DNA of 64,000 bases, from contig NZ_CP036281.1 of assembly GCF_007750395.1 (NCBI RefSeq), positions 2,565,001 through 2,629,000 of the forward strand. Reading direction: 5' to 3'. This document shows, piece after piece, positions 1 through 64,000 of this stretch. Position 1 is the stretch's first letter; every line of letters begins with the position of its first letter. The notes below the pieces were generated by a model, which had not been told where the DNA came from, searched no databases, and worked only from the letters and a program-made list of their open reading frames with translations. The DNA is from Polystyrenella longa. GTDB taxonomy: Bacteria; Planctomycetota; Planctomycetia; Planctomycetales; Planctomycetaceae. Made by a program: the position numbers and the translations under genes.

Positions 1-2
1 CC

Positions 3-542
3 AAGTTTGGTGGCGAAGGAGATGTCACCGTTGAAGAGGGAAACATGGTCATTGGTTTCGGAGTCGACCTGAGTGGAGTGAACTACACTGGAAAAACTCC
101 CACTCAAAACTACGAAGTCGAATTGGAGGCCAAGCGGATCGACGGGAACGATTTCTTCTGTGGGTTAACCTTTCCCGTTGAGAAATCTTCCTGCTCTCTG
201 ATTGTCGGTGGATGGGGGGGCGGTCTCTGTGGGCTTTCCAGTCTTAATGGAAATGACGCCGCCGAAAATGAAACCGCAACCTGGCAATCTTTTGAAGATG
301 ATAAATGGTACAAAATTCGGCTCCGGGTTGAACCGGAGCAAATTCAGGCGTGGATTGATGACGAGCGAATTGTAAACGCAAACATCAAAGGGCGGACACT
401 AACTGTTCGCGGTGAGGTTTTGCTATCCAGACCTTTCGGAATCGCAACATGGCAGACTTCAGCTGCTTTGCGGAACATCCGTATTCGTGAATTGAAAAAG
501 AGTATTGAAGCGAAAGCCGAATCTACCGAAGTCAAAGAATGA
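3..542 (+). CDS. DUF1080-like / LamG-type domain protein, 3' end only
   Basis: The reading frame is open from the left edge of the window, so this is the C-terminal part (about 179 residues) of a longer protein and the first internal ATG (position 45) is probably not the start. The visible part is a beta-rich segment with 'NYEVELEAKRIDGNDFF', a Gly-rich turn and 'WYKIRLRVEPEQIQAWID', the pattern of concanavalin-like DUF1080 (3-keto-disaccharide hydrolase-like) domains that are very abundant in planctomycetes and are usually exported. The last ~15 residues are a charged tail. The substrate cannot be judged. Family-level call moderately sure; function unknown. Confidence 0.6.
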   Translation, partial: KFGGEGDVTVEEGNMVIGFGVDLSGVNYTGKTPTQNYEVELEAKRIDGNDFFCGLTFPVEKSSCSLIVGGWGGGLCGLSSLNGNDAAENETATWQSFEDDKWYKIRLRVEPEQIQAWIDDERIVNANIKGRTLTVRGEVLLSRPFGIATWQTSAALRNIRIRELKKSIEAKAESTEVKE

Positions 543-620
543 CAGGCTAGCTCGAGGATGTAACACAGAGAATAGGCCCCTATTGTCCGAGATATCCTTT
601 TAGGCTGAAACGTCATCGCT

Positions 621-668
621 CAAAAAAACCGGTCCTTCCCAGGTATGGAAAGGCCGGTTGTTTTATTT
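621..668. terminator. Bidirectional rho-independent terminator
   Basis: Inverted repeat AACCGG(T)CCTT / AAGG(C)CCGGTT with a short loop, flanked by A-runs on the left and a T-rich stretch on the right. It sits between two convergent genes (the DUF1080-like gene and sulP) and can serve both. Confidence 0.7.
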
Positions 669-710
669 CCCATTCTGTAGATCAGGAAGGTCCTGTCGCA
701 TGAACTCCAT

Positions 711-2372
711 TCAGGAGACATTCAATTCCAGTACGTCATCCGCTTTGCGGACCAGACGGGCACAATCTTCTTTGAGGTGCATGATTGTCAATTGTTTTCC
801 CTGTTGACGATACAGTTGAGCCACTGCGTTAATTGCTTCCAGAGCGGAGTGGTCGTAGACCGTACAGTCCTGAAATTCAATGACGACATGTTCAGGGTCG
901 TTAATCGGATCGAAGAACTCTTTGAAACTGGAAACAGCTCCAAAGAAGAACGATCCTTTCAGGACGTAGGTTCGAGTATCACCATCGTCGATGATATCGA
1001 CATTTAATCGGGTCGATTTCTTCCAGGCAAATACCAGTGAGGAAACTGCAACACCGGCTACCACGGCGATAGCAAGGTCGAAGATAACCGTCATCGCAGA
1101 GACCAGAATGATCACGAGGAAGTCACTTCCCGGAATTTTGTTCCAGAGTCTTAAGGTGGTCCATTCGAAAGTAGCGATCACGACGATAAACATCACACCC
1201 ACGAGCGAAGCAACTGGGATCAGCCCGATGCAATTCCATAGTGGCGGAAAAATAATGAAACAGAGAAGGAAGCTGGCGGCGCAAATACCGGATAGTCTCC
1301 CACGTCCACCAGATCGAATGTTAATCATGGACTGGCCAATCATGGCACAACCACCCATCCCACCGAATAACCCACAGATAATATTAGCCGCTCCCTGCCC
1401 AATACACTCCCGGTTACTGCTGCCTCGGGTCTGAGTCAGTTCGTCAATCAAGGTCAGGGTCATGAGCGATTCGATCAATCCGACGGCGGACAAAGTGAGC
1501 GCCAGGCCGAGAATGATCATGAAGCTTTGAGGTGTCCAATCAATAGAAGGGATCTGGAAGGCTCCCGCAATTCGCGTCGATTCTTCTTCGGGAACTTCGA
1601 CGTCCGCAGCGGCTAGTGCCGTTCCGGCGGCGTCAATCTCGGAGAGTTTCAGATCCTCTTTTTGTTCGTTGAACAACTTGGATTTAAATGTTTTCTCTGC
1701 CGCCATCTCATTCTGACTTTCAACGAAGTCCTGAACAGTGACAGACTCAATCGGGCTGAAGTTGACGAGTAATGTCATCGCGACGATGGCCACGAGTGTC
1801 CCAGGAACTGCTTTTGTGAATCGTGGCAGATAATGAATGATGAGCATCGTACCACCAATGAGGCACAGAGTCGTCAGCAACGCGCCTCCGGACATCCAGT
1901 CACCCGTAATCTGAAAATTACCAGTCATCTTGTCGTATAACAGACGGTAGTTTTCTTTGAACTGTCCAAACTGCGCGAGCCCGATCACGATCGCAAGCCC
2001 GTTGACGAACCCTAATGTCACCGGATGAGGTAATATGCGTACCAGCTTTCCGAGCTTGAACACTCCACATAGTATCTGAATGATGCCGCATAGAATCACG
2101 GCGGCAAACATGTACTCGATTCCGTGCAGAATGATAAAGGCAGTCATCACAACGGCCATGGCACCGGTTGCACCGGAGATCATCCCCGGGCGTCCACCCA
2201 GAATGGAGGTAACAAACCCCATGATGAACGCAGCCCATAAACCGACGAGCGGGTCAACTCCTGCTACGAAAGCAAAAGCAACTGCTTCAGGGACAAGTGC
2301 GAGGGCGACGGTTAATCCGGAAAGGAATTCGTTTTTGAAATTGGATTGTCGCTTGATCAGTAAGTCAATCAT
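711..2372 (-). CDS. SulP-family anion permease with STAS domain
   Basis: A 553-residue inner-membrane transporter of the SulP (SLC26) family, which moves sulfate, bicarbonate or related anions with H+ or Na+. Residues ~10-445 hold the hydrophobic core, including the N-terminal signature 'LTVALALVPEAVAFAFVAGVDPLVGLWAAF' region (residues ~20-50) and Gly-rich segments 'GRPGMISGATGAM' and 'GGMGGCAMIGQSMIN'. Residues ~455-553 form a cytoplasmic STAS domain with 'YDHSALEAI', the usual D-x-S site. A hydrophilic loop of ~60 residues (about 205-265) between membrane segments is longer than in many relatives. Start is ATG; the ribosome binding site is weak. Solitary gene with its own terminator. Family certain; substrate not. 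Confidence 0.9.
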   Translation of the reverse strand: MIDLLIKRQSNFKNEFLSGLTVALALVPEAVAFAFVAGVDPLVGLWAAFIMGFVTSILGGRPGMISGATGAMAVVMTAFIILHGIEYMFAAVILCGIIQILCGVFKLGKLVRILPHPVTLGFVNGLAIVIGLAQFGQFKENYRLLYDKMTGNFQITGDWMSGGALLTTLCLIGGTMLIIHYLPRFTKAVPGTLVAIVAMTLLVNFSPIESVTVQDFVESQNEMAAEKTFKSKLFNEQKEDLKLSEIDAAGTALAAADVEVPEEESTRIAGAFQIPSIDWTPQSFMIILGLALTLSAVGLIESLMTLTLIDELTQTRGSSNRECIGQGAANIICGLFGGMGGCAMIGQSMINIRSGGRGRLSGICAASFLLCFIIFPPLWNCIGLIPVASLVGVMFIVVIATFEWTTLRLWNKIPGSDFLVIILVSAMTVIFDLAIAVVAGVAVSSLVFAWKKSTRLNVDIIDDGDTRTYVLKGSFFFGAVSSFKEFFDPINDPEHVVIEFQDCTVYDHSALEAINAVAQLYRQQGKQLTIMHLKEDCARLVRKADDVLELNVS

Positions 2373-3495
2373 GCGGAAAGAAAAGCCTTTAACGTACGAG
2401 GATTGATTTGTGGAATCGTATACGGACGATGTTCGTTTGCATGAGCCGGAGGCCCTTCCCCTCTGCGAAAATTCCGCGCAGTTGAAGGTATCCTTTGCCG
2501 GGCCAAATCAGCACCGGTTGACTCAATGAATAACAATTGGATGAATAAAATCAGTGGCACAGAAAATGAACTGGTACAAAGGGACCTGCTATTTATGTGA
2601 AATCGATTTGCCGGACCCTCTCCTGCCGTCGGGGCAGCCAAATCTTCTTCCAGTTCTCCGCATCAGGCGCGCAAGATATTCACATTTCGATCTGTTTCGA
2701 ACGAAACAACATCACCAACGTGGAAGCAGGAGCCATTTTCACAGCTGAAGCTGATCTAAAATTCCGGTTCAATTACCGGAAAGCTCAAGCGCATGAGCTA
2801 GACCTGGAGTATTTGGCTCAACAGGCATTTCCTGATCTCAGGAGCGATGCGGCTGTTGATAACTCAAACAGGTCGTATGGGGTAGGAAGTTATTTGCGGG
2901 GCGAATTGACTCGGAAATTTGCTTTCGAATGCAATCCGGTTCATCTCAGGGAATTAATTTGCTCATAGTTTTTCTCATAATTGTTGTGATAACATAACCA
3001 TTCATCGATTTATGTCAACGCAACATATTTAGTTTTTTGACTCTGATACTGTCCCAGAAAGGCCAGTGGAGAGTGAAAATCCCCTGCACTCCTCGGGAGT
3101 TGCCTACGAATACAGGTGTATTTAGAAGTTCCCGGCTTCTCGCTGACTCATCCGGTATTCGTCATTTTTCGTAGAGATTCATGAAAATTTCTTTTCACTT
3201 CGTTCGATATTTCAGGGAGATGCCCATGTTATCACTCAATAAAATTCGGCGAGATTCCATTACATGATCATGGAACTTGTCAATTTCTAATATCTGAAGA
3301 ATAACCTTCTGAAATGCCCTCGGTCATGCCTCAAACTCAAATCTTGCACAAATGAGTCTGGGAATCGGCAAGAAATTGCAGCAATTATTGCGGAAATGAT
3401 GCGTAGTTCAAATGAGTTTGGAAATTTCCGAACCCGGATTGGCTTCTTCTGCGGTGGGAACATGATAACCCAGAAATACTCTGGAAAGGGAAGTG
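2373..3495. other. Long spacer, no supported gene
   Basis: About 1.1 kb between sulP and the DUF1003 gene. Small open frames exist on both strands (for example 2597-2968 +), but none has a good ribosome binding site, recognisable domain or convincing composition. A small hairpin (GCACTCC/GGAGTTGC) lies near 3086-3103 and a CATGATCATG palindrome near 3263-3272; I assign no function to them. Confidence 0.5.
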
Positions 3496-4209
3496 ATGTC
3501 GAATCATCATGCTGGAAAACATGTCGAATGTCAGGTGTGCCATCACTCGTTCCCCTTGAATCACACTATGCCACTGGGCTTGGTGCGGCCAGTTGTTCTT
3601 GAGGAAATGGAACTGGACCATTCGGGGGTGAATCAGGAAGGCTATATTTGCCTGAGGGATCTGAACGAATACCGAAGTCGCTACATGCAGCATGCTCTGG
3701 AAGCCGAGAAAGGGGAGCTTAACGACTTGGAAAAGGAAGTCGTCACCAGTCTGCGAGAGCAGGAAGACTTAAGCCAGAATCTGAATAATGAATTTGCCGG
3801 CAAGCGGACTCTGGGTGAACAGGTTTCAGATCATATTGCGGAAGTCGGTGGAAGTTGGAGCTTTATCCTCACCTTCGGAGTGTTATTGGTCTGTTGGATC
3901 GCTGTGAATTCCGCTTGGATTATTGCCAACCCATTTGATCCTTATCCCTTTATTCTGTTGAACCTCGCCCTCTCCTGTCTGGCTGCAATACAGGCCCCGG
4001 TGATTATGATGAGTCAGAAACGACAGGAAAATAAAGACCGTCTCCAGGCCGAACACGACTACCGGATTAACCTGAAGACCGAACTGGAGGTCCGGCATAT
4101 ACACGCTAAACTGGATCTCTTGCTGACTCATCAGTGGGAGCGACTTCTGACGATTCAACAGCTACAGACGGACTTGATCAAAGAGATCGCTGATAAAAAA
4201 CAGAGCTGA
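3496..4209 (+). CDS. DUF1003 family membrane protein
   Basis: 237 residues. The N-terminal ~50 residues carry a CxxC pair ('CQVCHHSF') that could bind a metal, followed by a helical, charged segment. Residues ~110-175 contain the DUF1003 core: two membrane helices around 'WSFILTFGVLLVCWIAVNS' and 'PYPFILLNLALSCLAAIQAP', then 'VIMMSQKRQENKDRLQAEHDY', the classic family signature. The C-terminal part is a coiled-coil-like cytoplasmic tail. The molecular function of DUF1003 is not known. I chose ATG 3496, preceded by AAAGGGAAG, over the adjacent GTG at 3493. Solitary gene. Confidence 0.85.
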   Translation: MSNHHAGKHVECQVCHHSFPLNHTMPLGLVRPVVLEEMELDHSGVNQEGYICLRDLNEYRSRYMQHALEAEKGELNDLEKEVVTSLREQEDLSQNLNNEFAGKRTLGEQVSDHIAEVGGSWSFILTFGVLLVCWIAVNSAWIIANPFDPYPFILLNLALSCLAAIQAPVIMMSQKRQENKDRLQAEHDYRINLKTELEVRHIHAKLDLLLTHQWERLLTIQQLQTDLIKEIADKKQS

Positions 4210-4658
4210 AAAATCTTGCATGATTGCCCAGTTATATGCTGAACTCAAAGAGGCGATCAGTGTCTCTAAGGGAAAAGCCTGTCATATATTCCTCGTTTAA
4301 TTGGGGCCTCTACTCTCCTTTACCGGGGAACAGATCGCTCGTATCCATACTTGTTTAAGTCAGACGAGAAGATTCCGTTAACGCTGTTTCTGCAGAGGCG
4401 ATTGTCCTTTTCTTTCTTTGATTACGTCGTTACAAATCTCTCGTCGCTTAAAGTTAAATGACGTTTACTCAGTGTTCGTCCCAGATTGCTTTGCTCCTCC
4501 TCCTGTTTTTTGGCCAGCTTGGTGGAATGAGACTTGCACGGTTAAAACTGTCTCCCGTTAAATTTGGTCTTCCGATCCGTATGAACCACTGGTCGGCACC
4601 TGATCTAAACCGAATAATTATTGAGAACAATATCCATCGTTCCTCGAAAGTAAAATTA
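4210..4658. other. Spacer upstream of ndh, nothing recognised
   Basis: About 450 bp. The ndh frame is open back to an ATG at 4458, which would add 67 residues including a hydrophobic stretch, but that extension is not a normal part of NDH-2 and has no clear ribosome binding site. No terminator or promoter stands out. Confidence 0.4.
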
Positions 4659-5984
4659 ATGCAGACCCCGCACCGCGTTGTCGTTGTTGGTGGAGGATTT
4701 GGGGGGCTTTTTGCCGCCCGATCCCTGAAGAAAGTTTATGTAGACGTTACGCTGATTGACCGTCGCAATTTCCACTTGTTCCAGCCATTGCTGTATCAGG
4801 TGGCGACCGGGGCTTTGTCACCGGCGAACATTGCCGCCCCCCTCCGCTCGATTCTGGAACGCCAGAAGAATACCCGCATCATCCTGGATGAAGTCGTTGA
4901 TTTCGACGTCGAAAGTCGTGAAGTCATCACCGCAGAAGGAAGAGTTCCTTACGATACATTGATCGTCGCGGCGGGATCTCAGCAGTCGTATTTCGGACAG
5001 GATCATTGGGAAGAGTTCGCTCCCGGTTTGAAGTCGATAGAAGACGCGACCTCCATTCGTCACCGTATTCTCTATGCTTTTGAAGCGGCCGAGAAAGAGC
5101 CCGATCCGGTTAAGCGGGAAGCTTGGCTGACATTTGTGGTCGTCGGGGCAGGTCCCACTGGTTGCGAAATGGCAGGTGCAATCGCCGAGATCGCTCACCA
5201 TACGCTCAAACAGGAATTTCGGACGATCAATCCGGCGGATGCCAAGCTGATCATTGTCGAGGCGGCCGCCGATCCCCTTTCGATGTATCCCGCTGACCTG
5301 ATTGCCAAAGCCCGCAAGTCGCTCGAAAAAAGAGATATCCAGGTTAGAACGAACACCAAAGTAGTCGATGTGGAGCACGACTATGTCGAAGTTCAACCCG
5401 TCGACGGTTCAGCCGATCCGGAACGAATTGACTGCCATACCGTCATTTGGGCAGCCGGTGTAAAAGCGTCTCCTCTGGGAGAAATGCTTTCCATCCAAAC
5501 AGCCGTCCCTCTGACACGCGGAGGGAAAGTGGAAGTTCAGCAGGATTTGACCATTCCCGGTCATCCGGAAATCTTTGTCGTCGGTGACATGGCTCAGGTA
5601 CTGAACCGCGACGGAAAACCGCTTCCCGGTCTAGCGCCTGTCGCGATGCAGCAGGGAAACTATGTCGCCAATGTAATTCGCAACCGTGTGAATGAGAAAC
5701 CGGTCCCGGCCCCGTTCACTTATAAGGACCGTGGTTCGATGGCAACTATTGGGCGAGCGTCGGCAATTGCCCAGATAGGTCGATGGAAACTCAGTGGATT
5801 TTTCGCCTGGATTCTCTGGTTGTTCGTTCACATTATGCAGATCGTCCAATTCGAGAATCGACTTCTTGTTCTGGTTCAATGGAGTTGGCACTATCTCACC
5901 TTCAATCGCTCTGCTCGCCTAATCACTGGCACAGAGGAACAGCACGAAAAAAAGCTGGAAGAAGAACTCGTCGGTAGGCATTAA
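4659..5984 (+). CDS. ndh: Type II NADH:quinone oxidoreductase (NDH-2)
   Basis: Single-subunit, non-proton-pumping NADH dehydrogenase that passes electrons from NADH to membrane quinone, FAD-dependent. From the chosen ATG (441 residues) the N-terminus is immediately the FAD Rossmann motif 'VVVVGGGFGGLFAARSL'; then 'FHLFQPLLYQVATGALSP', the second (NADH) dinucleotide motif 'VVVGAGPTGCEMAGAIAEIA' around residue 165, and the FAD-binding 'IFVVGDMA' near residue 310. The C-terminus has hydrophobic segments ('FFAWILWLFVHIM', 'LLVLVQWSWHY') that probably anchor it to the inner face of the membrane. An upstream ATG at 4458 would give 508 residues. Single gene with its own terminator. Confidence 0.9.
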   Translation: MQTPHRVVVVGGGFGGLFAARSLKKVYVDVTLIDRRNFHLFQPLLYQVATGALSPANIAAPLRSILERQKNTRIILDEVVDFDVESREVITAEGRVPYDTLIVAAGSQQSYFGQDHWEEFAPGLKSIEDATSIRHRILYAFEAAEKEPDPVKREAWLTFVVVGAGPTGCEMAGAIAEIAHHTLKQEFRTINPADAKLIIVEAAADPLSMYPADLIAKARKSLEKRDIQVRTNTKVVDVEHDYVEVQPVDGSADPERIDCHTVIWAAGVKASPLGEMLSIQTAVPLTRGGKVEVQQDLTIPGHPEIFVVGDMAQVLNRDGKPLPGLAPVAMQQGNYVANVIRNRVNEKPVPAPFTYKDRGSMATIGRASAIAQIGRWKLSGFFAWILWLFVHIMQIVQFENRLLVLVQWSWHYLTFNRSARLITGTEEQHEKKLEEELVGRH

Positions 5985-6017
5985 CCATGAAATGAGTTAA
6001 TCGTAATCGATCAATTT

Positions 6018-6052
6018 CACTCTGACGCGAAAACGTGTCAGGGTGTTTTTTT
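6018..6052 (+). terminator. Rho-independent terminator after ndh
   Basis: Stem CTGACGCG / CGTGTCAG (one G-T pair) around an AAAA loop, followed by a run of seven T. Located ~35 bp after the ndh stop codon. Confidence 0.75.
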
Positions 6053-6191
6053 GTGTATTGAGAAAACAGCTCCTGTTCTCAATATCTCTCATTCCCTATC
6101 TGGCCCAAAAGGTCACCCGCTTGTTCTGTCTGAGGGAGTACTTTAGGATGAATATTCACTCATTCTACAATTTTTGAAGAAAGCCAACCTG

Positions 6192-7115
6192 ATGCAACGC
6201 CGTGATTTTCTCGCCCAAACTGCTCTGGCTGCTGGTGCCATGGCTTCAGTCTCTTCTCTGTCAAACATTTCGAAGGCAGAGGCTGCCGAGACATCTAAAC
6301 CGTTTTCGATGAAGTTTGCTCCTCACTTTGGCATGTTCAAGCATTCCGCTGGGGAAGACCTGGTCGATCAATTGAAGTTCTCCTCCGACCAGGGATTCAC
6401 TGCCTGGGAAGATAACGGAATGAAGCGTCGCTCTGTCGAAGATCAAAAGCGAATTGCCTCGACGATGGAACAGTTGAATATGGAGATGGGCGTTTTAGTC
6501 GCATTGATTGATCTGAAGAATAAGATCAATTTTGTCAGCGACGATAAAGCGGCTCGCGAGGAAGTTTTACAGGGAATGCGCGAGACCGTCGATGTCGCCA
6601 AGAGAGTGAATGCGAAATGGCTTACCGTTGTTCCGGGCTATGTTCATTCAAGGTTGCCGCATGACTATCAAATGGCGAACTGCATCGAACTGTTGCGTCA
6701 GTGTTGTGATATTCTCGAACCTCACGGTCTGACGATGGTACTGGAACCGTTGAACCATCCTACGAATCACCCGGGTCTCTTTCTTCATGAATCTCCACAG
6801 GCCTACCTCATCTGCCGGGCGGTGAATCGCCCGTCCTGCAAAATTCTGTTTGATATTTATCATCAGCAGATCACCGAAGGTAACTTGATTCCCAATATCG
6901 ATCACTGTTGGTCAGAGATTCCTTACTTTCAGGCGGGAGACAACCCAGGCCGGAACGAACCGGGTACGGGAGAAATCAATTTCAAGAACGTCTTCCAACA
7001 CATTGCCAACAAAGGCTACACCGGCATCGTCGGCATGGAACACGGAAATTCCCAACCCGGAGTCGAGGGCGAACAGGCTGTGATCAAAGCTTATCGTGCT
7101 GTTGATCCTAGTTGA
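6192..7115 (+). CDS. Tat-exported hydroxypyruvate isomerase-like TIM-barrel protein
   Basis: A 307-residue protein of the xylose isomerase-like TIM-barrel family (sugar phosphate isomerase/epimerase; closest by eye to hydroxypyruvate isomerase). It starts with a twin-arginine signal, 'MQRRDFLAQTALAAGAMAS', so the folded enzyme is probably exported. Metal-site signatures are visible: 'LEPLNH' (Glu), 'LFDIYHQQ' (Asp and His), 'QAGDNPGRNEPGTGEIN' and 'GMEHGNS' (Glu). I chose ATG 6192 because it puts the RR motif at residues 3-4; the frame is open back to a TTG at 6174. Planctomycetes have many exported paralogs of this fold; the substrate is unknown. Single gene followed by a terminator. Confidence 0.85.
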   Translation: MQRRDFLAQTALAAGAMASVSSLSNISKAEAAETSKPFSMKFAPHFGMFKHSAGEDLVDQLKFSSDQGFTAWEDNGMKRRSVEDQKRIASTMEQLNMEMGVLVALIDLKNKINFVSDDKAAREEVLQGMRETVDVAKRVNAKWLTVVPGYVHSRLPHDYQMANCIELLRQCCDILEPHGLTMVLEPLNHPTNHPGLFLHESPQAYLICRAVNRPSCKILFDIYHQQITEGNLIPNIDHCWSEIPYFQAGDNPGRNEPGTGEINFKNVFQHIANKGYTGIVGMEHGNSQPGVEGEQAVIKAYRAVDPS

Positions 7116-7176
7116 ATCTCTATGCTTTGTTTCGGGGTTAACGAGGGTTAAATCGGTAACTGATGAATCAAATAAC

Positions 7177-7216
7177 GGCTCGACTTCAATAATATAGTCG
7201 AGCCGCTTTTATTTTC
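7177..7216 (+). terminator. Rho-independent terminator
   Basis: GGCTCGACT / AGTCGAGCC perfect 9-bp stem followed by GCTTTTATTTT, between the isomerase-like gene and the convergent katG. Confidence 0.75.
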
Positions 7217-7242
7217 TCTTCTAAGTCCAGAATCAATCTGGT

Positions 7243-9964
<2,722 letters not shown>

Positions 9965-10846
9965 ATGCAGCAACCTGTCATTGGCTACCATCAGGATGAA
10001 GAAAAGCATTGGGTCGCCGAACTTGGTTGCGGTCACAATCAACATGTGCGCCATGATCCTCCTTGGATGATTCGCGAATGGGTGACATCGCCTGAGGGAC
10101 GCGAGAAAATGTTGGGCCATCAACTCAACTGCGTTAAATGCGATGAGCAGGCTCCAGTAGATGAGCGGCCAGCTGTGGTGATCTCGATTCAGGTCGGAAA
10201 GCCTCAATTGATGGACGTTGACAACCCATGGACATCGGGTTTCATCAAAGAGCCGACGATGGAGCCAACGTGGTTAGGGGCGACCAATCTTGATGGGGAT
10301 GAGCAAGCCGATCTTGTCCATCATGGTGGACCTGACAAGGCTGTTTGCGTTTACTCCGCAGTTCATTATTCCTACTGGAACGAGCAACTCGCTCTTCCCG
10401 AAATGAACTGGGGCGCCTTTGGTGAAAACTTTACGGTAAGTCAGTTAACCGAGCAGGATGTCTGCATCGGTGACATCTGGTCTGTGGGCGAAACACTTCT
10501 GCAAGTTTCCCAACCTCGACAACCTTGCTGGAAACTTGCTCGTCGGTGGGAGATTAAAGATCTCGCACTTCAAGTTCAGAAAACAGGCTATACAGGTTGG
10601 TACTTTCGAGTATTGAAAGAAGGGTGGGTTCTGCCTTTGATGCCGATTCAACTTGTCGAACGACTCCATGAACAATGGACGATCGCTGCGGCCAACCAAG
10701 TAATGCACGATAATAAAACGGACTGGAAAAGTTCGTCGCAACTCGGGGCTTTGGAGGAGCTATCATCCAGTTGGAAGAAAACGCTCGCCAAGCGGGTCGA
10801 TACAGGCCAGCAACCGGACGAATCGAGACGTCTCGGGTTAGGATAA
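9965..10846 (+). CDS. DUF3565-MOSC fusion protein
   Basis: 293 residues with three parts. Residues 1-65 are a DUF3565-like domain ('MQQPVIGYHQDEEKHWVAEL', 'CGHNQHVRHDPPW', 'LNCVKCD'). Residues ~72-215 are a MOSC domain ('DLVHHGGPDKAVCVYS', 'FGENFTVSQL', 'CIGDIWSVG', and the conserved Cys in 'QPRQPCWKLARR'). Residues ~220-265 resemble the small helical domain that follows MOSC in YiiM-type proteins. MOSC proteins of the YiiM type transfer or reduce using molybdenum cofactor and confer resistance to N-hydroxylated base analogues. DUF3565 has unknown function and in other bacteria is normally a separate small protein. The fusion supports a joint role. No moco genes are nearby. Confidence 0.8.
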   Translation: MQQPVIGYHQDEEKHWVAELGCGHNQHVRHDPPWMIREWVTSPEGREKMLGHQLNCVKCDEQAPVDERPAVVISIQVGKPQLMDVDNPWTSGFIKEPTMEPTWLGATNLDGDEQADLVHHGGPDKAVCVYSAVHYSYWNEQLALPEMNWGAFGENFTVSQLTEQDVCIGDIWSVGETLLQVSQPRQPCWKLARRWEIKDLALQVQKTGYTGWYFRVLKEGWVLPLMPIQLVERLHEQWTIAAANQVMHDNKTDWKSSSQLGALEELSSSWKKTLAKRVDTGQQPDESRRLGLG

Positions 10847-10890
10847 ATCACGATCTGTTTCCTTCGAATGGAAATACTTGACCATCTCGA

Positions 10891-11712
10891 CTACGGTTTG
10901 GTGCTCTTAAGTACTTTTACCAATTCGGAGAAATCATTCACCACATAGTCGGGTCTGTCGACGTTAGGATAAAGCGTCGCTCCTGGCCTTGAGATGAATG
11001 CGGTTTGTAGGCCGACGTTCTTCGCTCCCGCCAAATCCCAAGCATGCGCAGCGACCATCAACACATCACCCGGTTCGATTTTGAGATCTTTCAGAACCAT
11101 GTTGTAGGTGTCAGGGTGCGGTTTGTACTTTTTAATGCTCTCGATGGTGTATTGTTTTTCAATCAGGTCGGTGAGCCTTGCATTTCTCAATTGCGTTTCC
11201 ACCCCTATTGCGGAAGAGTTGGTCAAAGAGACAATGTAATATCCCTCAGCTTTAAGCGCTTTCAACCCTGCAGCGACGTCCGGGTGCGGAGGGAGCGAGC
11301 GAAGCGGGGTCACAATCGATTCTTTGGCCTCTTCATAATCAAGCTCAATGCCCTGCTTTTCTGCCACCATCATCAGAGCGGCTGTGCCAATTTCTCCGAA
11401 ACTGTGATAGTTGTCGCTCAACGTTTCGACCAGAGAGTAATGCAGCATGGTCGAGAACCATAATGGCAATAACTCTTCTTTCCCTCCCAAAGCTTTACCA
11501 ACGGATGTCTTTAAGGGAGCGAGATCAAGGAGTGTTTCATTCACGTCCAGAATGATGACCTTAGGGCGTGGCATAGTTATCTCCTGTTTGACATCGGGTT
11601 TGAGTTGGGAACGACCGTCTTCACTGGGCACTCTATCTTGAGCGAAAGCGGCACTCAAGCAAATCCCCAGAAACAGAATCGCAAACGCCTGTACCTTGAT
11701 TATTGTATTCAT
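10891..11712 (-). CDS. Exported haloacid dehalogenase type II-like hydrolase
   Basis: 273 residues from ATG 11712. The N-terminus 'VQAFAILFLGICLSAAFAQ' is a signal peptide, unusual for a HAD enzyme. The catalytic core begins at ~residue 50 with motif I 'IILDVNETLLDL' (nucleophile Asp), motif II 'VSLTNSSA', motif III Lys in 'IKKYKPHPDTY', and motif IV 'MLMVAAHAWDLAGA'-type sequence 'VLMVAAHAWDLAGAKN'. The DxNxT and AHxWD patterns are those of type II 2-haloacid dehalogenases; the real substrate may be different. The frame is open further upstream but without signal or ribosome binding site. It follows the AhpD-like gene on the same strand by 97 bp and is probably cotranscribed and under the same TetR control. 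Confidence 0.8.
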   Translation of the reverse strand: MNTIIKVQAFAILFLGICLSAAFAQDRVPSEDGRSQLKPDVKQEITMPRPKVIILDVNETLLDLAPLKTSVGKALGGKEELLPLWFSTMLHYSLVETLSDNYHSFGEIGTAALMMVAEKQGIELDYEEAKESIVTPLRSLPPHPDVAAGLKALKAEGYYIVSLTNSSAIGVETQLRNARLTDLIEKQYTIESIKKYKPHPDTYNMVLKDLKIEPGDVLMVAAHAWDLAGAKNVGLQTAFISRPGATLYPNVDRPDYVVNDFSELVKVLKSTKP

Positions 11713-11809
11713 TTCGAACTTTCTTATCGTGGTTTGGGACCTTGAATCACCGAGATAATGAGTTGGACTGGCATAGAAATCACATGATCGTCTGTTTTCC
11801 AATATGGGA

Positions 11810-12373
11810 TCAACGTACGGGTTGTTCGTCAGTGCTCCAGGCATTCTTCGCGAAGGGTTTATCCACCGGCGTCTGAGCGACATGATTGGTGTAATTGGAT
11901 AATACTTTGTAAGCCGTTCCGAGGATTACTTCCAATACCGTCTGTTTGGTGTAACCGGCCTCCAGGAACGCTTCAACGTCGCTCTCTTCGGGCCAACCGC
12001 GACTGAGATTTACCTTCTCGGCATAGACACGCAGGGCTTCCAATTTGGGGTCAGCAATCGATGTTCCGTCCCGCAAGGCCATAATGACATCCTCGGGAAC
12101 TTTGGCTCCCTGCATGATTGAGGTGTGCGCTGCCATGCAGTATTCGCAACCGTTCAGTCGGTTGTTGGTCATCGCAATGATCTGCCGTTCAGTTTCGCTC
12201 AGGTTCGTTTTGCCGAAGATTTCCGCGACTGTTCGGTAAGCTTCCAGCAACTCTGGCGATTCCGCCATGACTGCGTGTAAGTTTGGCACGTATCCATAGG
12301 CTTGTTTGCTTTTTTCTAGTACCGAAGCACTCTCACCACCGGATTCGATTGTGTGGATCTGAAAATCGACCAT
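11810..12373 (-). CDS. AhpD-like carboxymuconolactone decarboxylase-family protein
   Basis: 187-residue all-helical protein of the CMD/alkylhydroperoxidase D-like family. The redox signature 'CEYCMAAHTSIM' (CxxC plus His) is near residue 75, as in AhpD-like peroxidatic proteins that reduce organic peroxides or act as thiol oxidoreductases. Start ATG 12373 is preceded by AAGGAG at good spacing; an in-frame TTG upstream falls inside an operator and is rejected. A perfect 16-bp palindrome lies immediately upstream of the ribosome binding site, matching the one at the tetR promoter, so this gene and the HAD gene downstream are likely the TetR target operon. Cytoplasmic. Confidence 0.85.
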   Translation of the reverse strand: MVDFQIHTIESGGESASVLEKSKQAYGYVPNLHAVMAESPELLEAYRTVAEIFGKTNLSETERQIIAMTNNRLNGCEYCMAAHTSIMQGAKVPEDVIMALRDGTSIADPKLEALRVYAEKVNLSRGWPEESDVEAFLEAGYTKQTVLEVILGTAYKVLSNYTNHVAQTPVDKPFAKNAWSTDEQPVR

Positions 12374-12390
12374 TCTGCTGCTCCTTAGTT

Positions 12391-12406
12391 TTGACTGATC
12401 AGTCAA
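12391..12406. promoter_or_regulatory. Palindromic operator upstream of AhpD-like gene
   Basis: TTGACTGATCAGTCAA is a perfect 16-bp palindrome placed 17 bp before the AhpD-like start codon. It shares the pattern TTGACY-N4-RGTCAA with the site at the tetR promoter (13219-13234). Size and symmetry fit a TetR-family dimer. Inference: TetR represses this operon. Confidence 0.7.
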
Positions 12407-12411
12407 TACTG

Positions 12412-12450
12412 GTTAAAAACAAAGAGGATCAAGTCTCCCCGATCCTCTTA
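12412..12450 (-). terminator. Terminator downstream of tetR
   Basis: On the minus strand AAGAGGATC / GATCCTCTT forms a 9-bp stem followed by TGTTTTT. It separates tetR from the AhpD-like operon, so the latter needs its own promoter. Confidence 0.7.
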
Positions 12451-12581
12451 TAGATGATTTCTTACAATCGTCTCTGGGCTACGACATCATGTTGCCAAGC
12501 ATACTCAATCATAAAGGACGGCAACGGATGGTCAATACTTTTCTAAAAAAATGAATCCGAAGTTCGCCACAGCGATTAGGT

Positions 12582-13163
12582 TCACGTGATCAACTGTTTT
12601 GCTTGTTCAGCAATTTGCAGCAGTGCGGTTTTTCCAAACGTCCCGCGGCCTAATACTCTGATCCCAACAATCAGGGCGACGAGCGTTTTGGCGGTGGACT
12701 GAATGGAAACGCTTTCGGGAACATCTCCACTCTCCTGACCTCGCTTGATCTGTCGTTCAAAGAACAAAGATACATCCTTGAAGGCCTCTTTGACGACGGC
12801 CTGTACTTCTTCACTATGCCGGGAACAATCAAGCGACGTGTTGACCAGCAGACACCCTTTTTGGACGGGGTCGGTTATTGAGTCATTGACTAGATAGTCG
12901 AAAAACTTCGAAATCGCTTCACGTGGATTATCAAGCTCCTCTAATTGATCGAGCTTTTTTCGACGCCGTTCCGTGTCGTACTTCAGCAAGGATCTCATGA
13001 ACAAATCATCCTTGCCATCAAACGCATTATAAAGACTACCACGTTTCAGACCGGTGGCTTCTGTGATATCTGAAATTGAAGTGGCGGCGTAGCCCTTCTC
13101 CCAGAACACAGTCATCACCTGATCGAGCACGTCCGATTCGTCAAAACTTTTTTCCCAAGGCAT
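12582..13163 (-). CDS. TetR-family repressor, possible thiol sensor
   Basis: 193 residues. The N-terminal helix-turn-helix is 'DVLDQVMTVFWEKGYAATSISDITEATGLKRGSLYNAFDGKDDL' in outline (residues ~10-55). The C-terminal ligand domain contains 'KGCLLVNTSLDCSRH' (residues ~102-116). In the well studied relative NemR a Cys in the equivalent 'GCL' position senses electrophiles and hypochlorite, so redox sensing here is a reasonable inference. The gene has a textbook promoter with its operator over the -35 (autoregulation) and a terminator. Targets: itself and the AhpD-like/HAD operon. The DNA-binding assignment is sure; the ligand is not. Confidence 0.85.
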   Translation of the reverse strand: MPWEKSFDESDVLDQVMTVFWEKGYAATSISDITEATGLKRGSLYNAFDGKDDLFMRSLLKYDTERRRKKLDQLEELDNPREAISKFFDYLVNDSITDPVQKGCLLVNTSLDCSRHSEEVQAVVKEAFKDVSLFFERQIKRGQESGDVPESVSIQSTAKTLVALIVGIRVLGRGTFGKTALLQIAEQAKQLIT

Positions 13164-13205
13164 CTTATTCGTCTCAATTACAGTAGTTATTCCAGATGTC
13201 CGTTT

Positions 13206-13234
13206 ATTATACGCTTAGTTGACCTAGTGGTCAA
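13206..13234 (-). promoter_or_regulatory. tetR promoter with overlapping operator
   Basis: Minus-strand -35 TTGACC (13229-13234), exactly 17-bp spacer, -10 TATAAT (13206-13211). The imperfect palindrome TTGACCTAGTGGTCAA (13219-13234) covers the -35 and half of the spacer, a standard arrangement for negative autoregulation. Directly visible in sequence. Confidence 0.8.
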
Positions 13235-13309
13235 AACAAAGTCTGGAAACGGAGAAAAGTGGTTTTTGAGAGTCTGTAATCAGTAAAAAGGTCGAATTTC
13301 AGGCTCGAA

Positions 13310-13708
13310 TCAACTCAAGTGGTCGAGATCACCATTATGGTTTGGTAGCGGGGCTATTGAGGAGCTTGGATTGTCATTCGGCTGTCGCCCTTCGACTGTT
13401 CTGCCCCAGGCATCCATAGAAGATAGAACCTGCTCCAACGACCTCCCTAGAGGAGTAAGAGAATATTCTACTTTGGGAGGGGTCTCATCAAATTCCTCGC
13501 GGTGGATGATTCCATCTGCTTCGAGTTCGCGAAGCTGCGTAGACAGGACTTTGGCAGACACTCCGTTAAGTTCTCGAGTTAACTCTCCAAACCTCTGGGT
13601 GCCTTTAAATAAAAAGTGGACGATCAAAACCTTCCATCGGCCGCCAATGATCTTCAACGTCGTTTCAACAGGGCAACTGAGCGTTTTCTTCGTGTTATTT
13701 CCGGTCAT
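13310..13708 (-). CDS. HxlR-family transcriptional regulator
   Basis: 132 residues, a winged-helix regulator of the HxlR family. 'CPVETTLKIIGGRWKVLIVHFLFKGTQRFGELTRELNGVSAKVLSTQLRELEADGI' in pieces shows the family signature from residue ~11 to 70. The Cys at ~11 in 'LSCPVE' corresponds to the N-terminal Cys used for quinone, diamide or hypochlorite sensing in YodB, HypR and QsrR. The C-terminal ~30 residues are polar and low complexity. Divergent from the YcaC-like/pirin pair with a shared inverted repeat between them. ATG is preceded by TAGGATACT. Confidence 0.9.
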   Translation of the reverse strand: MTGNNTKKTLSCPVETTLKIIGGRWKVLIVHFLFKGTQRFGELTRELNGVSAKVLSTQLRELEADGIIHREEFDETPPKVEYSLTPLGRSLEQVLSSMDAWGRTVEGRQPNDNPSSSIAPLPNHNGDLDHLS

Positions 13709-13715
13709 AGTATCC

Positions 13716-13755
13716 TACAGGTAACTACTAACATAAAAGTGCGTACTTGTATAAT
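13716..13755 (+). promoter_or_regulatory. HxlR-type operator and promoter of the YcaC-like/pirin operon
   Basis: Inverted repeat TACAGGTAACTACT ... AGTGCGTACTTGTA (13716-13751; 11 of 15 positions symmetric), resembling the TACT/AGTA-type sites of HxlR regulators. A -10 TATAAT at 13750-13755 on the plus strand overlaps its right arm, so binding would block the promoter. The -35 is poor, as expected for a regulated promoter. Confidence 0.55.
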
Positions 13756-13868
13756 GGCATGCTCAGAAGTAAAACTCAATGTCTTAATTCGAGCAAGTTG
13801 TTGTTCACTAATTCAAAGAGTTTCATTGTCATTTAAACATTCACTTACCATTTCAAAGGCGACTCAAA

Positions 13869-14537
13869 ATGGCTGCTACAAATGGAATGATTGACCCGGA
13901 AGATGTTGTCATGCTGCTGATTGATCATCAGAGCGGACTGTTCAATACGGTAAAGGATCTCCCTGTTCCCGACTTGCGAAACTACGCAATCGCGCTTGCC
14001 AAGACAGCGGCGTTGCTCAATATCCCCGTCTTAACGACAGCTTCTGTTCCGGATGGTCCCAACGGACCGTTGATTCCGGAAATACACCAGTACGCCCCAC
14101 ACGCACAGTTCATACCGCGAACCGGTCAGATCAATGCGTGGGACAACCCTCCCTTTGTCGAGGCGATCGAAAAGACGGGACGCAAGACGCTCGTGATTGC
14201 AGGGACGCTGACAAGTGTCTGTCTGGCGTTTCCAGCGATCAGTGCTATCGAAGCAGGTTACAAAGCATACGCCGTGGTCGATGCCTCTGGTAACTGGAGC
14301 AAGATGGCCACCGATTTAACGATCGCTCGGATCACCCAAGCGGGCGCCATTCCGATGGACACGTTTGCCATGGTGGCGGAATTGATGCGAACATGGAATC
14401 GGCCCGAAGGATCTAAGTTCGCCGAAATCATCTCCGAACACATCGTACCGAATTATAAATGTCTGATGGAAAGTTACGCAAAGGCTCAGGCGGTCGTGAA
14501 TGATGGGCCTGAGACTCAGATGGACAAGTACCAGTAA
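13869..14537 (+). CDS. YcaC-like isochorismatase-family hydrolase
   Basis: 222 residues, cysteine hydrolase fold of the isochorismatase/nicotinamidase superfamily. Asp19 in 'MLLIDHQSG' and the nucleophile Cys118 in '[15 protein letters not shown]' are present, together with 'INAWDNPPF' and '[12 protein letters not shown]', a pattern I associate with YcaC. The position where the family often has the catalytic Lys reads Arg84 in 'FIPRTGQIN', which needs checking. YcaC-type enzymes have no firm physiological substrate. First gene of an operon with pirin (67 bp gap) under the HxlR-type operator; cytoplasmic. Confidence 0.85.
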
Positions 14538-14604
14538 TCAACAATCGATAACGATGTTGAAACAGACGACTTTTTAAACGAAGAAAAACCAGGAGGACAA
14601 ACTC

Positions 14605-15483
14605 ATGCTAAAGCAGATTAAACGCATCGTTCGCGATCAACCTCAGCATTGGGTCGGTGATGGATTTCCTGTACGGAGTTTGTTCTCCTATGCGGGGGGA
14701 AATCAGTACGATCCATTCCTGCTCCTCGATTACGCCGGGCCACACGAATTTGCTCCCAACGAAGCAAAACGAGGTGTGGAAGAGCATCCGCATCGAGGTT
14801 TCGAGACGGTGACTATCCTCTATGAAGGAGAATTAGAGCATCGTGATTCAAGCGGCAGCCATGGTTCGATCGGTCCTGGCGACGTGCAATGGATGACAGC
14901 GGCTTCCGGGATTGTTCATGAAGAATTCCACAGCCGTATCTTTGCCCAAGAAGGGGGCATGCTGGAGATGGTCCAGTTGTGGGTGAACCTTCCGGCGGCA
15001 GCCAAACAGACGCCTCCCAAGTATCAGGACTTGCTGGCGTCTCAATTTCCTACCGCATCGTTACCAGGAAACGCAGGTATTGCCCGTGTAATCGCTGGCG
15101 AACTCATGGAAGCAAAAGGGCCTGCTTCGACATTTACGCCGATCAACGTTTGGGATTTGCAATTGAATGAAGGTACCACGACCGAGCTAACAATTCCTGA
15201 AGGGCATACATCACTTCTGATTGTCCAGAAGGGAGAGATCGCTGCTAACGGGGAATCGTTGAAAGGAGTCGAACTGGCACTCTTCGAAATCGCCGGAAGT
15301 CAGATTCAACTTGATTCGAAAACTGCATCACGCATTCTTGTCCTGACGGGCGAGCCGATTGGAGAACCTGTCGTCGGACAGGGCCCCTTCGTGATGAACA
15401 CACGAGAGGAAATTCATCAGGCGATTGCCGATTATCAGGCGGGGAAAATGGGTCACTTACCTGCAACAGAGAGTTCGACCTGA
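14605..15483 (+). CDS. Pirin family protein
   Basis: 292 residues, bicupin of the pirin family; members bind iron and several bacterial and human pirins act as quercetin 2,3-dioxygenase or as redox-dependent regulators. Metal ligands appear in 'EEHPHRGFETVTILYEGE' (two His) and 'ASGIVHEEFH' (His, Glu). The start codon has a very strong ribosome binding site (AGGAGG, 9 bp upstream). Second gene after the YcaC-like hydrolase; quinone or flavonoid exposure is a plausible inducing condition given the HxlR regulator, but that is inference. Confidence 0.9.
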   Translation: MLKQIKRIVRDQPQHWVGDGFPVRSLFSYAGGNQYDPFLLLDYAGPHEFAPNEAKRGVEEHPHRGFETVTILYEGELEHRDSSGSHGSIGPGDVQWMTAASGIVHEEFHSRIFAQEGGMLEMVQLWVNLPAAAKQTPPKYQDLLASQFPTASLPGNAGIARVIAGELMEAKGPASTFTPINVWDLQLNEGTTTELTIPEGHTSLLIVQKGEIAANGESLKGVELALFEIAGSQIQLDSKTASRILVLTGEPIGEPVVGQGPFVMNTREEIHQAIADYQAGKMGHLPATESST

Positions 15484-15599
15484 AAGGAAGATTTACGAAT
15501 AAGATTTAAAAGGTAAATTGTCAAACACTCTTACCTGATTTCGAGATAGACGTGTCTGTTCATGTTCGAAAACCTTATTCAACCTAAATCTCAAAGCTG

Positions 15600-15640
15600 A
15601 GCAGCTCGTACTATATTTGTAGGGCGAGCTGTTCTTTTTT
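15600..15640 (+). terminator. Terminator after pirin
   Basis: AGCAGCTCG / CGAGCTGTT stem (one G-T pair) followed by CTTTTTT, 120 bp after the pirin stop and just before the convergent ilvA end. Confidence 0.75.
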
Positions 15641-15664
15641 ACTGAGAATTCTCGAATGAATCAG

Positions 15665-17185
15665 TTAACGCAGGAAGAGGCGATAGGCTGGGTTCCTTGT
15701 TTCATCGACGTAGCGATAAGACAAGGAGTCGATGAAGTCTCGGAAGGCTGGTACCTCCTCTTCTGGAACCTCTATCCCCACCAGAATACGTCCATAGTCG
15801 GCTCCTGAATTACGGTAATGAAACAGACTAATGTTCCAGTTGGGGTGCATTCGGGACAGGAACCGCATCAGTGCACCCGGGCATTCGGGGAACTCAAATC
15901 GATAAAGCCGCTCATTTTCACCAAGCTGACTTCTCCCGCCAACCATATATCGCAAATGTTCTTTAGAAAGATCGTCATCAACCAGATTGAGTGCCGTGAA
16001 CCCCTGCTCCGAGAGAGACTGATTAATTTCAGGGACTTCACCTCGATTGCTGATCGCTAAGCCGACCAGAACATGAGCTTCCCGTTCATCGGAAATGCGG
16101 TAGCTGAATTCAGTCACATTCCGTTGACCAATAGTCTGGCACAATCGCTTGAAGCTCCCTCGCTCTTCGGGAATCGTAACGGCAAAAAGAGCCTCGCGAC
16201 CTTCTCCCGCTTCAGCCTGTTCCGCGACAAAACGGAGGCGGTCAAAATTCATGTTCGCTCCGCAGGTGATCGCGACCAGGTTCTTATCCTCCAGGCCATG
16301 CTGAGCGATATACTGTTTCATGCCCGCGATGCCCAAAGCGCCAGCCGGTTCCAGAATGCTGCGAGTCTCTTCAAATGCGTCCTTAATCGCAGCGCAGATC
16401 GCATCGGTATCGACCGTGACAAAGTCGTCAACCAGTTCTCTTGTCAGTCGAAATGTTTCGGTCCCCACCTTTTTCACGGCGGTTCCATCAGAGAATAATC
16501 CTACATCTTTGAGTAAGACTGGTTCGTCTGCTTTGATTGACTGGATCATGGCGTCCGAATCGGCTGTCTGGACACCGATAATCTTAATCTCTGGGCGAAC
16601 GGCCTTAATATAAGCTGCGACCCCAGCGATAAGGCCACCCCCCCCGATCGCCACGAAAACCGCATCCAGTGGATGTTGGTGTTGCCGCAGAATCTCCATA
16701 CCGACCGTCCCCTGCCCGGCAATGACGTCCGGATCGTCAAACGGATGGACGAACACATATTGGTGTCTTTTTTCCAATTCCAGTGCATGGGAATAGGCAT
16801 CGGAATAACTGTCACCTTTCAGGACGACTTGAGCCCCCAATGTGCGTACGGCATCGAGCTTTAGCCTGGGAGTGGTCACAGGCATCACTACGACTGCCTG
16901 GGTCCCGAGTTGTCGCGCGCTGAGAGCGACGCCCTGGGCATGGTTACCTGCCGAGGCGCATACGACTCCCCTGTCCAGTTCCGCTTGCGACAGGTGCACC
17001 ATTTTGTTGTACGCCCCGCGTAGCTTGAAACTGTGAACAGGTTGCTTGTCCTCACGTTTAAGCCAGATTCGATTTCCTAAACGGGCGGAAAGCTTCTCTG
17101 CCAGTTCCAGAGGAGATTCGATGGCGACATCATACACGCGGGCATTCAGGATCCTCTGTAAATAATCTAAATGCCATTTTTCCAT
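15665..17185 (-). CDS. ilvA: Threonine ammonia-lyase, biosynthetic, two ACT domains
   Basis: PLP enzyme that converts L-threonine to 2-oxobutanoate, first step of isoleucine synthesis. 506 residues, the usual length for the long allosteric form. The PLP Lys54 lies in 'PVHSFKLRGAYNKM', the phosphate-binding loop is 'AIGGGGLIAGVAAYI', and a Ser/Cys-rich 'ITCGANMNFDRLRF' closes the catalytic domain at ~320. Residues ~330-505 are two ACT-like regulatory domains ('LFAVTIPEERGSFKRLCQ' and 'LYRFEFPECPGALMRFL') that bind isoleucine and valine. Single gene, cytoplasmic. No branched-chain operon around it. Confidence 0.95.
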   Translation of the reverse strand: MEKWHLDYLQRILNARVYDVAIESPLELAEKLSARLGNRIWLKREDKQPVHSFKLRGAYNKMVHLSQAELDRGVVCASAGNHAQGVALSARQLGTQAVVVMPVTTPRLKLDAVRTLGAQVVLKGDSYSDAYSHALELEKRHQYVFVHPFDDPDVIAGQGTVGMEILRQHQHPLDAVFVAIGGGGLIAGVAAYIKAVRPEIKIIGVQTADSDAMIQSIKADEPVLLKDVGLFSDGTAVKKVGTETFRLTRELVDDFVTVDTDAICAAIKDAFEETRSILEPAGALGIAGMKQYIAQHGLEDKNLVAITCGANMNFDRLRFVAEQAEAGEGREALFAVTIPEERGSFKRLCQTIGQRNVTEFSYRISDEREAHVLVGLAISNRGEVPEINQSLSEQGFTALNLVDDDLSKEHLRYMVGGRSQLGENERLYRFEFPECPGALMRFLSRMHPNWNISLFHYRNSGADYGRILVGIEVPEEEVPAFRDFIDSLSYRYVDETRNPAYRLFLR

Positions 17186-17354
17186 CAGGTGATTCTTTTA
17201 TCAGGGAGAGTAAATTAACAGAGGATGCAGTGCCATGCCGGACGCGCAGAATGACAAACTGGTTCAGCACGAATAGGTCACAGAAAGCGGTTTATCAGAA
17301 ATAAGGATGTATTTCAAATCGAACAACTCGACATCCATAACCAGACCATGAAAG

Positions 17355-18707
17355 TTACTCTGATTCTGGCGTTTCGCGAAGTTCTCGTGCGACGGTGAGG
17401 TAGTAGTTGCGTGCGGTCGCGTTAACCATATTGGAGGCCAGCTTTGTCAACGCATCGGCTTTGATTTGCTTCGCTTCCGCATTGTCTTTGTCGATCGCCA
17501 ACAAATGATCGGCAAGCTGCACTGCCCACTGGTCATCATCCGCGTCCAAGGCAGCATGGGCCGCCGCTAATAGCTTGTCCGTCCCTCCAGCCAGTTTTGA
17601 AATACGTTCAGCTTCTGTCTTCGGCGAGAGCCTGAACAGATTGCTCGGGTTACCGTCGAACCAGCCAAGATAGCCGTTGAATACACTGCGGACGCCCCAT
17701 TGTGGATGTCCGTAAAATGGTTGCAAATAGTCTTTGTTGGCCAGGTCTTCGGGAAGCTGAACGTAATCGACAAGTTCGTCCGGAGTTAATCCTTTATTCA
17801 TTCCCTCGACAGTCTTGTTATGGATGAACTGAACAGCTTCATGGTAGTCATTCAGAACCTGTTTGACTTCGTTTGCTCCAAGGATTGGGTTAGTATGACC
17901 ACCGACCAAGGCATCGGCATCGTTATTCGCCAACTTCCCAAGGCTTTCAGCCCACAATCGAACACTGCGATTGGGTGTACCCCGAATCGCATACAGGTTG
18001 GGAAAAGATCGATAGAAATTGTCTCCAGCGAATAAGACTTTACCCGTCGGATCCCAAACGAACAGTTGGTCGTTTGTCTCACCGGGCGATGACACAAGTT
18101 CAAGATCAACGCCTGCAACGTTGATCTTTTGTCGTTCCCCTTCTAGGAAGTGTGTTGGCCTCGTTGCGTTGTCCGTAACAAAAGCACGGTCAATTCGCTT
18201 TGGGTAACGGACGGGAGCAACGCCATTGTTGATCCGCTGCTCCGGCGGTAACTTGAAGCCGGCTTGCCGTGCCCCTCGGACAGTTTGAACTGTAAGACCT
18301 GCCGCCTGCAACGGTCCCGCTTCACTTCCAAAATTCTCATGAGCCCAGATTTCAGGACGTTCGTTTCCGATAAACGCCGCCGCTCCCCCTGTGTGGTCGC
18401 CGTGTGAATGCGTAAAGATGATCGCTTTGATGGGCTTGTCGCTGATTTTACGAAACTCTGTAAGGATGCGTCTTGCATCATCGAGCGTTAAACCCGTATC
18501 AACGATCACGACACCGTCGTCGCCGACAATCATGGAGACATTGGCAACACTGTAACCGACCGCGGTGTAGACATTCTCGGCAACCTTAATGACCTGTTCG
18601 TCAAATTGTTTTGATTGTTGCTTAAGCTTCTGAGTCGAGGCATTCTCCTGTGAGAGTACCGGAGTCGCCAGAAACAGCACGGTCATTAGAAGATAAAGGG
18701 GGCGCAT
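17355..18707 (-). CDS. Exported alkyl-sulfatase-like metallo-beta-lactamase-fold hydrolase
   Basis: 450 residues with a signal peptide ('LYLLMTVLFLATPVLSQ'). The zinc motif 'THSHGDHTGGAAAF' (HxHxDH) is at ~residue 100, with further ligands in 'GDNFYRSFPNLYAIRG' and 'VGGHTNPILG'. These and the C-terminal helical region 'LAAAHAALDADDDQWAVQLADHLLAIDKDNAEAK' ... 'ARNYYLTVARELRE' match the catalytic plus dimerisation domains of SdsA1/BDS1-type alkyl sulfatases. The C-terminal SCP2-like lipid-binding domain of those enzymes is absent, so the substrate may be different. Start ATG with AGGAG. Single gene. Confidence 0.85.
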   Translation of the reverse strand: MRPLYLLMTVLFLATPVLSQENASTQKLKQQSKQFDEQVIKVAENVYTAVGYSVANVSMIVGDDGVVIVDTGLTLDDARRILTEFRKISDKPIKAIIFTHSHGDHTGGAAAFIGNERPEIWAHENFGSEAGPLQAAGLTVQTVRGARQAGFKLPPEQRINNGVAPVRYPKRIDRAFVTDNATRPTHFLEGERQKINVAGVDLELVSSPGETNDQLFVWDPTGKVLFAGDNFYRSFPNLYAIRGTPNRSVRLWAESLGKLANNDADALVGGHTNPILGANEVKQVLNDYHEAVQFIHNKTVEGMNKGLTPDELVDYVQLPEDLANKDYLQPFYGHPQWGVRSVFNGYLGWFDGNPSNLFRLSPKTEAERISKLAGGTDKLLAAAHAALDADDDQWAVQLADHLLAIDKDNAEAKQIKADALTKLASNMVNATARNYYLTVARELRETPESE

Positions 18708-18981
18708 TTCGAGATCTCCTGTTTAAATTGATTCTGAATGAGAATTCTAAATGAGACTAAGAGGGTTCAAATCACTAGAGGGCAGAACGATGTCGTTAAT
18801 TGCATCAAGCTCGTTGCGACCTCCACTGAAAACTCACCGAATGATCTACGCGGCAGGCACCATCGTAAGGAGGAACGATAATAGAAATGTTAACATCTTA
18901 CGGATGCTGTGTCTGGCTTAGACTTGGTTTTCCGTCGCAGAGATTAGCAAGCCGATCAGCGACTGCAGTGAATCTGCTAAC

Positions 18982-19392
18982 CTATTCCCATCCTTCAAGG
19001 ACGATCTTTCAGATCACTCTTCCTGCTTCCAGAGTAGCGTGGGCGGTTCGAAGATTCTCTGCATTGATCAGCGACATCACGTCCCCAGCCGTCCCTTGAA
19101 CTTTACCTTCGTCAATCCAATTAACGATTCGATTGAGTAAATGATGCTGTTTGATTATATCGGGAGTCTGGTACATCGAGCGAGCGAATATACACTCCCA
19201 GGAGAAGGATGCCGCCTTCATTTTCATTTCTTTCTGCTCAAGCGGTTCGCTATTTTCGACGATCGAGACGATATGGCCTTGAGGGCGAATTAAATCCACT
19301 GCGGATTTCCAATGTCCATCGGTGTCGTTAAACAGAGCAATGTAATCGACGTACTTCAACCCGATCGATTCAATCTGTGGTCGCAACTCAGT
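18982..19392 (-). pseudogene. Remnant of zinc-binding alcohol dehydrogenase
   Basis: Only the C-terminal third of a zinc-type alcohol dehydrogenase remains: 'LRPQIESIGLKYVDYIALFNDTDGHW', 'PQGHIVSIVENSEPLEQKEMK', 'SASF'-like 'AASFSWECIFARSMYQTPD' and 'INAENLRTAHATLEAGRVI', read in pieces. The usual ending 'GKIVLEG' is still encoded, but its Gly codon has become TGA, and a second TAG follows. At the 5' side an in-frame TGA comes just before 'ELRPQ' and no cofactor-binding domain is found. Both ends are thus broken and the gene is non-functional. Confidence 0.8.
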
Positions 19393-19455
19393 TCACGTGC
19401 ATCTTTCAAATGATCGCATACCCCCCTTTCGGCTCGTTGAAGATAGTCCCCAATT

Positions 19456-19485
19456 GAAGAATTTCGAGCTGAAGAATTCCGAGCT
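19456..19485. repeat. Two tandem 15-bp repeats
   Basis: GAAGAATTTCGAGCT followed directly by GAAGAATTCCGAGCT (one mismatch), between the dehydrogenase remnant and the tRNA-Pro terminator. No function assigned. Confidence 0.6.
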
Positions 19486-19493
19486 GCACGCGC

Positions 19494-19539
19494 ATAAAAA
19501 AACAGCCCGTCGAAACACGATTGTTTCGACGGGCTGTTT
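19494..19539 (-). terminator. Terminator of tRNA-Pro
   Basis: Minus-strand hairpin AAACAGCCCGTCGAAACA / TGTTTCGACGGGCTGTTT, about 18 bp stem with a 4-nt loop, followed by a run of T. It lies just downstream of the tRNA. Confidence 0.85.
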
Positions 19540-19546
19540 CGTTATG

Positions 19547-19620
<74 letters not shown>

Positions 19621-20154
19621 AATTTGTTTGCTGAACGTGTACGAACCAACAGGGCTGAGCGTCTCTGTTCAAGCTTCGTGTAGTTTTACTTTTCGATGCG
19701 AATTACGCAAGTCTGTACTACGGGCCATTTTCTATCTGACGTGATTTTATGGCTCCGTCCGACGCGAATTTTAAATCAACGATAGTCACTATCGGCAAAG
19801 ACAGGACCGATCTCCAGCGCGACAGGTTCGCGTTCCCTGCTTATTCTCGAAAAGAATGGCTCCATTTGGCCGGTTCAACAAATGGATATTGGCGAGAACC
19901 GAGGGATGCTCTCTCGTTGCAGCCCCTACCGCTGCAGGCGAATTCAGCGTTCGTTCCTCACTCGTGAAGAGGGAATATCAAGCGTAGCGAAAAGCTTTCT
20001 AAAGGGATAAGCCGGAGCCAAACTGGCACAACCCCTACAACCGGCTTTGAGAGACACGGTAAGTGGGGGGCGACGGTGAGAAATCGAAACATAATTCTTC
20101 TGGTCAACCTATGTTCCTGATGCCGGAACTCCGGATTTAAGGGCGGCTGAAGGA
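19621..20154. other. Spacer with a candidate structured leader
   Basis: 534 bp between tRNA-Pro and the histidine kinase gene. A small frame at 19749-19967 has no ribosome binding site or domain and is not called. At 20010-20048 AAGCCGG pairs with CCGGCTT, enclosing a second small hairpin GCCA-AAC-TGGC and an unpaired CCCCTAC that could pair with the GTGGGGG at about 20063-20070. I cannot match it to a known riboswitch. Confidence 0.3.
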
Positions 20155-22641
20155 ATGTCTGGATTTAGGTCCGAGACGAAATCGACCGCAGACTGGCTCC
20201 ATTTCTCATTCTTTACAGCCCCATCGCGAAAGCGAATTTTTTCCAAGTTCGAACATCACTCACATTATTGTAAGAGTGGTTGTCTACGACTGACGGGATT
20301 TGTCACCGTGTATTCTACTTTTCGAAACGCTTCCATTGCGACCAAAGTGCGGCTGCTCTTCTGGGCGGGCATTGGCATTCCATTTTTGACATTCGGAATA
20401 TCATTTTGCGTCAACGATGTGAAAATGATTCGTAAGTCTCAGGAACATCACATGCAGGCCTTGGGACAGACGATTTCGTCCCATTGTGTTTCGGTGGTGA
20501 ATGAAGATGACCGACAACGGGCCGTCGCCATCCTCGAGTCGCTCAAGAACGAATCGGAAGTCGATGCGGCCTGTATCTTTACTCCTGATAAAGAAGTATT
20601 CGCCACCTATCGTCGCCCAGGATACGAAGGCCCTATCGGACTGAAGCATGTCACATTCGACAGCTTTTATACCGATGAGGGGGCGTTAATCAGCTGCAGT
20701 TCGATCAGTTTTCCCGACGGAGCGATGTTACAACTTCGCGCGAACGACAGTGAATTGCAGGCACAGTTAAACAGAATAACCAGCATCATCATCGGTATCT
20801 TCTTACTGTGCATGATGATCTCCACCATCGTCGCCCGTGTTCTGCAAAATACGATCGTGCAGCCGATCGTGGATATGGCGAAAACGAGTCGAGAAATCTC
20901 CAGTTCCGGTGACTACTCGATGCGACTCAATTATGCCCGCGCTGACGAACTGGGGCAATTAAACCATGATTTCAATGAGATGCTGAAGCAAATCCAGCAC
21001 CGGGAAGAACACTTGGAAAGTTTGCATCAAAAACTGAAAATATCTCACGAGGCAACATTGGCCGCCAGTGAAGCCAAAAGTTATTTCCTGGCCAACATGA
21101 GCCACGAAATCAGAACGCCTTTGACAGGTATTCTAGGATTCAGTGATCTGCTGCTGAAACAGGGAGCAAGCTGCGACGAAGCCACACGGCAAGATTATTT
21201 GAAGTCAATCCATTCCAGCGGTTGCTACCTGTTGAATCTGATCAACGACATTCTCGATCTTTCCAAAATTGAAGCACAGCAGATGATCATCGAGAAAGAC
21301 GATTGCTCGCCGCATCAAATTATGGCCGAAGTGATTTCAATGTTGCGCGCGAGAGCACTCAAGAAAGGTATCTCGCTGGAGCTAGTCTGGGACAGTAAAG
21401 TTCCGGCAACCATTTTTACGGACGAAGGACGCTTCCGCCAATTGTTAACAAATGTCATCGGGAACGCAGTTAAATTCACCGAGTCCGGGGGCGTCACTGT
21501 ACTGGCAGAATATGTGATCCATGGTGGTCAGTCTGAGTTGATCGTCAATGTCATCGACACTGGGATCGGAATTGCCGCCGATAAGCTCGAAACAATTTTT
21601 GATCCGTTCGTTCAAGCAGACAACAGTGTGACACGTCGATTTGGAGGGACGGGCCTGGGCCTGGCGATTAGCCGGAAAATGGCACAAGCCCTCGATGGCG
21701 ATATCACCATCGAAAGCTCCTACGATGAGGGCAGTACATTTACGATTGCGATTTCGGCGGGAACGCCGGAGACAATCGAACTGCTGGAAGCGGCCCCTTC
21801 CGACGCGGTGTCTCATCTCCCCACCTCGCTGAATAATGCAACGGCTGCATTTAATCATGAGAAAGTCCTTCTGGCTGAAGATGGAGCGACTAACAGAAAG
21901 TTGATCGGACTCCTGCTGGAACAGGCAGGTTTGGAAGTCACCACGGCTGAGAATGGACAAGTTGCTGTCAGGTTGGCTCAAAAGCAAGACTATGACGTCA
22001 TCCTGATGGACATGCAGATGCCGGTGATGGATGGATATCGAGCCGCGACAGAACTGCGGAATCTTGGAATCCAAATTCCCATCATTGCGCTGACAGCTCA
22101 TGCCATGCAGGGTGACGAAGCAAAATGTCTCGAAGCGGGATGCAGCGGATATCTTACTAAACCCATCAATGAGCAACGACTGATTGAAACGATCAGTATG
22201 TTGATTCCGACTGCTGGACAGCCCGTTCCACAACAGAAGCCACCAACGTCACAAAATCAATCGAGCTCATCCCCCTGCTCTCCAGAATCTCCGACAGGAG
22301 CGGATCGAAAGCTCGAACCAATTACGTCGACCCTCCCCATCGAGCATGATGCGTTTCGCGAAATCGTCGAAGAGTTTGTTGATTATCTCAACGGACAACT
22401 AACTGAACTGAACGAAGCTTTCGGGGAAGAAGATTATCACCGAGTTGGCGAGCTGGCACACATGATTAAAGGCTCAGGGGGAACTGCCGGATTCGAGGTA
22501 TTAACAATCCCTGCCCGGGAACTCGATCTGGCAGCGGAAGTTCAGGATCTGGTTCGTATTCAAAAATCACTCGCAGAATTACAGGGACTGGTTGGGCGCA
22601 TTTCTGCCGGTCGTCGGCGGACAGAAACGCAGCAGTCTTAA
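20155..22641 (+). CDS. Hybrid sensor histidine kinase with REC and HPt domains
   Basis: Up to 828 residues. Two membrane segments ('VRLLFWAGIGIPFLTFGISF' and 'IIIGIFLLCMMISTIV') flank a ~130-residue extracytoplasmic sensor domain; then HAMP, a coiled coil, HisKA with phosphoacceptor His317 ('MSHEIRTPLTGI'), HATPase_c ('NAVKFTESGG', 'DTGIGI', 'GGTGLGLAIS'), a receiver domain (~569-690, Asp619 in 'VILMDMQMP') and a C-terminal HPt domain (His769 in 'LAHMIKGSGG'). This is a full internal phosphorelay. The first ~50 residues are atypical, so the true start may be GTG 20308. The response regulators encoded directly downstream are the likely partners. Confidence 0.9.
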   Translation: MSGFRSETKSTADWLHFSFFTAPSRKRIFSKFEHHSHYCKSGCLRLTGFVTVYSTFRNASIATKVRLLFWAGIGIPFLTFGISFCVNDVKMIRKSQEHHMQALGQTISSHCVSVVNEDDRQRAVAILESLKNESEVDAACIFTPDKEVFATYRRPGYEGPIGLKHVTFDSFYTDEGALISCSSISFPDGAMLQLRANDSELQAQLNRITSIIIGIFLLCMMISTIVARVLQNTIVQPIVDMAKTSREISSSGDYSMRLNYARADELGQLNHDFNEMLKQIQHREEHLESLHQKLKISHEATLAASEAKSYFLANMSHEIRTPLTGILGFSDLLLKQGASCDEATRQDYLKSIHSSGCYLLNLINDILDLSKIEAQQMIIEKDDCSPHQIMAEVISMLRARALKKGISLELVWDSKVPATIFTDEGRFRQLLTNVIGNAVKFTESGGVTVLAEYVIHGGQSELIVNVIDTGIGIAADKLETIFDPFVQADNSVTRRFGGTGLGLAISRKMAQALDGDITIESSYDEGSTFTIAISAGTPETIELLEAAPSDAVSHLPTSLNNATAAFNHEKVLLAEDGATNRKLIGLLLEQAGLEVTTAENGQVAVRLAQKQDYDVILMDMQMPVMDGYRAATELRNLGIQIPIIALTAHAMQGDEAKCLEAGCSGYLTKPINEQRLIETISMLIPTAGQPVPQQKPPTSQNQSSSSPCSPESPTGADRKLEPITSTLPIEHDAFREIVEEFVDYLNGQLTELNEAFGEEDYHRVGELAHMIKGSGGTAGFEVLTIPARELDLAAEVQDLVRIQKSLAELQGLVGRISAGRRRTETQQS

Positions 22642-22702
22642 AGAATTCACTTTAGCAATCCACGCAAATAGAGACGTCCCGTTGGACGGAAGAAATCGAA
22701 GA

Positions 22703-23884
22703 ATGACTCTTCTTAATACGAAATCTCAATCAAACCAGCGAAGCGATAAATCGGCGCAGACGATTTCGCCGGTCGTATCCGGATCCCCGGATCGATTCGA
22801 CTGGAAGATTATGATCGTTGACGACGTTCCAGTGAATATCAAAGTGGCGCGAGCTTATCTAGCGAACGCGGGTTACTCCAATTTCATCACGGTCACCGAT
22901 GCTGAAAACGTACAGTCAGTAATGGAGAAAGAATCTCCGGACTTATTGATCCTCGACATCATGATGCCGGAAATCAGTGGTCTCGATATTTTACGAGACA
23001 TCCGCTCCGATGAACGATTCGCATATATGCCCGTCTTGATTCTGACCAGTGCTGAAAGCAGAGATATCAAGCGCGAGGCCCTTGAACTTGGGACAACCGA
23101 CTTTCTTTCCAAACCTATCGATCCAGATGAGTTAATTCCTCGTGTCAGAAACTCGCTAAAGCTATTCGAATATCAGAACAACCTGGAACAGCAAGTCCGT
23201 GAACGGACTGCGGCGTTGGAGAAGTCGCGCATTGATATTATCGAATGTCTGGCGAGAGCCGCAGAGTATCGGGACAACGATACCGGTAGGCATGTTTTGC
23301 GTGTTTCAAAATACGCAGGCGCTATCGGACGTGAACTTGGTTTTAGCGATGTGGAAATCGCTGAACTCGAATTAGCGGCCAAGTTGCATGACATTGGGAA
23401 AATTGCGATTCCGGATGCAATCCTCCATAAGCCAGGTTCACTGACAGAGCAGGAATTTGAACTTATTCAGATGCATTGTGGAGCCGGAAAGAAGATCTTT
23501 GAATCGCTTTCCAGAACGGAAATGAATGGAGTTCTTCAGCATACGACTTCAGGTGCCGCTTTGATTCAAAACTGCGGATCGGATCTGCTGGATCTGGCCA
23601 GCACCATAGCCCTGACTCACCACGAGCGATGGGATGGAACCGGCTACCCTCTGGGATTGAGTGGAGATGATATTCCTATCGCGGGCAGAATCACCGCTGT
23701 TGCAGACGTTTATGACGCGCTCAGTTCGAAACGTGTTTATAAACCAGCATATCCACGAGAGAGATGTTTCCGAATCATGGAGGAAAGTCGGGGTTCTCAT
23801 TTTGATCCCGATGTTCTGGATGCTTTCTTTAACATTCGAGAAGAAATCATTCGCATTCAAATCGATTTTGCAGACGTGGATTAA
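22703..23884 (+). CDS. HD-GYP response regulator (c-di-GMP phosphodiesterase)
   Basis: 393 residues. Receiver domain at ~30-150 (Asp85 in 'LLILDIMMPE'), short coiled coil, then an HD-GYP domain: His229-Asp230 in 'AKLHDIGKIAIPD', 'HHERWDGTGYP' with GYP at 314-316. HD-GYP enzymes hydrolyse c-di-GMP to pGpG or GMP. ATG 22703 is chosen; the frame extends back into the end of the kinase gene but those codons lack a good start. It lies 61 bp after the kinase gene on the same strand and is very probably phosphorylated through the kinase HPt domain. Confidence 0.92.
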   Translation: MTLLNTKSQSNQRSDKSAQTISPVVSGSPDRFDWKIMIVDDVPVNIKVARAYLANAGYSNFITVTDAENVQSVMEKESPDLLILDIMMPEISGLDILRDIRSDERFAYMPVLILTSAESRDIKREALELGTTDFLSKPIDPDELIPRVRNSLKLFEYQNNLEQQVRERTAALEKSRIDIIECLARAAEYRDNDTGRHVLRVSKYAGAIGRELGFSDVEIAELELAAKLHDIGKIAIPDAILHKPGSLTEQEFELIQMHCGAGKKIFESLSRTEMNGVLQHTTSGAALIQNCGSDLLDLASTIALTHHERWDGTGYPLGLSGDDIPIAGRITAVADVYDALSSKRVYKPAYPRERCFRIMEESRGSHFDPDVLDAFFNIREEIIRIQIDFADVD

Positions 23885-23965
23885 AACAACACCTGGATCT
23901 CAACATCATTGTTCAATCAGTGCTCGTGTCCCATCTATTGAATTTGGGATAATTAAGGCAACAAT

Positions 23966-25381
23966 ATGTCTCCTACAGAATCAATAGCAACATCTCTGGA
24001 ATCGCCCATCGGCCAAAAGCCCGAGCGAAAGCGAATTCTCGTTGCGGAAGATCACTCCATTACGCTGAAAATTCTTGCCACTTGGCTCGATATTCATGGG
24101 TACGAGGTCCTGACTGCCAGCGACGGCCTGGAAGCCTGGGATATTATTCAGGAGAAGAAACCATCTATCGTCGTGACCGATATCAAAATGCCAAAGAAAA
24201 CGGGGCTTGATCTCTGCCGAGAGGTTCGCCGAATTCATGACCGGGATGAAGTCTTTCTGATGGTGGCGACGGCCAAAGATGGGCCACGTGATTTGGAAGA
24301 GGCAATGAATGCCGGTGCGGATGATTTTCTTACCAAACCGGTGGATGAACATGAACTTCTCGCGAGAATTCGACAGGCAGAATTGATTCTCAGTCGATTA
24401 CGTAGTCAAAAAGAATTGGCCGAGAGTGATCCTTTAACTGGGCTTATGAACCGTCGTGCGTTTGATGAACGTTGCGAACGGGAAATTGAGAATAGCCTCC
24501 GATTGAATTTACCACTGAGTTGTCTGCTGATCGATTTAGACTATTTCAAACAGGTTAACGATACGTTCGGCCACGGTACTGGCGACCAGGCACTGAAGTG
24601 GGTTGCCTTATTAATGCACGAATGCACGAGAAAGTACGACATTTTGTGTCGTTTCGGCGGTGATGAATTTTCGATCCTACTGCCTCGCGCGAAAGAGTTA
24701 CAGGCAGTTGAAATTGCCGAGCGGCTTCGAGAAACGATTATCAAAAAACCTCTAAAAGTCGGTAAGGAAAATATCCATTTAAACCTGACCGTTGGGGTAG
24801 CGCAGTGGGATCCAAGTCATACGCGTCCGTCAAATCTGATCGATGCTGCTGATAATGCATTGCTTGCCGCCAAAGCTTACGGGCGAAATTGCGTTGTACC
24901 GCTTTCCGCCCTGGCTCTCGATCCGAATGGGCATGTCAATCACTTTGCCTGTGAATCAGATATCGACGCTCACTCGTTTGAAGGAGATATCTACGCTGGC
25001 TGTCCCAATGTCTGTTTTATATTTGATAGCGAATTTCAATCACGCAAAAAGCTATCCTCTTTTACAGGTCAATTGATTGCTAATGTTCGCCCGGAAGTCA
25101 TCGAACGACGGCGTCACGATCGTATTCACGTGACCATGGGAGCCATGATCGTCGCCATTAGTTCCGAAAATCGGCCTTTGGGCAAACCGGTGTCGGTAAT
25201 AACTCAGGATATTTCGGACGGCGGGATCTGTGTAATTCACAATTCTCCACTCAAACCGGGCCAACGGATTAACGTTCTCCTGGAAACTCGTGACAACGAG
25301 CAAATCCGTGTATTGGGCGAGGTAATCCGTTGTAAAAGAATTGGCGGATATTACACGATTGGAATCGAATTCTCGGGTTAA
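23966..25381 (+). CDS. Response regulator with GGDEF and PilZ domains
   Basis: 471 residues. Receiver domain (residues ~22-140, Asp72 in 'VVTDIKMP'), GGDEF diguanylate cyclase domain (~150-300) with intact active site GGDEF at 231-235 and the product-inhibition I-site RxxD just before ('RKYDILCR'), then a ~75-residue spacer and a C-terminal PilZ domain (~378-470) with 'RRHDR' and 'DISDGGICV', the c-di-GMP-binding residues. It can therefore make, be inhibited by and sense c-di-GMP. Third gene of the kinase operon; opposite activity to the preceding HD-GYP protein. ATG with AAGG. Confidence 0.92.
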   Translation: MSPTESIATSLESPIGQKPERKRILVAEDHSITLKILATWLDIHGYEVLTASDGLEAWDIIQEKKPSIVVTDIKMPKKTGLDLCREVRRIHDRDEVFLMVATAKDGPRDLEEAMNAGADDFLTKPVDEHELLARIRQAELILSRLRSQKELAESDPLTGLMNRRAFDERCEREIENSLRLNLPLSCLLIDLDYFKQVNDTFGHGTGDQALKWVALLMHECTRKYDILCRFGGDEFSILLPRAKELQAVEIAERLRETIIKKPLKVGKENIHLNLTVGVAQWDPSHTRPSNLIDAADNALLAAKAYGRNCVVPLSALALDPNGHVNHFACESDIDAHSFEGDIYAGCPNVCFIFDSEFQSRKKLSSFTGQLIANVRPEVIERRRHDRIHVTMGAMIVAISSENRPLGKPVSVITQDISDGGICVIHNSPLKPGQRINVLLETRDNEQIRVLGEVIRCKRIGGYYTIGIEFSG

Positions 25382-25500
25382 ACTGAACGGTCACTCGGTC
25401 CTGAAAAAAACGCGTGCAGGGAGAGCATACCCCGGCCGGATTTGCTAAGATCAGCACAGTTCCGACACTTCTCCTCTCCCTTTCATAGCTGGATCCGGGC

Positions 25501-26805
25501 ATGGATGCTGTACTGAAGACAATTTCTGATCAGAACTTCTATCATCGATTTCCTTTCTTGAACTTGCTGCGAATTCCGCGCATGGCTCTCGATGGCCGGA
25601 AGCTGCTGCTGGCCATTCTGGCTCTGTTGCTGTTGCATTTCGGTCATCAGGTCATCGATCAGATATTTCCCCCCTCTGGCTCCAAAGCTCCTCTGCAGCA
25701 TCTTTCTCCATTCGAGAATGCGGGGCCTACTCCGGTATTTACGGGCACAGGCAGCTCTCTGCTGTTGCAGACGTCATGGTCGTCCTTCTATTTTCCCTGG
25801 ACCTCGGTTTATGAGCCGGTAGTCCAAATCGCCATGGCTGGAAACAGTTGGAACCGATTGGCTTATCTCTGGACGCACCTCATCTGGTCACTGGTGATCT
25901 GGAGTTTTCTGGGTCTTTCCGTCTGCAGACTCGCTGCCTTGGAATTTGTAACTGACACACGCGCTTCATTGAAGGACGCGGCACGATTTGGTTGCAGGAA
26001 TGGAAAATCCGTACTCGTTGCGGCTTTAATCAGCAGTCTGGCAGGTTTGGCGATCTGGTTAATCCTCAGCATTTTCGGATTGATTGATCTGTGGAGACCT
26101 TTCGGAAACGCCGATTCCCTGGTGACTTGGATCTGGTTCATTCCTCTGCTGATCTCGATCCCTTTAGCCCTGTTGCTAATCGGTTCGCTGGCAGGTTGGC
26201 CAATGGCTCTCGCAACGATCAGTGTTGAAGGATCGGATGGATTCGATGGATTCAGTCGCTCATTCAGTTATATCTTCAGTAAACCGCTGCGTTATGCCGT
26301 CTACTGGCTGGCTGTCATTATCATCACGGTGATTTCCGTTTGGTTCTTCGAACAGTTCGTCGTGCTGGTTGAATTGTTGGCTCAGAATAATATCCGTGGA
26401 GATGAACCCGGCATTGTGTATTTTAATGCGGAAGGGGTCAATCTGGAGCCACCGCGACCAGCCTTACAGTTCTGGGTAGAATCTCTTCGTTGGCTGGTAG
26501 AAGGCTTCCGGGTTTCGATGTTCTTCACTGCAGGGACCGTCATTTACTACCTGATGCGACAGGCGGATGACCGTATCTCTCTCGAAGAGGTCTACACCAG
26601 CCCGCCTGCTGACGGGGAATCCGACTTGCCGCTTTCCGGGATAGCAGCAACCTCTCACCCTCAACCAGGTCACGACGCCCCTGTCGTTCCCGCAGAGACG
26701 ACTACAGAGAAAGCCACTTCGGAACAGCCCAAACCACCGGAGAAGGAAAGTCAGGGAAACGAAGCATCTGAGAAAGACGATAAAGATCAGCTATCAGAAG
26801 GCTGA
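25501..26805 (+). CDS. Polytopic membrane protein of unknown function
   Basis: 434 residues that I do not recognise. About six hydrophobic segments: 'LLLAILALLLLHFG' near 35, then 'THLIWSLVIWSFLGLSV' (~122), 'VLVAALISSLAGLAIWLIL' (~170), 'TWIWFIPLLISIPLALLLIGSLAGW' (~205), 'YAVYWLAVIIITVISVWFF' (~265) and 'VSMFFTAGTVIYYLM' (~340). The last ~80 residues are a Pro/Glu/Lys-rich, probably disordered cytoplasmic tail. Starts 120 bp after the GGDEF-PilZ gene, so it may be the last gene of the signalling operon. No catalytic motif seen. Confidence 0.7.
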   Translation: MDAVLKTISDQNFYHRFPFLNLLRIPRMALDGRKLLLAILALLLLHFGHQVIDQIFPPSGSKAPLQHLSPFENAGPTPVFTGTGSSLLLQTSWSSFYFPWTSVYEPVVQIAMAGNSWNRLAYLWTHLIWSLVIWSFLGLSVCRLAALEFVTDTRASLKDAARFGCRNGKSVLVAALISSLAGLAIWLILSIFGLIDLWRPFGNADSLVTWIWFIPLLISIPLALLLIGSLAGWPMALATISVEGSDGFDGFSRSFSYIFSKPLRYAVYWLAVIIITVISVWFFEQFVVLVELLAQNNIRGDEPGIVYFNAEGVNLEPPRPALQFWVESLRWLVEGFRVSMFFTAGTVIYYLMRQADDRISLEEVYTSPPADGESDLPLSGIAATSHPQPGHDAPVVPAETTTEKATSEQPKPPEKESQGNEASEKDDKDQLSEG

Positions 26806-26904
26806 TTGACCTCCGGCGGAAATGACAAGCGAATTTAGTCGCTCGCATATTCGAATCACTCGCATACACGAAACAAGCGTGATCGCCGTCAGGCAAAGCC
26901 TAAT

Positions 26905-26945
26905 AAAAAACCACGGGAAGCATTTGCTTCCCGTGGTTTTGTTTA
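26905..26945. terminator. Bidirectional terminator between membrane-protein gene and fabH
   Basis: AAAACCACGGGAAGCA / TGCTTCCCGTGGTTTT perfect 16-bp stem, with A-run on one side and T-run on the other, serving two convergent genes. Confidence 0.85.
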
Positions 26946-26977
26946 TTTAGAGTCTGGCAGAATTCGTTGCAGTGATC

Positions 26978-28171
26978 TTACCAGCGGAACAAAGCTGTTC
27001 CCCAGGAAAGTCCGGCACCGAAGCCACTCAGTAGAACAGTGTCACCTGCTTTGAATAATCCCGCGCGTCGGGCTTCATCAAGTGCAATAGGAATGGAGCC
27101 ACCGGAAGTGTTTCCATACTTATGCATGTTCATGAAGACCTTCTCGTCAGGAATGCCGATGACATTCGTCGCTTTCGAGATGATCCGTGAGTTGGCCTGA
27201 TGAGCGATGAACAACTTAATGTCATCGGCGGTCAGCCCCTGTTTTTCAAGAACAAGGTTCACCGTACCCGTGAGTGCTTGAATCGCCCATTTGAAGACGG
27301 TGCGACCATCCATCAGCAGATACTGGCTCATCTCATCCAGATGATCTTGATCAATTCGGCAGGCGGAGCCACCAGCGGGAACATAGAGGGAATCTTTTCC
27401 ACCTCCATCGGAGCCCAGTTGGTAACAGCTGAGGCCTTGCTCTTTGCTACCTGGCTTCAGAACTACGGCACCCGCACCATCGCCAAACAGCGGAGCTGTT
27501 CGTTGATCGTTTGGATTGACTAGCACGCTGTTCGTGTCGGCTCCAAGAATCAGAGCACATTTACTATTCCCAGTGGCTATGTACTGTGACCCAGTAACGA
27601 GTGCATACATGAAACCGGAACAGGCGGCTGACAAGTCAACCGCGGGAGCGTCAATTCCCAAAGCATCCTGAACAAGGCAGGCGGTCGAGGGCGTAATATA
27701 ATCGGGAGTGAACGTACCGACCAGAATCAGGTCGACATCTTCGGCGGTTACACCTGCATCGGCCATAGCACGACGAGCGGCATGAATACACATGTCGGAC
27801 GTGGCTTCACCGGGCGCAACATAGCGGCGTTCTTTGATTCCGGATCGTTGTTCAATCCAACCCGGTTCAAAACCGCGTGATTCTTCGAGTTCTTCGTTTG
27901 TAACTATTCTAGACGGAACGTAAGAGCCAGTACCCGAAATCTGGACTCCCAGCAACTGATGCGTGCGTGGGCTCAGTTTGAATAACGGACGGTTCTCTAG
28001 TTGCGGTTCCGGTTTGGAAACAGGGGGATCGATACGGATTTTCGTCCGACGATCAGCCTGGTCAATGCGTTTGGGAGATTTAGTTTTAGTTGATACGGCG
28101 GCGGAGGGATAACCTGCGGAACTGGAGACAGAGTCCAGTTCACCCGCCCGAAAGTGGGGATAGCTGTGCAT
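26978..28171 (-). CDS. fabH: 3-oxoacyl-ACP synthase III with N-terminal extension
   Basis: Starts fatty-acid synthesis by condensing acetyl-CoA with malonyl-ACP. The catalytic triad is Cys184 ('DLSAACSGFMYAL'), His324 ('FIAHQANSRI') and Asn354 ('KYGNTSGGSIP'). The enzyme proper begins around residue 76 ('VQISGTGSYVPSR'). Residues 1-75 are a basic, proline-containing extension not found in E. coli FabH (397 versus ~317 residues). The extension is supported by the ribosome binding site AGGAT before ATG 28171 and by lack of a good internal start. Single gene; no fab operon neighbours. Confidence 0.93.
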   Translation of the reverse strand: MHSYPHFRAGELDSVSSSAGYPSAAVSTKTKSPKRIDQADRRTKIRIDPPVSKPEPQLENRPLFKLSPRTHQLLGVQISGTGSYVPSRIVTNEELEESRGFEPGWIEQRSGIKERRYVAPGEATSDMCIHAARRAMADAGVTAEDVDLILVGTFTPDYITPSTACLVQDALGIDAPAVDLSAACSGFMYALVTGSQYIATGNSKCALILGADTNSVLVNPNDQRTAPLFGDGAGAVVLKPGSKEQGLSCYQLGSDGGGKDSLYVPAGGSACRIDQDHLDEMSQYLLMDGRTVFKWAIQALTGTVNLVLEKQGLTADDIKLFIAHQANSRIISKATNVIGIPDEKVFMNMHKYGNTSGGSIPIALDEARRAGLFKAGDTVLLSGFGAGLSWGTALFRW

Positions 28172-28554
28172 ACACTACGATCCTGTAGAGTGGCAGCGTT
28201 TCTGCAGCTTAGCTACCCAGCCAAGCGGCCACAAATCCTTTGCGCACCTTAAAGAGTTTCTCTGTTTTAGTTATCGGAGTTTTGCCGAAAATTCCTTCTA
28301 GTAAAAAGCTTACAGCGCTAGAAGTATACCGGTAATTGGAGAAGTCAACCACCAGTTTGTTTGCGATTATTATACAAAATGGTGATTGCATGTCAAAACG
28401 AATACGGGTCCGGTAATTTGCGTAAACAGGGAAGAAGTCGAGAATTAAAGCAATTCATTCCCATATAGTTCAATACAGTAAGAACAAACCCACTCAAGAT
28501 GCTCTTCAGGCTCTACTCCTGAAGAATGCTACGATTCTTATTCGAACAGAGAAA
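28172..28554. other. Spacer upstream of fabH, nothing recognised
   Basis: 383 bp holding the fabH promoter region and the end of the next minus-strand gene. Only small frames without ribosome binding sites. Confidence 0.4.
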
Positions 28555-29685
28555 TCAGGCCACTTCTTGATCTTTGTCCAGATGTCCATTTTGTTCTGCT
28601 TGAGAGACCAGTTCTTCTTCTTGTTTGTTCAGTGCGCTTGATTCCGGCTCCATTTCCGCTTCTTCTTCCTTTTCCACACAGGCAAGAAGATGCAAGCAGG
28701 TCGTCTCTCCTGCAATTGCAGGTTGTGTTAGACATACCTCGATGCGAACGCCGTAGGATCGGCTTTCCGCCACTTTAAGACGGACATCAGAGTCATCGGC
28801 CTGTTCGCAATAGATTTCTGGAGTCCCTGCAAATGGAGGATAAAACGGTACATGCACAGATTGGCGTTTTTGCCCAGCTTCCCACTCCAGTTTCATATAA
28901 CCTTCAATCGCTTCGCACCCACTGGGACGCCGTGTTCGACGAAACTGCTGGATGACCCATTCTGTTTGTTCTGCAAACAGATCGTAAGATCGGTCCGTAT
29001 CCGCACAGCAAGATTCAAATTTGTGTCCGTTTCGCTCGTGGGTTGGAGGAGATGAAGGGTCAGGCAGTTGGCTGATTTCTTCAGGGATCTCGATAATGCG
29101 CGTGTCGAAGTCGTTTGTGAAACCGTTGTTAGGATCCGGGATCAGGTTGACTTCGGCGAATAGCTCCTCGACATCAGCCGTCTCCTCAAGAATTTCCTGT
29201 TCAGGAACAGGTGGCGTCGAAGTGGAAGGTGCCGTTTCGCTGTTTAAGGGTGTTTCGGGAATAACAGGCATGATAATCGCCTGTTCAGAGCTGACTTGCT
29301 CACTTTCTGCTTTTCCTGCCTGATAAATCTGCCAGGCCCCTCCGCCCATGATTCCCAGCGATGTCGCGAACAACGACAGACTGGAGGAAGGGATGACAGT
29401 GAACAGTCCAATCAAAGTAACTGGCAGGAGCGTGCAGCTCCCATTAATCAATTCATGGTCCATTGACCATGACTCGATATTCTTACGATAGAGCCAGCTT
29501 CCCAGGAGCGACAAAACGAGACTACTGCTGAATAAGGTAAGCCCGCTGACCAGATTCGGTTGCCAACCCATCATTAAGCGGATTGCCAAGAGAACTGTGA
29601 ATAGCGAAGTGTAAGACCACAAGGCGGTGGCCATCCACCGGCAGATACGTTCAGGTTCGTTCGTCGCAATTGAAATGGGCAACAT
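28555..29685 (-). CDS. Membrane protein of unknown function with acidic tail
   Basis: 376 residues from ATG 29685 (the frame is open to a TTG at 29805; start uncertain). Three or four hydrophobic segments lie in the first ~130 residues ('MATALWSYTSLFTVLLAIRLM', 'LTLFSSSLVLSLLGSWLY', 'LLPVTLIGLFTVI', 'LSLFATSLGIMGGGAW'). A Glu/Pro-rich linker follows, then a soluble domain at ~245-345 with 'GYMKLEWEAGQKRQSVHVPFYPPF' and 'VRIEVCLT', and a very acidic C-terminus. Not recognised; probably a lineage-specific membrane-anchored protein. Confidence 0.65.
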   Translation of the reverse strand: MLPISIATNEPERICRWMATALWSYTSLFTVLLAIRLMMGWQPNLVSGLTLFSSSLVLSLLGSWLYRKNIESWSMDHELINGSCTLLPVTLIGLFTVIPSSSLSLFATSLGIMGGGAWQIYQAGKAESEQVSSEQAIIMPVIPETPLNSETAPSTSTPPVPEQEILEETADVEELFAEVNLIPDPNNGFTNDFDTRIIEIPEEISQLPDPSSPPTHERNGHKFESCCADTDRSYDLFAEQTEWVIQQFRRTRRPSGCEAIEGYMKLEWEAGQKRQSVHVPFYPPFAGTPEIYCEQADDSDVRLKVAESRSYGVRIEVCLTQPAIAGETTCLHLLACVEKEEEAEMEPESSALNKQEEELVSQAEQNGHLDKDQEVA

Positions 29686-30017
29686 AAAAAACAATCTGTT
29701 CCAGTTGGGAAACGGGTTGCGGATTGGCACTAGCAGGTGGGGAACGTCGTTGTTTGTCTTGGGAGGCAGGTGACTATTCGCCAACAGAACTTGTATCGAA
29801 GCCAAGTCTAAGACTCAATACGGAAGTTTTTAACGTGAACAGTCGCTATTTTACTGACCTGACCTGTTGAGTAAACGCGAATCAAGTCGAAGGTTGTACG
29901 ATTGTACCCACCGGACCGCCTCTTGGCAGCCACTTAAATGAGAACTCACAACGTCTTAAGCGAATTCATACCCGCTTTCATACGATTTCGAGTCCTATTG
30001 AATCATCGTTCCCACAA
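29686..30017. other. Spacer between metK end and unknown membrane-protein gene
   Basis: About 330 bp. Apart from possible upstream in-frame codons of the minus-strand gene, nothing is recognised until the metK terminator. Confidence 0.4.
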
Positions 30018-30049
30018 TGAAAAAACCCTGTCTGCTAGCAGACAGGGTT
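30018..30049 (-). terminator. Terminator of metK
   Basis: Minus-strand AACCCTGTCTGC / GCAGACAGGGTT stem with a 2-4 nt loop, followed by TTTTTT. Confidence 0.85.
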
Positions 30050-30112
30050 CTGTTGTATACTTCTGAACATGCTGAGGGCCAAGCTCACGAGCATGTTTCC
30101 GATATCTCGGCG

Positions 30113-31291
30113 TTAGCTGACGACAAATTCTGGTTCTGGAAGTTCAGAGCCAAGTCCAGCCTGTTTATACAGAGCTTCTGCTTTGTCGGTCGCTTCCCAA
30201 GTGAATTCGGGTTCGGTGCGGCCAAAGTGTCCACCGTGAGCTGTCTTGCGGAAGATTGGGCGACGCAACTGGAGCGACTCGATGATTCCCTTTGGAGTCA
30301 GTGGGAAAAGTTCACGGACCAGTTCAGCGATTTTCTGTTCTTCAATGACGCCTGTTCCATTCGTATCGACACGAACCGAGACGGGTTCGGCCACACCAAT
30401 GGCGTAAGCGAGTTGAACTTCGCACTCCGTTGCCAGTCCGGCAGCGACGATATTCTTGGCGACATACCGTGCCATGTAAGCGGCAGAGCGGTCGACTTTA
30501 GTACTGTCCTTACCACTGAATGCACCCCCACCGTGTCGTCCCCAGCCACCATACGTATCGACGATGATTTTACGGCCAGTCAAACCACAATCACCATGAG
30601 GACCGCCCACAACGAAAATTCCAGTCGGGTTGATGTGGTACTTAGTTTTTTCATTGAGTAGTTCTGAAGGAACAGAAGGTTTGACGATTTCTTCAATGAC
30701 GTACTCGTGAATTTCGGACTGCGAAACATCAGGAGTGTGCTGTGTCGAGACGACGACGGCGCTGATACCGACAGGTTTGTTTCCAGCATACTCGACAGTC
30801 ACCTGAGACTTATTGTCCGGACGCAACCAATTGACTTCTTCCTGCTGACGGGCCTGCGTAATGCGGTTAATAATTCGATGCGACAGTGCGATCGGTAGCG
30901 GCATGAATTCGCGGGTTTGGTTACAGGCATAACCAAACATCAAACCCTGGTCTCCTGCTCCGTCATTATCAACACCCTGAGCGATGTCCGGGCTCTGCTT
31001 GTGCAAGGCTTGCAGGACGCGGCAGCTGTCGGCGTTGAAGCCGATGTCGTCGCTTACGTATCCAACATCGCGGGCGACTTCACGAGCGATTTCGACGTAG
31101 TCCACTTTGGCTTGAGTGGTGATCTCACCCGAGAGCACAATCAGGTCTGTTGAACATAGAGTCTCACAGGCGACGCGGGATAACGGATCCTGAGTCAGCA
31201 ATGCATCCAGGACGCCGTCCGAGATCTGGTCAGAAAGTTTATCGGGATGCCCCATGCTCACCGATTCACTCGTGAATAAAAAGTTCGCCAT
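30113..31291 (-). CDS. metK: S-adenosylmethionine synthase
   Basis: Makes SAM from methionine and ATP; tetrameric cytoplasmic enzyme. 392 residues from ATG 31291, which is preceded by GGAG at 7 bp. Visible signatures: '[21 protein letters not shown]' region at the start (ATP-binding His), '[12 protein letters not shown]' (~115-126), and the P-loop-like '[19 protein letters not shown]' (~260-275). Length is normal. The frame is open upstream to 31492, but that part is the leader and includes three 15-bp repeats. Single transcription unit with its own terminator. Confidence 0.97.
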
Positions 31292-31316
31292 CAAAGACTC
31301 CGTGCAATTATCGAAA

Positions 31317-31361
31317 CAGGTTAGAGTTGTACAGTTTAAAATTGTGAAGTTTAGAGTTGTA
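31317..31361 (-). repeat. Three tandem 15-bp repeats in the metK leader
   Basis: On the coding strand TACAACTCTAAACTT, CACAATTTTAAACTG and TACAACTCTAACCTG lie head to tail, ending 25 bp before the metK start codon. Consensus YACAAYTYTAAMCTK. Could be a regulator array or chance slippage; no SAM riboswitch core was recognised. Confidence 0.6.
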
Positions 31362-31571
31362 TTGTGATCTGATTTGAAAACAGTAAGGTGGGATTTCGCA
31401 GAAAGGATCCGCCTTGATAGGCGTGTTCGAAACTCCGTCCGAAAACGCCATGGATTGTTGTGGATTGTAGGGTTCCCCGGAAACAGGGACAAGTTTGAAC
31501 GCTAAAATCGTGCCCGTTACTGCTTAAGTCGCTCAAAGAGATCGAGGCCGAATTGAGTTTGAAGTGCAGGT

Positions 31572-32906
31572 TCACGCCGCTTCGGCAGTTCCCTTTTCTT
31601 TCAATGGAAGCAATTCGAGTAGTAAATCGATCGTTTTACGAGTCGCTCCCTGCTGGCTCATTACCAACTCTCGTGCTCGCTCTCCCAACGCCCTGCCCTG
31701 GTCTGGATGTTCGAGATAGAATTCAAGTCGTTCCTGCAGTTTGGGCTGATCTTCCACGACCTCCGCAACTGATTCAGCCAGTATTAAATCAACCACGTCC
31801 TTGAAGTTACGCGTATTGGGGCCAAACGTCACGACCGCAGCGTAAGCCGCTGGTTCGATCATGTTCTGACCACCTCGATTGGTCAAGCTACCACCTACAA
31901 ACGCAAAATCGGCCAGGCCCCAACAGGCATTTAACTCGCCTAAAGTGTCAAGCAGCAGGACCGGATCATCATCTGTGGAGGTTCGTTCCGTGATTCCTGA
32001 TTGTTGTACTATGCTGCGTCGGCAGAGTGGAAATGACTCCGATTGAACCAGACTGGCGACCTCTTCAAATCGCTCTTTGTGTCTCGGGACGAGAATCAAT
32101 CGGAGTTCGGGGTAGCGTGGTTTCAGTTTGCGATAGCTGTCGAGGGCTAGTTTTTCTTCCGGATCTTGAGTGCTGCCTGCAATAAAGACATACGCAGAAG
32201 GCTGTATTCCGAACGCTTCGCGAATCTCCGCTGTTTGAGAGTTTTTTCGGTCAGTCTGGATGCCATCAAATTTGATAGAGCCAGTGACCTGAATGCGTTC
32301 CGCCGGACCACCGAGTTTCTTAAGGCGTTCCCCGTACATCGGACTTTGAACTGCCATTGTCGAGAACACAGTCAGCAAGCGCTGCATCAAAGGACGTAAC
32401 TTGCAATAACCACGAAAAGAGTTTTCACTGATCCGTCCATTAATCAGGGCCAGAGGGACTTTGGTTCGTTCCGCTTCCAGGATGAAATTCGGCCATAGTT
32501 CCAGTTCAACCAGTACCATCAACTGGGGGCGCAACCGCTTGATAGCGTTGCGGACAGCCCACGTGAAGTCGAGTGGAAAGTAGCAGACGAGGCAGTCCGG
32601 GAACTTCTCTTCAGCAACAACGCGGCCCGTCGATGTCGTGCAGCTGACGATCACTTCATGCTCCGGCCGTTCCTCATGAAAAAGTTTCACGACCTGCTGT
32701 AATTGCAGGACCTCGCCCACGCTTACGGCATGAAACCAAACAGCCGGTTGCGAACCATCGCGAACAGGAACGTTTCCCCAAAGCTTTTCAGACCAACCGT
32801 CCCGGTATTTTCCCTGTGTGATTGACCGATAAATCAGCACCGGTGCCGCCACCAGGAGGACAGCAAGGTAGCCGACGTTACAAATCCAACTCAACAGGCG
32901 GGACAT
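31572..32906 (-). CDS. waaA: 3-deoxy-D-manno-octulosonic acid (Kdo) transferase
   Basis: Glycosyltransferase that adds Kdo to lipid A precursor, which implies an LPS-bearing Gram-negative envelope. 444 residues from ATG 32906: an N-terminal membrane anchor ('NVGYLAVLLVAAPVLIYRS'), 'GKYRDGWSEKLWG', the N-domain 'WFHAVSVGEV' with the catalytic Glu, 'LELWPNFI', and the C-domain 'GGSLTNRGGQNMIEPAAY' that binds CMP-Kdo. The frame is open upstream into the secA end but no start is needed there. It lies 55 bp after secA on the same strand, so cotranscription is likely. Confidence 0.92.
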   Translation of the reverse strand: MSRLLSWICNVGYLAVLLVAAPVLIYRSITQGKYRDGWSEKLWGNVPVRDGSQPAVWFHAVSVGEVLQLQQVVKLFHEERPEHEVIVSCTTSTGRVVAEEKFPDCLVCYFPLDFTWAVRNAIKRLRPQLMVLVELELWPNFILEAERTKVPLALINGRISENSFRGYCKLRPLMQRLLTVFSTMAVQSPMYGERLKKLGGPAERIQVTGSIKFDGIQTDRKNSQTAEIREAFGIQPSAYVFIAGSTQDPEEKLALDSYRKLKPRYPELRLILVPRHKERFEEVASLVQSESFPLCRRSIVQQSGITERTSTDDDPVLLLDTLGELNACWGLADFAFVGGSLTNRGGQNMIEPAAYAAVVTFGPNTRNFKDVVDLILAESVAEVVEDQPKLQERLEFYLEHPDQGRALGERARELVMSQQGATRKTIDLLLELLPLKEKGTAEAA

Positions 32907-32961
32907 CCTTCCCCTTTTTTCTCTTAAAAGCTGTTTGGGATTAAGCTTCTCTACGCGGACG

Positions 32962-35900
32962 TCACGCTCCGTGACATTTTTTATACTTCTTCCCCGAACC
33001 ACACGGACAAGGATCGTTTCGTCCCACCCGTTCTTCGAAATTACGAATGGGTTCGACCGATTGTGGTTTCTGTCCCTGTTCCGGTTGACGGCCCATGTCT
33101 TCGGGAGGGCCACCTGCGGGAGCAGTTTCATATTCTTCCTCAGGAGCAGCATGCGTCACTGTGGAGATCTGCCAGAGAGAACCGACAAAGCCGGGGCTTT
33201 CTTTCTCCATGCGGAAGATCGCTTCGGATACTTGTTGGTCGATACGTTCCCACATCACCAGGAAGGCTTTTCGGCCTTCTTTTTTATACTCGACTTTGGG
33301 ATCTTTCTGAGCGTATCCGACCAGACCAATACCGGACCGAAGATGGTCCATGTAATAGAGGTGATCTTTCCAGGCAGCATCGACGACTTCGAGTAGCAGC
33401 GACAGTTCGGCCTGACGCAGCTCGGGTCGATAGCGTAAGTCGTACTGCTTGATAATGCGCTGTTCCACTTCTTTTTCGGTCAGATCCGAAAGCTCTTCCG
33501 GCTTCAAGTCGCCTTTGAGAGAATCGTTAGCCCATTTTGTGAGATCGCTCAGTGCATCCTGCTTTTGCCCATTTGCAGAAGCATAAGCCGTTTGCAGGTA
33601 TTTCTGGGCCTCTTCCTGGACGGTTGATTCGTCGATGTGGAAGGACTCTGATTTTTCGAGCAGCAAGTTTTCGATCTGCTGCCGGTTGCTGGAGCGAATC
33701 TGGTCGACGTCTAACTGACTCTGGAAACGGCCGTTGGCCCAGCGAACCAGCCCTTCCCGGTCGTAGCGTTCGCCGTTTTGATCTTCCGACATGAAATTCG
33801 CCAGGCCCACTTCAACTGGAAAGCGAATTTCTTTCGAGTTGTAAGCTTCGCGAAGTTTCTGTTTGACTAAATCGCTGATTTCCTGCGTTTCCAAATCGCG
33901 GATATCATCAATTTCGATTTCAAGCACAAAGGCGCTATGTAACCAGCCGATCAATGTCAGCTTGGGCCAATCCGGGTCGAGGAAGACTTGGACTTCGGAG
34001 AAGTCGAGCTTCTCCTGTGACTTCTTGATGCGTTCGATCAGGTTGTACTGAAGGTCTTCTCGTCCGACCTTCTGAAGCTCACGGTCATTCGTATTCAATC
34101 CCCATCGCTGATTAACCCATCGCGATGTGGCGATCCAGTTCCAATCGGATTCCGGATCACCACTTTCAGGCAGGTTCTCCTCGATCTTTTCATTCAGTTC
34201 CGCTTCACTCTGAACGAAGGCGATTTCCTTCAGGTAAGTGAGCAACTGGTCTGGTTCCATTCCCTTCAATGAAGAAGGTTCCGTTTCGATTTCGAAGACA
34301 CGCCGCAACCACTCGCTGATGGTTTCCCAACGGTATTCGGGATCGAGGATACGTCTACAAGCATCTTCCACACGGCGGAACAGCATCTCCAGGATGATGT
34401 CGCGGCAGTTGGCGCCATCCAGAATATTCTGACGGAAAGCGTAGGTTCGTTTACGCTGTTCGTCCATGACCTCGTCATATTCAAGCAGGTTTTTACGTTG
34501 GTCGAAGTGGCGTTCTTCCACTCGTTTCTGAGCGCCTTGCAACTGGCGAGTTACGATACGACTTTCAATCGCTTCACCCTCTTTCATGCCCAGGCTGGTC
34601 AACAGGGATTTAACCCGTTCACCACCAAAGACGCGCATCAAGCGGTCTTCTAAAGAGAGGAAGAATCGACTGGAGCCCGGGTCTCCCTGACGGCCGGCAC
34701 GTCCGCGGAGCTGAAGATCGATTCGCCGTGAATCGTGTCGCTCTGAGCCAATGACATGCAGGCCACCCAGTTCGGCGACTTTTTTCGCTTCCTTGTCCAT
34801 GCCTTCACGGACTTCGATCGAGTTTATTAACGAGTCCCATTCGTGTTTGGGAACATCCAACCGCGATTCGTACTGACGGCTGAGTTCATCCCACGCAAGA
34901 TATTCCGGATTTCCACCAAGGATAATGTCCGTACCACGACCCGCCATGTTGGTCGCAATGGTGACTGCGTTTTCGCGGCCTGCCTGGGCGATCAGTTCCG
35001 CCTCACGTTCCTGATGTTTCGCGTTCAAGACGTTGTGTTCAATACCAAACCGGGTCAATTTGCCACTGATCAGTTCTGAGTTTTCGATGGAGACAGTACC
35101 CACCAGTACAGGCCGGCCAGCTTTGTGAACGTCTCGGACTTCTTCGGCGATGGCATCCCACTTTTCTTTTTCCGAGCGGAAAATGACGTCCGAGTAGTTG
35201 ATACGCTGCATGGGACGGTTTGTTGGAACAGAGATCACATCGAGCTGATAGACTTTCCAGAATTCGTTGGCCTCAGTCATGGCGGTTCCGGTCATTCCGC
35301 CCAGCTTTTTGTACAACTTGAAATAGTTTTGCAGGGTGATTGTCGCCAACGTCTGTGTTTCTGATTTGATGTTCACCCCTTCTTTCGCCTGCACAGCTTG
35401 GTGCAGCCCGTCGCTCCACTGGCGTCCTTCCATCAGCCGTCCGGTAAACTCGTCGACGATCATCACATCGCCGTTTCGGACAACGTAGTCGATGTCTTTC
35501 TTAAAGATATGATGCGCCCGCAGGGCATTGTCGATCAGATGAGGCCATTCCAGATTTCCCACAGTATAGAAGGAGTCGACGCCGGCAATTTCTTCGGCGA
35601 AACGCATCCCGACTTCGGTCATGGTGACCGATTTATCTTTCTCTTTGACTTCAAAGTGTTCGTCTCGTTTTAACTGAGAAGCAATCTTGTTCGCTTTAGG
35701 GTACTTGGTGACATCGTCGTGGGCTGGACCGGCGATGATCAACGGCGTTCTAGATTCGTCAATCAGGATGTTGTCGATTTCGTCGATCAACGCGAAGTGC
35801 AACGGGCCTTGCACCTGAAGTTCGGCGGTCGGCTTCATGTTGTCACGCAGGTAGTCGAAACCGAATTCGTTGTTCGTACCGTATGTGATGTCGCAGTTAT

Positions 35901-36495
35901 AAGCTTTCTGTCGCTGTTGGGGCGGCATATTGGATTGGATCGCGCCCACGGTCAGGCCGAGAGCAGTATGAACAGGCCCCATCCATTCCCGGTCGCGTAA
36001 GGCAAGGTAATCGTTCACAGTAATAACATGAACTGATCCCGCCAAAGCATTCAAGTAGGAAGGTAACGTCGCAACCAGCGTTTTCCCTTCACCCGTCGAC
36101 ATCTCTGCGATCATACCGTTGTGGAGAATGTGACCACCAACCATCTGAACGTCGTAATGTCGCATCTTGAGGACACGTTTACTCGATTCCCGAACAGCAG
36201 CGAACGCCTCAGGAAGAATATCATCCAAGGTTTCTCCATCGGCTAACCTGCGACGAAATTTATCCGAGGACTGTTTCAACTCATCATCGGTCAGCTTCTC
36301 CCACTCCGGTTCAAGGCTGTTGATCCGTTCTAGAACGGAGCCGGGAAGGATTCGCGCGTCTCCCGATTTTTCACGCACGTAACCGACTCGCTTGATGCGA
36401 CGATCGTTCGAGCTACCAAACAAGTTGGTAATGAATTTTTCGATCGCGCTTGTCAGGATGGCTAAGAAGTCGCCGATTTTTTCTAAAAACTGCAT
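32962..36495 (-). CDS. secA: Preprotein translocase ATPase SecA, enlarged form
   Basis: Motor ATPase that pushes preproteins through SecYEG. 1177 residues versus ~840-900 in most bacteria. NBD1 has Walker A 'STGEGKT' and Walker B '[12 protein letters not shown]'; the preprotein-binding domain, NBD2 ('[13 protein letters not shown]', '[15 protein letters not shown]') and the helical scaffold are recognisable. The C-terminus has an acidic/Pro linker and a zinc-binding SEC-C motif (Cys1163, Cys1165, Cys1174, His1175) for SecB or ribosome contact. The extra length is at ~720-1025: five degenerate repeats each starting with a W motif (Trp729, 793, 851, 919, 988), placed before the conserved '[17 protein letters not shown]' helix. 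waaA follows by 55 bp. Confidence 0.96.
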
Positions 36496-36825
36496 GACTT
36501 GCTGACTTATCGTCCATTGGGAAAAATAGAAAAGGCCATGGGCCTGGGATGATTATCAATTCAACCCACTCAACGAGATTGCTCTACCCCAAACATCGGG
36601 CTGATGATTTAGAGAGTGAGAAAAATCGGACCGAAGGAAATTCGACCGGGAGAGTGGAGCGGGCGGTGTGTAAGGTCGCGAGTGAACTGCCATTATTGCA
36701 GGCTGCGGCAAACGTAAATAGACCCGGAGGTTGGATCCTCCAAGGGTCGATTTTTGATGATATGACGCAACTTGTTCAATCGTCTAAGTTTATTTAGTCT
36801 GAAAATGGGGGTCAATGCCGGTCGC
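36496..36825. other. Leader/spacer between small membrane ORF and secA
   Basis: 330 bp. Holds a hairpin with a plus-strand T-run (listed separately) and an 82-residue plus-strand frame (36549-36797) that I do not accept as a gene. Confidence 0.4.
36721..36756 (+). terminator. Terminator-like hairpin upstream of secA
   Basis: GACCC-GGAGG-TTGGAT-CCTCC-AA-GGGTC followed by GATTTTTG on the plus strand. No accepted plus-strand gene precedes it, so it may instead be a folded element in the minus-strand leader of secA, where the same stem forms without a T-run. Confidence 0.4.
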
Positions 36826-36969
36826 CTACAACCCGATTGACCCACGCAGATAAATAACCAAGTGAATGGCAATAGTGATGCAACAATAGTACCAAATGAG
36901 ATTCATTCTGTTACTGACCCTTGAATCCTCGACTTCATTGAATTCGTAAGGGACCAGCGACTTGTTCAC
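36826..36969 (-). CDS. Candidate 47-residue single-pass membrane peptide
   Basis: A short frame starting with GTG and preceded by a strong ribosome binding site (AGGAG, 7 bp). The product has a polar N-terminus ('NKSLVPYEFNEVED') and one hydrophobic helix, 'NLIWYYCCITIAIHLVIYL', followed by a short basic tail. It lies on the same strand as secA, whose start is 331 bp downstream. I do not recognise a family. A regulatory leader-peptide role for secA, as SecM has in E. coli, is a speculation based only on position. Evidence for being real: ribosome binding site and coherent membrane topology. Confidence 0.5.
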   Translation of the reverse strand: MNKSLVPYEFNEVEDSRVSNRMNLIWYYCCITIAIHLVIYLRGSIGL

Positions 36970-37214
36970 GGATTTACTCCTGTATTTCGTTTATGATGGG
37001 GGAATAGGGGGAGTGGGTTCGGTCGGTGGTTTTCTGAATAGTGGTTTTTATTATCTGTTAGACAATAATGAACCGTTAAAATGAACTGTTAAATCGTGTA
37101 CAGTGAGAGTCCCCATCAATGGGAAGAACCTCTTCCTTAACTTATCCCTCCCTAAATCTATTCTCGTGACCGCCGATTCCGGCAACGACGGGGCATACTG
37201 GTGAGTTGAATTCA

Positions 37215-38390
37215 ATGTCTTCGAAAAGTCCGCTGTCGCGTGTTCAACCCAATCTCCTTCGTAAACTGAATGAACGATTGGTGATCGATGCTCTACAGCG
37301 AAATGGCCCCTGCTCACGTGCAGATCTAACACGGCAAATGGGAATTAGTCCCCCGACCGCCTCCAAGACTGTCGCCTCTCTAATGTCAGTTGGCCTGATA
37401 GAAGAAGTCGAGTCGCAGCATGTCTCCCTGGGGAGACCCGGCAAATTATTGCGGTTCTCCAGCAAACAAATGCAGGTCGTCGGCGTCGTGATGGATGCTC
37501 GTCGATGCTGGATCGGATTTTCAAGCTTTGAGGGGAATATCTCACCCGAGCATTCCCTCAGCTTTCCCACACCGGGAACTTATGCGGCACTCATTGATGC
37601 TCTTGAGGACGGGGTGAAGCAGCTCCTTCAACAATGCGATTCAATTATTGGTATTGGAATTTCAGTTCCAGGTTTAACGAATTCGTTTGAACAGAAAACG
37701 GTTTTTTCTCCCAACTTGCATATGACTGATGGCCAATCACCCGGTCAGGACCTGTCGGAACGACTTGGAGTCCAGTGCATCGTTTTGCAGGAAATGCACG
37801 CATTGGCTCTCGGAGAAAGAGCATTCGGAGCAGCTCAGGGGTTGAATGATTTCGCCATCATCGACATTACCACAGGTGTCGGTTTAGGTGTCTTCAGTGG
37901 TGGCCGGCTGATTGAGGGGCATCGGGGAATGGCAGGTGAACTGGGGCATTTAACGGTGGATCTGAAAGGGAAGCTGTGCGGTTGTGGGAATCACGGATGT
38001 ATTGAAACGGTTGCTTGTGATGCAGCCTTTCTCGATCATGTCTCGGAAAACTTCGGTGAACAACTCGACTGGGGATCGCTTACCGATGCCATCCGATCCG
38101 GTCGTTTACAGCCGACTGCGGAGATCAAGCAGTACGCGGAGTATCTCTCGATCGCGCTCTCGGCTGTGATCAATATCTACAATCCTTCCCACCTATTTGT
38201 GCATGGTCAGATTTTCGATTTCATTGACGATTTCTGCGAACAGGTGCGTCAACTCACGAGAAATCGGACATTAGGTCCCCCTTTCGAGGCCTGTGAACTT
38301 GTCCCAGCACGGGGAAACAAAGAACTTGGTGCGATTGCTGGAATGATTGAATACTACATGGATACCCTTGCTCCTGTGTTGGATAAATAG
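37215..38390 (+). CDS. ROK-family transcriptional regulator (NagC/XylR type)
   Basis: 391 residues. N-terminal winged helix-turn-helix (residues ~10-65, 'GPCSRADLTRQMGISPPTASKTVASL') followed by a ROK kinase-fold sugar-sensing domain. The ROK signature with zinc ligands is visible: 'GELGHLTVDLKG' and 'CGCGNHGCIETVA' at ~245-270. 'DITTGVGLGVFSGG' is the phosphate-binding segment. Such proteins repress sugar or amino-sugar uptake and use genes. The gene directly downstream is a ceramidase-like enzyme, 84 bp away, which may be its target or just a neighbour. Start ATG 37215 rather than the TTG nine bases upstream. Confidence 0.9.
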   Translation: MSSKSPLSRVQPNLLRKLNERLVIDALQRNGPCSRADLTRQMGISPPTASKTVASLMSVGLIEEVESQHVSLGRPGKLLRFSSKQMQVVGVVMDARRCWIGFSSFEGNISPEHSLSFPTPGTYAALIDALEDGVKQLLQQCDSIIGIGISVPGLTNSFEQKTVFSPNLHMTDGQSPGQDLSERLGVQCIVLQEMHALALGERAFGAAQGLNDFAIIDITTGVGLGVFSGGRLIEGHRGMAGELGHLTVDLKGKLCGCGNHGCIETVACDAAFLDHVSENFGEQLDWGSLTDAIRSGRLQPTAEIKQYAEYLSIALSAVINIYNPSHLFVHGQIFDFIDDFCEQVRQLTRNRTLGPPFEACELVPARGNKELGAIAGMIEYYMDTLAPVLDK

Positions 38391-38474
38391 GATGCTGGTC
38401 AGGAGAGGTACTGGTTGGCCAGCCGGTCTGCCTTCCAATATTAATTTAGACTCTAAATAGAATATCGCTTCATC

Positions 38475-39857
38475 ATGATTAAGCTCATTGGCCGCACGGC
38501 CTCTTTACTTGCCTGTTTCAGTTTTCTGTTGTTGGGTACCCATTTGCAGGCAGGTTGGCAGGCGGGGGCAGCGAAGATCGTGATTACTCCTGAAGAAGAT
38601 ATGTGGATGGCAGGGTACGCCTCTCGTAAAACCCCTTCAGAAGGAGTCCTGCAGGACTTACATGCCAAATCGCTCGTACTTGCCGACGACGAAGGCAATA
38701 AAATCGTGATGGTGACGACCGATCTGGTGGGAATCCCTCGCATCATTCGAGAAAATGTCGTCAGTGCAGTCTCGAAGAAGCATCAACTCCGTCCCGATCA
38801 AATTCTGCTGAATGCGTCTCATACTCATTGCGGTCCGGAACTGAGACCGTCCAAATCGACGATTTACGAACTCGATCCGGCCATTGCAGCTCAGTGCCAC
38901 GAGTATCGGCTTGCACTCGAAAAGAAGATTGAACAGGTAATTTCAGAGAGCTTGAAAGACCTTGAACCAGTAGACGTGACCTACACTTATGGGCGAGCCG
39001 GTTTTGCCATGAATCGTCGATACCCGCTGCCAAATGGTTCCTTTAAAAATAGTCCCTACCCCGCTGGACCCGTCCAGCAGCAGGTGCCAGTCTTAACGGC
39101 GAAAACAGCCGAAGGGGGACTGAAAGCGATTCTCTTTGGTTATGCTTGCCACAACACGACGACTGGCATCATGCAGTTCAATGGCGACTACGCAGGAGCC
39201 GCCCAGGCGATCCTCGAAAAATCCCATCCTGGGACGATCGCTCTCTTTATGGAAGGATGTGGTGGAGACCAGAATCCGTATCCGCGGGGGCAGGAGAAGA
39301 ATATTGAACAGCATGGAACAGCACTCGCGTTGGCGGTCGAAACTGCCTTGCAGGATATTCGACCAACGCCGCTGACCGGTAAAATCGAAACCGTTCTAGG
39401 GGAGGTTCCTATCCCCTTCGCTAAAATGCCGACTCGCTCCGAGTTGGAAGAGAAGCTGGAAGACGGCAATGTATATGTTCGTCGCCATGCGCGACTCATG
39501 TTAAATCGACTCGATACCGAAGGAAGTATTCCTGCCGAGTACCCCTACATGGTGCAATGCCTTCAGTTGGGAAATGAACTCACGATGGTCGCTCTGGCCG
39601 GAGAAGTGGTCGTGGACTACGACCACTTGATTCGGGAGCAGTTGCCGGTCAAAAACCTGTGGATAGCAGGATATTCGAACGACGTTTTCGGTTATGTTCC
39701 CAGTTTACGTGTTCTGAAAGAAGGGGGATACGAAGGGGGCGAAGCCATGATTTACAGTAACTTGCCGGGGCCATTTGCCGATTCGGTTGAAGATCGAATT
39801 CTCGGAGAAGTCCAGAAGCTATACGGTGAACTGGAAAACGAAAAATCCGCCCCATAA
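38475..39857 (+). CDS. Exported neutral/alkaline ceramidase-like hydrolase
   Basis: 460 residues with a signal peptide ('TASLLACFSFLLLGTHLQA'). The mature part begins 'GWQAGAAKIVITPEEDMWMAGY', typical of the N-terminal domain of neutral/alkaline non-lysosomal ceramidases. 'LLNASHTHCGPEL' holds the zinc-binding His pair, and 'FGYACHNTTTG' and 'NGDYAGAAQAILE' follow. The C-terminal immunoglobulin-like domain of true ceramidases is missing, so the substrate may be another amide or ester. A second paralog is at 53247-54611. Planctomycetes encode many of these. Confidence 0.85.
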   Translation: MIKLIGRTASLLACFSFLLLGTHLQAGWQAGAAKIVITPEEDMWMAGYASRKTPSEGVLQDLHAKSLVLADDEGNKIVMVTTDLVGIPRIIRENVVSAVSKKHQLRPDQILLNASHTHCGPELRPSKSTIYELDPAIAAQCHEYRLALEKKIEQVISESLKDLEPVDVTYTYGRAGFAMNRRYPLPNGSFKNSPYPAGPVQQQVPVLTAKTAEGGLKAILFGYACHNTTTGIMQFNGDYAGAAQAILEKSHPGTIALFMEGCGGDQNPYPRGQEKNIEQHGTALALAVETALQDIRPTPLTGKIETVLGEVPIPFAKMPTRSELEEKLEDGNVYVRRHARLMLNRLDTEGSIPAEYPYMVQCLQLGNELTMVALAGEVVVDYDHLIREQLPVKNLWIAGYSNDVFGYVPSLRVLKEGGYEGGEAMIYSNLPGPFADSVEDRILGEVQKLYGELENEKSAP

Positions 39858-40032
39858 TCGGTCTGGCGTTAATTTTCGATCTATGTTATGAATTCCGCCA
39901 TAAACAGGTTCCAGGCCTGTATTTACTTATGTTACATGTCTCGGTTGGCGGCTCGGTCATCGGTTTACATAATCATTTTCGAATCCGATTCCGGCAATAT
40001 TGATATTCGGTTGTGCAAAAGGAGTTGCTCAG

Positions 40033-40800
40033 ATGGAATTTGCAGAGTTTGTTAAAGGGGTCCGTTTCCGTTTCCTGCAACCCGACCGTCCCCGTCCAAG
40101 CGGTTTTCGCGCTTTGGCCAAATTTCTGCGTAATGTCGGCCTGCACCTGGAAGTGATGAATACCGTCCTTCCCGAACAGGATTCCGAACTCAAATCTCGC
40201 TTCAAGCGAATCTGCAAGATTCCCCGAATGTCGACCTTCGCCATTGGTGCAATGATCAATCGGGCCGTTGGCTCACTGCCTCCCGGTCAGGTTTACCTGA
40301 ATATCGGTGTCTGGAACGGCTTTACCTACTTCAGCGGTGTCGTCGGGAACGAAGATAAACGCTGCATCGGGGTCGACGATTTCTCCCATAAGAATTCGCC
40401 ATCGCAGGCATTCCTAGGGCGATTCGATAAATACAAAGGCCCGAACGACCAGTTCATCGAGTCCGATTTCCGTGAATACTTCAAGCGTGAAGATCATGAA
40501 CCGATCGGTGTTTATCTTTTTGATGGTCCCCACAAGTACGAAGATCAGTGGGACGGCTTGGAACTGGCCGAGCCCTTCTTCGCCGACAACTGCATCATCC
40601 TCGTCGACGACTGCAACTGGGACCAGGTATCCGGGGCGAATCTCGACTTCATGAACAAAAGCAAGAACGAGTACAAACTTCTGCTCGATTGCCGCACCCC
40701 CAAAAGTGGTCATCCCACCTGGTGGAACGGTTTCATGGTCTTCCAACTGCAAGGCAAGAACGTGAACAGTAAACTGAAATCACAGGCATCCGCTGCTTAG
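40033..40800 (+). CDS. Class I methyltransferase-like protein
   Basis: 255 residues. Rossmann-like segment 'GQVYLNIGVWNGFTYFSGVV' (SAM motif I variant, with NIG in place of the usual DxGxxxG pattern) at ~80-100, then 'CIGVDDFSH', 'YLFDGPHKYEDQWDGLELAEPFF' and 'IILVDDCNWDQV', which resemble Methyltransf_24/TylF-like proteins. The ligand motif is less canonical than normal, so activity is not certain. ATG 40033 has AGGAG 9 bp upstream; a TTG further upstream is rejected. No glycan or antibiotic cluster is nearby. Single gene with terminator. Confidence 0.75.
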   Translation: MEFAEFVKGVRFRFLQPDRPRPSGFRALAKFLRNVGLHLEVMNTVLPEQDSELKSRFKRICKIPRMSTFAIGAMINRAVGSLPPGQVYLNIGVWNGFTYFSGVVGNEDKRCIGVDDFSHKNSPSQAFLGRFDKYKGPNDQFIESDFREYFKREDHEPIGVYLFDGPHKYEDQWDGLELAEPFFADNCIILVDDCNWDQVSGANLDFMNKSKNEYKLLLDCRTPKSGHPTWWNGFMVFQLQGKNVNSKLKSQASAA

Positions 40801-40821
40801 TTCAGTAAAGACAAACCCACT

Positions 40822-40862
40822 AAAAAACCACCGTTGAGGAAACTCAGCGGTGGTTTTTTTAT
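40822..40862 (+). terminator. Terminator after methyltransferase-like gene
   Basis: AAAACCACCGTTGAG / CTCAGCGGTGGTTTT stem (one G-T pair), GAAA loop, long T-run. Confidence 0.85.
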
Positions 40863-40941
40863 ACGTGGGATACATGAGCACTTCAAGAGAGGAAGTCCGA
40901 TTCGAGTGCTCTCACAAGTAACTCCTATGGAGGATTGATTT

Positions 40942-41901
40942 ATGGTGTTCGCAAAACCTGTTGCCACGATAGCGTTCTGTTTTCTAATTGGCCCGGCTCT
41001 ATTTAGTGTCACTGAAAAGTTGTCTGCGGACGACTGGATACCGAAAGAGGAAGAGGCACTAATCTTAAAGCTGCGTGAAATGGACGCACAATTCGATAAT
41101 CTGGCAATCCAATTTGACAGATTTGTGAAATCCGTTGAGACGAAATCCGATAAAACCAATGAGAAGAAAGAATTACTACATGAATCAACAGAGGGGCATT
41201 CAGTGACGAAGGGCGTGTCCGAAGCTGATCTCGATTTGTATTGTATGGAAAGCAAACAGTACCTATTTCTCAGTGGAAATCGAGCTTTATGGGAAGTGGC
41301 GCCAGTAATAAATAACTCTCCACTTGGCCAACTCGGAATGGTGAATGTCGCGGACTCTACCAAGCATCCAAGGTTTATCGTTGGTCATATTGACTTACGC
41401 AATTGCTCATCTTCTGTAGTACGTTTGATGTTGAATCAATTTTGTTTCGGTATTGGTTATGGCTCCCATATCGTTCGGATCAACCAAATTGAATCCGAAG
41501 ATGGGTTCGCAGTGGTAGATGCCGAAATGCGTCTATGGAGTACTGATACCACTCTGGCAAAGTTGAAAATTGATTCCAACTGGATCGTGCGTGAGGCTAC
41601 TTTAGTTGCCAACACCAAAGGGAATGAAACGCGATTTGAAATCTCGACAAAGGGGACGACCGATTCAGATAGTGATATCAAGATGGCGACGTCGGGAGAA
41701 TTGAAACGCACGGCCCTGACTGCAGTATCAGGCAGGGAAAAGGTGGACTTGGGACAGCGAGTGGATGAGGATTATCGACTTAATCTATTACACGTTCGAG
41801 GCAACATCACCGATTCAGTGATACAGAGGAATATTAAAGTTCATTCGCAATTTGGTCTAAGTCAACTTGTAATGGAATCAATGTTCCCTCTCGCACGATA
41901 A
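40942..41901 (+). CDS. Exported protein of unknown function
   Basis: 319 residues, not recognised. The N-terminus 'VATIAFCFLIGPALFSVTEKLSA' is a signal peptide. Residues ~35-75 are charged and helical, followed by a beta-rich region with no catalytic motif seen ('YLFLSGNRALWEV', 'FIVGHIDLRNC', 'GFAVVDAEMRLWS'). It resembles planctomycete exported proteins that read like lipoprotein-carrier folds, but this is only an impression. Strong ribosome binding site (GGAGG). Single gene with terminator. Confidence 0.7.
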   Translation: MVFAKPVATIAFCFLIGPALFSVTEKLSADDWIPKEEEALILKLREMDAQFDNLAIQFDRFVKSVETKSDKTNEKKELLHESTEGHSVTKGVSEADLDLYCMESKQYLFLSGNRALWEVAPVINNSPLGQLGMVNVADSTKHPRFIVGHIDLRNCSSSVVRLMLNQFCFGIGYGSHIVRINQIESEDGFAVVDAEMRLWSTDTTLAKLKIDSNWIVREATLVANTKGNETRFEISTKGTTDSDSDIKMATSGELKRTALTAVSGREKVDLGQRVDEDYRLNLLHVRGNITDSVIQRNIKVHSQFGLSQLVMESMFPLAR

Positions 41902-41963
41902 GAGCTGATTTACGACCGAAAATGCAAACCAACTCGGCATTTTTTGATTGCAACGAAACAATA

Positions 41964-42009
41964 AAGAATCCACTGGTGAAAACTTTCCCCAGTGGATTCT
42001 TTTATTTTA
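41964..42009. terminator. Bidirectional terminator
   Basis: GAATCCACTGG / CCAGTGGATTC perfect 11-bp stem flanked by ATAAA and TTTTATTTT, between the exported-protein gene and the convergent helicase gene. Confidence 0.85.
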
Positions 42010-42064
42010 GACGAATTTTCGAAATCAGAGTTAGGCAAACTTGAGCGTTGACGAAATTGGTGCC

Positions 42065-45000
42065 TTACGAGAGCAGCATCTCCAGATCTTCGGTCGTCAG
42101 GTTCGACATCAGGCTGCCTTCGGCTTCGAGGATGGCTTCGGCCAAGTCTCGTTTCTTCGATTGAAGTTCGGAGATTTTCTCTTCGACCGTGTTGCGACAA
42201 ATCAGCCGGTAGGCGAAGACCTGCTTCGTCTGGCCGACGCGGTGTGCCCGGTCGATTGCCTGAGCTTCGACAGCCGGATTCCACCAGGGGTCCAGCAGGA
42301 AGACATACTCGGCAGCCGTCAGGTTGAGACCGAGGCCCCCTGCCTTCAGACTGATCAGGAAGACTGGGCAATCGGGATCTTCCTGGAACCTGTTCACGCA
42401 CTCTTCGCGTTTACGGGTTTTGCCATCGAGGTATTCGTACTTGATGTTCTGCTTGTCGAGGTGGTCCTTGACGATGGAGAGCATACTCGTGAACTGAGAA
42501 AAGACGAGTGCTTTGTGCCCTTCCGCCGCCAGTTCCTCCAGTTGAGGAATAAGCACTTTGAGCTTGGCACTGGCCCGGGCACGATGCGATTTGTTGAGCA
42601 AGCCTGGGTGGCAAGCTGCCTGTCGCAGTCGTAATAACGCTTCCAGTACGTGCATTTTTGACTTCGAGATGCCCTGCTCCGCAATCATGCCCAGCAGTGA
42701 ATCGCGGTAGTGATCCCGTAGCTCGTCGTACAGATCGTTCTGTTCTTTGTCCATTTCGCAGTAAATGGTCTGTTCGATTTTTTCAGGAAGTTCCGAGGCG
42801 ACCTCCTGTTTGGTTCGTCGCAGAATGAATGGCCGCAGGCCCTTGGCGAGAACCATTTTGGTCTGCTCGTTCCCTGTTCCAGACGAAACCGCTTTGAACA
42901 GAGAGCTGCGTCCCAGCATCCCTGGATTGAGGAATTCGAAGATCGACCAGAGGTCACCCAAATGGTTCTCAATCGGTGTACCTGACAGAGCGATGCGATG
43001 CTTTGCATTGAGAAGCCGCACCGCTTTCGCAACCTGCGAGCCCGGGTTCTTGATGGTTTGTGCCTCATCAAGCACGATGTACGAGAATTGTCGCTCACGA
43101 AGTTTCATGACATCGCGTCGAGTTGTTCCATATGTTGTGAGAACGAGATCGAAGTTTTCGAATTCTTCTAACAGTGGTTCCCGGTCCAAGCCTGCGTATT
43201 CCATCACTTTTAAGTCGGGAGTAAATCGGAGTGCTTCTGATTTCCAGTTAAACATCAACGATTTGGGGACGACAATCAACGATGGAGGTTGTTTCTGAGG
43301 TTGTTTGTGCCACTTGGACAATAAGGCGAGCAGTTGGACGGTTTTACCCAGACCCATGTCGTCGGCCAGGCAACCACCAAAATTGAATTCCTGTAAAAAG
43401 CTGAGCCAGCCCAGACCTTCTCGCTGATATCCTCGAAGATCCCCGATGAATTCTTCCGGTGCCAACGCAGTCTCCACACCTTCAAACGATTTGAATCGTT
43501 CTTTCAAAGTTGCGAACTGGTCGTCGTAACTGACGGAATCCTGTGAGCTAAGCAAGGCGTCGAGTAGTCCGACTTGGTTCTTGTCGAACTTCATGTGTTC
43601 TTCTTCGGAGACCCCCAGGTTGGCGAGCAACCCGAATTGACGGGCCCACTCTTCCGGAATAATCCCGAGGGAACCATCGTCCAGCCGTATCGTATTGTCG
43701 CCTCGGGCGATTGCTGAGAGAAGTTCTGGGAATGAGGCCAGTTTGCCGTCGAAATCGAAGTCGGCATGCAGTTCAAACCAGTCGATGTTTGTGTCGACGC
43801 GAAAAGTCAGATTGCCCGATTGCCGAACTTTCTTATCGTCGGCGAGCACCTGCCAGTTATCTTCCATCAACTTGCGAACAGCTGTTCCCAAATGGGCGGG
43901 TGGAATTTCGACGTCTGATTTCTGATTGGCTCCCATCAAAACTCGCCGGAATCCGGCCGATTGAAGTTGGATGAATGCTTTCTCTTCGTGTTCCCGGTTA
44001 CGTACCAGACAGACTTCCGCATCGCGGTCGACGATGGCCCAATTGCGGTGTCGTGCTTCGACAATCGTATCGTCATAGTCGAATTGCACATTTCCGCGTA
44101 AAGTCTCGTTTTTCCAGCGACGTCCAGATGGTGTCGTCAGTCTCAAAATGAATTTAGGAGTACCAGTGACTTCTTCGAGTTTCAGTTCCGAAGGAATATG
44201 TAACCGGGGAACCTCAGGGATTTCATAAAGCAGGTTAACGAAGTCTTTTTCGTCATCGGAGGGAATGATGAACTTACCTTCCTGCTGGAATATTTCCATC
44301 CACTCGAATGCGTCGTAGTCCCGTAGTTTGGAAAGTTTATTTCCGATGAGAACGAGGCCGCCTGGGATGAGGAGATCAGCTTGGGAAAGCGGCATCCGTT
44401 TGCCATCCCGTTCCAATTCACCCAGCAGTTCCCAGTCACCGTCGTCATTGGTTTGCATCTCAATACTGAAATCCCAGATGCGATCAGGCTGCCAGCAAAT
44501 AGGGTTTGAGACAGGAGCATCAAGTAACCGGAATCGCTCCGACTCCGCCAGCATGGGGAGCAGCAGATCGCATAGTTCGTAACTGATGGCGAACCGAAAA
44601 GCGAGGAATTGAGTATCGGCCTGATTCGAGGGAGCACCTGCTTTTTCCGGCGTTCCGCCGAGCAAGTACGTCAAAATTTTACGGTCAAGCGAGTTTTCCA
44701 CATCGGAAAGCTGGCTCAATTTAAGTTTGAGCGGTTTCTCTTTGCCCCAAGTATTATCAGCCCGACGTTGGCGCTGCGAGGTTTGAACCATCAGTGCACC
44801 CGATGCGCGCGAGGATTCCAGGTCGAGCTCGTAGAGGATTTCGCGAGACTTACTGGGGCCGCGCGACGTTTCGTGCCGCGTCAGTAGCGCCTCACGGATT
44901 TTGAGCAGGTCCGTTTCCCAGGGGCGAGTTCGCTTTCTGGGTGGGTCGACAACGGTCGTTTCTTTCTTCGATGTCGACAACCCGGACATCAATTGACCGA

Positions 45001-45376
45001 TGTCTGGTTCATCATCCCACTCGTCGTCGTTGGAGAGTTGGAATTCGACCTCGGTGCCATTGAACGGAGGGAAGAAACCGGGACGCAAGGCCCCAGGGAT
45101 AATACCTTCCTGCTCGGCAGCGAGAATCGTTGCCCACAGGTGGCGACAGCTCGGTTTGTCGAGGTGAGTCGAACAACTGCAGAAGAGCTTGACTCCGTTG
45201 TCGGCTCGACTGATCTGTGTTTGAAACTCGACGGAGCTGGGGGAATCCCGAACCGTGCCGAAAATATTGTCTGCGGTGGCTCGGGAGATCGCGACCCGTT
45301 CTGTTTCCAGAAAAGAAGCGCCCCTAAAACGAATGTCGCCTCGAAATTGTGACTCCAGGATGTCTGACAATGCCAT
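42065..45376 (-). CDS. SNF2-family helicase with SWIM zinc finger
   Basis: 1103 residues from ATG 45376; a GTG at 45409 is an alternative start. The N-terminus has a SWIM zinc finger ('LFCSCSTHLDKPSCRHLWA', CxC...CxH). The SNF2 ATPase starts at ~residue 640: motif I 'DDMGLGKTVQLLALL', motif II 'LDEAQTIKN', 'ALSGTPIENHLGDLWSIFEF', and in the C-terminal lobe 'ISLKAGGLGLNLTAAEYV' and motif VI 'AIDRAHRVGQTKQV'. Bacterial proteins of this layout are linked to RNA polymerase recycling (RapA-like) or DNA repair, but the exact role is not known. Monocistronic; cytoplasmic. Confidence 0.92.
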   Translation of the reverse strand: MALSDILESQFRGDIRFRGASFLETERVAISRATADNIFGTVRDSPSSVEFQTQISRADNGVKLFCSCSTHLDKPSCRHLWATILAAEQEGIIPGALRPGFFPPFNGTEVEFQLSNDDEWDDEPDIGQLMSGLSTSKKETTVVDPPRKRTRPWETDLLKIREALLTRHETSRGPSKSREILYELDLESSRASGALMVQTSQRQRRADNTWGKEKPLKLKLSQLSDVENSLDRKILTYLLGGTPEKAGAPSNQADTQFLAFRFAISYELCDLLLPMLAESERFRLLDAPVSNPICWQPDRIWDFSIEMQTNDDGDWELLGELERDGKRMPLSQADLLIPGGLVLIGNKLSKLRDYDAFEWMEIFQQEGKFIIPSDDEKDFVNLLYEIPEVPRLHIPSELKLEEVTGTPKFILRLTTPSGRRWKNETLRGNVQFDYDDTIVEARHRNWAIVDRDAEVCLVRNREHEEKAFIQLQSAGFRRVLMGANQKSDVEIPPAHLGTAVRKLMEDNWQVLADDKKVRQSGNLTFRVDTNIDWFELHADFDFDGKLASFPELLSAIARGDNTIRLDDGSLGIIPEEWARQFGLLANLGVSEEEHMKFDKNQVGLLDALLSSQDSVSYDDQFATLKERFKSFEGVETALAPEEFIGDLRGYQREGLGWLSFLQEFNFGGCLADDMGLGKTVQLLALLSKWHKQPQKQPPSLIVVPKSLMFNWKSEALRFTPDLKVMEYAGLDREPLLEEFENFDLVLTTYGTTRRDVMKLRERQFSYIVLDEAQTIKNPGSQVAKAVRLLNAKHRIALSGTPIENHLGDLWSIFEFLNPGMLGRSSLFKAVSSGTGNEQTKMVLAKGLRPFILRRTKQEVASELPEKIEQTIYCEMDKEQNDLYDELRDHYRDSLLGMIAEQGISKSKMHVLEALLRLRQAACHPGLLNKSHRARASAKLKVLIPQLEELAAEGHKALVFSQFTSMLSIVKDHLDKQNIKYEYLDGKTRKREECVNRFQEDPDCPVFLISLKAGGLGLNLTAAEYVFLLDPWWNPAVEAQAIDRAHRVGQTKQVFAYRLICRNTVEEKISELQSKKRDLAEAILEAEGSLMSNLTTEDLEMLLS

Positions 45377-45856
45377 TGAGGACGCAAAACCTTTCGCAAT
45401 ATCTATCACGTATGACCCACACAGGACGACTTCTGTTCAGGAATCCCGAAATCCATTGATCGAGACTGACTGTAGGTCTGCCGGTGGGACAGAAAATCCA
45501 TTATCCAGTAAATGTCCTCGTTTTAGCTGCTCTTTTAAAGAGCTTCGCCGAAGAACATTGGCACACATTTGCAGAGCAAGGGCGCGCATCCTCCGAGAGT
45601 AACGCATACTAGTCCATTCTGACCAGTCCGAAAAGGATCGATTTCAGTATTCCAATTCAAATCGAAATGACTTCATTTCAACTTTTGTCGAAAGTCATTT
45701 CTTTCGTGGTATGCAAGAATAAAAAACCAGTTATAATGGTCGGTTTTGGCTTCATTTTTTCGCTCTTCCGATGGAAGGATTTCCACGTCATCGGGATGAA
45801 ATGCAGGTCTTTTTAAGTCGTTTCGCCAGCTCAAGACGTATAAGAATAAGAACGTG
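45377..45856. other. Divergent spacer helicase / larA
   Basis: 480 bp. A -10-like TATAAT at 45732-45737 on the plus strand, about 120 bp before larA, lacks a good -35. A 69-residue minus-strand frame (45673-45882) begins with a hydrophobic stretch but overlaps the larA start and is not called. Confidence 0.4.
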
Positions 45857-47101
45857 ATGAATAGCACCAGCGTGCAGACCATGTCGTCCGAACAGGTCCG
45901 GGAATGGATTGTCCGAAATGTTTCAGCAGCCGACTACCGTGACAAACGCGTCCTGCTTATTGTTCCCGATGCCACCCGCACCGCACCCCTTCCCTTGCTG
46001 TTTGAGGCACTGGTTGATCACCTGCGTCCCGTCGTCAAGAAAGTCGATTTCCTGATCGCACTGGGGACTCACCCCCCGATGACCGAAACACAAATTTGCA
46101 CGTTGTTCGGGCTGTCATCCGAGGAAAGAACCCACCGCTACGGTGATGTGGGCATTTTCAATCACGAGTGGGATTCTGAAGGCCAACTCTCCGAAATCGG
46201 TGTTCTGACCGAAGAACAGACACATCAGATTTCTGACGGGCTGATTTCGATGGAAGTCCCCGTTCAGATTAATAAACGAATTCACGACTACGACTGTCTG
46301 ACGGTCGTCGGTCCTGTGTTTCCACACGAAGTCGTGGGCTTCTCGGGGGGGAATAAGTATTTCTTTCCCGGTATCTCCGGGCCGAAACTGCTTAACTTCT
46401 TCCATTGGCTTGGGGCTCTTATCACGAATGTTGGCATCATCGGTATTAAGGGGACGCCTGTCCGCAAAGTGGTGAATATCGCTGCTGAGATGATTCCTAT
46501 CGAACGAAAATGTCTCACGTTTGTTGTTGCTCCAGATGCCAGTTTGTACGGAATGTTTTACGGCACTCCCGAAGAAGCCTGGGAACAGGCGGCCGATTTG
46601 TCTGCCCAGGTTCACATCATTCGCAAACCGAAGCCATACAAACAGGTCCTCTCTTGTGCCCCACCGATGTACGACGAATTGTGGGTTGCCGGAAAATGCA
46701 TGTATAAGCTGGAGCCAGTGGTGGAAGATGGTGGCGAGCTGATTATTTACGCTCCCCACATGCATGAAATATCCATCACTCACGGTCATTTGATCGAAGA
46801 AATTGGCTACCACGTTCGAGATTACTTCACGAATCAGTGGGATCAGTTCAAACATCTCCCCTGGGGTGTAATCGCTCATTCAACACACGTTCGTGGTGGG
46901 GGAGCCTACGAGAACGGTGTGGAGAAACCTCGAGTCAAACTGACGTTGGCGACGGGGCTTTCTCCCCATGTCTGTGAGAAAATCAACGTGGGCTACCGCG
47001 ATCCCGCTACTATCGACGTCGAATCTTTCGCAAACCGTGAAGATGAAGGCGTGCTGCTGGTCCGTAAAGCAGGCGAACAGCTCTATCGCCTCGAAGAATA
47101 A
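45857..47101 (+). CDS. larA: LarA-like nickel-dependent racemase
   Basis: 414 residues, DUF2088/LarA family. LarA racemises lactate, or other 2-hydroxy acids in relatives, using a nickel pincer nucleotide tethered to a Lys. Residues His72 ('ALGTHPPM'), His157 and Lys167 ('PHEVVGFSGGNKYFFPG') and His183 ('NFFHWLG') match LarA His108, His174, Lys184 and His200 with conserved spacing of the last three, so the cofactor site looks complete. The cofactor-synthesis genes larB, larC and larE are not in the window. Substrate not determined. ATG 45857 chosen over the adjacent GTG. Confidence 0.85.
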   Translation: MNSTSVQTMSSEQVREWIVRNVSAADYRDKRVLLIVPDATRTAPLPLLFEALVDHLRPVVKKVDFLIALGTHPPMTETQICTLFGLSSEERTHRYGDVGIFNHEWDSEGQLSEIGVLTEEQTHQISDGLISMEVPVQINKRIHDYDCLTVVGPVFPHEVVGFSGGNKYFFPGISGPKLLNFFHWLGALITNVGIIGIKGTPVRKVVNIAAEMIPIERKCLTFVVAPDASLYGMFYGTPEEAWEQAADLSAQVHIIRKPKPYKQVLSCAPPMYDELWVAGKCMYKLEPVVEDGGELIIYAPHMHEISITHGHLIEEIGYHVRDYFTNQWDQFKHLPWGVIAHSTHVRGGGAYENGVEKPRVKLTLATGLSPHVCEKINVGYRDPATIDVESFANREDEGVLLVRKAGEQLYRLEE

Positions 47102-47386
47102 TGAATTTTTGTCGAATTTCCGCCTTATGTTGCCGCATCGGAAATCCGATACATAATCTCGTTCCCAGGTTTGCCCTTTCGAGGTGGCCTCTCCCTGATG
47201 AATGACATACTTGCTTCGTTGAAGCGGGTCACCAGCTCTGAAAAAGAAGCTAACTCATTAGATCAGCAGGGTTTTGGGGAATTCTCAGAACTTTTTAGTT
47301 CGAGTAAGTTGACCGAAGACAAACAGACGTTAAAATCTGTCTCGTTGCTGAAGGAAAGCAATTTCTCTCAACGACATCCCTGAAAA

Positions 47387-47460
<74 letters not shown>

Positions 47461-47463
47461 CTT

Positions 47464-47504
47464 AAAAAGCCCGCTGTCACTTTTGACAGCGGGCTTTTTT
47501 TTGT
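47464..47504 (+). terminator. Terminator of tRNA-Asp
   Basis: AAAAAGCCCGCTGTCA / TGACAGCGGGCTTTTT stem with CTTT loop and a T-run, directly after the tRNA. Confidence 0.85.
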
Positions 47505-47660
47505 GCAATTTCAGTTCGCATTGTACGATGGGCGAACAAATGTACGATAAACGAATAAAAGACTTCCTCTCGATAGTCGATGGGAATTCGCATGCTCCAT
47601 TTTCCTTGGGTTTGAGAGCCTGGTTTCTGAAAACCTAAATACGAAAGAATCCCCTCCACA

Positions 47661-48401
47661 ATGTCCAGCTACGACCTCTCCCCTATTGATGTGAATCCTC
47701 CCGCTATTGATAAGCTGCTGAAGACATTTCAGGAACTCTATTCTGGTGGGAAAGTTGGTTTGTGGTCGTATCAAGTGGAAGGTGATACCACAGATACGAT
47801 CTACGAAGATCCGGAGCTTCCTGAAAAGACGCTGGAGTTAATCGAAGAGTTCCTGAACGAAGAGGTTGTTATCGAAACTTGTGCTCCCCTGCTGGAGATG
47901 GCGGAACTGTTCGATGACGAAGAGGAAGAAGAAGAGGAAAAAGGCGAAGAAGACGGATTCGAAGCGTCTGAACATGATGAGCGTGATATGTCCGAAGACT
48001 TCGCAGGAGAAATCGCCGAAGCCTTAGAGACGCTGAATCTCAATATGGAACAGATTGAGGGACTCGGCGACGGCGACTTCGAGATCAACTGGGCGGAGTC
48101 CGGACCCTTTGTGGCGGAGGGTGTATTAACCCACCTGCTGGTCGCGGGTGGTGTGCAGAATGATTTCCCCGGCACCGTCAATGATGCCCGGCGACTGACG
48201 GCCGATTTTACGGATGCTCTGATTGAAGATCGTATTCTGCAGGCTCAGGTCGCTATTTGCGATCAGCCCTGGTCGACCTGGTTCCATGATGAAGTGGGTG
48301 AGTTCTCCCTCTTCATTTACGACAAGCCCGTAAAAAGAATTCACCTCCTCTGTCTGACTGAATCAGGCGAAGAAAGTGAATTGGAAGATGGCGAGGAGTA
48401 A
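47661..48401 (+). CDS. Acidic cytoplasmic protein of unknown function
   Basis: 246 residues, not recognised. No signal or membrane segment. Strongly acidic, with a run of Asp/Glu around residues 90-100 and an acidic C-terminus. The N-terminal 80 residues ('PPAIDKLLKTFQELYSGGKVGLW') and the C-terminal ~90 residues ('GVLTHLLVAGGVQNDFPGTV', 'VAICDQPWSTWFHDEVGEF') look folded. ATG start; no strong ribosome binding site. Convergent with the PVC heme-protein gene. It may be a small lineage-specific protein. Confidence 0.7.
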   Translation: MSSYDLSPIDVNPPAIDKLLKTFQELYSGGKVGLWSYQVEGDTTDTIYEDPELPEKTLELIEEFLNEEVVIETCAPLLEMAELFDDEEEEEEEKGEEDGFEASEHDERDMSEDFAGEIAEALETLNLNMEQIEGLGDGDFEINWAESGPFVAEGVLTHLLVAGGVQNDFPGTVNDARRLTADFTDALIEDRILQAQVAICDQPWSTWFHDEVGEFSLFIYDKPVKRIHLLCLTESGEESELEDGEE

Positions 48402-48433
48402 TCGAACTGTGACGTTCTAATTCCTGCCTGGTT

Positions 48434-51400
48434 TTATTTTCCAAGATACCATTTAGCAGCACTCGCTTTGTCTTCGGGCAGGACGAGTTCTGCTTGAATG
48501 GCTTCTTTACGGGTATCCAGATCAATTTTAATAGTGATGTGGTGTGTCCCTTCGGTCAGTTCGAGCGGAATCGCGTCTGAGATGGTCAGGGGCTCTTCGT
48601 CTAACCAGACTTCGAGTCCCTCCGTTGAGCCAAGCAGTAGTTCTGCACGGGTAGCCTGTTCGGCCAACAATTCGGCTCGTACAAATCCGAAACCACGTGC
48701 CTCTTTCGGATGACGGATATTAAAGCCGGGAATCATGTCTACGGGCAGTTTTCCACCCACAGTTGTGTAGGCAGCCTTCCAATTGAAAACCTCGTTCTCG
48801 GATGCGACGGCGCTGACTCGTGTTCTTATCATCAGATGCCGGGCTGGCTCTGTGGGTATCAGGTATTGCCATGAACGAGCCTGCAGTTTCTTACTGACCG
48901 AGAATTCGTCGGTTCGTCCCAAGTCTGACAGGAACTTGACCAGATCGACAAACTCCGCTTCTGTCAGCGAGTCGGTCAGGCCGGTTGGCATCATAGATTT
49001 TCCCTGAAACTCTTCGTCTACGGAATCGAGTGGCACTGAAAATTCGTTATCGTCTGCATTTCGCAAAATGACGTCGGAGTCGGTTTCTCGGACTTTGATA
49101 CCCGAAAATGTCTTGCCGTCTTCGGTAATAATAACAGTGGTATGATAATTCTCTTTAACTTTATCATTGGGATCGAGCAGAGAATTTACCAGGTAATCAG
49201 GCTGGGCACTTGCTCCCAGGCTGAGCAAGTCTGGACCGACGCGCCCCCCTGCTCCAGCAATGGCATGACATTGCTGACAGACAAGGATTTCTCGGCGGTA
49301 GATCGTTTCTCCCCGGGCGGCATCCCCTTCTGATTTCACCAACTCAAGTATGTGAGTCATTTCTTCTGGGGATAATTTCCGAGGTCCGGTTTGAATCTGG
49401 GCCGACTTGGTGATGGCCGCAGTCAGTTCCGGTAACTGTCGACCGGACTGTTGAATCTGTCTCAGCGACAGGACGGCAACATCGCGAGAAAGCTGACGGG
49501 AACCTAGCTGTTCAACAAAGGATTTTGCCAGTTCTTCGTTGGCGATAATTGGTTGCATTATCTGATTAACGGCTTCAGTACTGTCTGACTTGCTGAGAAG
49601 GTCAGCAGTGACCGTCGCGGCGGCAGGGTCATTCTGTTTGAGTAATGCGATCGCTGCCGCTGTTTGCAAAGTCCGGTTTTCGCTGTTCTGTGCGAAGTTG
49701 CGAAGTCGCTCCAACCCGGGTCCGGATCCAATTCGGGCAATGGCCTGCAGTAGTACACGCTGTTCTTCAACAGAGAGTTCTTCCTGCCCGAGCTTCTTAA
49801 ACAGGACTTCCTCTTCCGCCTGCAATTTCCAGGCACCAATAGCACTGATCGCCGCCAATCGGATTTCTGATTGGGAAGAGTCGACGAGTGATGTGATCTG
49901 ATTCAAGTCGCCTGCGGGAACCACATTCCGTGTTGCGGCAACGTTCGCCAGTTCCGTTAGCCAACCGGCTCGTGCAGCCTGGCTATTTTCTTCATTGAGA
50001 ACAGCAGTGTAAACGAGTCCCAGTGACGTTGGATTCGGTTGCTGCAAGAAGAGTCGATAAACAGCGGGAAGTTGTTCTGCCGGGATCTTGTTTTGTTGCA
50101 CCAGATCGATCAGCAGATTCACGCCACCATCGCCACCCATCGCATTGAACAGGAAAAGCAGTTTGTCTGTCTCTTCCAGGAAACGAACGTCACCCGCTTG
50201 GACTGCTGGCAACCAGACTGGCTGAAGATCGCGGGCAGTCACCCACAAGGCGTAGTCCAGGAAGGTGTCCATCGGTTGGTCGAGAACCTTCAGGGCGGCG
50301 AGCATCGATTCAGGTTCTGGAATCCGGGCCAATCCACGAATTGCTTCCAATCGAACTCGGGGGCTTTCGTCCTGGGCCGCACTGGCTAACAACTCGGCGG
50401 AATTTGGAATCTCGTCGATCCAGTCCGACAGGATCGATACGCCTGCGGCGCGGGCTTTGTGATCGTTCGCTGCGAGTAATATTGTCAGTAGCTCTGCATT
50501 CGGTTCCAGCCAGGATTGATAGGCCCAAAGAGCTTCCAACAGATGATGCTCGTATTGCTCGTCCTTCGGATCCTGCTTTGCCAGCCAGTCTTCCAATACC
50601 GGTTTCAATTTATTACTACCGCGATGTTGGATCAATCGCTTGGATTGAACACGAACCCAAGGTTCGATGCTGGCGAGTTGGCTGATTAATTCCTCGTCTG
50701 ACATATCCACGAGGTTTGGCTTTTTCAGGACCGGTTTGTTTTTGTAAGTGATGCGCCAGATACGACCGTGGGTATGGTCACGACGATCATCGCGGAAGTC
50801 GACCTCACCATGTTGTATGATGGGGTTGTACCAGTCGGCGATATAGATAGCGCCATCTGGTCCCATCTTCACATCGATGGGACGAAAAGCGACGTGCTCC
50901 GTTTTGATTAACTCTGCTTTTTCTTGAGAGCTGAAGCCGGACTTGAATTCATCGAGAACGAAGCGGCAGACGCGGTGACCGCGAAAATCGTTGGTGATCA
51001 TGTTTCCCTGCCAGTCTTCGGGAAGTTGGCTTCCGCCCAGAATTTCCAGCCCACAAAACTTTGGACTTCCCGGGTTCATTCCGTTGAGCAAGCGGGGTAC
51101 GCCGACGGCTGTGAGATAGGCTGCCCCGTCAAAGATGTATTGAATTCCTTCCGAGCCAGCACCGTCCGTAGCGAAGGCTTGACCCCAGCGATCAAAATCG
51201 TGTCCCCACGGATTGACCATCCCTTTGGCGACCACATCCAGCTCCATTGTCTCGGGTCGGAACCGCCAGATACCACTACCATTTAGTCGTTTCACTCCGT
51301 AAGGAGTTTCCAGATGGCTGTGAATATAAATTGACTGATTCATATACAGACAACCGTCCGGACCCCAACGGAAAGTGTGCAGGATATGGTGGGTGTCTTC

Positions 51401-51910
51401 GGTTCCAAATCCGGTCAGGACGATCTCGCGTTTATCCGCTTGGCCATCACCATCGGTGTCTTCAAAGTAAAGCAGGTCGGTGCTATTCGCAACATAGGCT
51501 CCCTTCCCGTCTGCCGTGGGTTCGACTCCGGTAGGAATCAATAATCCATCGGCGAAGATCGTCGTTTTGTCGGCGACACCATCTTCATCGGTATCTTCCA
51601 GAATCCAGATTTTATCGTTCGCAGTAGCACCAGGTTCAATATGGGGATACGTCTCGGAACTCGCAATCCACAAACGACCTTGCGTATCGAAGTTCATCTG
51701 AATCGGTTTGGCCAGACGTGGATCGGATGCGTACAGGGAGATTTCGAAATCTTCGTGTACCTGCAATTCTCGCCGTTCCAGTTCCGGATCGGTGTCGGGA
51801 ATGTCAGTGAGATCCCGCTGTGCGAACAGGGGTGAACTGGGAACGCAGAGTGATGCCAGCAACAGGGTGGGCAGACAGGTCCATTTGATGAATGCGTAGA
51901 TCGGGTTCAC
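48434..51910 (-). CDS. PVC-type heme-binding CxxCH protein with dehydrogenase-like propeller
   Basis: 1158 residues, exported (signal 'CLPTLLLASLCVPSSPLFAQ'). Residues ~45-390 form a membrane-bound-dehydrogenase-type beta-propeller ('GRLWIASSETYPH', 'ILEDTDEDGVADKTTIFADGL', 'DTDGDGQADKREIV', 'GPDGAIYIADWYNPIIQHG'). HEAT-like helical repeats follow (~430-830), then a cytochrome c domain with CQQCH at 878-882 and a Met ligand candidate near 973 ('SMMPTG'), and a C-terminal beta domain. This architecture is typical of planctomycetes and related phyla; the substrate is presumed to be a sugar or similar reductant. GTG start with GAGG 11 bp upstream. Confidence 0.93.
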   Translation of the reverse strand: MNPIYAFIKWTCLPTLLLASLCVPSSPLFAQRDLTDIPDTDPELERRELQVHEDFEISLYASDPRLAKPIQMNFDTQGRLWIASSETYPHIEPGATANDKIWILEDTDEDGVADKTTIFADGLLIPTGVEPTADGKGAYVANSTDLLYFEDTDGDGQADKREIVLTGFGTEDTHHILHTFRWGPDGCLYMNQSIYIHSHLETPYGVKRLNGSGIWRFRPETMELDVVAKGMVNPWGHDFDRWGQAFATDGAGSEGIQYIFDGAAYLTAVGVPRLLNGMNPGSPKFCGLEILGGSQLPEDWQGNMITNDFRGHRVCRFVLDEFKSGFSSQEKAELIKTEHVAFRPIDVKMGPDGAIYIADWYNPIIQHGEVDFRDDRRDHTHGRIWRITYKNKPVLKKPNLVDMSDEELISQLASIEPWVRVQSKRLIQHRGSNKLKPVLEDWLAKQDPKDEQYEHHLLEALWAYQSWLEPNAELLTILLAANDHKARAAGVSILSDWIDEIPNSAELLASAAQDESPRVRLEAIRGLARIPEPESMLAALKVLDQPMDTFLDYALWVTARDLQPVWLPAVQAGDVRFLEETDKLLFLFNAMGGDGGVNLLIDLVQQNKIPAEQLPAVYRLFLQQPNPTSLGLVYTAVLNEENSQAARAGWLTELANVAATRNVVPAGDLNQITSLVDSSQSEIRLAAISAIGAWKLQAEEEVLFKKLGQEELSVEEQRVLLQAIARIGSGPGLERLRNFAQNSENRTLQTAAAIALLKQNDPAAATVTADLLSKSDSTEAVNQIMQPIIANEELAKSFVEQLGSRQLSRDVAVLSLRQIQQSGRQLPELTAAITKSAQIQTGPRKLSPEEMTHILELVKSEGDAARGETIYRREILVCQQCHAIAGAGGRVGPDLLSLGASAQPDYLVNSLLDPNDKVKENYHTTVIITEDGKTFSGIKVRETDSDVILRNADDNEFSVPLDSVDEEFQGKSMMPTGLTDSLTEAEFVDLVKFLSDLGRTDEFSVSKKLQARSWQYLIPTEPARHLMIRTRVSAVASENEVFNWKAAYTTVGGKLPVDMIPGFNIRHPKEARGFGFVRAELLAEQATRAELLLGSTEGLEVWLDEEPLTISDAIPLELTEGTHHITIKIDLDTRKEAIQAELVLPEDKASAAKWYLGK

Positions 51911-52046
51911 GAAGTGTCCTCAACTGATATATTGTCTGATGTATTGACTGAATCTGGGGTGACCGCCAGTCAATGTCGTGAGTAGGCGATGAAAAAATAA
52001 GTACGACAAGCCTGTTGTCGGGCAATTTGAACGGTAAAACCCGTGG

Positions 52047-52997
52047 CTACTTCTGACGAGCGAGCTGATGAATCTGTTTGTCCGTATCCGCCGTTAACTG
52101 CAAGAGTTCGTCAAGTTCGACGGCGTTGTTGCCCTGCTCATGTTTACGAAAGAGCAACAAATAGGTGATGTTCTGTGGTCGCCAGTGATGAAAGTAGAGT
52201 TCGTTCTTTTTGAGAACCTTTTCGTGAACGGTAGACCACTCATCAGGAAGCCCATGCCGCAGGTCGACATTATCTATTCCGAACTGATGCAGAATCTCAT
52301 CTGCCCAAGCAAGATAACCGACTTCGGTTAGATTCATGCTGCGTTCGAAATACTTTCCCGGTTCGGACTGATGAAATGCGGGTTCTGAAAAACGAGCAAT
52401 GAGATCGATATACAGAGCTTCTTCCGATTGAGCGATTTTTTGGGTTTCTGCAGCGTACAGCTTAACCTGGTCGTTGTACGATTCGGGATCGGGGTAAGCA
52501 TCTCCGAAGTCAGGGTGCGGCAATGGAGAGAGAAATATAAATCGGGGATTCTTCGATTGCTGTTTGAGATCGGCGATCAACTTTCGATACCGATCGGCAA
52601 AGGCCTGGAGTCGGTCTGCACCCGAAAAGGCTTCGTTGCCACCATATCCAAGGACGATGACAGTTGGGTCGATCGACTTCACCTGCGCCAGCATTTTCTC
52701 GTAACCTTTTTCAGGGGCTTCAAAAATACCGCGAGAATCAGCCCAGACCGTGTCTCCACTCCAACCGAGGTTACGGAAGGTCAGGTCGAGTTCGGGGTAG
52801 CTCATTGCCAGTGATGTTTCCAGCGGCCCGTATAATTGGGCCCGTTCGATCATCGTGTTGCCTAAAAACAAAACACGATCACCTTTCTGAAATTCAAACG
52901 CCGCTTCCGCAGCGAATGCAGGGCTGGTGATGATTAACATCATCGTGCCGGAGAGAAGAATCATCCGTCGTCGGAACGCTTTGAAAACTGAAAACAT
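52047..52997 (-). CDS. Exported SGNH/GDSL-like protein, catalytic residues altered
   Basis: 316 residues from ATG 52997, signal peptide 'MILLSGTMMLIITSPAFAAE'. The fold signature starts at 'GDRVLFLGNTMIERAQ', where the usual GDS block I reads GNT; block III 'VLGYGGNEAF' is kept, but block V is 'SMNLTEVGYLAWA', where active enzymes usually have His before LT. Both the nucleophile Ser and the catalytic His thus look replaced (Thr and Asn). The protein may bind rather than hydrolyse glycans or esters. It precedes the PVC heme-protein gene by 136 bp on the same strand, a pairing seen in planctomycetes. Start could also be ATG 53021. Confidence 0.75.
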   Translation of the reverse strand: MFSVFKAFRRRMILLSGTMMLIITSPAFAAEAAFEFQKGDRVLFLGNTMIERAQLYGPLETSLAMSYPELDLTFRNLGWSGDTVWADSRGIFEAPEKGYEKMLAQVKSIDPTVIVLGYGGNEAFSGADRLQAFADRYRKLIADLKQQSKNPRFIFLSPLPHPDFGDAYPDPESYNDQVKLYAAETQKIAQSEEALYIDLIARFSEPAFHQSEPGKYFERSMNLTEVGYLAWADEILHQFGIDNVDLRHGLPDEWSTVHEKVLKKNELYFHHWRPQNITYLLLFRKHEQGNNAVELDELLQLTADTDKQIHQLARQK

Positions 52998-53246
52998 TTC
53001 GTCCACTGAAACAGGTCTCATTCTGGGCAAGAGAAGGATTGAGAATCGAGGAGGAATAAATCACGATTCAGAATCGGTGGGAGAATCGCTTGTATGCGGT
53101 TCTGTTCCCTGTCATGATCGAATAAAAATAAACGGGGAACATATCGATGTTAAAGAATCGTCTCCCGTAAAGTCAATCTGCCTCGAATGATATTCGACCT
53201 CTGGTTTGAACTTGTTCGCAATGCGCCCGCAAAAAAGGAGAGTCTT

Positions 53247-54611
53247 GTGATTCGTCCGTCTCACGTTGTTTTTTATTCGCTGTTGATTTTGTTTACCTTG
53301 TTCTCTTTCACACGTACCGGGCTTTCCGCAGCCGAAACAGGCGAGTTGAAAGTCGGTTGGTCAATGACCGACATCACCCCACCGGAGAAAGTCGCCCTCG
53401 TCGGACAACTCCACAAGCGGCTTTCTGAAGGTGTTCTCGATCCATTGCGAGCCACCGTACTAGCACTGGAGACCGTTAATGATAAAGGCGTCTCTGAGCA
53501 GGTCGTGTTTGTCTCTTGCGATCTCATAGGAATTCGCAAACAGACTCAGGACGAAGTTCAGGCTGCCATCAACGAACGTTTGAAAGATTTAGATGGGAAG
53601 AATGTTTTTCTGAATGCGACTCACACTCATACCGCCCCCCAGCAGGTTGATAGTGCTTTTCGTGATCTGTACGACGTCAGTCAGGACGAGGGTGTCTGGA
53701 AAGCGTCGCAGTACCGTGAGTTTCTTGTCGAAAAGATTGTCACTGCCGTTGAAGAAGCCTGGAACAAGCGGGCACCCGGTGGTTTCAGTTGGGGACTGGG
53801 GCACGCGTCCGTAGGACATAATCGTCGAGCGACATACTTCGATGGCCATGCCAAAATGTACGGTCTTACGAATATTCCCGAGTTCTATCGGATCGAAGGA
53901 TACACAGACCACGCCGTACAGATGCTCTTCTTCTGGAACGAGCAGCAGGAAGTCACTGGCATCATCGTCAACATTGCCTGCCCGTCACAAGAGACGGAAG
54001 GCTTACGCGTTCTCTCCGCCGACTTCTGGCACGATGTCCGTGAGGAAGTGTGGAAGCGGCATTCTAAAGAGGTATTCATTCTTCCTCAGTGCGCCGCTGC
54101 AGGAGATATCTCGCCGCACCATATTTATCGCAAACAGCCCGAAGAAATCATGCTGAAGCGAAAAGGAATCTCCAGCCGCCAGCAGATCGCCACGCGCATT
54201 GTCGATGCCATCGACGAAACGATGCCTTATGTGAAGGACAGTATTCAGACAGACGTCGCACTGGTTCACAAAGTCACTAACTTTACGCTTCCCAAAGCAG
54301 AAGTCGAACCACCCTTCTACCTGACAGACGATCCGAATGAAGTCGATATTCATCTGATCCGCATCGGTGATGTTGCCCTCGTAAACAATCCGTTCGAGCT
54401 TTATCTCGATTATGGTGTTCGCATCCAGGCTCGTTCCCCTGCCGTGATGACAATGACCATTCAGCTCTCCAGCGGCCTCTGTGGTTATCTGCCAACTCGA
54501 CCCGCTGTCAGCGGTGGCGGCTACAGCGCCGAAAAATTCGTCATCGGCCCCGATGGGGGCGACGCTCTCGTTGAACAATCCGTAGAAGGGATTCAGGGAT
54601 TGTTTCCGTAG
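53247..54611 (+). CDS. Exported neutral/alkaline ceramidase-like hydrolase, second copy
   Basis: 454 residues from GTG 53247, which has a strong ribosome binding site (AAAGGAGA, 6 bp) and puts the signal peptide 'VVFYSLLILFTLFSFTRTGLSA' at the N-terminus; an ATG at 53187 is open but lacks these. 'KVGWSMTDITPPEKVALVGQL', 'VFVSCDLIGI', 'FLNATHTHTAPQQ' (zinc His pair) and 'GHNRRATYFDG' mark the ceramidase N-terminal domain family. The paralog at 38475 has the same layout. Lacks the C-terminal domain of true ceramidases. Confidence 0.85.
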   Translation: MIRPSHVVFYSLLILFTLFSFTRTGLSAAETGELKVGWSMTDITPPEKVALVGQLHKRLSEGVLDPLRATVLALETVNDKGVSEQVVFVSCDLIGIRKQTQDEVQAAINERLKDLDGKNVFLNATHTHTAPQQVDSAFRDLYDVSQDEGVWKASQYREFLVEKIVTAVEEAWNKRAPGGFSWGLGHASVGHNRRATYFDGHAKMYGLTNIPEFYRIEGYTDHAVQMLFFWNEQQEVTGIIVNIACPSQETEGLRVLSADFWHDVREEVWKRHSKEVFILPQCAAAGDISPHHIYRKQPEEIMLKRKGISSRQQIATRIVDAIDETMPYVKDSIQTDVALVHKVTNFTLPKAEVEPPFYLTDDPNEVDIHLIRIGDVALVNNPFELYLDYGVRIQARSPAVMTMTIQLSSGLCGYLPTRPAVSGGGYSAEKFVIGPDGGDALVEQSVEGIQGLFP

Positions 54612-54631
54612 AATGGAAGCGAATGTGGAAG

Positions 54632-55387
54632 TCAGTTGACGGTGTATTCGTTCAGGAAGTAGGTTGAATGGTAGTCCTCATCGTAAAAGACTTTTACTGC
54701 CAGAAGGTGAAAAGTGTTTTTGTTGATCTTTAGTAGAATTTTTTCGCTAACAGGGTGATGTTTTAGTTTCATACCAAAGAATAAATAGGGTGGCTCCTCT
54801 TTGGGGCGTAATTCCCATAGGAGGTAGTCTGGCTTTTCGACTAAATCGCATTTGTCGCATAAAGCTTCTGTATCTTCATAGGTATTAACAGGCAGGCAGC
54901 TTTCGGTCACTTCTTGTGTCTGACGCCAAGATTTATGCGATGGATAAGGGCAAATCGAGTTCAACGTGCCGGAAAACGCGCCGGTGTCATTGACAATATC
55001 CTGGCACAAATTTTCAAAGTCGAACGTAAAAAGCCCTCTCCCTTCAGTGACCGAGTAGTGAGGGTTCTAACGCACGAAGACGTCGTTTGCACGTTCCGGA
55101 TTGTCACTCTTGTAGGGTGGGAACTGAATGCTTAAACGGTTTGGGTCAACCGAGAATAGTTCAAATTTCGCTTGCGACTTAACCCTGAAAGTGTCGTCCA
55201 TTCTGAGCACCACACCAGCCGCCCGCACCTGATGTCCAGCCTGCTGTTCCAAGTGATGCTTGAACTGTTCGATGACGTCGGAGTCTGGCTTCTCCTCTGC
55301 CACCAAGGGGACGCTGCTTATGACCAGCACACCAAACGCAATAATGTTCCTGAACCGCACCGAACCACACATTCTGTTTCCATTCAT
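54632..55387 (-). pseudogene. Exported-protein gene interrupted by an in-frame TAG
   Basis: Two minus-strand frames that lie in the same frame (55387 to 55070 and 55066 to 54632) are separated by a single TAG at 55067-55069 ('ERANDVFVR-stop-NPHYSVTEGRG'). Read through, the product would be ~250 residues: signal peptide ('NIIAFGVLVISSVPLVAE'), a charged helix, a beta segment ('VLRMDDTFRVKSQAKFELFS'), and a Cys-containing C-terminal part ('ALCDKCDLVEKPDYLLWEL'). No other stop or frameshift is seen, so decay is recent, or the codon is read through, or it is a sequencing error. Family not recognised. Start ATG 55387 has GGAG about 10 bp upstream. Confidence 0.65.
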
Positions 55388-55590
55388 CCACTTGCTCCAT
55401 TCTGGAAGATGAAGAGATTGATCAATCTGTGAATTGAATTGTCGCCTTTTTAGCATTTGTGGCAATAGAAATTAATAATTTCGCTGAGATCATGGTAATC
55501 TTACGAATAATATATACATCTTGAGAAAGACGAAGAAAATCACTCCCCTGAACTCGGTACTTCGCAGACAAGTCTAAATGAAGAGCTTTG

Positions 55591-56664
55591 ATGTCCACTT
55601 CCAAACCAAAAAGGGTTGATACGCTTACTGGTTCCCTACTCGGTATGGCCGTAGGGGATGCATTGGGGTTGCCTTATGAGAATCTGAGTCGGCGGCGTCT
55701 TCAAAAACTACTAGGACCGCCGAGCAGATATCGGTTTCTGTTTGGGAGAGGCATGGTTTCAGATGATACGGAACATGCTTGTCTGGTGGCGCAGGCGATA
55801 ATTCAGTCTCCCGGCGACCCCGTTGAATTCCAGCGAGCACTCGCCCGACGGTTGAAACATTGGTTCTGGATGTTACCGGCTGGAATTGGGTTAGCGACGC
55901 TTCGGTCGATGATGAAGCTGTCTGTAGGAATCACTCCAGAGAAGTCCGGAGTATTCTCAGCGGGAAACGGACCGGCAATGAGAGCCCCTCTCCTTGGGGT
56001 GGCGATTGATGATTTGGCTATGATGAAAGAGATGGTTCGCAGGTCAACAAGAATTACGCACACCGATCCTAAAGCCTTTTATGGAGCAGCGGCGGTCGCG
56101 TTGGCCGCACGGATTTCTGCCCGGTCGGAATCCATCACTCCGAGCGAATACTTGGAGCAGTTGACGGAGTTCCTGAATGGGGAACCGGCAGATGAGTTTC
56201 TCGACCTGGTCCGTCGTGTCGTTGAATCAGTTCAACTGGGGAATTCGACGAGTAAATATTGTGAACAACATGAAATGGCTCAGGGAGTCAGTGGATACAT
56301 CTACCAGACGGTGCCAGTAGTGCTTCATTGCTGGTTCCTTCATTGTGAGGAATACGAGGAAGGCATTCAAGAAATCATTCAACTCGGAGGGGACACGGAT
56401 ACGACAGCGGCCATACTTGGAGGTAGTATTGGAGCCCGAGTTGGGGTAGGAGGAATTCCAGATCATTTATTAGTAAATCTGAGTGAGTTTCCTCGGAAAG
56501 TCGATTGGATGAAGAGACTGACGACCCAGCTTGAGGAAGTTTTAACTACAAATCAATCGGAGCGACCTCTATCCGTTTCACCCTTCCTCGTTCTCCTGCG
56601 AAATGTTCTCTTTATTGTCGTTGTACTCTTTCACGGGTTTCGCAGGTTGCTGCCTCCGTGGTGA
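55591..56664 (+). CDS. ADP-ribosylglycohydrolase family protein with C-terminal membrane segment
   Basis: 357 residues, ARH/DraG fold, which removes ADP-ribose from proteins or small molecules using two Mg2+. Metal-binding motifs are intact: 'GMAVGDALGLPYE' (start), 'VSDDTEHACLVA' (~50) and 'LGGDTDTTAAILGG' (~265). The last ~30 residues contain a hydrophobic stretch, 'FLVLLRNVLFIVVVLFHG', followed by a basic end, which could anchor the enzyme in the membrane from the cytoplasm. No ADP-ribosyltransferase partner lies nearby. ATG 55591 chosen over an adjacent TTG. Confidence 0.88.
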   Translation: MSTSKPKRVDTLTGSLLGMAVGDALGLPYENLSRRRLQKLLGPPSRYRFLFGRGMVSDDTEHACLVAQAIIQSPGDPVEFQRALARRLKHWFWMLPAGIGLATLRSMMKLSVGITPEKSGVFSAGNGPAMRAPLLGVAIDDLAMMKEMVRRSTRITHTDPKAFYGAAAVALAARISARSESITPSEYLEQLTEFLNGEPADEFLDLVRRVVESVQLGNSTSKYCEQHEMAQGVSGYIYQTVPVVLHCWFLHCEEYEEGIQEIIQLGGDTDTTAAILGGSIGARVGVGGIPDHLLVNLSEFPRKVDWMKRLTTQLEEVLTTNQSERPLSVSPFLVLLRNVLFIVVVLFHGFRRLLPPW

Positions 56665-56753
56665 AATCTTTTGTGGAACACGAAGGGATCGAATCTTTCT
56701 CAACTCCGTCCTGAGAAAGTCGTTAAGAATTCCCGTCGCCGGTCGAATCTCGT

Positions 56754-56759
56754 TATAAT
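56754..56759 (+). promoter_or_regulatory. Probable -10 element of the PH-domain gene
   Basis: TATAAT in the context GTTATAATGG, 54 bp before the ATG. A clear -35 is not seen. The same GTTATAATGG context occurs before larA (45730). Confidence 0.4.
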
Positions 56760-56812
56760 GGGGAACCCCTCATTCACGACCGTGAGTATTAACGAGAAGG
56801 ATTAAGAGAGCG

Positions 56813-57217
56813 ATGAGCGACGTTGAAACTGACGAAATTCTGTACGAAGAGAATCCGGCGATGTTCCGGAACAACCCGTTCTTCTTTATTTTGCTCGTGT
56901 TAATCCCCGTCATTGGATGGATTTGGTTGCTCTACTGGTGGATGCAATGCCTTAGCTCCAAATTGACAGTGACCAACACCCGAATTATCCACCGAACCGG
57001 ACTGCTGTCGAAAGCTGAGAATGAAGTCCGCATTCGGCACGTACGCAACGTGCAGACGCGACAATCTTTCTTTCAGCGGATGATGAATACCGGATACATT
57101 GGGATTTCAACGGCCGGTCAGTCGGGGGTTGAAATTGCCATGAATGGCATGCCTGATCCGGATGGTGTGCAGGAACTGATCAATTCGCGAATTGAAGATC
57201 AGGATATCGGCGATTAA
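56813..57217 (+). CDS. Bacterial PH-domain membrane protein (YdbS-like)
   Basis: 134 residues. Membrane helix 'FFFILLVLIPVIGWIWLLYWWM' (~20-45) followed by a bacterial pleckstrin-homology (bPH2) domain: 'KLTVTNTRIIHRTGLLSKAENEV', 'IRHVRNVQTRQSFFQRMMNTG', 'ISTAGQSGVEIAMNGM'. Function of such proteins is not established; they are small membrane-associated scaffold-like proteins. Single gene, with a weak hairpin downstream (57286-57310). Confidence 0.88.
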   Translation: MSDVETDEILYEENPAMFRNNPFFFILLVLIPVIGWIWLLYWWMQCLSSKLTVTNTRIIHRTGLLSKAENEVRIRHVRNVQTRQSFFQRMMNTGYIGISTAGQSGVEIAMNGMPDPDGVQELINSRIEDQDIGD

Positions 57218-57285
57218 AGCGAAACGCCGAGAGTCTTGCTGAAAGCAGAAGCAAAACTCGGTAATAGCGACCAACTACTCGTCGC

Positions 57286-57316
57286 GGCACCTCATCCTAA
57301 ATGAGGTGCCTTTGAG
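57286..57316 (+). terminator. Weak terminator after PH-domain gene
   Basis: GGCACCTCAT / ATGAGGTGCC perfect 10-bp stem followed by only TTT. Confidence 0.5.
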
Positions 57317-57337
57317 GGTCTGGTCGGCAAAAGAAAG

Positions 57338-57408
57338 TTACCCGGCAAGGATTCGAACCTTGACTAAATGAACCAGAATCATTTGTGCTACCATTACACT
57401 ACCAGGCA
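57338..57408 (-). tRNA. tRNA-Gln (anticodon CTG)
   Basis: 71 nt on the minus strand. Acceptor TGCCTGG / CCGGGTA (with G-T pairs), discriminator A. Anticodon stem AATGA/TCATT encloses TTCTGGT, anticodon CTG. D arm AGTGTAATGGTAGCACA and T arm GGTTCGAATC are typical of tRNA-Gln. No CCA encoded. Confidence 0.92.
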
Positions 57409-57629
57409 ATATCGGGTCGTCTTGCGACCGGAGCGGTAATTTAACAGAACCAGGGCAATTGCTTCAACTGAAAGTTCGCAAAATTCGGCACAGAACTTCC
57501 GTTTACTGCGATCTTCGTCCGCATTACTGATTCCTAGAGCCCCGGACACACCACTTTTGCATCAGGTTCAGTCGGTTTTAGCCCAGAATGCAATTTCTAT
57601 TTGCCCCGATTGCTTTCGAGCCAAATTCC

Positions 57630-58826
57630 TCAGGGCTGCCCTGCTTTAATCCAGTCCTCATTGAATTCGGCGTGTTTCATCGTTTCCCCGGCTTCAACGA
57701 AATACGAATAGGCGACATGGATTTGCCCATTCTTGCCCTGAATGACGGCTGGGTAATGGAATTGTCCCCCCACTTGGTCTTCCAGAGTCCGTTTCCATTT
57801 CCAACTGCGGCCTTCATCGTCGGACAGAGCGACTACCAGATGGTGACGGTCCTGGTCTCCCTCGTTCATAACCAGAATCCAGTGACCGTTACTCAAGCGA
57901 ACGCCATCGACACTCGACCCTGGATTTACGAAGTCGGTGTTGGCGATTTTCGACCAGCTTAACCCATCATCTTCTGAGGTGCAAAAACGGACACGCCGTG
58001 AAAAGGCATCGTCTCGGAGATAGGCGACCAGGGTTCCGTCATCACGCCGGAGAACGGAAGGTTGATTGTTACCATAGCCAAACAGAGGTTTGCTGGCATA
58101 CCAGGAATTCCCTTCGTCATCGCTGATCGCCATGATAGAGATTCCGAAGTTATCAGTGTAAAGCGGCATGAGAATTCGCCCGCTCGGAAGCAATGTTGGC
58201 TTACACCGTGGCTGCCATCCAATGCGTTGATACAGTTTCTGTGTCACTGTTGATTTGGCGTGATCGAGATACCCTTGAGTCTCTGGTTTTAAAGGTTTGG
58301 AATTCCCCAATTCATGGATGACGTTAGCCAGATATTCCTTACTGAAGTCCTGTGGTTTGAGCAGAATCATCTGCTGACGTCCCCATTTGGGCGTTCCTTC
58401 CCCCGTGTAATCTTCAGAGACTACATAATTTGTCAGGCAACTATCCCAGGTATTGTCGAGAATGACAGGCCAGAACATCCAGAGTCGTTTTTGAGGATCG
58501 ATCCAGAGGACAGAGTTGCAATCGGGAAAACCTGGATAGTTAGCCATTGGAAATGGATCGGACCATTCCTGTTGTCCTTGCCGACGTCGTGCGCCGAGAA
58601 CTTGGACGTCATCGGCGGTACGTTCACCAGAACCGCGGAACCAGGAAATTAGCAAGTCTCCATTAGGGCACTCCACTAAACCGGGCGCGTGGTTATGCTG
58701 TGGGTGATAAGGAAAGACGATCTCAGATTGGTATGCGGGCTCGTCCGCTCGCAACACCGAAGATTCAGGTAGCGAACAAAAGGTGAGAACCAGTATTACA
58801 AGTGAGGCGGTCGCCAGGCATCGCAT
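57630..58826 (-). CDS. Exported exo-sialidase-like (BNR repeat) protein
   Basis: 398 residues with signal peptide ('TASLVILVLTFCSLPESSVLRA'). Three Asp-box (BNR) motifs are visible: 'SDDEGNSWY', 'SEDDGLSWS' and 'SDDEGRSWK', as in six-bladed sialidase folds. 'HNHAPGLVECPNGDLLISWFRGSGE' is the planctomycete exo-alpha-sialidase-like start. Substrate may be sialic acid or another acidic sugar; the full set of arginines that bind the carboxylate was not traced. ATG 58826 chosen because it starts the signal peptide. Follows the DAC gene by 130 bp on the same strand. Confidence 0.82.
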   Translation of the reverse strand: MRCLATASLVILVLTFCSLPESSVLRADEPAYQSEIVFPYHPQHNHAPGLVECPNGDLLISWFRGSGERTADDVQVLGARRRQGQQEWSDPFPMANYPGFPDCNSVLWIDPQKRLWMFWPVILDNTWDSCLTNYVVSEDYTGEGTPKWGRQQMILLKPQDFSKEYLANVIHELGNSKPLKPETQGYLDHAKSTVTQKLYQRIGWQPRCKPTLLPSGRILMPLYTDNFGISIMAISDDEGNSWYASKPLFGYGNNQPSVLRRDDGTLVAYLRDDAFSRRVRFCTSEDDGLSWSKIANTDFVNPGSSVDGVRLSNGHWILVMNEGDQDRHHLVVALSDDEGRSWKWKRTLEDQVGGQFHYPAVIQGKNGQIHVAYSYFVEAGETMKHAEFNEDWIKAGQP

Positions 58827-58956
58827 GGGGAGATCTTCCAGCGGAGGGTCGAATGATGGGACGCGAAGAATTCTCAAACGGAGAATCTAATACCATATCA
58901 ACACATGACGGAAGATATTGCAATGAGCGTCGTGTCCTGAGGCAAGCCGACTTCAA

Positions 58957-59883
58957 TTATGCTTCGGGGGGTTCTGTCTCGATGTCGACCCATTTGAGGG
59001 CCTGATCCATCGGTTCGATTCGCAGAACGACGCGGCCGTCCTGGAAGAGTCGTACTGTTCCAGAACTCTCTGAAACGGCGATGGCGATGGCGCTCGTCAC
59101 TTTGCTGATGGCGGCGGCTGCCCAGTGGCGAGAACCGAGTCCTTTGGAAAGGGAGAGGTTTACCTTGGGGGCATCTAGAATACGACCGGCGGCGACGGCT
59201 GCACCATCGGCAGAGAAGATAAAGGCTCCGTCGATACAGGCAAGTTCTTTGACACTCTCTCGAACTCGCTGACTACGCACCAGACGTTCTTCTTTTTTGT
59301 AGCCTTTGAACGGATCATGAACTGCTTCGTGTGATAGTTCCATCACTTTACGATGCTGACCGACTACAAAAAGAGTACCGACCTTGTGGCTTTCACGCCC
59401 TTCCCGACCAATTTCCACGGCGAGATCAACCAGATACCGCAAGGTTTCCAGTGGTACCTGCGTTTCCAGTCGGCGGAGGTCTCGCGCGGTCAGTTTGGCG
59501 AGGTGTTCTTCCAGATTGACGATACTCAGCGAATCGAGCGAGTCTCTGTCAAACACGGAATAGACGGCGACAACCTGGTCGCCTGTGCTCAGCAAGTCAT
59601 CCGCAATTGCTTCCAGCAACGCCTGGCTTAACTGATGCTGGCGAGTCTGGGGTTCGTCCATGAGTGGGACGACGTCGATTCCGTCTTCGCGGGCCGCTTC
59701 TTGAACGTCTTCTTTATCGCTCGCGATGAGCAGACGGACCTTTTCCAGGTACTTGCGAACTTCGAGGAAGTTGAACGGAATATCGGCGAGAATCAACGCT
59801 GCGGTTGCGTCGTTTTCAACGGCAACCCGCCGGGCAGAAATGAGAAGGCTCTTCATCTCTGGTGAAATGTTGACTCGTTTCAT
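58957..59883 (-). CDS. DisA_N-domain diadenylate cyclase
   Basis: 308 residues. The C-terminal DAC domain (~165-290) carries 'IDGAFIFSADGAAV' (DGA at 218-220) and 'GLGSRHWAAAAIS' (251-260), the two nucleotide-binding motifs of enzymes that make c-di-AMP from two ATP; the second reads RHW rather than RHR. Residues ~10-155 form an alpha/beta domain ('VRLLIASDKEDVQEAAREDG', 'ALLEAIADDLLSTGDQVVAVYSVFDRD') that looks like the pyruvate-kinase C-terminal-like domain of archaeal DacZ rather than a membrane or helical domain. Cytoplasmic. Role in K+ or envelope homeostasis is inference from the family. Confidence 0.85.
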   Translation of the reverse strand: MKRVNISPEMKSLLISARRVAVENDATAALILADIPFNFLEVRKYLEKVRLLIASDKEDVQEAAREDGIDVVPLMDEPQTRQHQLSQALLEAIADDLLSTGDQVVAVYSVFDRDSLDSLSIVNLEEHLAKLTARDLRRLETQVPLETLRYLVDLAVEIGREGRESHKVGTLFVVGQHRKVMELSHEAVHDPFKGYKKEERLVRSQRVRESVKELACIDGAFIFSADGAAVAAGRILDAPKVNLSLSKGLGSRHWAAAAISKVTSAIAIAVSESSGTVRLFQDGRVVLRIEPMDQALKWVDIETEPPEA

Positions 59884-60115
59884 CGACCTTATACTCTTTT
59901 CATCCGATCAACCTGACTGATTCTCATCAAAGAAGCATGCTGAGACCACTTACTCAAAAGACCCTTGGAACCCCTATATTTTCTCGGAACGAGTAACATT
60001 CACAGTCGTCCCAAGGCGAGCGGGATTTCAAGTGTAAGTAAAATTAAACCAGCGTCAATGCACAGACGCTGTTAAGGCGTAAGGACCGAGAGAGAAAGCT
60101 GGTAGTGCCCTATCT

Positions 60116-61147
60116 CTATTGTTCGGCAGATTCGGCCGTGGGGATGATCTTTGCCTCGACGAAAGTCTCGGTGGTTTTGCTGACCGCCCGCATGGAGCTG
60201 TTATCACCGGAAAAACCGAACTCGGTGTTGTCCAGTTCGGCTGTTCGTTTCAGGATCAGTCCCCGCTCCAGATCAAAATCGATCGAACCGGAAGGTGTGT
60301 TCTGAATCAACTGCGAAGAGATCGTCGGGTTGTGAACGGCAGAGAGAACCGACGTTTTGAATGTCAGGTGAGCGATTCCGTCTTCAACCGAACGGAGGCG
60401 ATATTCCCGATTCAGTCGGACAAACTGCTGTAAGCTGCGGTCCACCATGACGGGGACAGAGAACGATTGCGACCAGCGATCATCGATTTTCAGAGGTTGT
60501 TCGGGGAAGCGAACCAGATAATTTCCGACAGCGTTCACGTCATCTTCGTCTTCCTCCTGGTCTGCTTGCTCTGCGCGGGCAGGAGGTGTTGATGCAGAGA
60601 CTTTTTCGATTTCACTCGAGTCGGCTGTTTTGGTTTCCTGATCTTGTTTGGAAACCTCTTGCAGATTGAGGAGGTTGATCACGTTTCCTGTCGGTTCGAA
60701 CGTTGTTTCGGCAAGGGGCACTCCGATACTCGCTTTGATCTTCTTGAACTGCGGCAGTGAGACCCCTTCGTTCTTACTATCAAATTTGACAGGATCACTG
60801 TCGTTGAATCGAACCTGCATTGTGACCGAGTCGATATACGAGACCAGAGTCGCGTTTCCGTTTTCTTTAACGTCCTTCACGAGGAAATGTTTCGCCGTCG
60901 TTGATTTGTTGAAAGCGGTTTCCGTAGTTTGCCCTTTGCGCGAAGTATGGGCCATCTCGTAGACGACGTTGTAAGAGACTTTCTGGCCGGGTTCAAATTT
61001 GAACCGAAGGATGTACTCAGTTTTATCTGATGAGGGAGCCTCTGCGGTTTCGGAAGAATCAGCTGCAGAGACCGTCGTTCCAGACAGAATCAAAGTAACG
61101 ATTGCTCCCCAGAGAATTGTGGCTGAAAATTGTCGTACGAACCGCAT
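60116..61147 (-). CDS. Exported DUF6263-like protein
   Basis: 343 residues, signal peptide 'ATILWGAIVTLILSGTTVSAAD'. The mature part is a beta-rich domain with 'YILRFKFEPGQKVSYNVVYEM' and 'DDRWSQSFSVPVMVDRSL'-like segments; it reads like DUF6263, a family of exported planctomycete proteins of unknown role. An Asp/Glu/Gln-rich low-complexity stretch is at ~175-215. Strong ribosome binding site (AAAGGAG). A perfect 10-bp inverted repeat lies 64 bp upstream. Single gene. Confidence 0.75.
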   Translation of the reverse strand: MRFVRQFSATILWGAIVTLILSGTTVSAADSSETAEAPSSDKTEYILRFKFEPGQKVSYNVVYEMAHTSRKGQTTETAFNKSTTAKHFLVKDVKENGNATLVSYIDSVTMQVRFNDSDPVKFDSKNEGVSLPQFKKIKASIGVPLAETTFEPTGNVINLLNLQEVSKQDQETKTADSSEIEKVSASTPPARAEQADQEEDEDDVNAVGNYLVRFPEQPLKIDDRWSQSFSVPVMVDRSLQQFVRLNREYRLRSVEDGIAHLTFKTSVLSAVHNPTISSQLIQNTPSGSIDFDLERGLILKRTAELDNTEFGFSGDNSSMRAVSKTTETFVEAKIIPTAESAEQ

Positions 61148-61210
61148 TGAAAACTCCTTTTTCGCGGTTTTTGCGGAACCGCGTTTCCTCCTGAAAGTGA
61201 GTTGCCAGGT

Positions 61211-61236
61211 GACTTGAATCGGTCGTGATTCAAGTC
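61211..61236. repeat. 26-nt perfect inverted repeat upstream of DUF6263-like gene
   Basis: GACTTGAATC-GGTCGT-GATTCAAGTC: 10-bp arms with a 6-nt centre, no T-run on either side. It lies between the VanZ gene and the DUF6263-like start, so it could be an operator or a folded 5' leader element. Confidence 0.6.
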
Positions 61237-61337
61237 CGGGCGGGCTCCGATAAGTTGTCGGAACTCACGACCTGGCCTGAGTTTGGGCAAACTAACACAA
61301 CACGCCAGATATGGCGAGGGCAATTTACAGCGGTTTT

Positions 61338-62270
61338 CTATTCTAGACGGATAGCATCGACATAGAATTCATGGGGTTGATCCTGTTCCCACAGCATGAA
61401 CTGGAACAGTCTTACTGTGCTTAAATCGAATTCGCGTGCGGCTAGCTTGATGTCACTGAGAGGGATGGTGAGATGATGGCTGCCTGGTTCAAGATCGTAA
61501 TAAGCATGAAAACGGTCGTCGTAGGTTCCGTCGTGCAAGCTATCTTCCAGCTTGAGATATAGTGGAACTGGGGCGCTCTCGGCGGGAACGTAGATATCCA
61601 TTACCAATTGGGAATACTCTCGCCAGTCGGGGACGGAATATGGGATGTAGATCGCGCTGAAACGTCCCGGATGAAATTCGACATGCAGCGAATAACGGCT
61701 ATCGACGGCGAAATGTTCGGATCGCGAGATTGTGACATTTTCCGCTCGCCAGCGATGAAGTTCGTTGCTTGTCTCGAAATCTGCAATTCGAGGGAATTCG
61801 AGCCGCATGCGGCAGACATCGTACACTTCTGTAAGAGGTGTGTAGAAAGCGACAAACAGGCAGCCAAGGGAAACGATACGCCAGAATCTTTGTGCTTTTG
61901 GCGTGAAGGCAACGGTGGAAAGAAGAAAGCTTAGCATCAAACCGGAGCCGACCAGGTTCGCGCCGATGTCGTGAAGGCTGGCGGAACGGCCAGACTGGTA
62001 CTGCAACAATTCAAACCCTGAACCAATAAGACCAACGATCACCCAGACGAGAAATGCTTTGGCAACGGGCCTGTGAACAAGCAACGGTCCCGTTAACACC
62101 CAGACGATCAGCGAAAGACCGGCGAAAACGGGGATATGCATGAAGTTAACCAGCGAACCGAAAACATACCCCAAGTCTGGAAGTGGGGTCAGCATCATGA
62201 TGAACAGTAGAGCGACAAACGTGATTGGTATCACGTAGCTCAAGTTCAGGCGAGGGAGACTGTTCAGCAT
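61338..62270 (-). CDS. VanZ-like membrane protein with C-terminal beta-sandwich
   Basis: 310 residues. Residues 1-150 are a VanZ-like domain of about five membrane helices, with the signature 'GLIGSGFELLQYQSGRSASLHDIGANLVGSGLML' in pieces at ~80-115. Residues ~160-310 are a soluble beta-rich domain ('SLHVEFHPGRFSAIYIP', 'LVMDIYVPAESAPVPLYLKLED', 'HAYYDLEPGSHHLTIPLSD') like CIA30/carbohydrate-binding sandwiches. VanZ in enterococci gives low-level teicoplanin resistance, but most VanZ-like proteins have unknown function. The extracytoplasmic sandwich may bind glycan. Confidence 0.82.
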   Translation of the reverse strand: MLNSLPRLNLSYVIPITFVALLFIMMLTPLPDLGYVFGSLVNFMHIPVFAGLSLIVWVLTGPLLVHRPVAKAFLVWVIVGLIGSGFELLQYQSGRSASLHDIGANLVGSGLMLSFLLSTVAFTPKAQRFWRIVSLGCLFVAFYTPLTEVYDVCRMRLEFPRIADFETSNELHRWRAENVTISRSEHFAVDSRYSLHVEFHPGRFSAIYIPYSVPDWREYSQLVMDIYVPAESAPVPLYLKLEDSLHDGTYDDRFHAYYDLEPGSHHLTIPLSDIKLAAREFDLSTVRLFQFMLWEQDQPHEFYVDAIRLE

Positions 62271-62433
62271 GTTTGGCGTCGTTGCGTTTGTTGTTCGGCA
62301 GGAAAAGATGAACTATGATGAAACTCGTTCTGATCACTCCAGTGTTAATATCACAACGGGATCAGACACATCATAACAACATTCAAGTGGAATACGTTCC
62401 TTCGGGAGCGGCCAGTGAGAAAGCAATTCTTCT

Positions 62434-62745
62434 ATGATTCACGTCATTGCCACAATCGAAGTTCGGGAAGGTCAACGAGAAGCATTTCTGGAGCAATTCC
62501 GACAGATAATTGAGCCTGTTCGTGCTGAAGAGGGGTGCCTCGAGTATGGTCCCGCGATTGATGCCGAAACCGATATCCCTGTGCAGACAAAGAAAGGGGA
62601 GAATATCGTTACTGTTGTTGAAAAATGGGAGTCACCCGAGGCGTTGAAGGCCCATTTCCAAGCCCCTCATATGCTTGAATACAAAGTCAAAGTGGCCGAT
62701 ATCGTCACGGGGACACGCATCGAGATTCTCTCGTCCGCAGAATAG
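62434..62745 (+). CDS. Small ABM-domain monooxygenase (quinol monooxygenase-like)
   Basis: 103 residues, ferredoxin-like dimeric alpha-beta barrel of the ABM family. 'IEVREGQREAFLEQFRQIIEPVRAEEGCLEYG' in outline and 'VEKWESPEALKAHFQAPHM' are typical. Relatives (YgiN, ActVA-Orf6) oxidise quinols or aromatic substrates without cofactors, or act as small stress proteins. ATG start; single gene. No aromatic pathway neighbour. Confidence 0.88.
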   Translation: MIHVIATIEVREGQREAFLEQFRQIIEPVRAEEGCLEYGPAIDAETDIPVQTKKGENIVTVVEKWESPEALKAHFQAPHMLEYKVKVADIVTGTRIEILSSAE

Positions 62746-62785
62746 CGCTGATGGCAGACCCGGACCTGCTTCAATCGAATCTGCT

Positions 62786-63331
62786 TCAATTTGTGGGCGG
62801 TGCTCGGTCGCCGTTTTCTGTCAGCAGTTGCTCCAATTGGACAACTGCTTCTTCTTTGTACGGATAAAAAATTGGCTCAGGTTCGGTTTGCTCCATTTTC
62901 AACTGGATCAACTGCTCCTGAGTGAGCGGAATCTCGTATGTATCGGGAACATCGCCTGATCCAGGTTCCAGCAGAACCAGCGGAATGAGGTAGCTCGCCC
63001 CGTTTTCGACACGGGAACTGGGCAGATTTGAGACTGCGAACTGTTCGCCTGCAGTAATCTGAGGATCGTATTTCCAGAACCGTTTCAGTTGCACCAACCC
63101 CTGCTCTTTGTCGATGACTTCCGCCTCAACAACGGTCTGGGCTCGCTGGAGTTGCTGCCAGTTGAGCGTGACGGGGTTGGCGGTAAAGAGCACCAACAGG
63201 GAGAATCCAATCAGCCAGATTAACGTCACCCAGAAGGCGAACAGGAAATAGGCTTTGGAGCGTCCAGGTTGCGCCGATTCGTTAATGGGGGCCTCGGCTG
63301 GCATCCAATGGTTCCGTATCTGGTAAGTCAT
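62786..63331 (-). CDS. Single-pass membrane protein of unknown function
   Basis: 181 residues, not recognised. One membrane helix ('FLFAFWVTLIWLIGFSLLVLFTA', ~32-52) follows a polar N-terminus; the rest (55-181) is a soluble beta-containing domain ('LQRAQTVVEAEVIDKEQGLVQLKRF', 'YLIPLVLLEPGSGDVPDTYEIPLTQEQLIQ' in pieces) ending in an acidic helix. Convergent with the ABM gene with a 40-bp gap. ATG start. Confidence 0.7.
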   Translation of the reverse strand: MTYQIRNHWMPAEAPINESAQPGRSKAYFLFAFWVTLIWLIGFSLLVLFTANPVTLNWQQLQRAQTVVEAEVIDKEQGLVQLKRFWKYDPQITAGEQFAVSNLPSSRVENGASYLIPLVLLEPGSGDVPDTYEIPLTQEQLIQLKMEQTEPEPIFYPYKEEAVVQLEQLLTENGDRAPPTN

Positions 63332-63455
63332 TGCAGGCTGAGAAGTAAAGGATCATCCTCTACGAATATGACAGCATCATACTGCAGTGATACGGGCGGT
63401 CCAACTCTGGGGAGGGCCTCCGGCCTGATTCAATAAGATGTTCCCAGATATTCAC

Positions 63456-63485
63456 TCAGGAACAATAAGCTCAGGAACAATAAGC
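63456..63485. repeat. Perfect 15-bp tandem duplication
   Basis: TCAGGAACAATAAGC twice in a row, followed by a third partial TCAGG, in the spacer between the one-TM gene and the Minf_1886 gene. No function assigned. Confidence 0.7.
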
Positions 63486-63596
63486 TCAGGCCGGGCCAGA
63501 CTTAGAGTATTCCTGAACCCCTCGGTTGGGTGTTGGTCGGGCCTTGCTTATAGCGATTAAGTCAGCCACAACTAATATTGAAAATGAGTTCCCAAT

Positions 63597-64000
63597 TCAG
63601 GAAGCGATTTTTTTGCGAAAGACGGGGGCGACGTCAATTTCGTATTCTTTGTCGAATGCGGTATTGAACTGATAGACACCGAAGAAGTCTTCCAGCCGGT
63701 CCCGATCGGTTTTTCGCATCTCGCCGTGTTCGATTAATTCAAACACGATACGGCCAAAGTCGTCTGTGGTGCTGATTCCCCACTCTTCAAAAACGGTTGA
63801 GGTCAGCAAACCGTATTGCTTCAGGGCAAGTTCTTTGATTCCGATAAGTAATTCCGGACCGGAGATGTGCATACCCTCTTCGTTGGCGTCGAGAGCAAGT
63901 TTGTCGAGCTTATCCTGCATGTATCTCAGCGACTGGAACACAAAATGGTAAGCTTGGGGATGGTAGCTTAATTTTTTGCGATTTCGCTGACTGGTGGTGC
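63597..64000 (-). CDS. Minf_1886 family protein, 5' end outside window
   Basis: The frame is open to the right edge, so the start lies outside; about 134 residues are visible. The apparent internal ATG at 63941 is not the start because conserved family sequence ('YHPQAYHFVFQSLRYMQDKL') precedes and spans it. Further signatures: 'HISGPELLIGIKELALKQYG', 'TVFEEWGISTTDDFGRIVFELIEHGEM' in pieces and 'EDFFGVYQFNTAFDKEY'. Small conserved cytoplasmic family of Planctomycetes-Verrucomicrobia-Chlamydiae and Acidobacteria relatives, function unknown. Confidence 0.8.
   Translation of the reverse strand, partial: TTSQRNRKKLSYHPQAYHFVFQSLRYMQDKLDKLALDANEEGMHISGPELLIGIKELALKQYGLLTSTVFEEWGISTTDDFGRIVFELIEHGEMRKTDRDRLEDFFGVYQFNTAFDKEYEIDVAPVFRKKIAS

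Follow-up and report, generated by a model that had tools for sequence, protein, structure and literature searches.

A TetR-type repressor very probably binds two matching 16-bp palindromes, one at its own promoter and one in the leader of the neighbouring AhpD-like gene (ahpD), and controls both tetR and ahpD, judging from the DNA and its comparison with relatives. A local thiol-type TetR autorepressor is of a known kind; the new part is the leader module. Its putative components (a combined operator and promoter, a hairpin and a leader operator) are kept in several planctomycete lineages. The original prediction of a TetR regulon with two matching palindromes is thus well supported by comparison. 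The features within the window, i.e. the whole 64-kb stretch of DNA that was analysed, are as follows.

10891-11712, minus strand: haloacid dehalogenase (HAD) type II gene, a probable read-through member; start at 11712 or 11574
11810-12373, minus strand: AhpD-like peroxidase-related gene of the CMD family (from a family search), 187 aa, motif CEYCMAAH
12391-12406, minus strand: TTGACTGATCAGTCAA, putative leader operator of ahpD (O2); 16 bp, perfectly palindromic, covering -33 to -18 of ahpD
12415-12421, minus strand: U-run of the hairpin, TGTTTTT (sequence feature)
12422-12449, minus strand: hairpin resembling an intrinsic terminator; 12 pairs, -17.1 kcal/mol, 15 nt upstream of O2
12508-12535, minus strand: promoter-like TTGACC-16-TATGAT of ahpD, at the place where relatives have a further operator (O1); right arm degraded in the window
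12582-13163, minus strand: tetR gene, 193 aa, TetR_N plus TetR_C_13, NemR/CifR-like, with Cys104
13206-13234, minus strand: tetR promoter TTGACC-17-TATAAT; 11/12 consensus letters, geometry kept in relatives
13219-13234, minus strand: TTGACCTAGTGGTCAA, putative tetR operator (minus-strand reading TTGACCACTAGGTCAA), with the left arm as -35 box

Both palindromes are exact and lie where they had been placed, and they are the only exact matches to TTGACY-N4-RGTCAA in the window. With 0.03 expected and none of 100 shuffles reaching two, a chance origin was rejected for these exact sites. It was not rejected for loosened ones: allowing up to two mismatches gave 10 matches in the window (10.3 expected), and allowing one gave 57 in the whole genome compared with 168 for a control pattern, the motif read backwards. 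Nor is the motif as such over-represented genome-wide, with four exact matches in 6,125,480 bp against ten for the control. Two of these four fall within 844 bp, which has a chance of approximately 0.002 (6 pairs x 2 x 844 / 6.1 Mb). As the mismatch-tolerant pattern is not enriched, the single-genome case rests on exactness and clustering, and the comparative case is the stronger one.

The original prediction had proposed a whole-genome search for the consensus within 100 bp of gene starts. Neither of the two non-local exact sites stood in the 100 bp preceding a recognisable gene start. A response-regulator-like ORF encloses the site at G000:733996; the one at G000:1935445 lies in a terminator-like spot, some 245 bp past an aldehyde-dehydrogenase-like gene and itself followed by a T-run. 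Inspection of all four exact genome sites therefore gave no support for a wider regulon in this genome, and the regulon looks local. The intergenic stretch behind this gene and its exact palindrome (L047:4570-4740, near 1.9356 Mb of the genome) is itself structured-looking.

Relatives were collected from two sources. TetR matches were present in 99 of 170 family genomes, of which 10 counted as orthologues at E <1e-50, the window's own genome included; a fragment in G045 and a protein in G011 (34%) were inspected and not counted. A wider search with a 12-row alignment of the TetR, covering named genomes of Planctomycetota, Proteobacteria and others, gave 80 loci, from which L166-L179 (<=35% identity) were left out, leaving 66 at 40-69% identity. 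The resulting 76 loci (the window, nine family loci and the 66 wider ones) were found with this TetR and its profile and are mutually related, so they are not independent draws; L036 and L037, L112 and L113, and others are close to each other. L089 was counted for ahpD only. The TetRs of L112, on a Chromatiales contig, and L113, on a Pirellulales contig, are 96% identical, perhaps owing to a metagenome binning error.

Palindromes recur before tetR far beyond expectation. The best match within 150 bp upstream was exact in 13 of the 76 loci, had at most one mismatch in 22 and at most two in 39, compared with 0.0, 0.14 and 1.62 expected from dinucleotide shuffles, which supports the proposed autoregulation. 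When 79 TetRs were clustered at 80% identity, 29 of the 54 groups had the operator before tetR. Its position is also kept, with 32 of the 39 matches beginning 54-74 bp before the tetR start. The tetR promoter itself is as originally described, TTGACC and TATAAT separated by 17 bp with the operator over the -35, and the same geometry recurs in relatives: 27 of 42 sites have TANNNT 16-18 bp after the first operator hexamer, with a spacing of precisely 17 bp in 26 cases; taken over every position of those upstream regions, the rate is 6.8%. The left operator arm thus appears to double as the tetR -35 box, in the window and in its relatives. There is variation around this arrangement. The operator core is TAGT in the window and GATC-like in most relatives displayed; 37 of the 76 tetR genes have no site (<=2 mismatches, 150 bp), several proteobacterial ones among them having a related core with other flanks; and G089 has no exact site anywhere, with a two-mismatch site at tetR and a one-mismatch site behind it. 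The NemR/CifR-like TetR of the window would bind TTGACY-N4-RGTCAA as a dimer, and at the tetR promoter, where the operator contains the -35 box, the bound repressor would exclude RNA polymerase and so repress its own gene.

An AhpD-like gene lies within approximately 4.5 kb of tetR in 38 of the 76 loci. Around its ORF start (-150 to +90 bp) an operator with at most two mismatches was found in 26 of the 38, compared with 22 of 444 for the same region of the other ORFs, some of which share one intergenic site. Control of the AhpD-like gene, the second part of the predicted regulon, therefore gains comparative support. The window protein carries NGCEYCMAAH within a CMD domain, and CxxCxxxH is kept in all 38 relatives, the window included; for the peroxidase-related family TIGR01926 the window protein scores 62.1 bits, under the 81.8 cut-off. 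Other recurrent neighbours in the 76 loci are an SDR (20), an AhpC/TSA redoxin (17), a type II HAD (11), a GST (10), a second AhpC-type protein (9), an alpha/beta hydrolase (6) and a small protein without a Pfam match (6). A single representative gave each family its name, except that AhpD and HAD were named after the window proteins. One neighbour, for which Pfam gave no match, we take to be DoxX-like. In G026 an exact site stands at tetR, at ahpD and at an SDR gene, even though the last two genes are some 5 kb away from tetR. Across the ten orthologue-bearing genomes, 24 of 35 exact sites (counted by hand) are outside the module. Of the ten of these that were inspected, nine were inside ORFs (leuS-like in G150 and G151) and one (G162:C4) was between two ORFs.

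A closer inspection of the ahpD leader revealed a more complex arrangement than that at tetR. The palindrome does stand just before the AhpD-like gene, as predicted, but translation most likely begins at ATG 12373, which follows AAGGAG, rather than at TTG 12406. On the minus strand the order is then tetR stop (12582), TTGACC-16-TATGAT, hairpin, U-run, O2, AAGGAG and ATG 12373. O2 overlaps no promoter-like pair in the window scan and lies between the hairpin and the ribosome-binding site. That scan found five promoter-like pairs (3.4 in shuffles) and three overlapping terminator-like elements (2.8); as these counts are close to those of shuffles, the ahpD promoter and the hairpin gain weight only from relatives. 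Placed between promoter and gene, the hairpin with its G+C stem and trailing U-run has, as a sequence feature, the form of an intrinsic terminator. The leader folds better than shuffles (z -2.8, 4/200 shuffles as good), visibly via the hairpin and the palindrome. As to a known riboswitch or an alternative antiterminator structure, no Rfam family was found in the leader, the three gathering matches in the window being tRNAs, and RNAalifold on a MAFFT alignment of the leaders recovered the palindrome only and yielded no covariation. At the place of the promoter-like pair an operator, O1, is found in seven loci (L035, L105, L107, L110, L112, L113 and L089, the ahpD locus of G026), six of which have TANNNT 17 bp further on. 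Since the promoter-like pair and the hairpin, neither of which the original prediction had noted, sit upstream of O2, control of ahpD is probably not simple promoter occlusion; a repressor bound at O2 would instead stop the elongating polymerase in the leader, past the hairpin and before the ribosome-binding site.

The hairpin recurs next to O2. We took 18 planctomycete-type loci with an O2 behind tetR or at ahpD; they were hand-picked after hairpins had been seen in some, and include three without one. Twelve of the 18 have a hairpin with U-run (MFE <=-5) within 60 nt upstream of O2, compared with 13 of 360 shuffles and 0 of 42 regions before tetR-promoter operators; at MFE <=-3 the figures were 14/18, 41/360 and 1/42. 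An unselected count of plain stems followed by T, just upstream of all operator-like sites of 77 loci, was positive for 11 of the 32 sites that lie 600-800 bp past the tetR start, for 1 of 30 in front of tetR and for 1 of 26 elsewhere. The distance from stem end to O2 is narrow (15-21 nt, mean 17.1, sd 1.7, n=14), whereas that from the tetR stop to the stem end is not (73-160 nt, mean 103, sd 24, n=13). The stems differ in sequence (GGGGAC/GTCCCC, GGGAG/CTCCC, GAGGAGC/GCTCCTC, AAGAGGATC/GATCCTCTT). Where the hairpin is clear, the U-run ends some 8-12 bp before O2, as read by eye. Moreover, TANNNT with TTG 15-19 nt before it was not seen between the stem end and some 15 nt past O2 in any of the 18 loci, and thus ahpD transcripts should cross both hairpin and O2.

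The hairpin is not universal. A proper hairpin is missing in L036 and L037, whose TetRs are 98% identical and whose O2 is itself degraded, and in L104; that of L105 is weak, and the 14 hairpin loci fall into only five groups at 80% TetR identity. A scan of 397 genomes of the class found TTTT 5-14 nt before an exact operator in 35, which is no enrichment by itself, as the reversed control also matches many genomes. The module was recognised in G000, G014, G026 (two), G162, G726 and G746; in 30 loci from the scan many other matches were inside ORFs. One of the scanned loci, L213 (G052:C51:3755), has a very strong hairpin and U-run 12 nt before TTGACCAAATGGTCAA, in a genome whose best match to this TetR is no close relative (E 2e-8). 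In L035, L039 and L102 the letters after O2 resemble the first codons of ahpD, and an ORF BLAST found no ahpD, as if the gene had decayed while hairpin and O2 stayed.

How hairpin and O2 would act together can be read in several ways. With close to an even chance, the hairpin is a plain terminator of the tetR or upstream transcript, O2 is an ordinary roadblock or promoter operator, and their spacing is inherited rather than functional. A hairpin with U-run within 160 nt behind tetR is also present in 12 of the 62 loci that lack this O2, as a plain terminator would in part predict, and in 10 of the 17 that have it, and hairpin loci are confined to few clades; a read-through arrangement is also known for E. 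coli nemRA-gloA, to go by the title of a reference in PMC5297802. Yet the distance of the hairpin is fixed to O2 and not to tetR, the stems differ in sequence between loci, and no promoter-like pair was found between hairpin and start in the 18 loci. Also against this reading, operator-promoter, hairpin and O2 are all present at ahpD of G026, which has no tetR directly upstream and is separated from tetR by some 5 kb with opposite-strand ORFs.

Another reading is a repressor-gated terminator, a refinement of the best explanation that we hold only tentatively; an ordinary terminator plus roadblock is likelier than true gating. Here the repressor on O2 would hold polymerase over the U-run of a leaky terminator that is efficient only then, and release of the repressor would let polymerase read through into ahpD, termination being the inducible step. 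An elongating polymerase extends some 14-18 bp ahead of its active site. As the gap between U-run and O2 fits this front edge, a repressor bound at O2 would stop polymerase near or on the U-run. The enrichment before O2, in the selected and the unselected counts, the narrow stem-O2 distance and the absence of a nearer promoter-like pair all speak for gating, as does the intact arrangement in G026. Against it stand the choice of the 18 loci, the loci that lack a hairpin, the small number of groups and the failure of RNAalifold to recover the hairpin. Moreover, the O2 of the G026 SDR gene has a T-run at the usual distance but no hairpin, the hairpin at ahpD of the same genome may be the terminator of a same-strand ORF that ends 174 bp before O1, and no report of a roadblock coupled to an intrinsic terminator was found in open-licence full text.

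DNA looping between O1 and O2 that would close the ahpD promoter is improbable. Their starts are 93-107 bp apart in the seven loci (L089 93, L107 94, L105, L110 and L113 101, L112 102, L035 107 bp), but these spacings do not follow the helical repeat, and the window has a degraded O1, with none evident in L038-L042, L102 and L103. Least probable of all is that another regulator, be it a different TetR-family protein or the neighbouring HxlR protein, binds the palindromes: TTGACC-N4-GGTCAA-like operators are common to several TetR families, e.g. RutR, but these sites travel with this tetR across phyla, and only 4 of the 76 loci have a relative of that HxlR protein close to tetR.

We return to the TetR encoded between the two palindromes as their probable ligand. 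Both of its Pfam domains are over curated cut-offs (TetR_N 48.3 bits; TetR_C_13 42.9 bits), the latter being the family to which NemR itself presumably belongs. By sequence the closest solved structure is CifR (E 1.4e-20), and a fold search with the AF2 model (mean pLDDT 88.5) also ranked CifR first, with E. coli NemR in rows 8 and 10. Cys104 aligns with Cys106 of NemR and is kept in 77 of 79 TetRs, the window included; the exceptions are L163 and L165 (one N, one gap). At the position of NemR Lys175, by contrast, all 79 have Arg (Arg173 in the window), so the NemR-type lysine is absent. In NemR, Cys106 is critical for the response to reactive chlorine, Cys21 and Cys116 matter for other electrophiles, and a Cys106-Lys175 sulfenamide is proposed, according to the part of PMC5297802 available to us. 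With Arg173 in place of the lysine, this proposed switch need not apply here. In the Pantoea repressor AltR, Cys100 is described as essential for release by thiosulfinate (PMC13178969, in the part available). The window TetR has the TetR_N and TetR_C_13 pair, the cysteine at the Cys106 position and a GACC-N4-GGTC-type palindrome at its own promoter. Given the match of Cys104 to Cys106, the roles of the NemR and AltR cysteines and the likeness of the nemR palindrome, we expect by analogy an inducer of thiol or electrophile type. CssR offers a counter-example: in this TetR-type stress repressor the cysteines do not serve as redox switches, as stated in the portion of PMC8176726 that was available. 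If an oxidant or electrophile reacted with Cys104, the repressor would leave its sites, and the levels of TetR, the AhpD-like peroxidase and, via read-through, the HAD protein would rise.

For the HAD gene the case is more indirect. The prediction had put the AhpD-like gene and an exported HAD under joint control; the AhpD-like half is supported, and HAD is probably co-transcribed by read-through, which we hold with less confidence than control of tetR and ahpD. The interval from ahpD to HAD in the window showed no terminator-like site, and tetR, ahpD, SDR and HAD run in one direction in L036 and L037. No operator (<=2 mismatches, -150 to +90 bp of the start) was found at any of the 11 HAD genes; in the 200 bp before the aligned HAD start, one of the 11 (L132) has a two-mismatch site. 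Export depends on the start chosen: ATG 11712 gives a signal-like N-terminus, but ATG 11574, behind CAGGAG, is also plausible. Relatives in L036, L037 and L142 have a signal-like N-terminus, and those in L118, L132 and L137 have none.

Further genes of this stretch, which looks like an oxidative-stress island, may be noted. An HxlR-family regulator (13310-13708, minus strand) with a cysteine near its N-terminus (CPVETTLKIIGGRWK) is divergent from genes for a YcaC-like hydrolase and a pirin. Thiol sensing is attributed to the DUF24 family, and this protein is perhaps a second thiol sensor beside the TetR. At 7243-10846 the cluster adjoins a KatG whose N-terminus is signal-like and a MOSC protein that begins with DUF3565.

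Among open-licence papers, no report on planctomycete TetR/AhpD regulation was found, and none of the six operator 16-mers matched in their full texts. These results provide a cross-phylum branch of thiol-type TetRs, for which we found no study, with an operator and a promoter geometry, and with AhpD-like, SDR, redoxin, HAD and GST genes as likely targets; its induction can now be tested with reporters. Should the distance between hairpin and operator prove functional, it would couple repression of initiation to premature termination in a simple manner and possibly serve as a compact part for synthetic circuits.

Lastly, we compared this system with known ones. E. coli NemR-nemA-gloA is likewise a TetR repressor of its own operon with detoxification targets. 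The nemR palindrome (TAGACCGACTGGTCTA), which ends 14 bp before the nemR start, is built as the window sites are, and the AF2 model of the window TetR aligns with 4yze. However, identity is 19%, so the window TetR is not classed as a NemR orthologue, and besides the Lys175/Arg difference the neighbours differ: an old yellow enzyme and a glyoxalase in NemR, compared with AhpD-like, SDR, HAD and redoxin genes here. The part of PMC6790063 available to us gave no NemR operator. Pseudomonas CifR, an epoxide-released repressor (PMC8244358, from the portion available), is the best solved-structure relative by sequence and fold, and the cysteine of its RGCLV aligns with Cys104. It differs in its approximately 26% identity and in being divergent to the cif operon; no epoxide hydrolase was found in the examined part of the window. 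Two other candidates were rejected as matches because their operator or targets differ, in the available parts of the papers: CssR (PMC8176726) and an Acidovorax TetR (PMC4204640). AltR of the Pantoea alt cluster is, according to the available part of PMC13178969, a NemR-like autorepressor with an inverted-repeat operator that controls a thiol-stress cluster; its operator, CAATCTAC-N6-GTAGATTG, has another sequence and length than those of the window. A parallel outside the TetR family is offered by ECF41 sigma factors with their COE genes, again a dedicated local regulator with similar target classes, i.e. CxxC carboxymuconolactone decarboxylases, oxidoreductases and epimerases, as described in the part of PMC3426412 available. 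There the regulator is a sigma factor, whereas in the system described here it would be a repressor.
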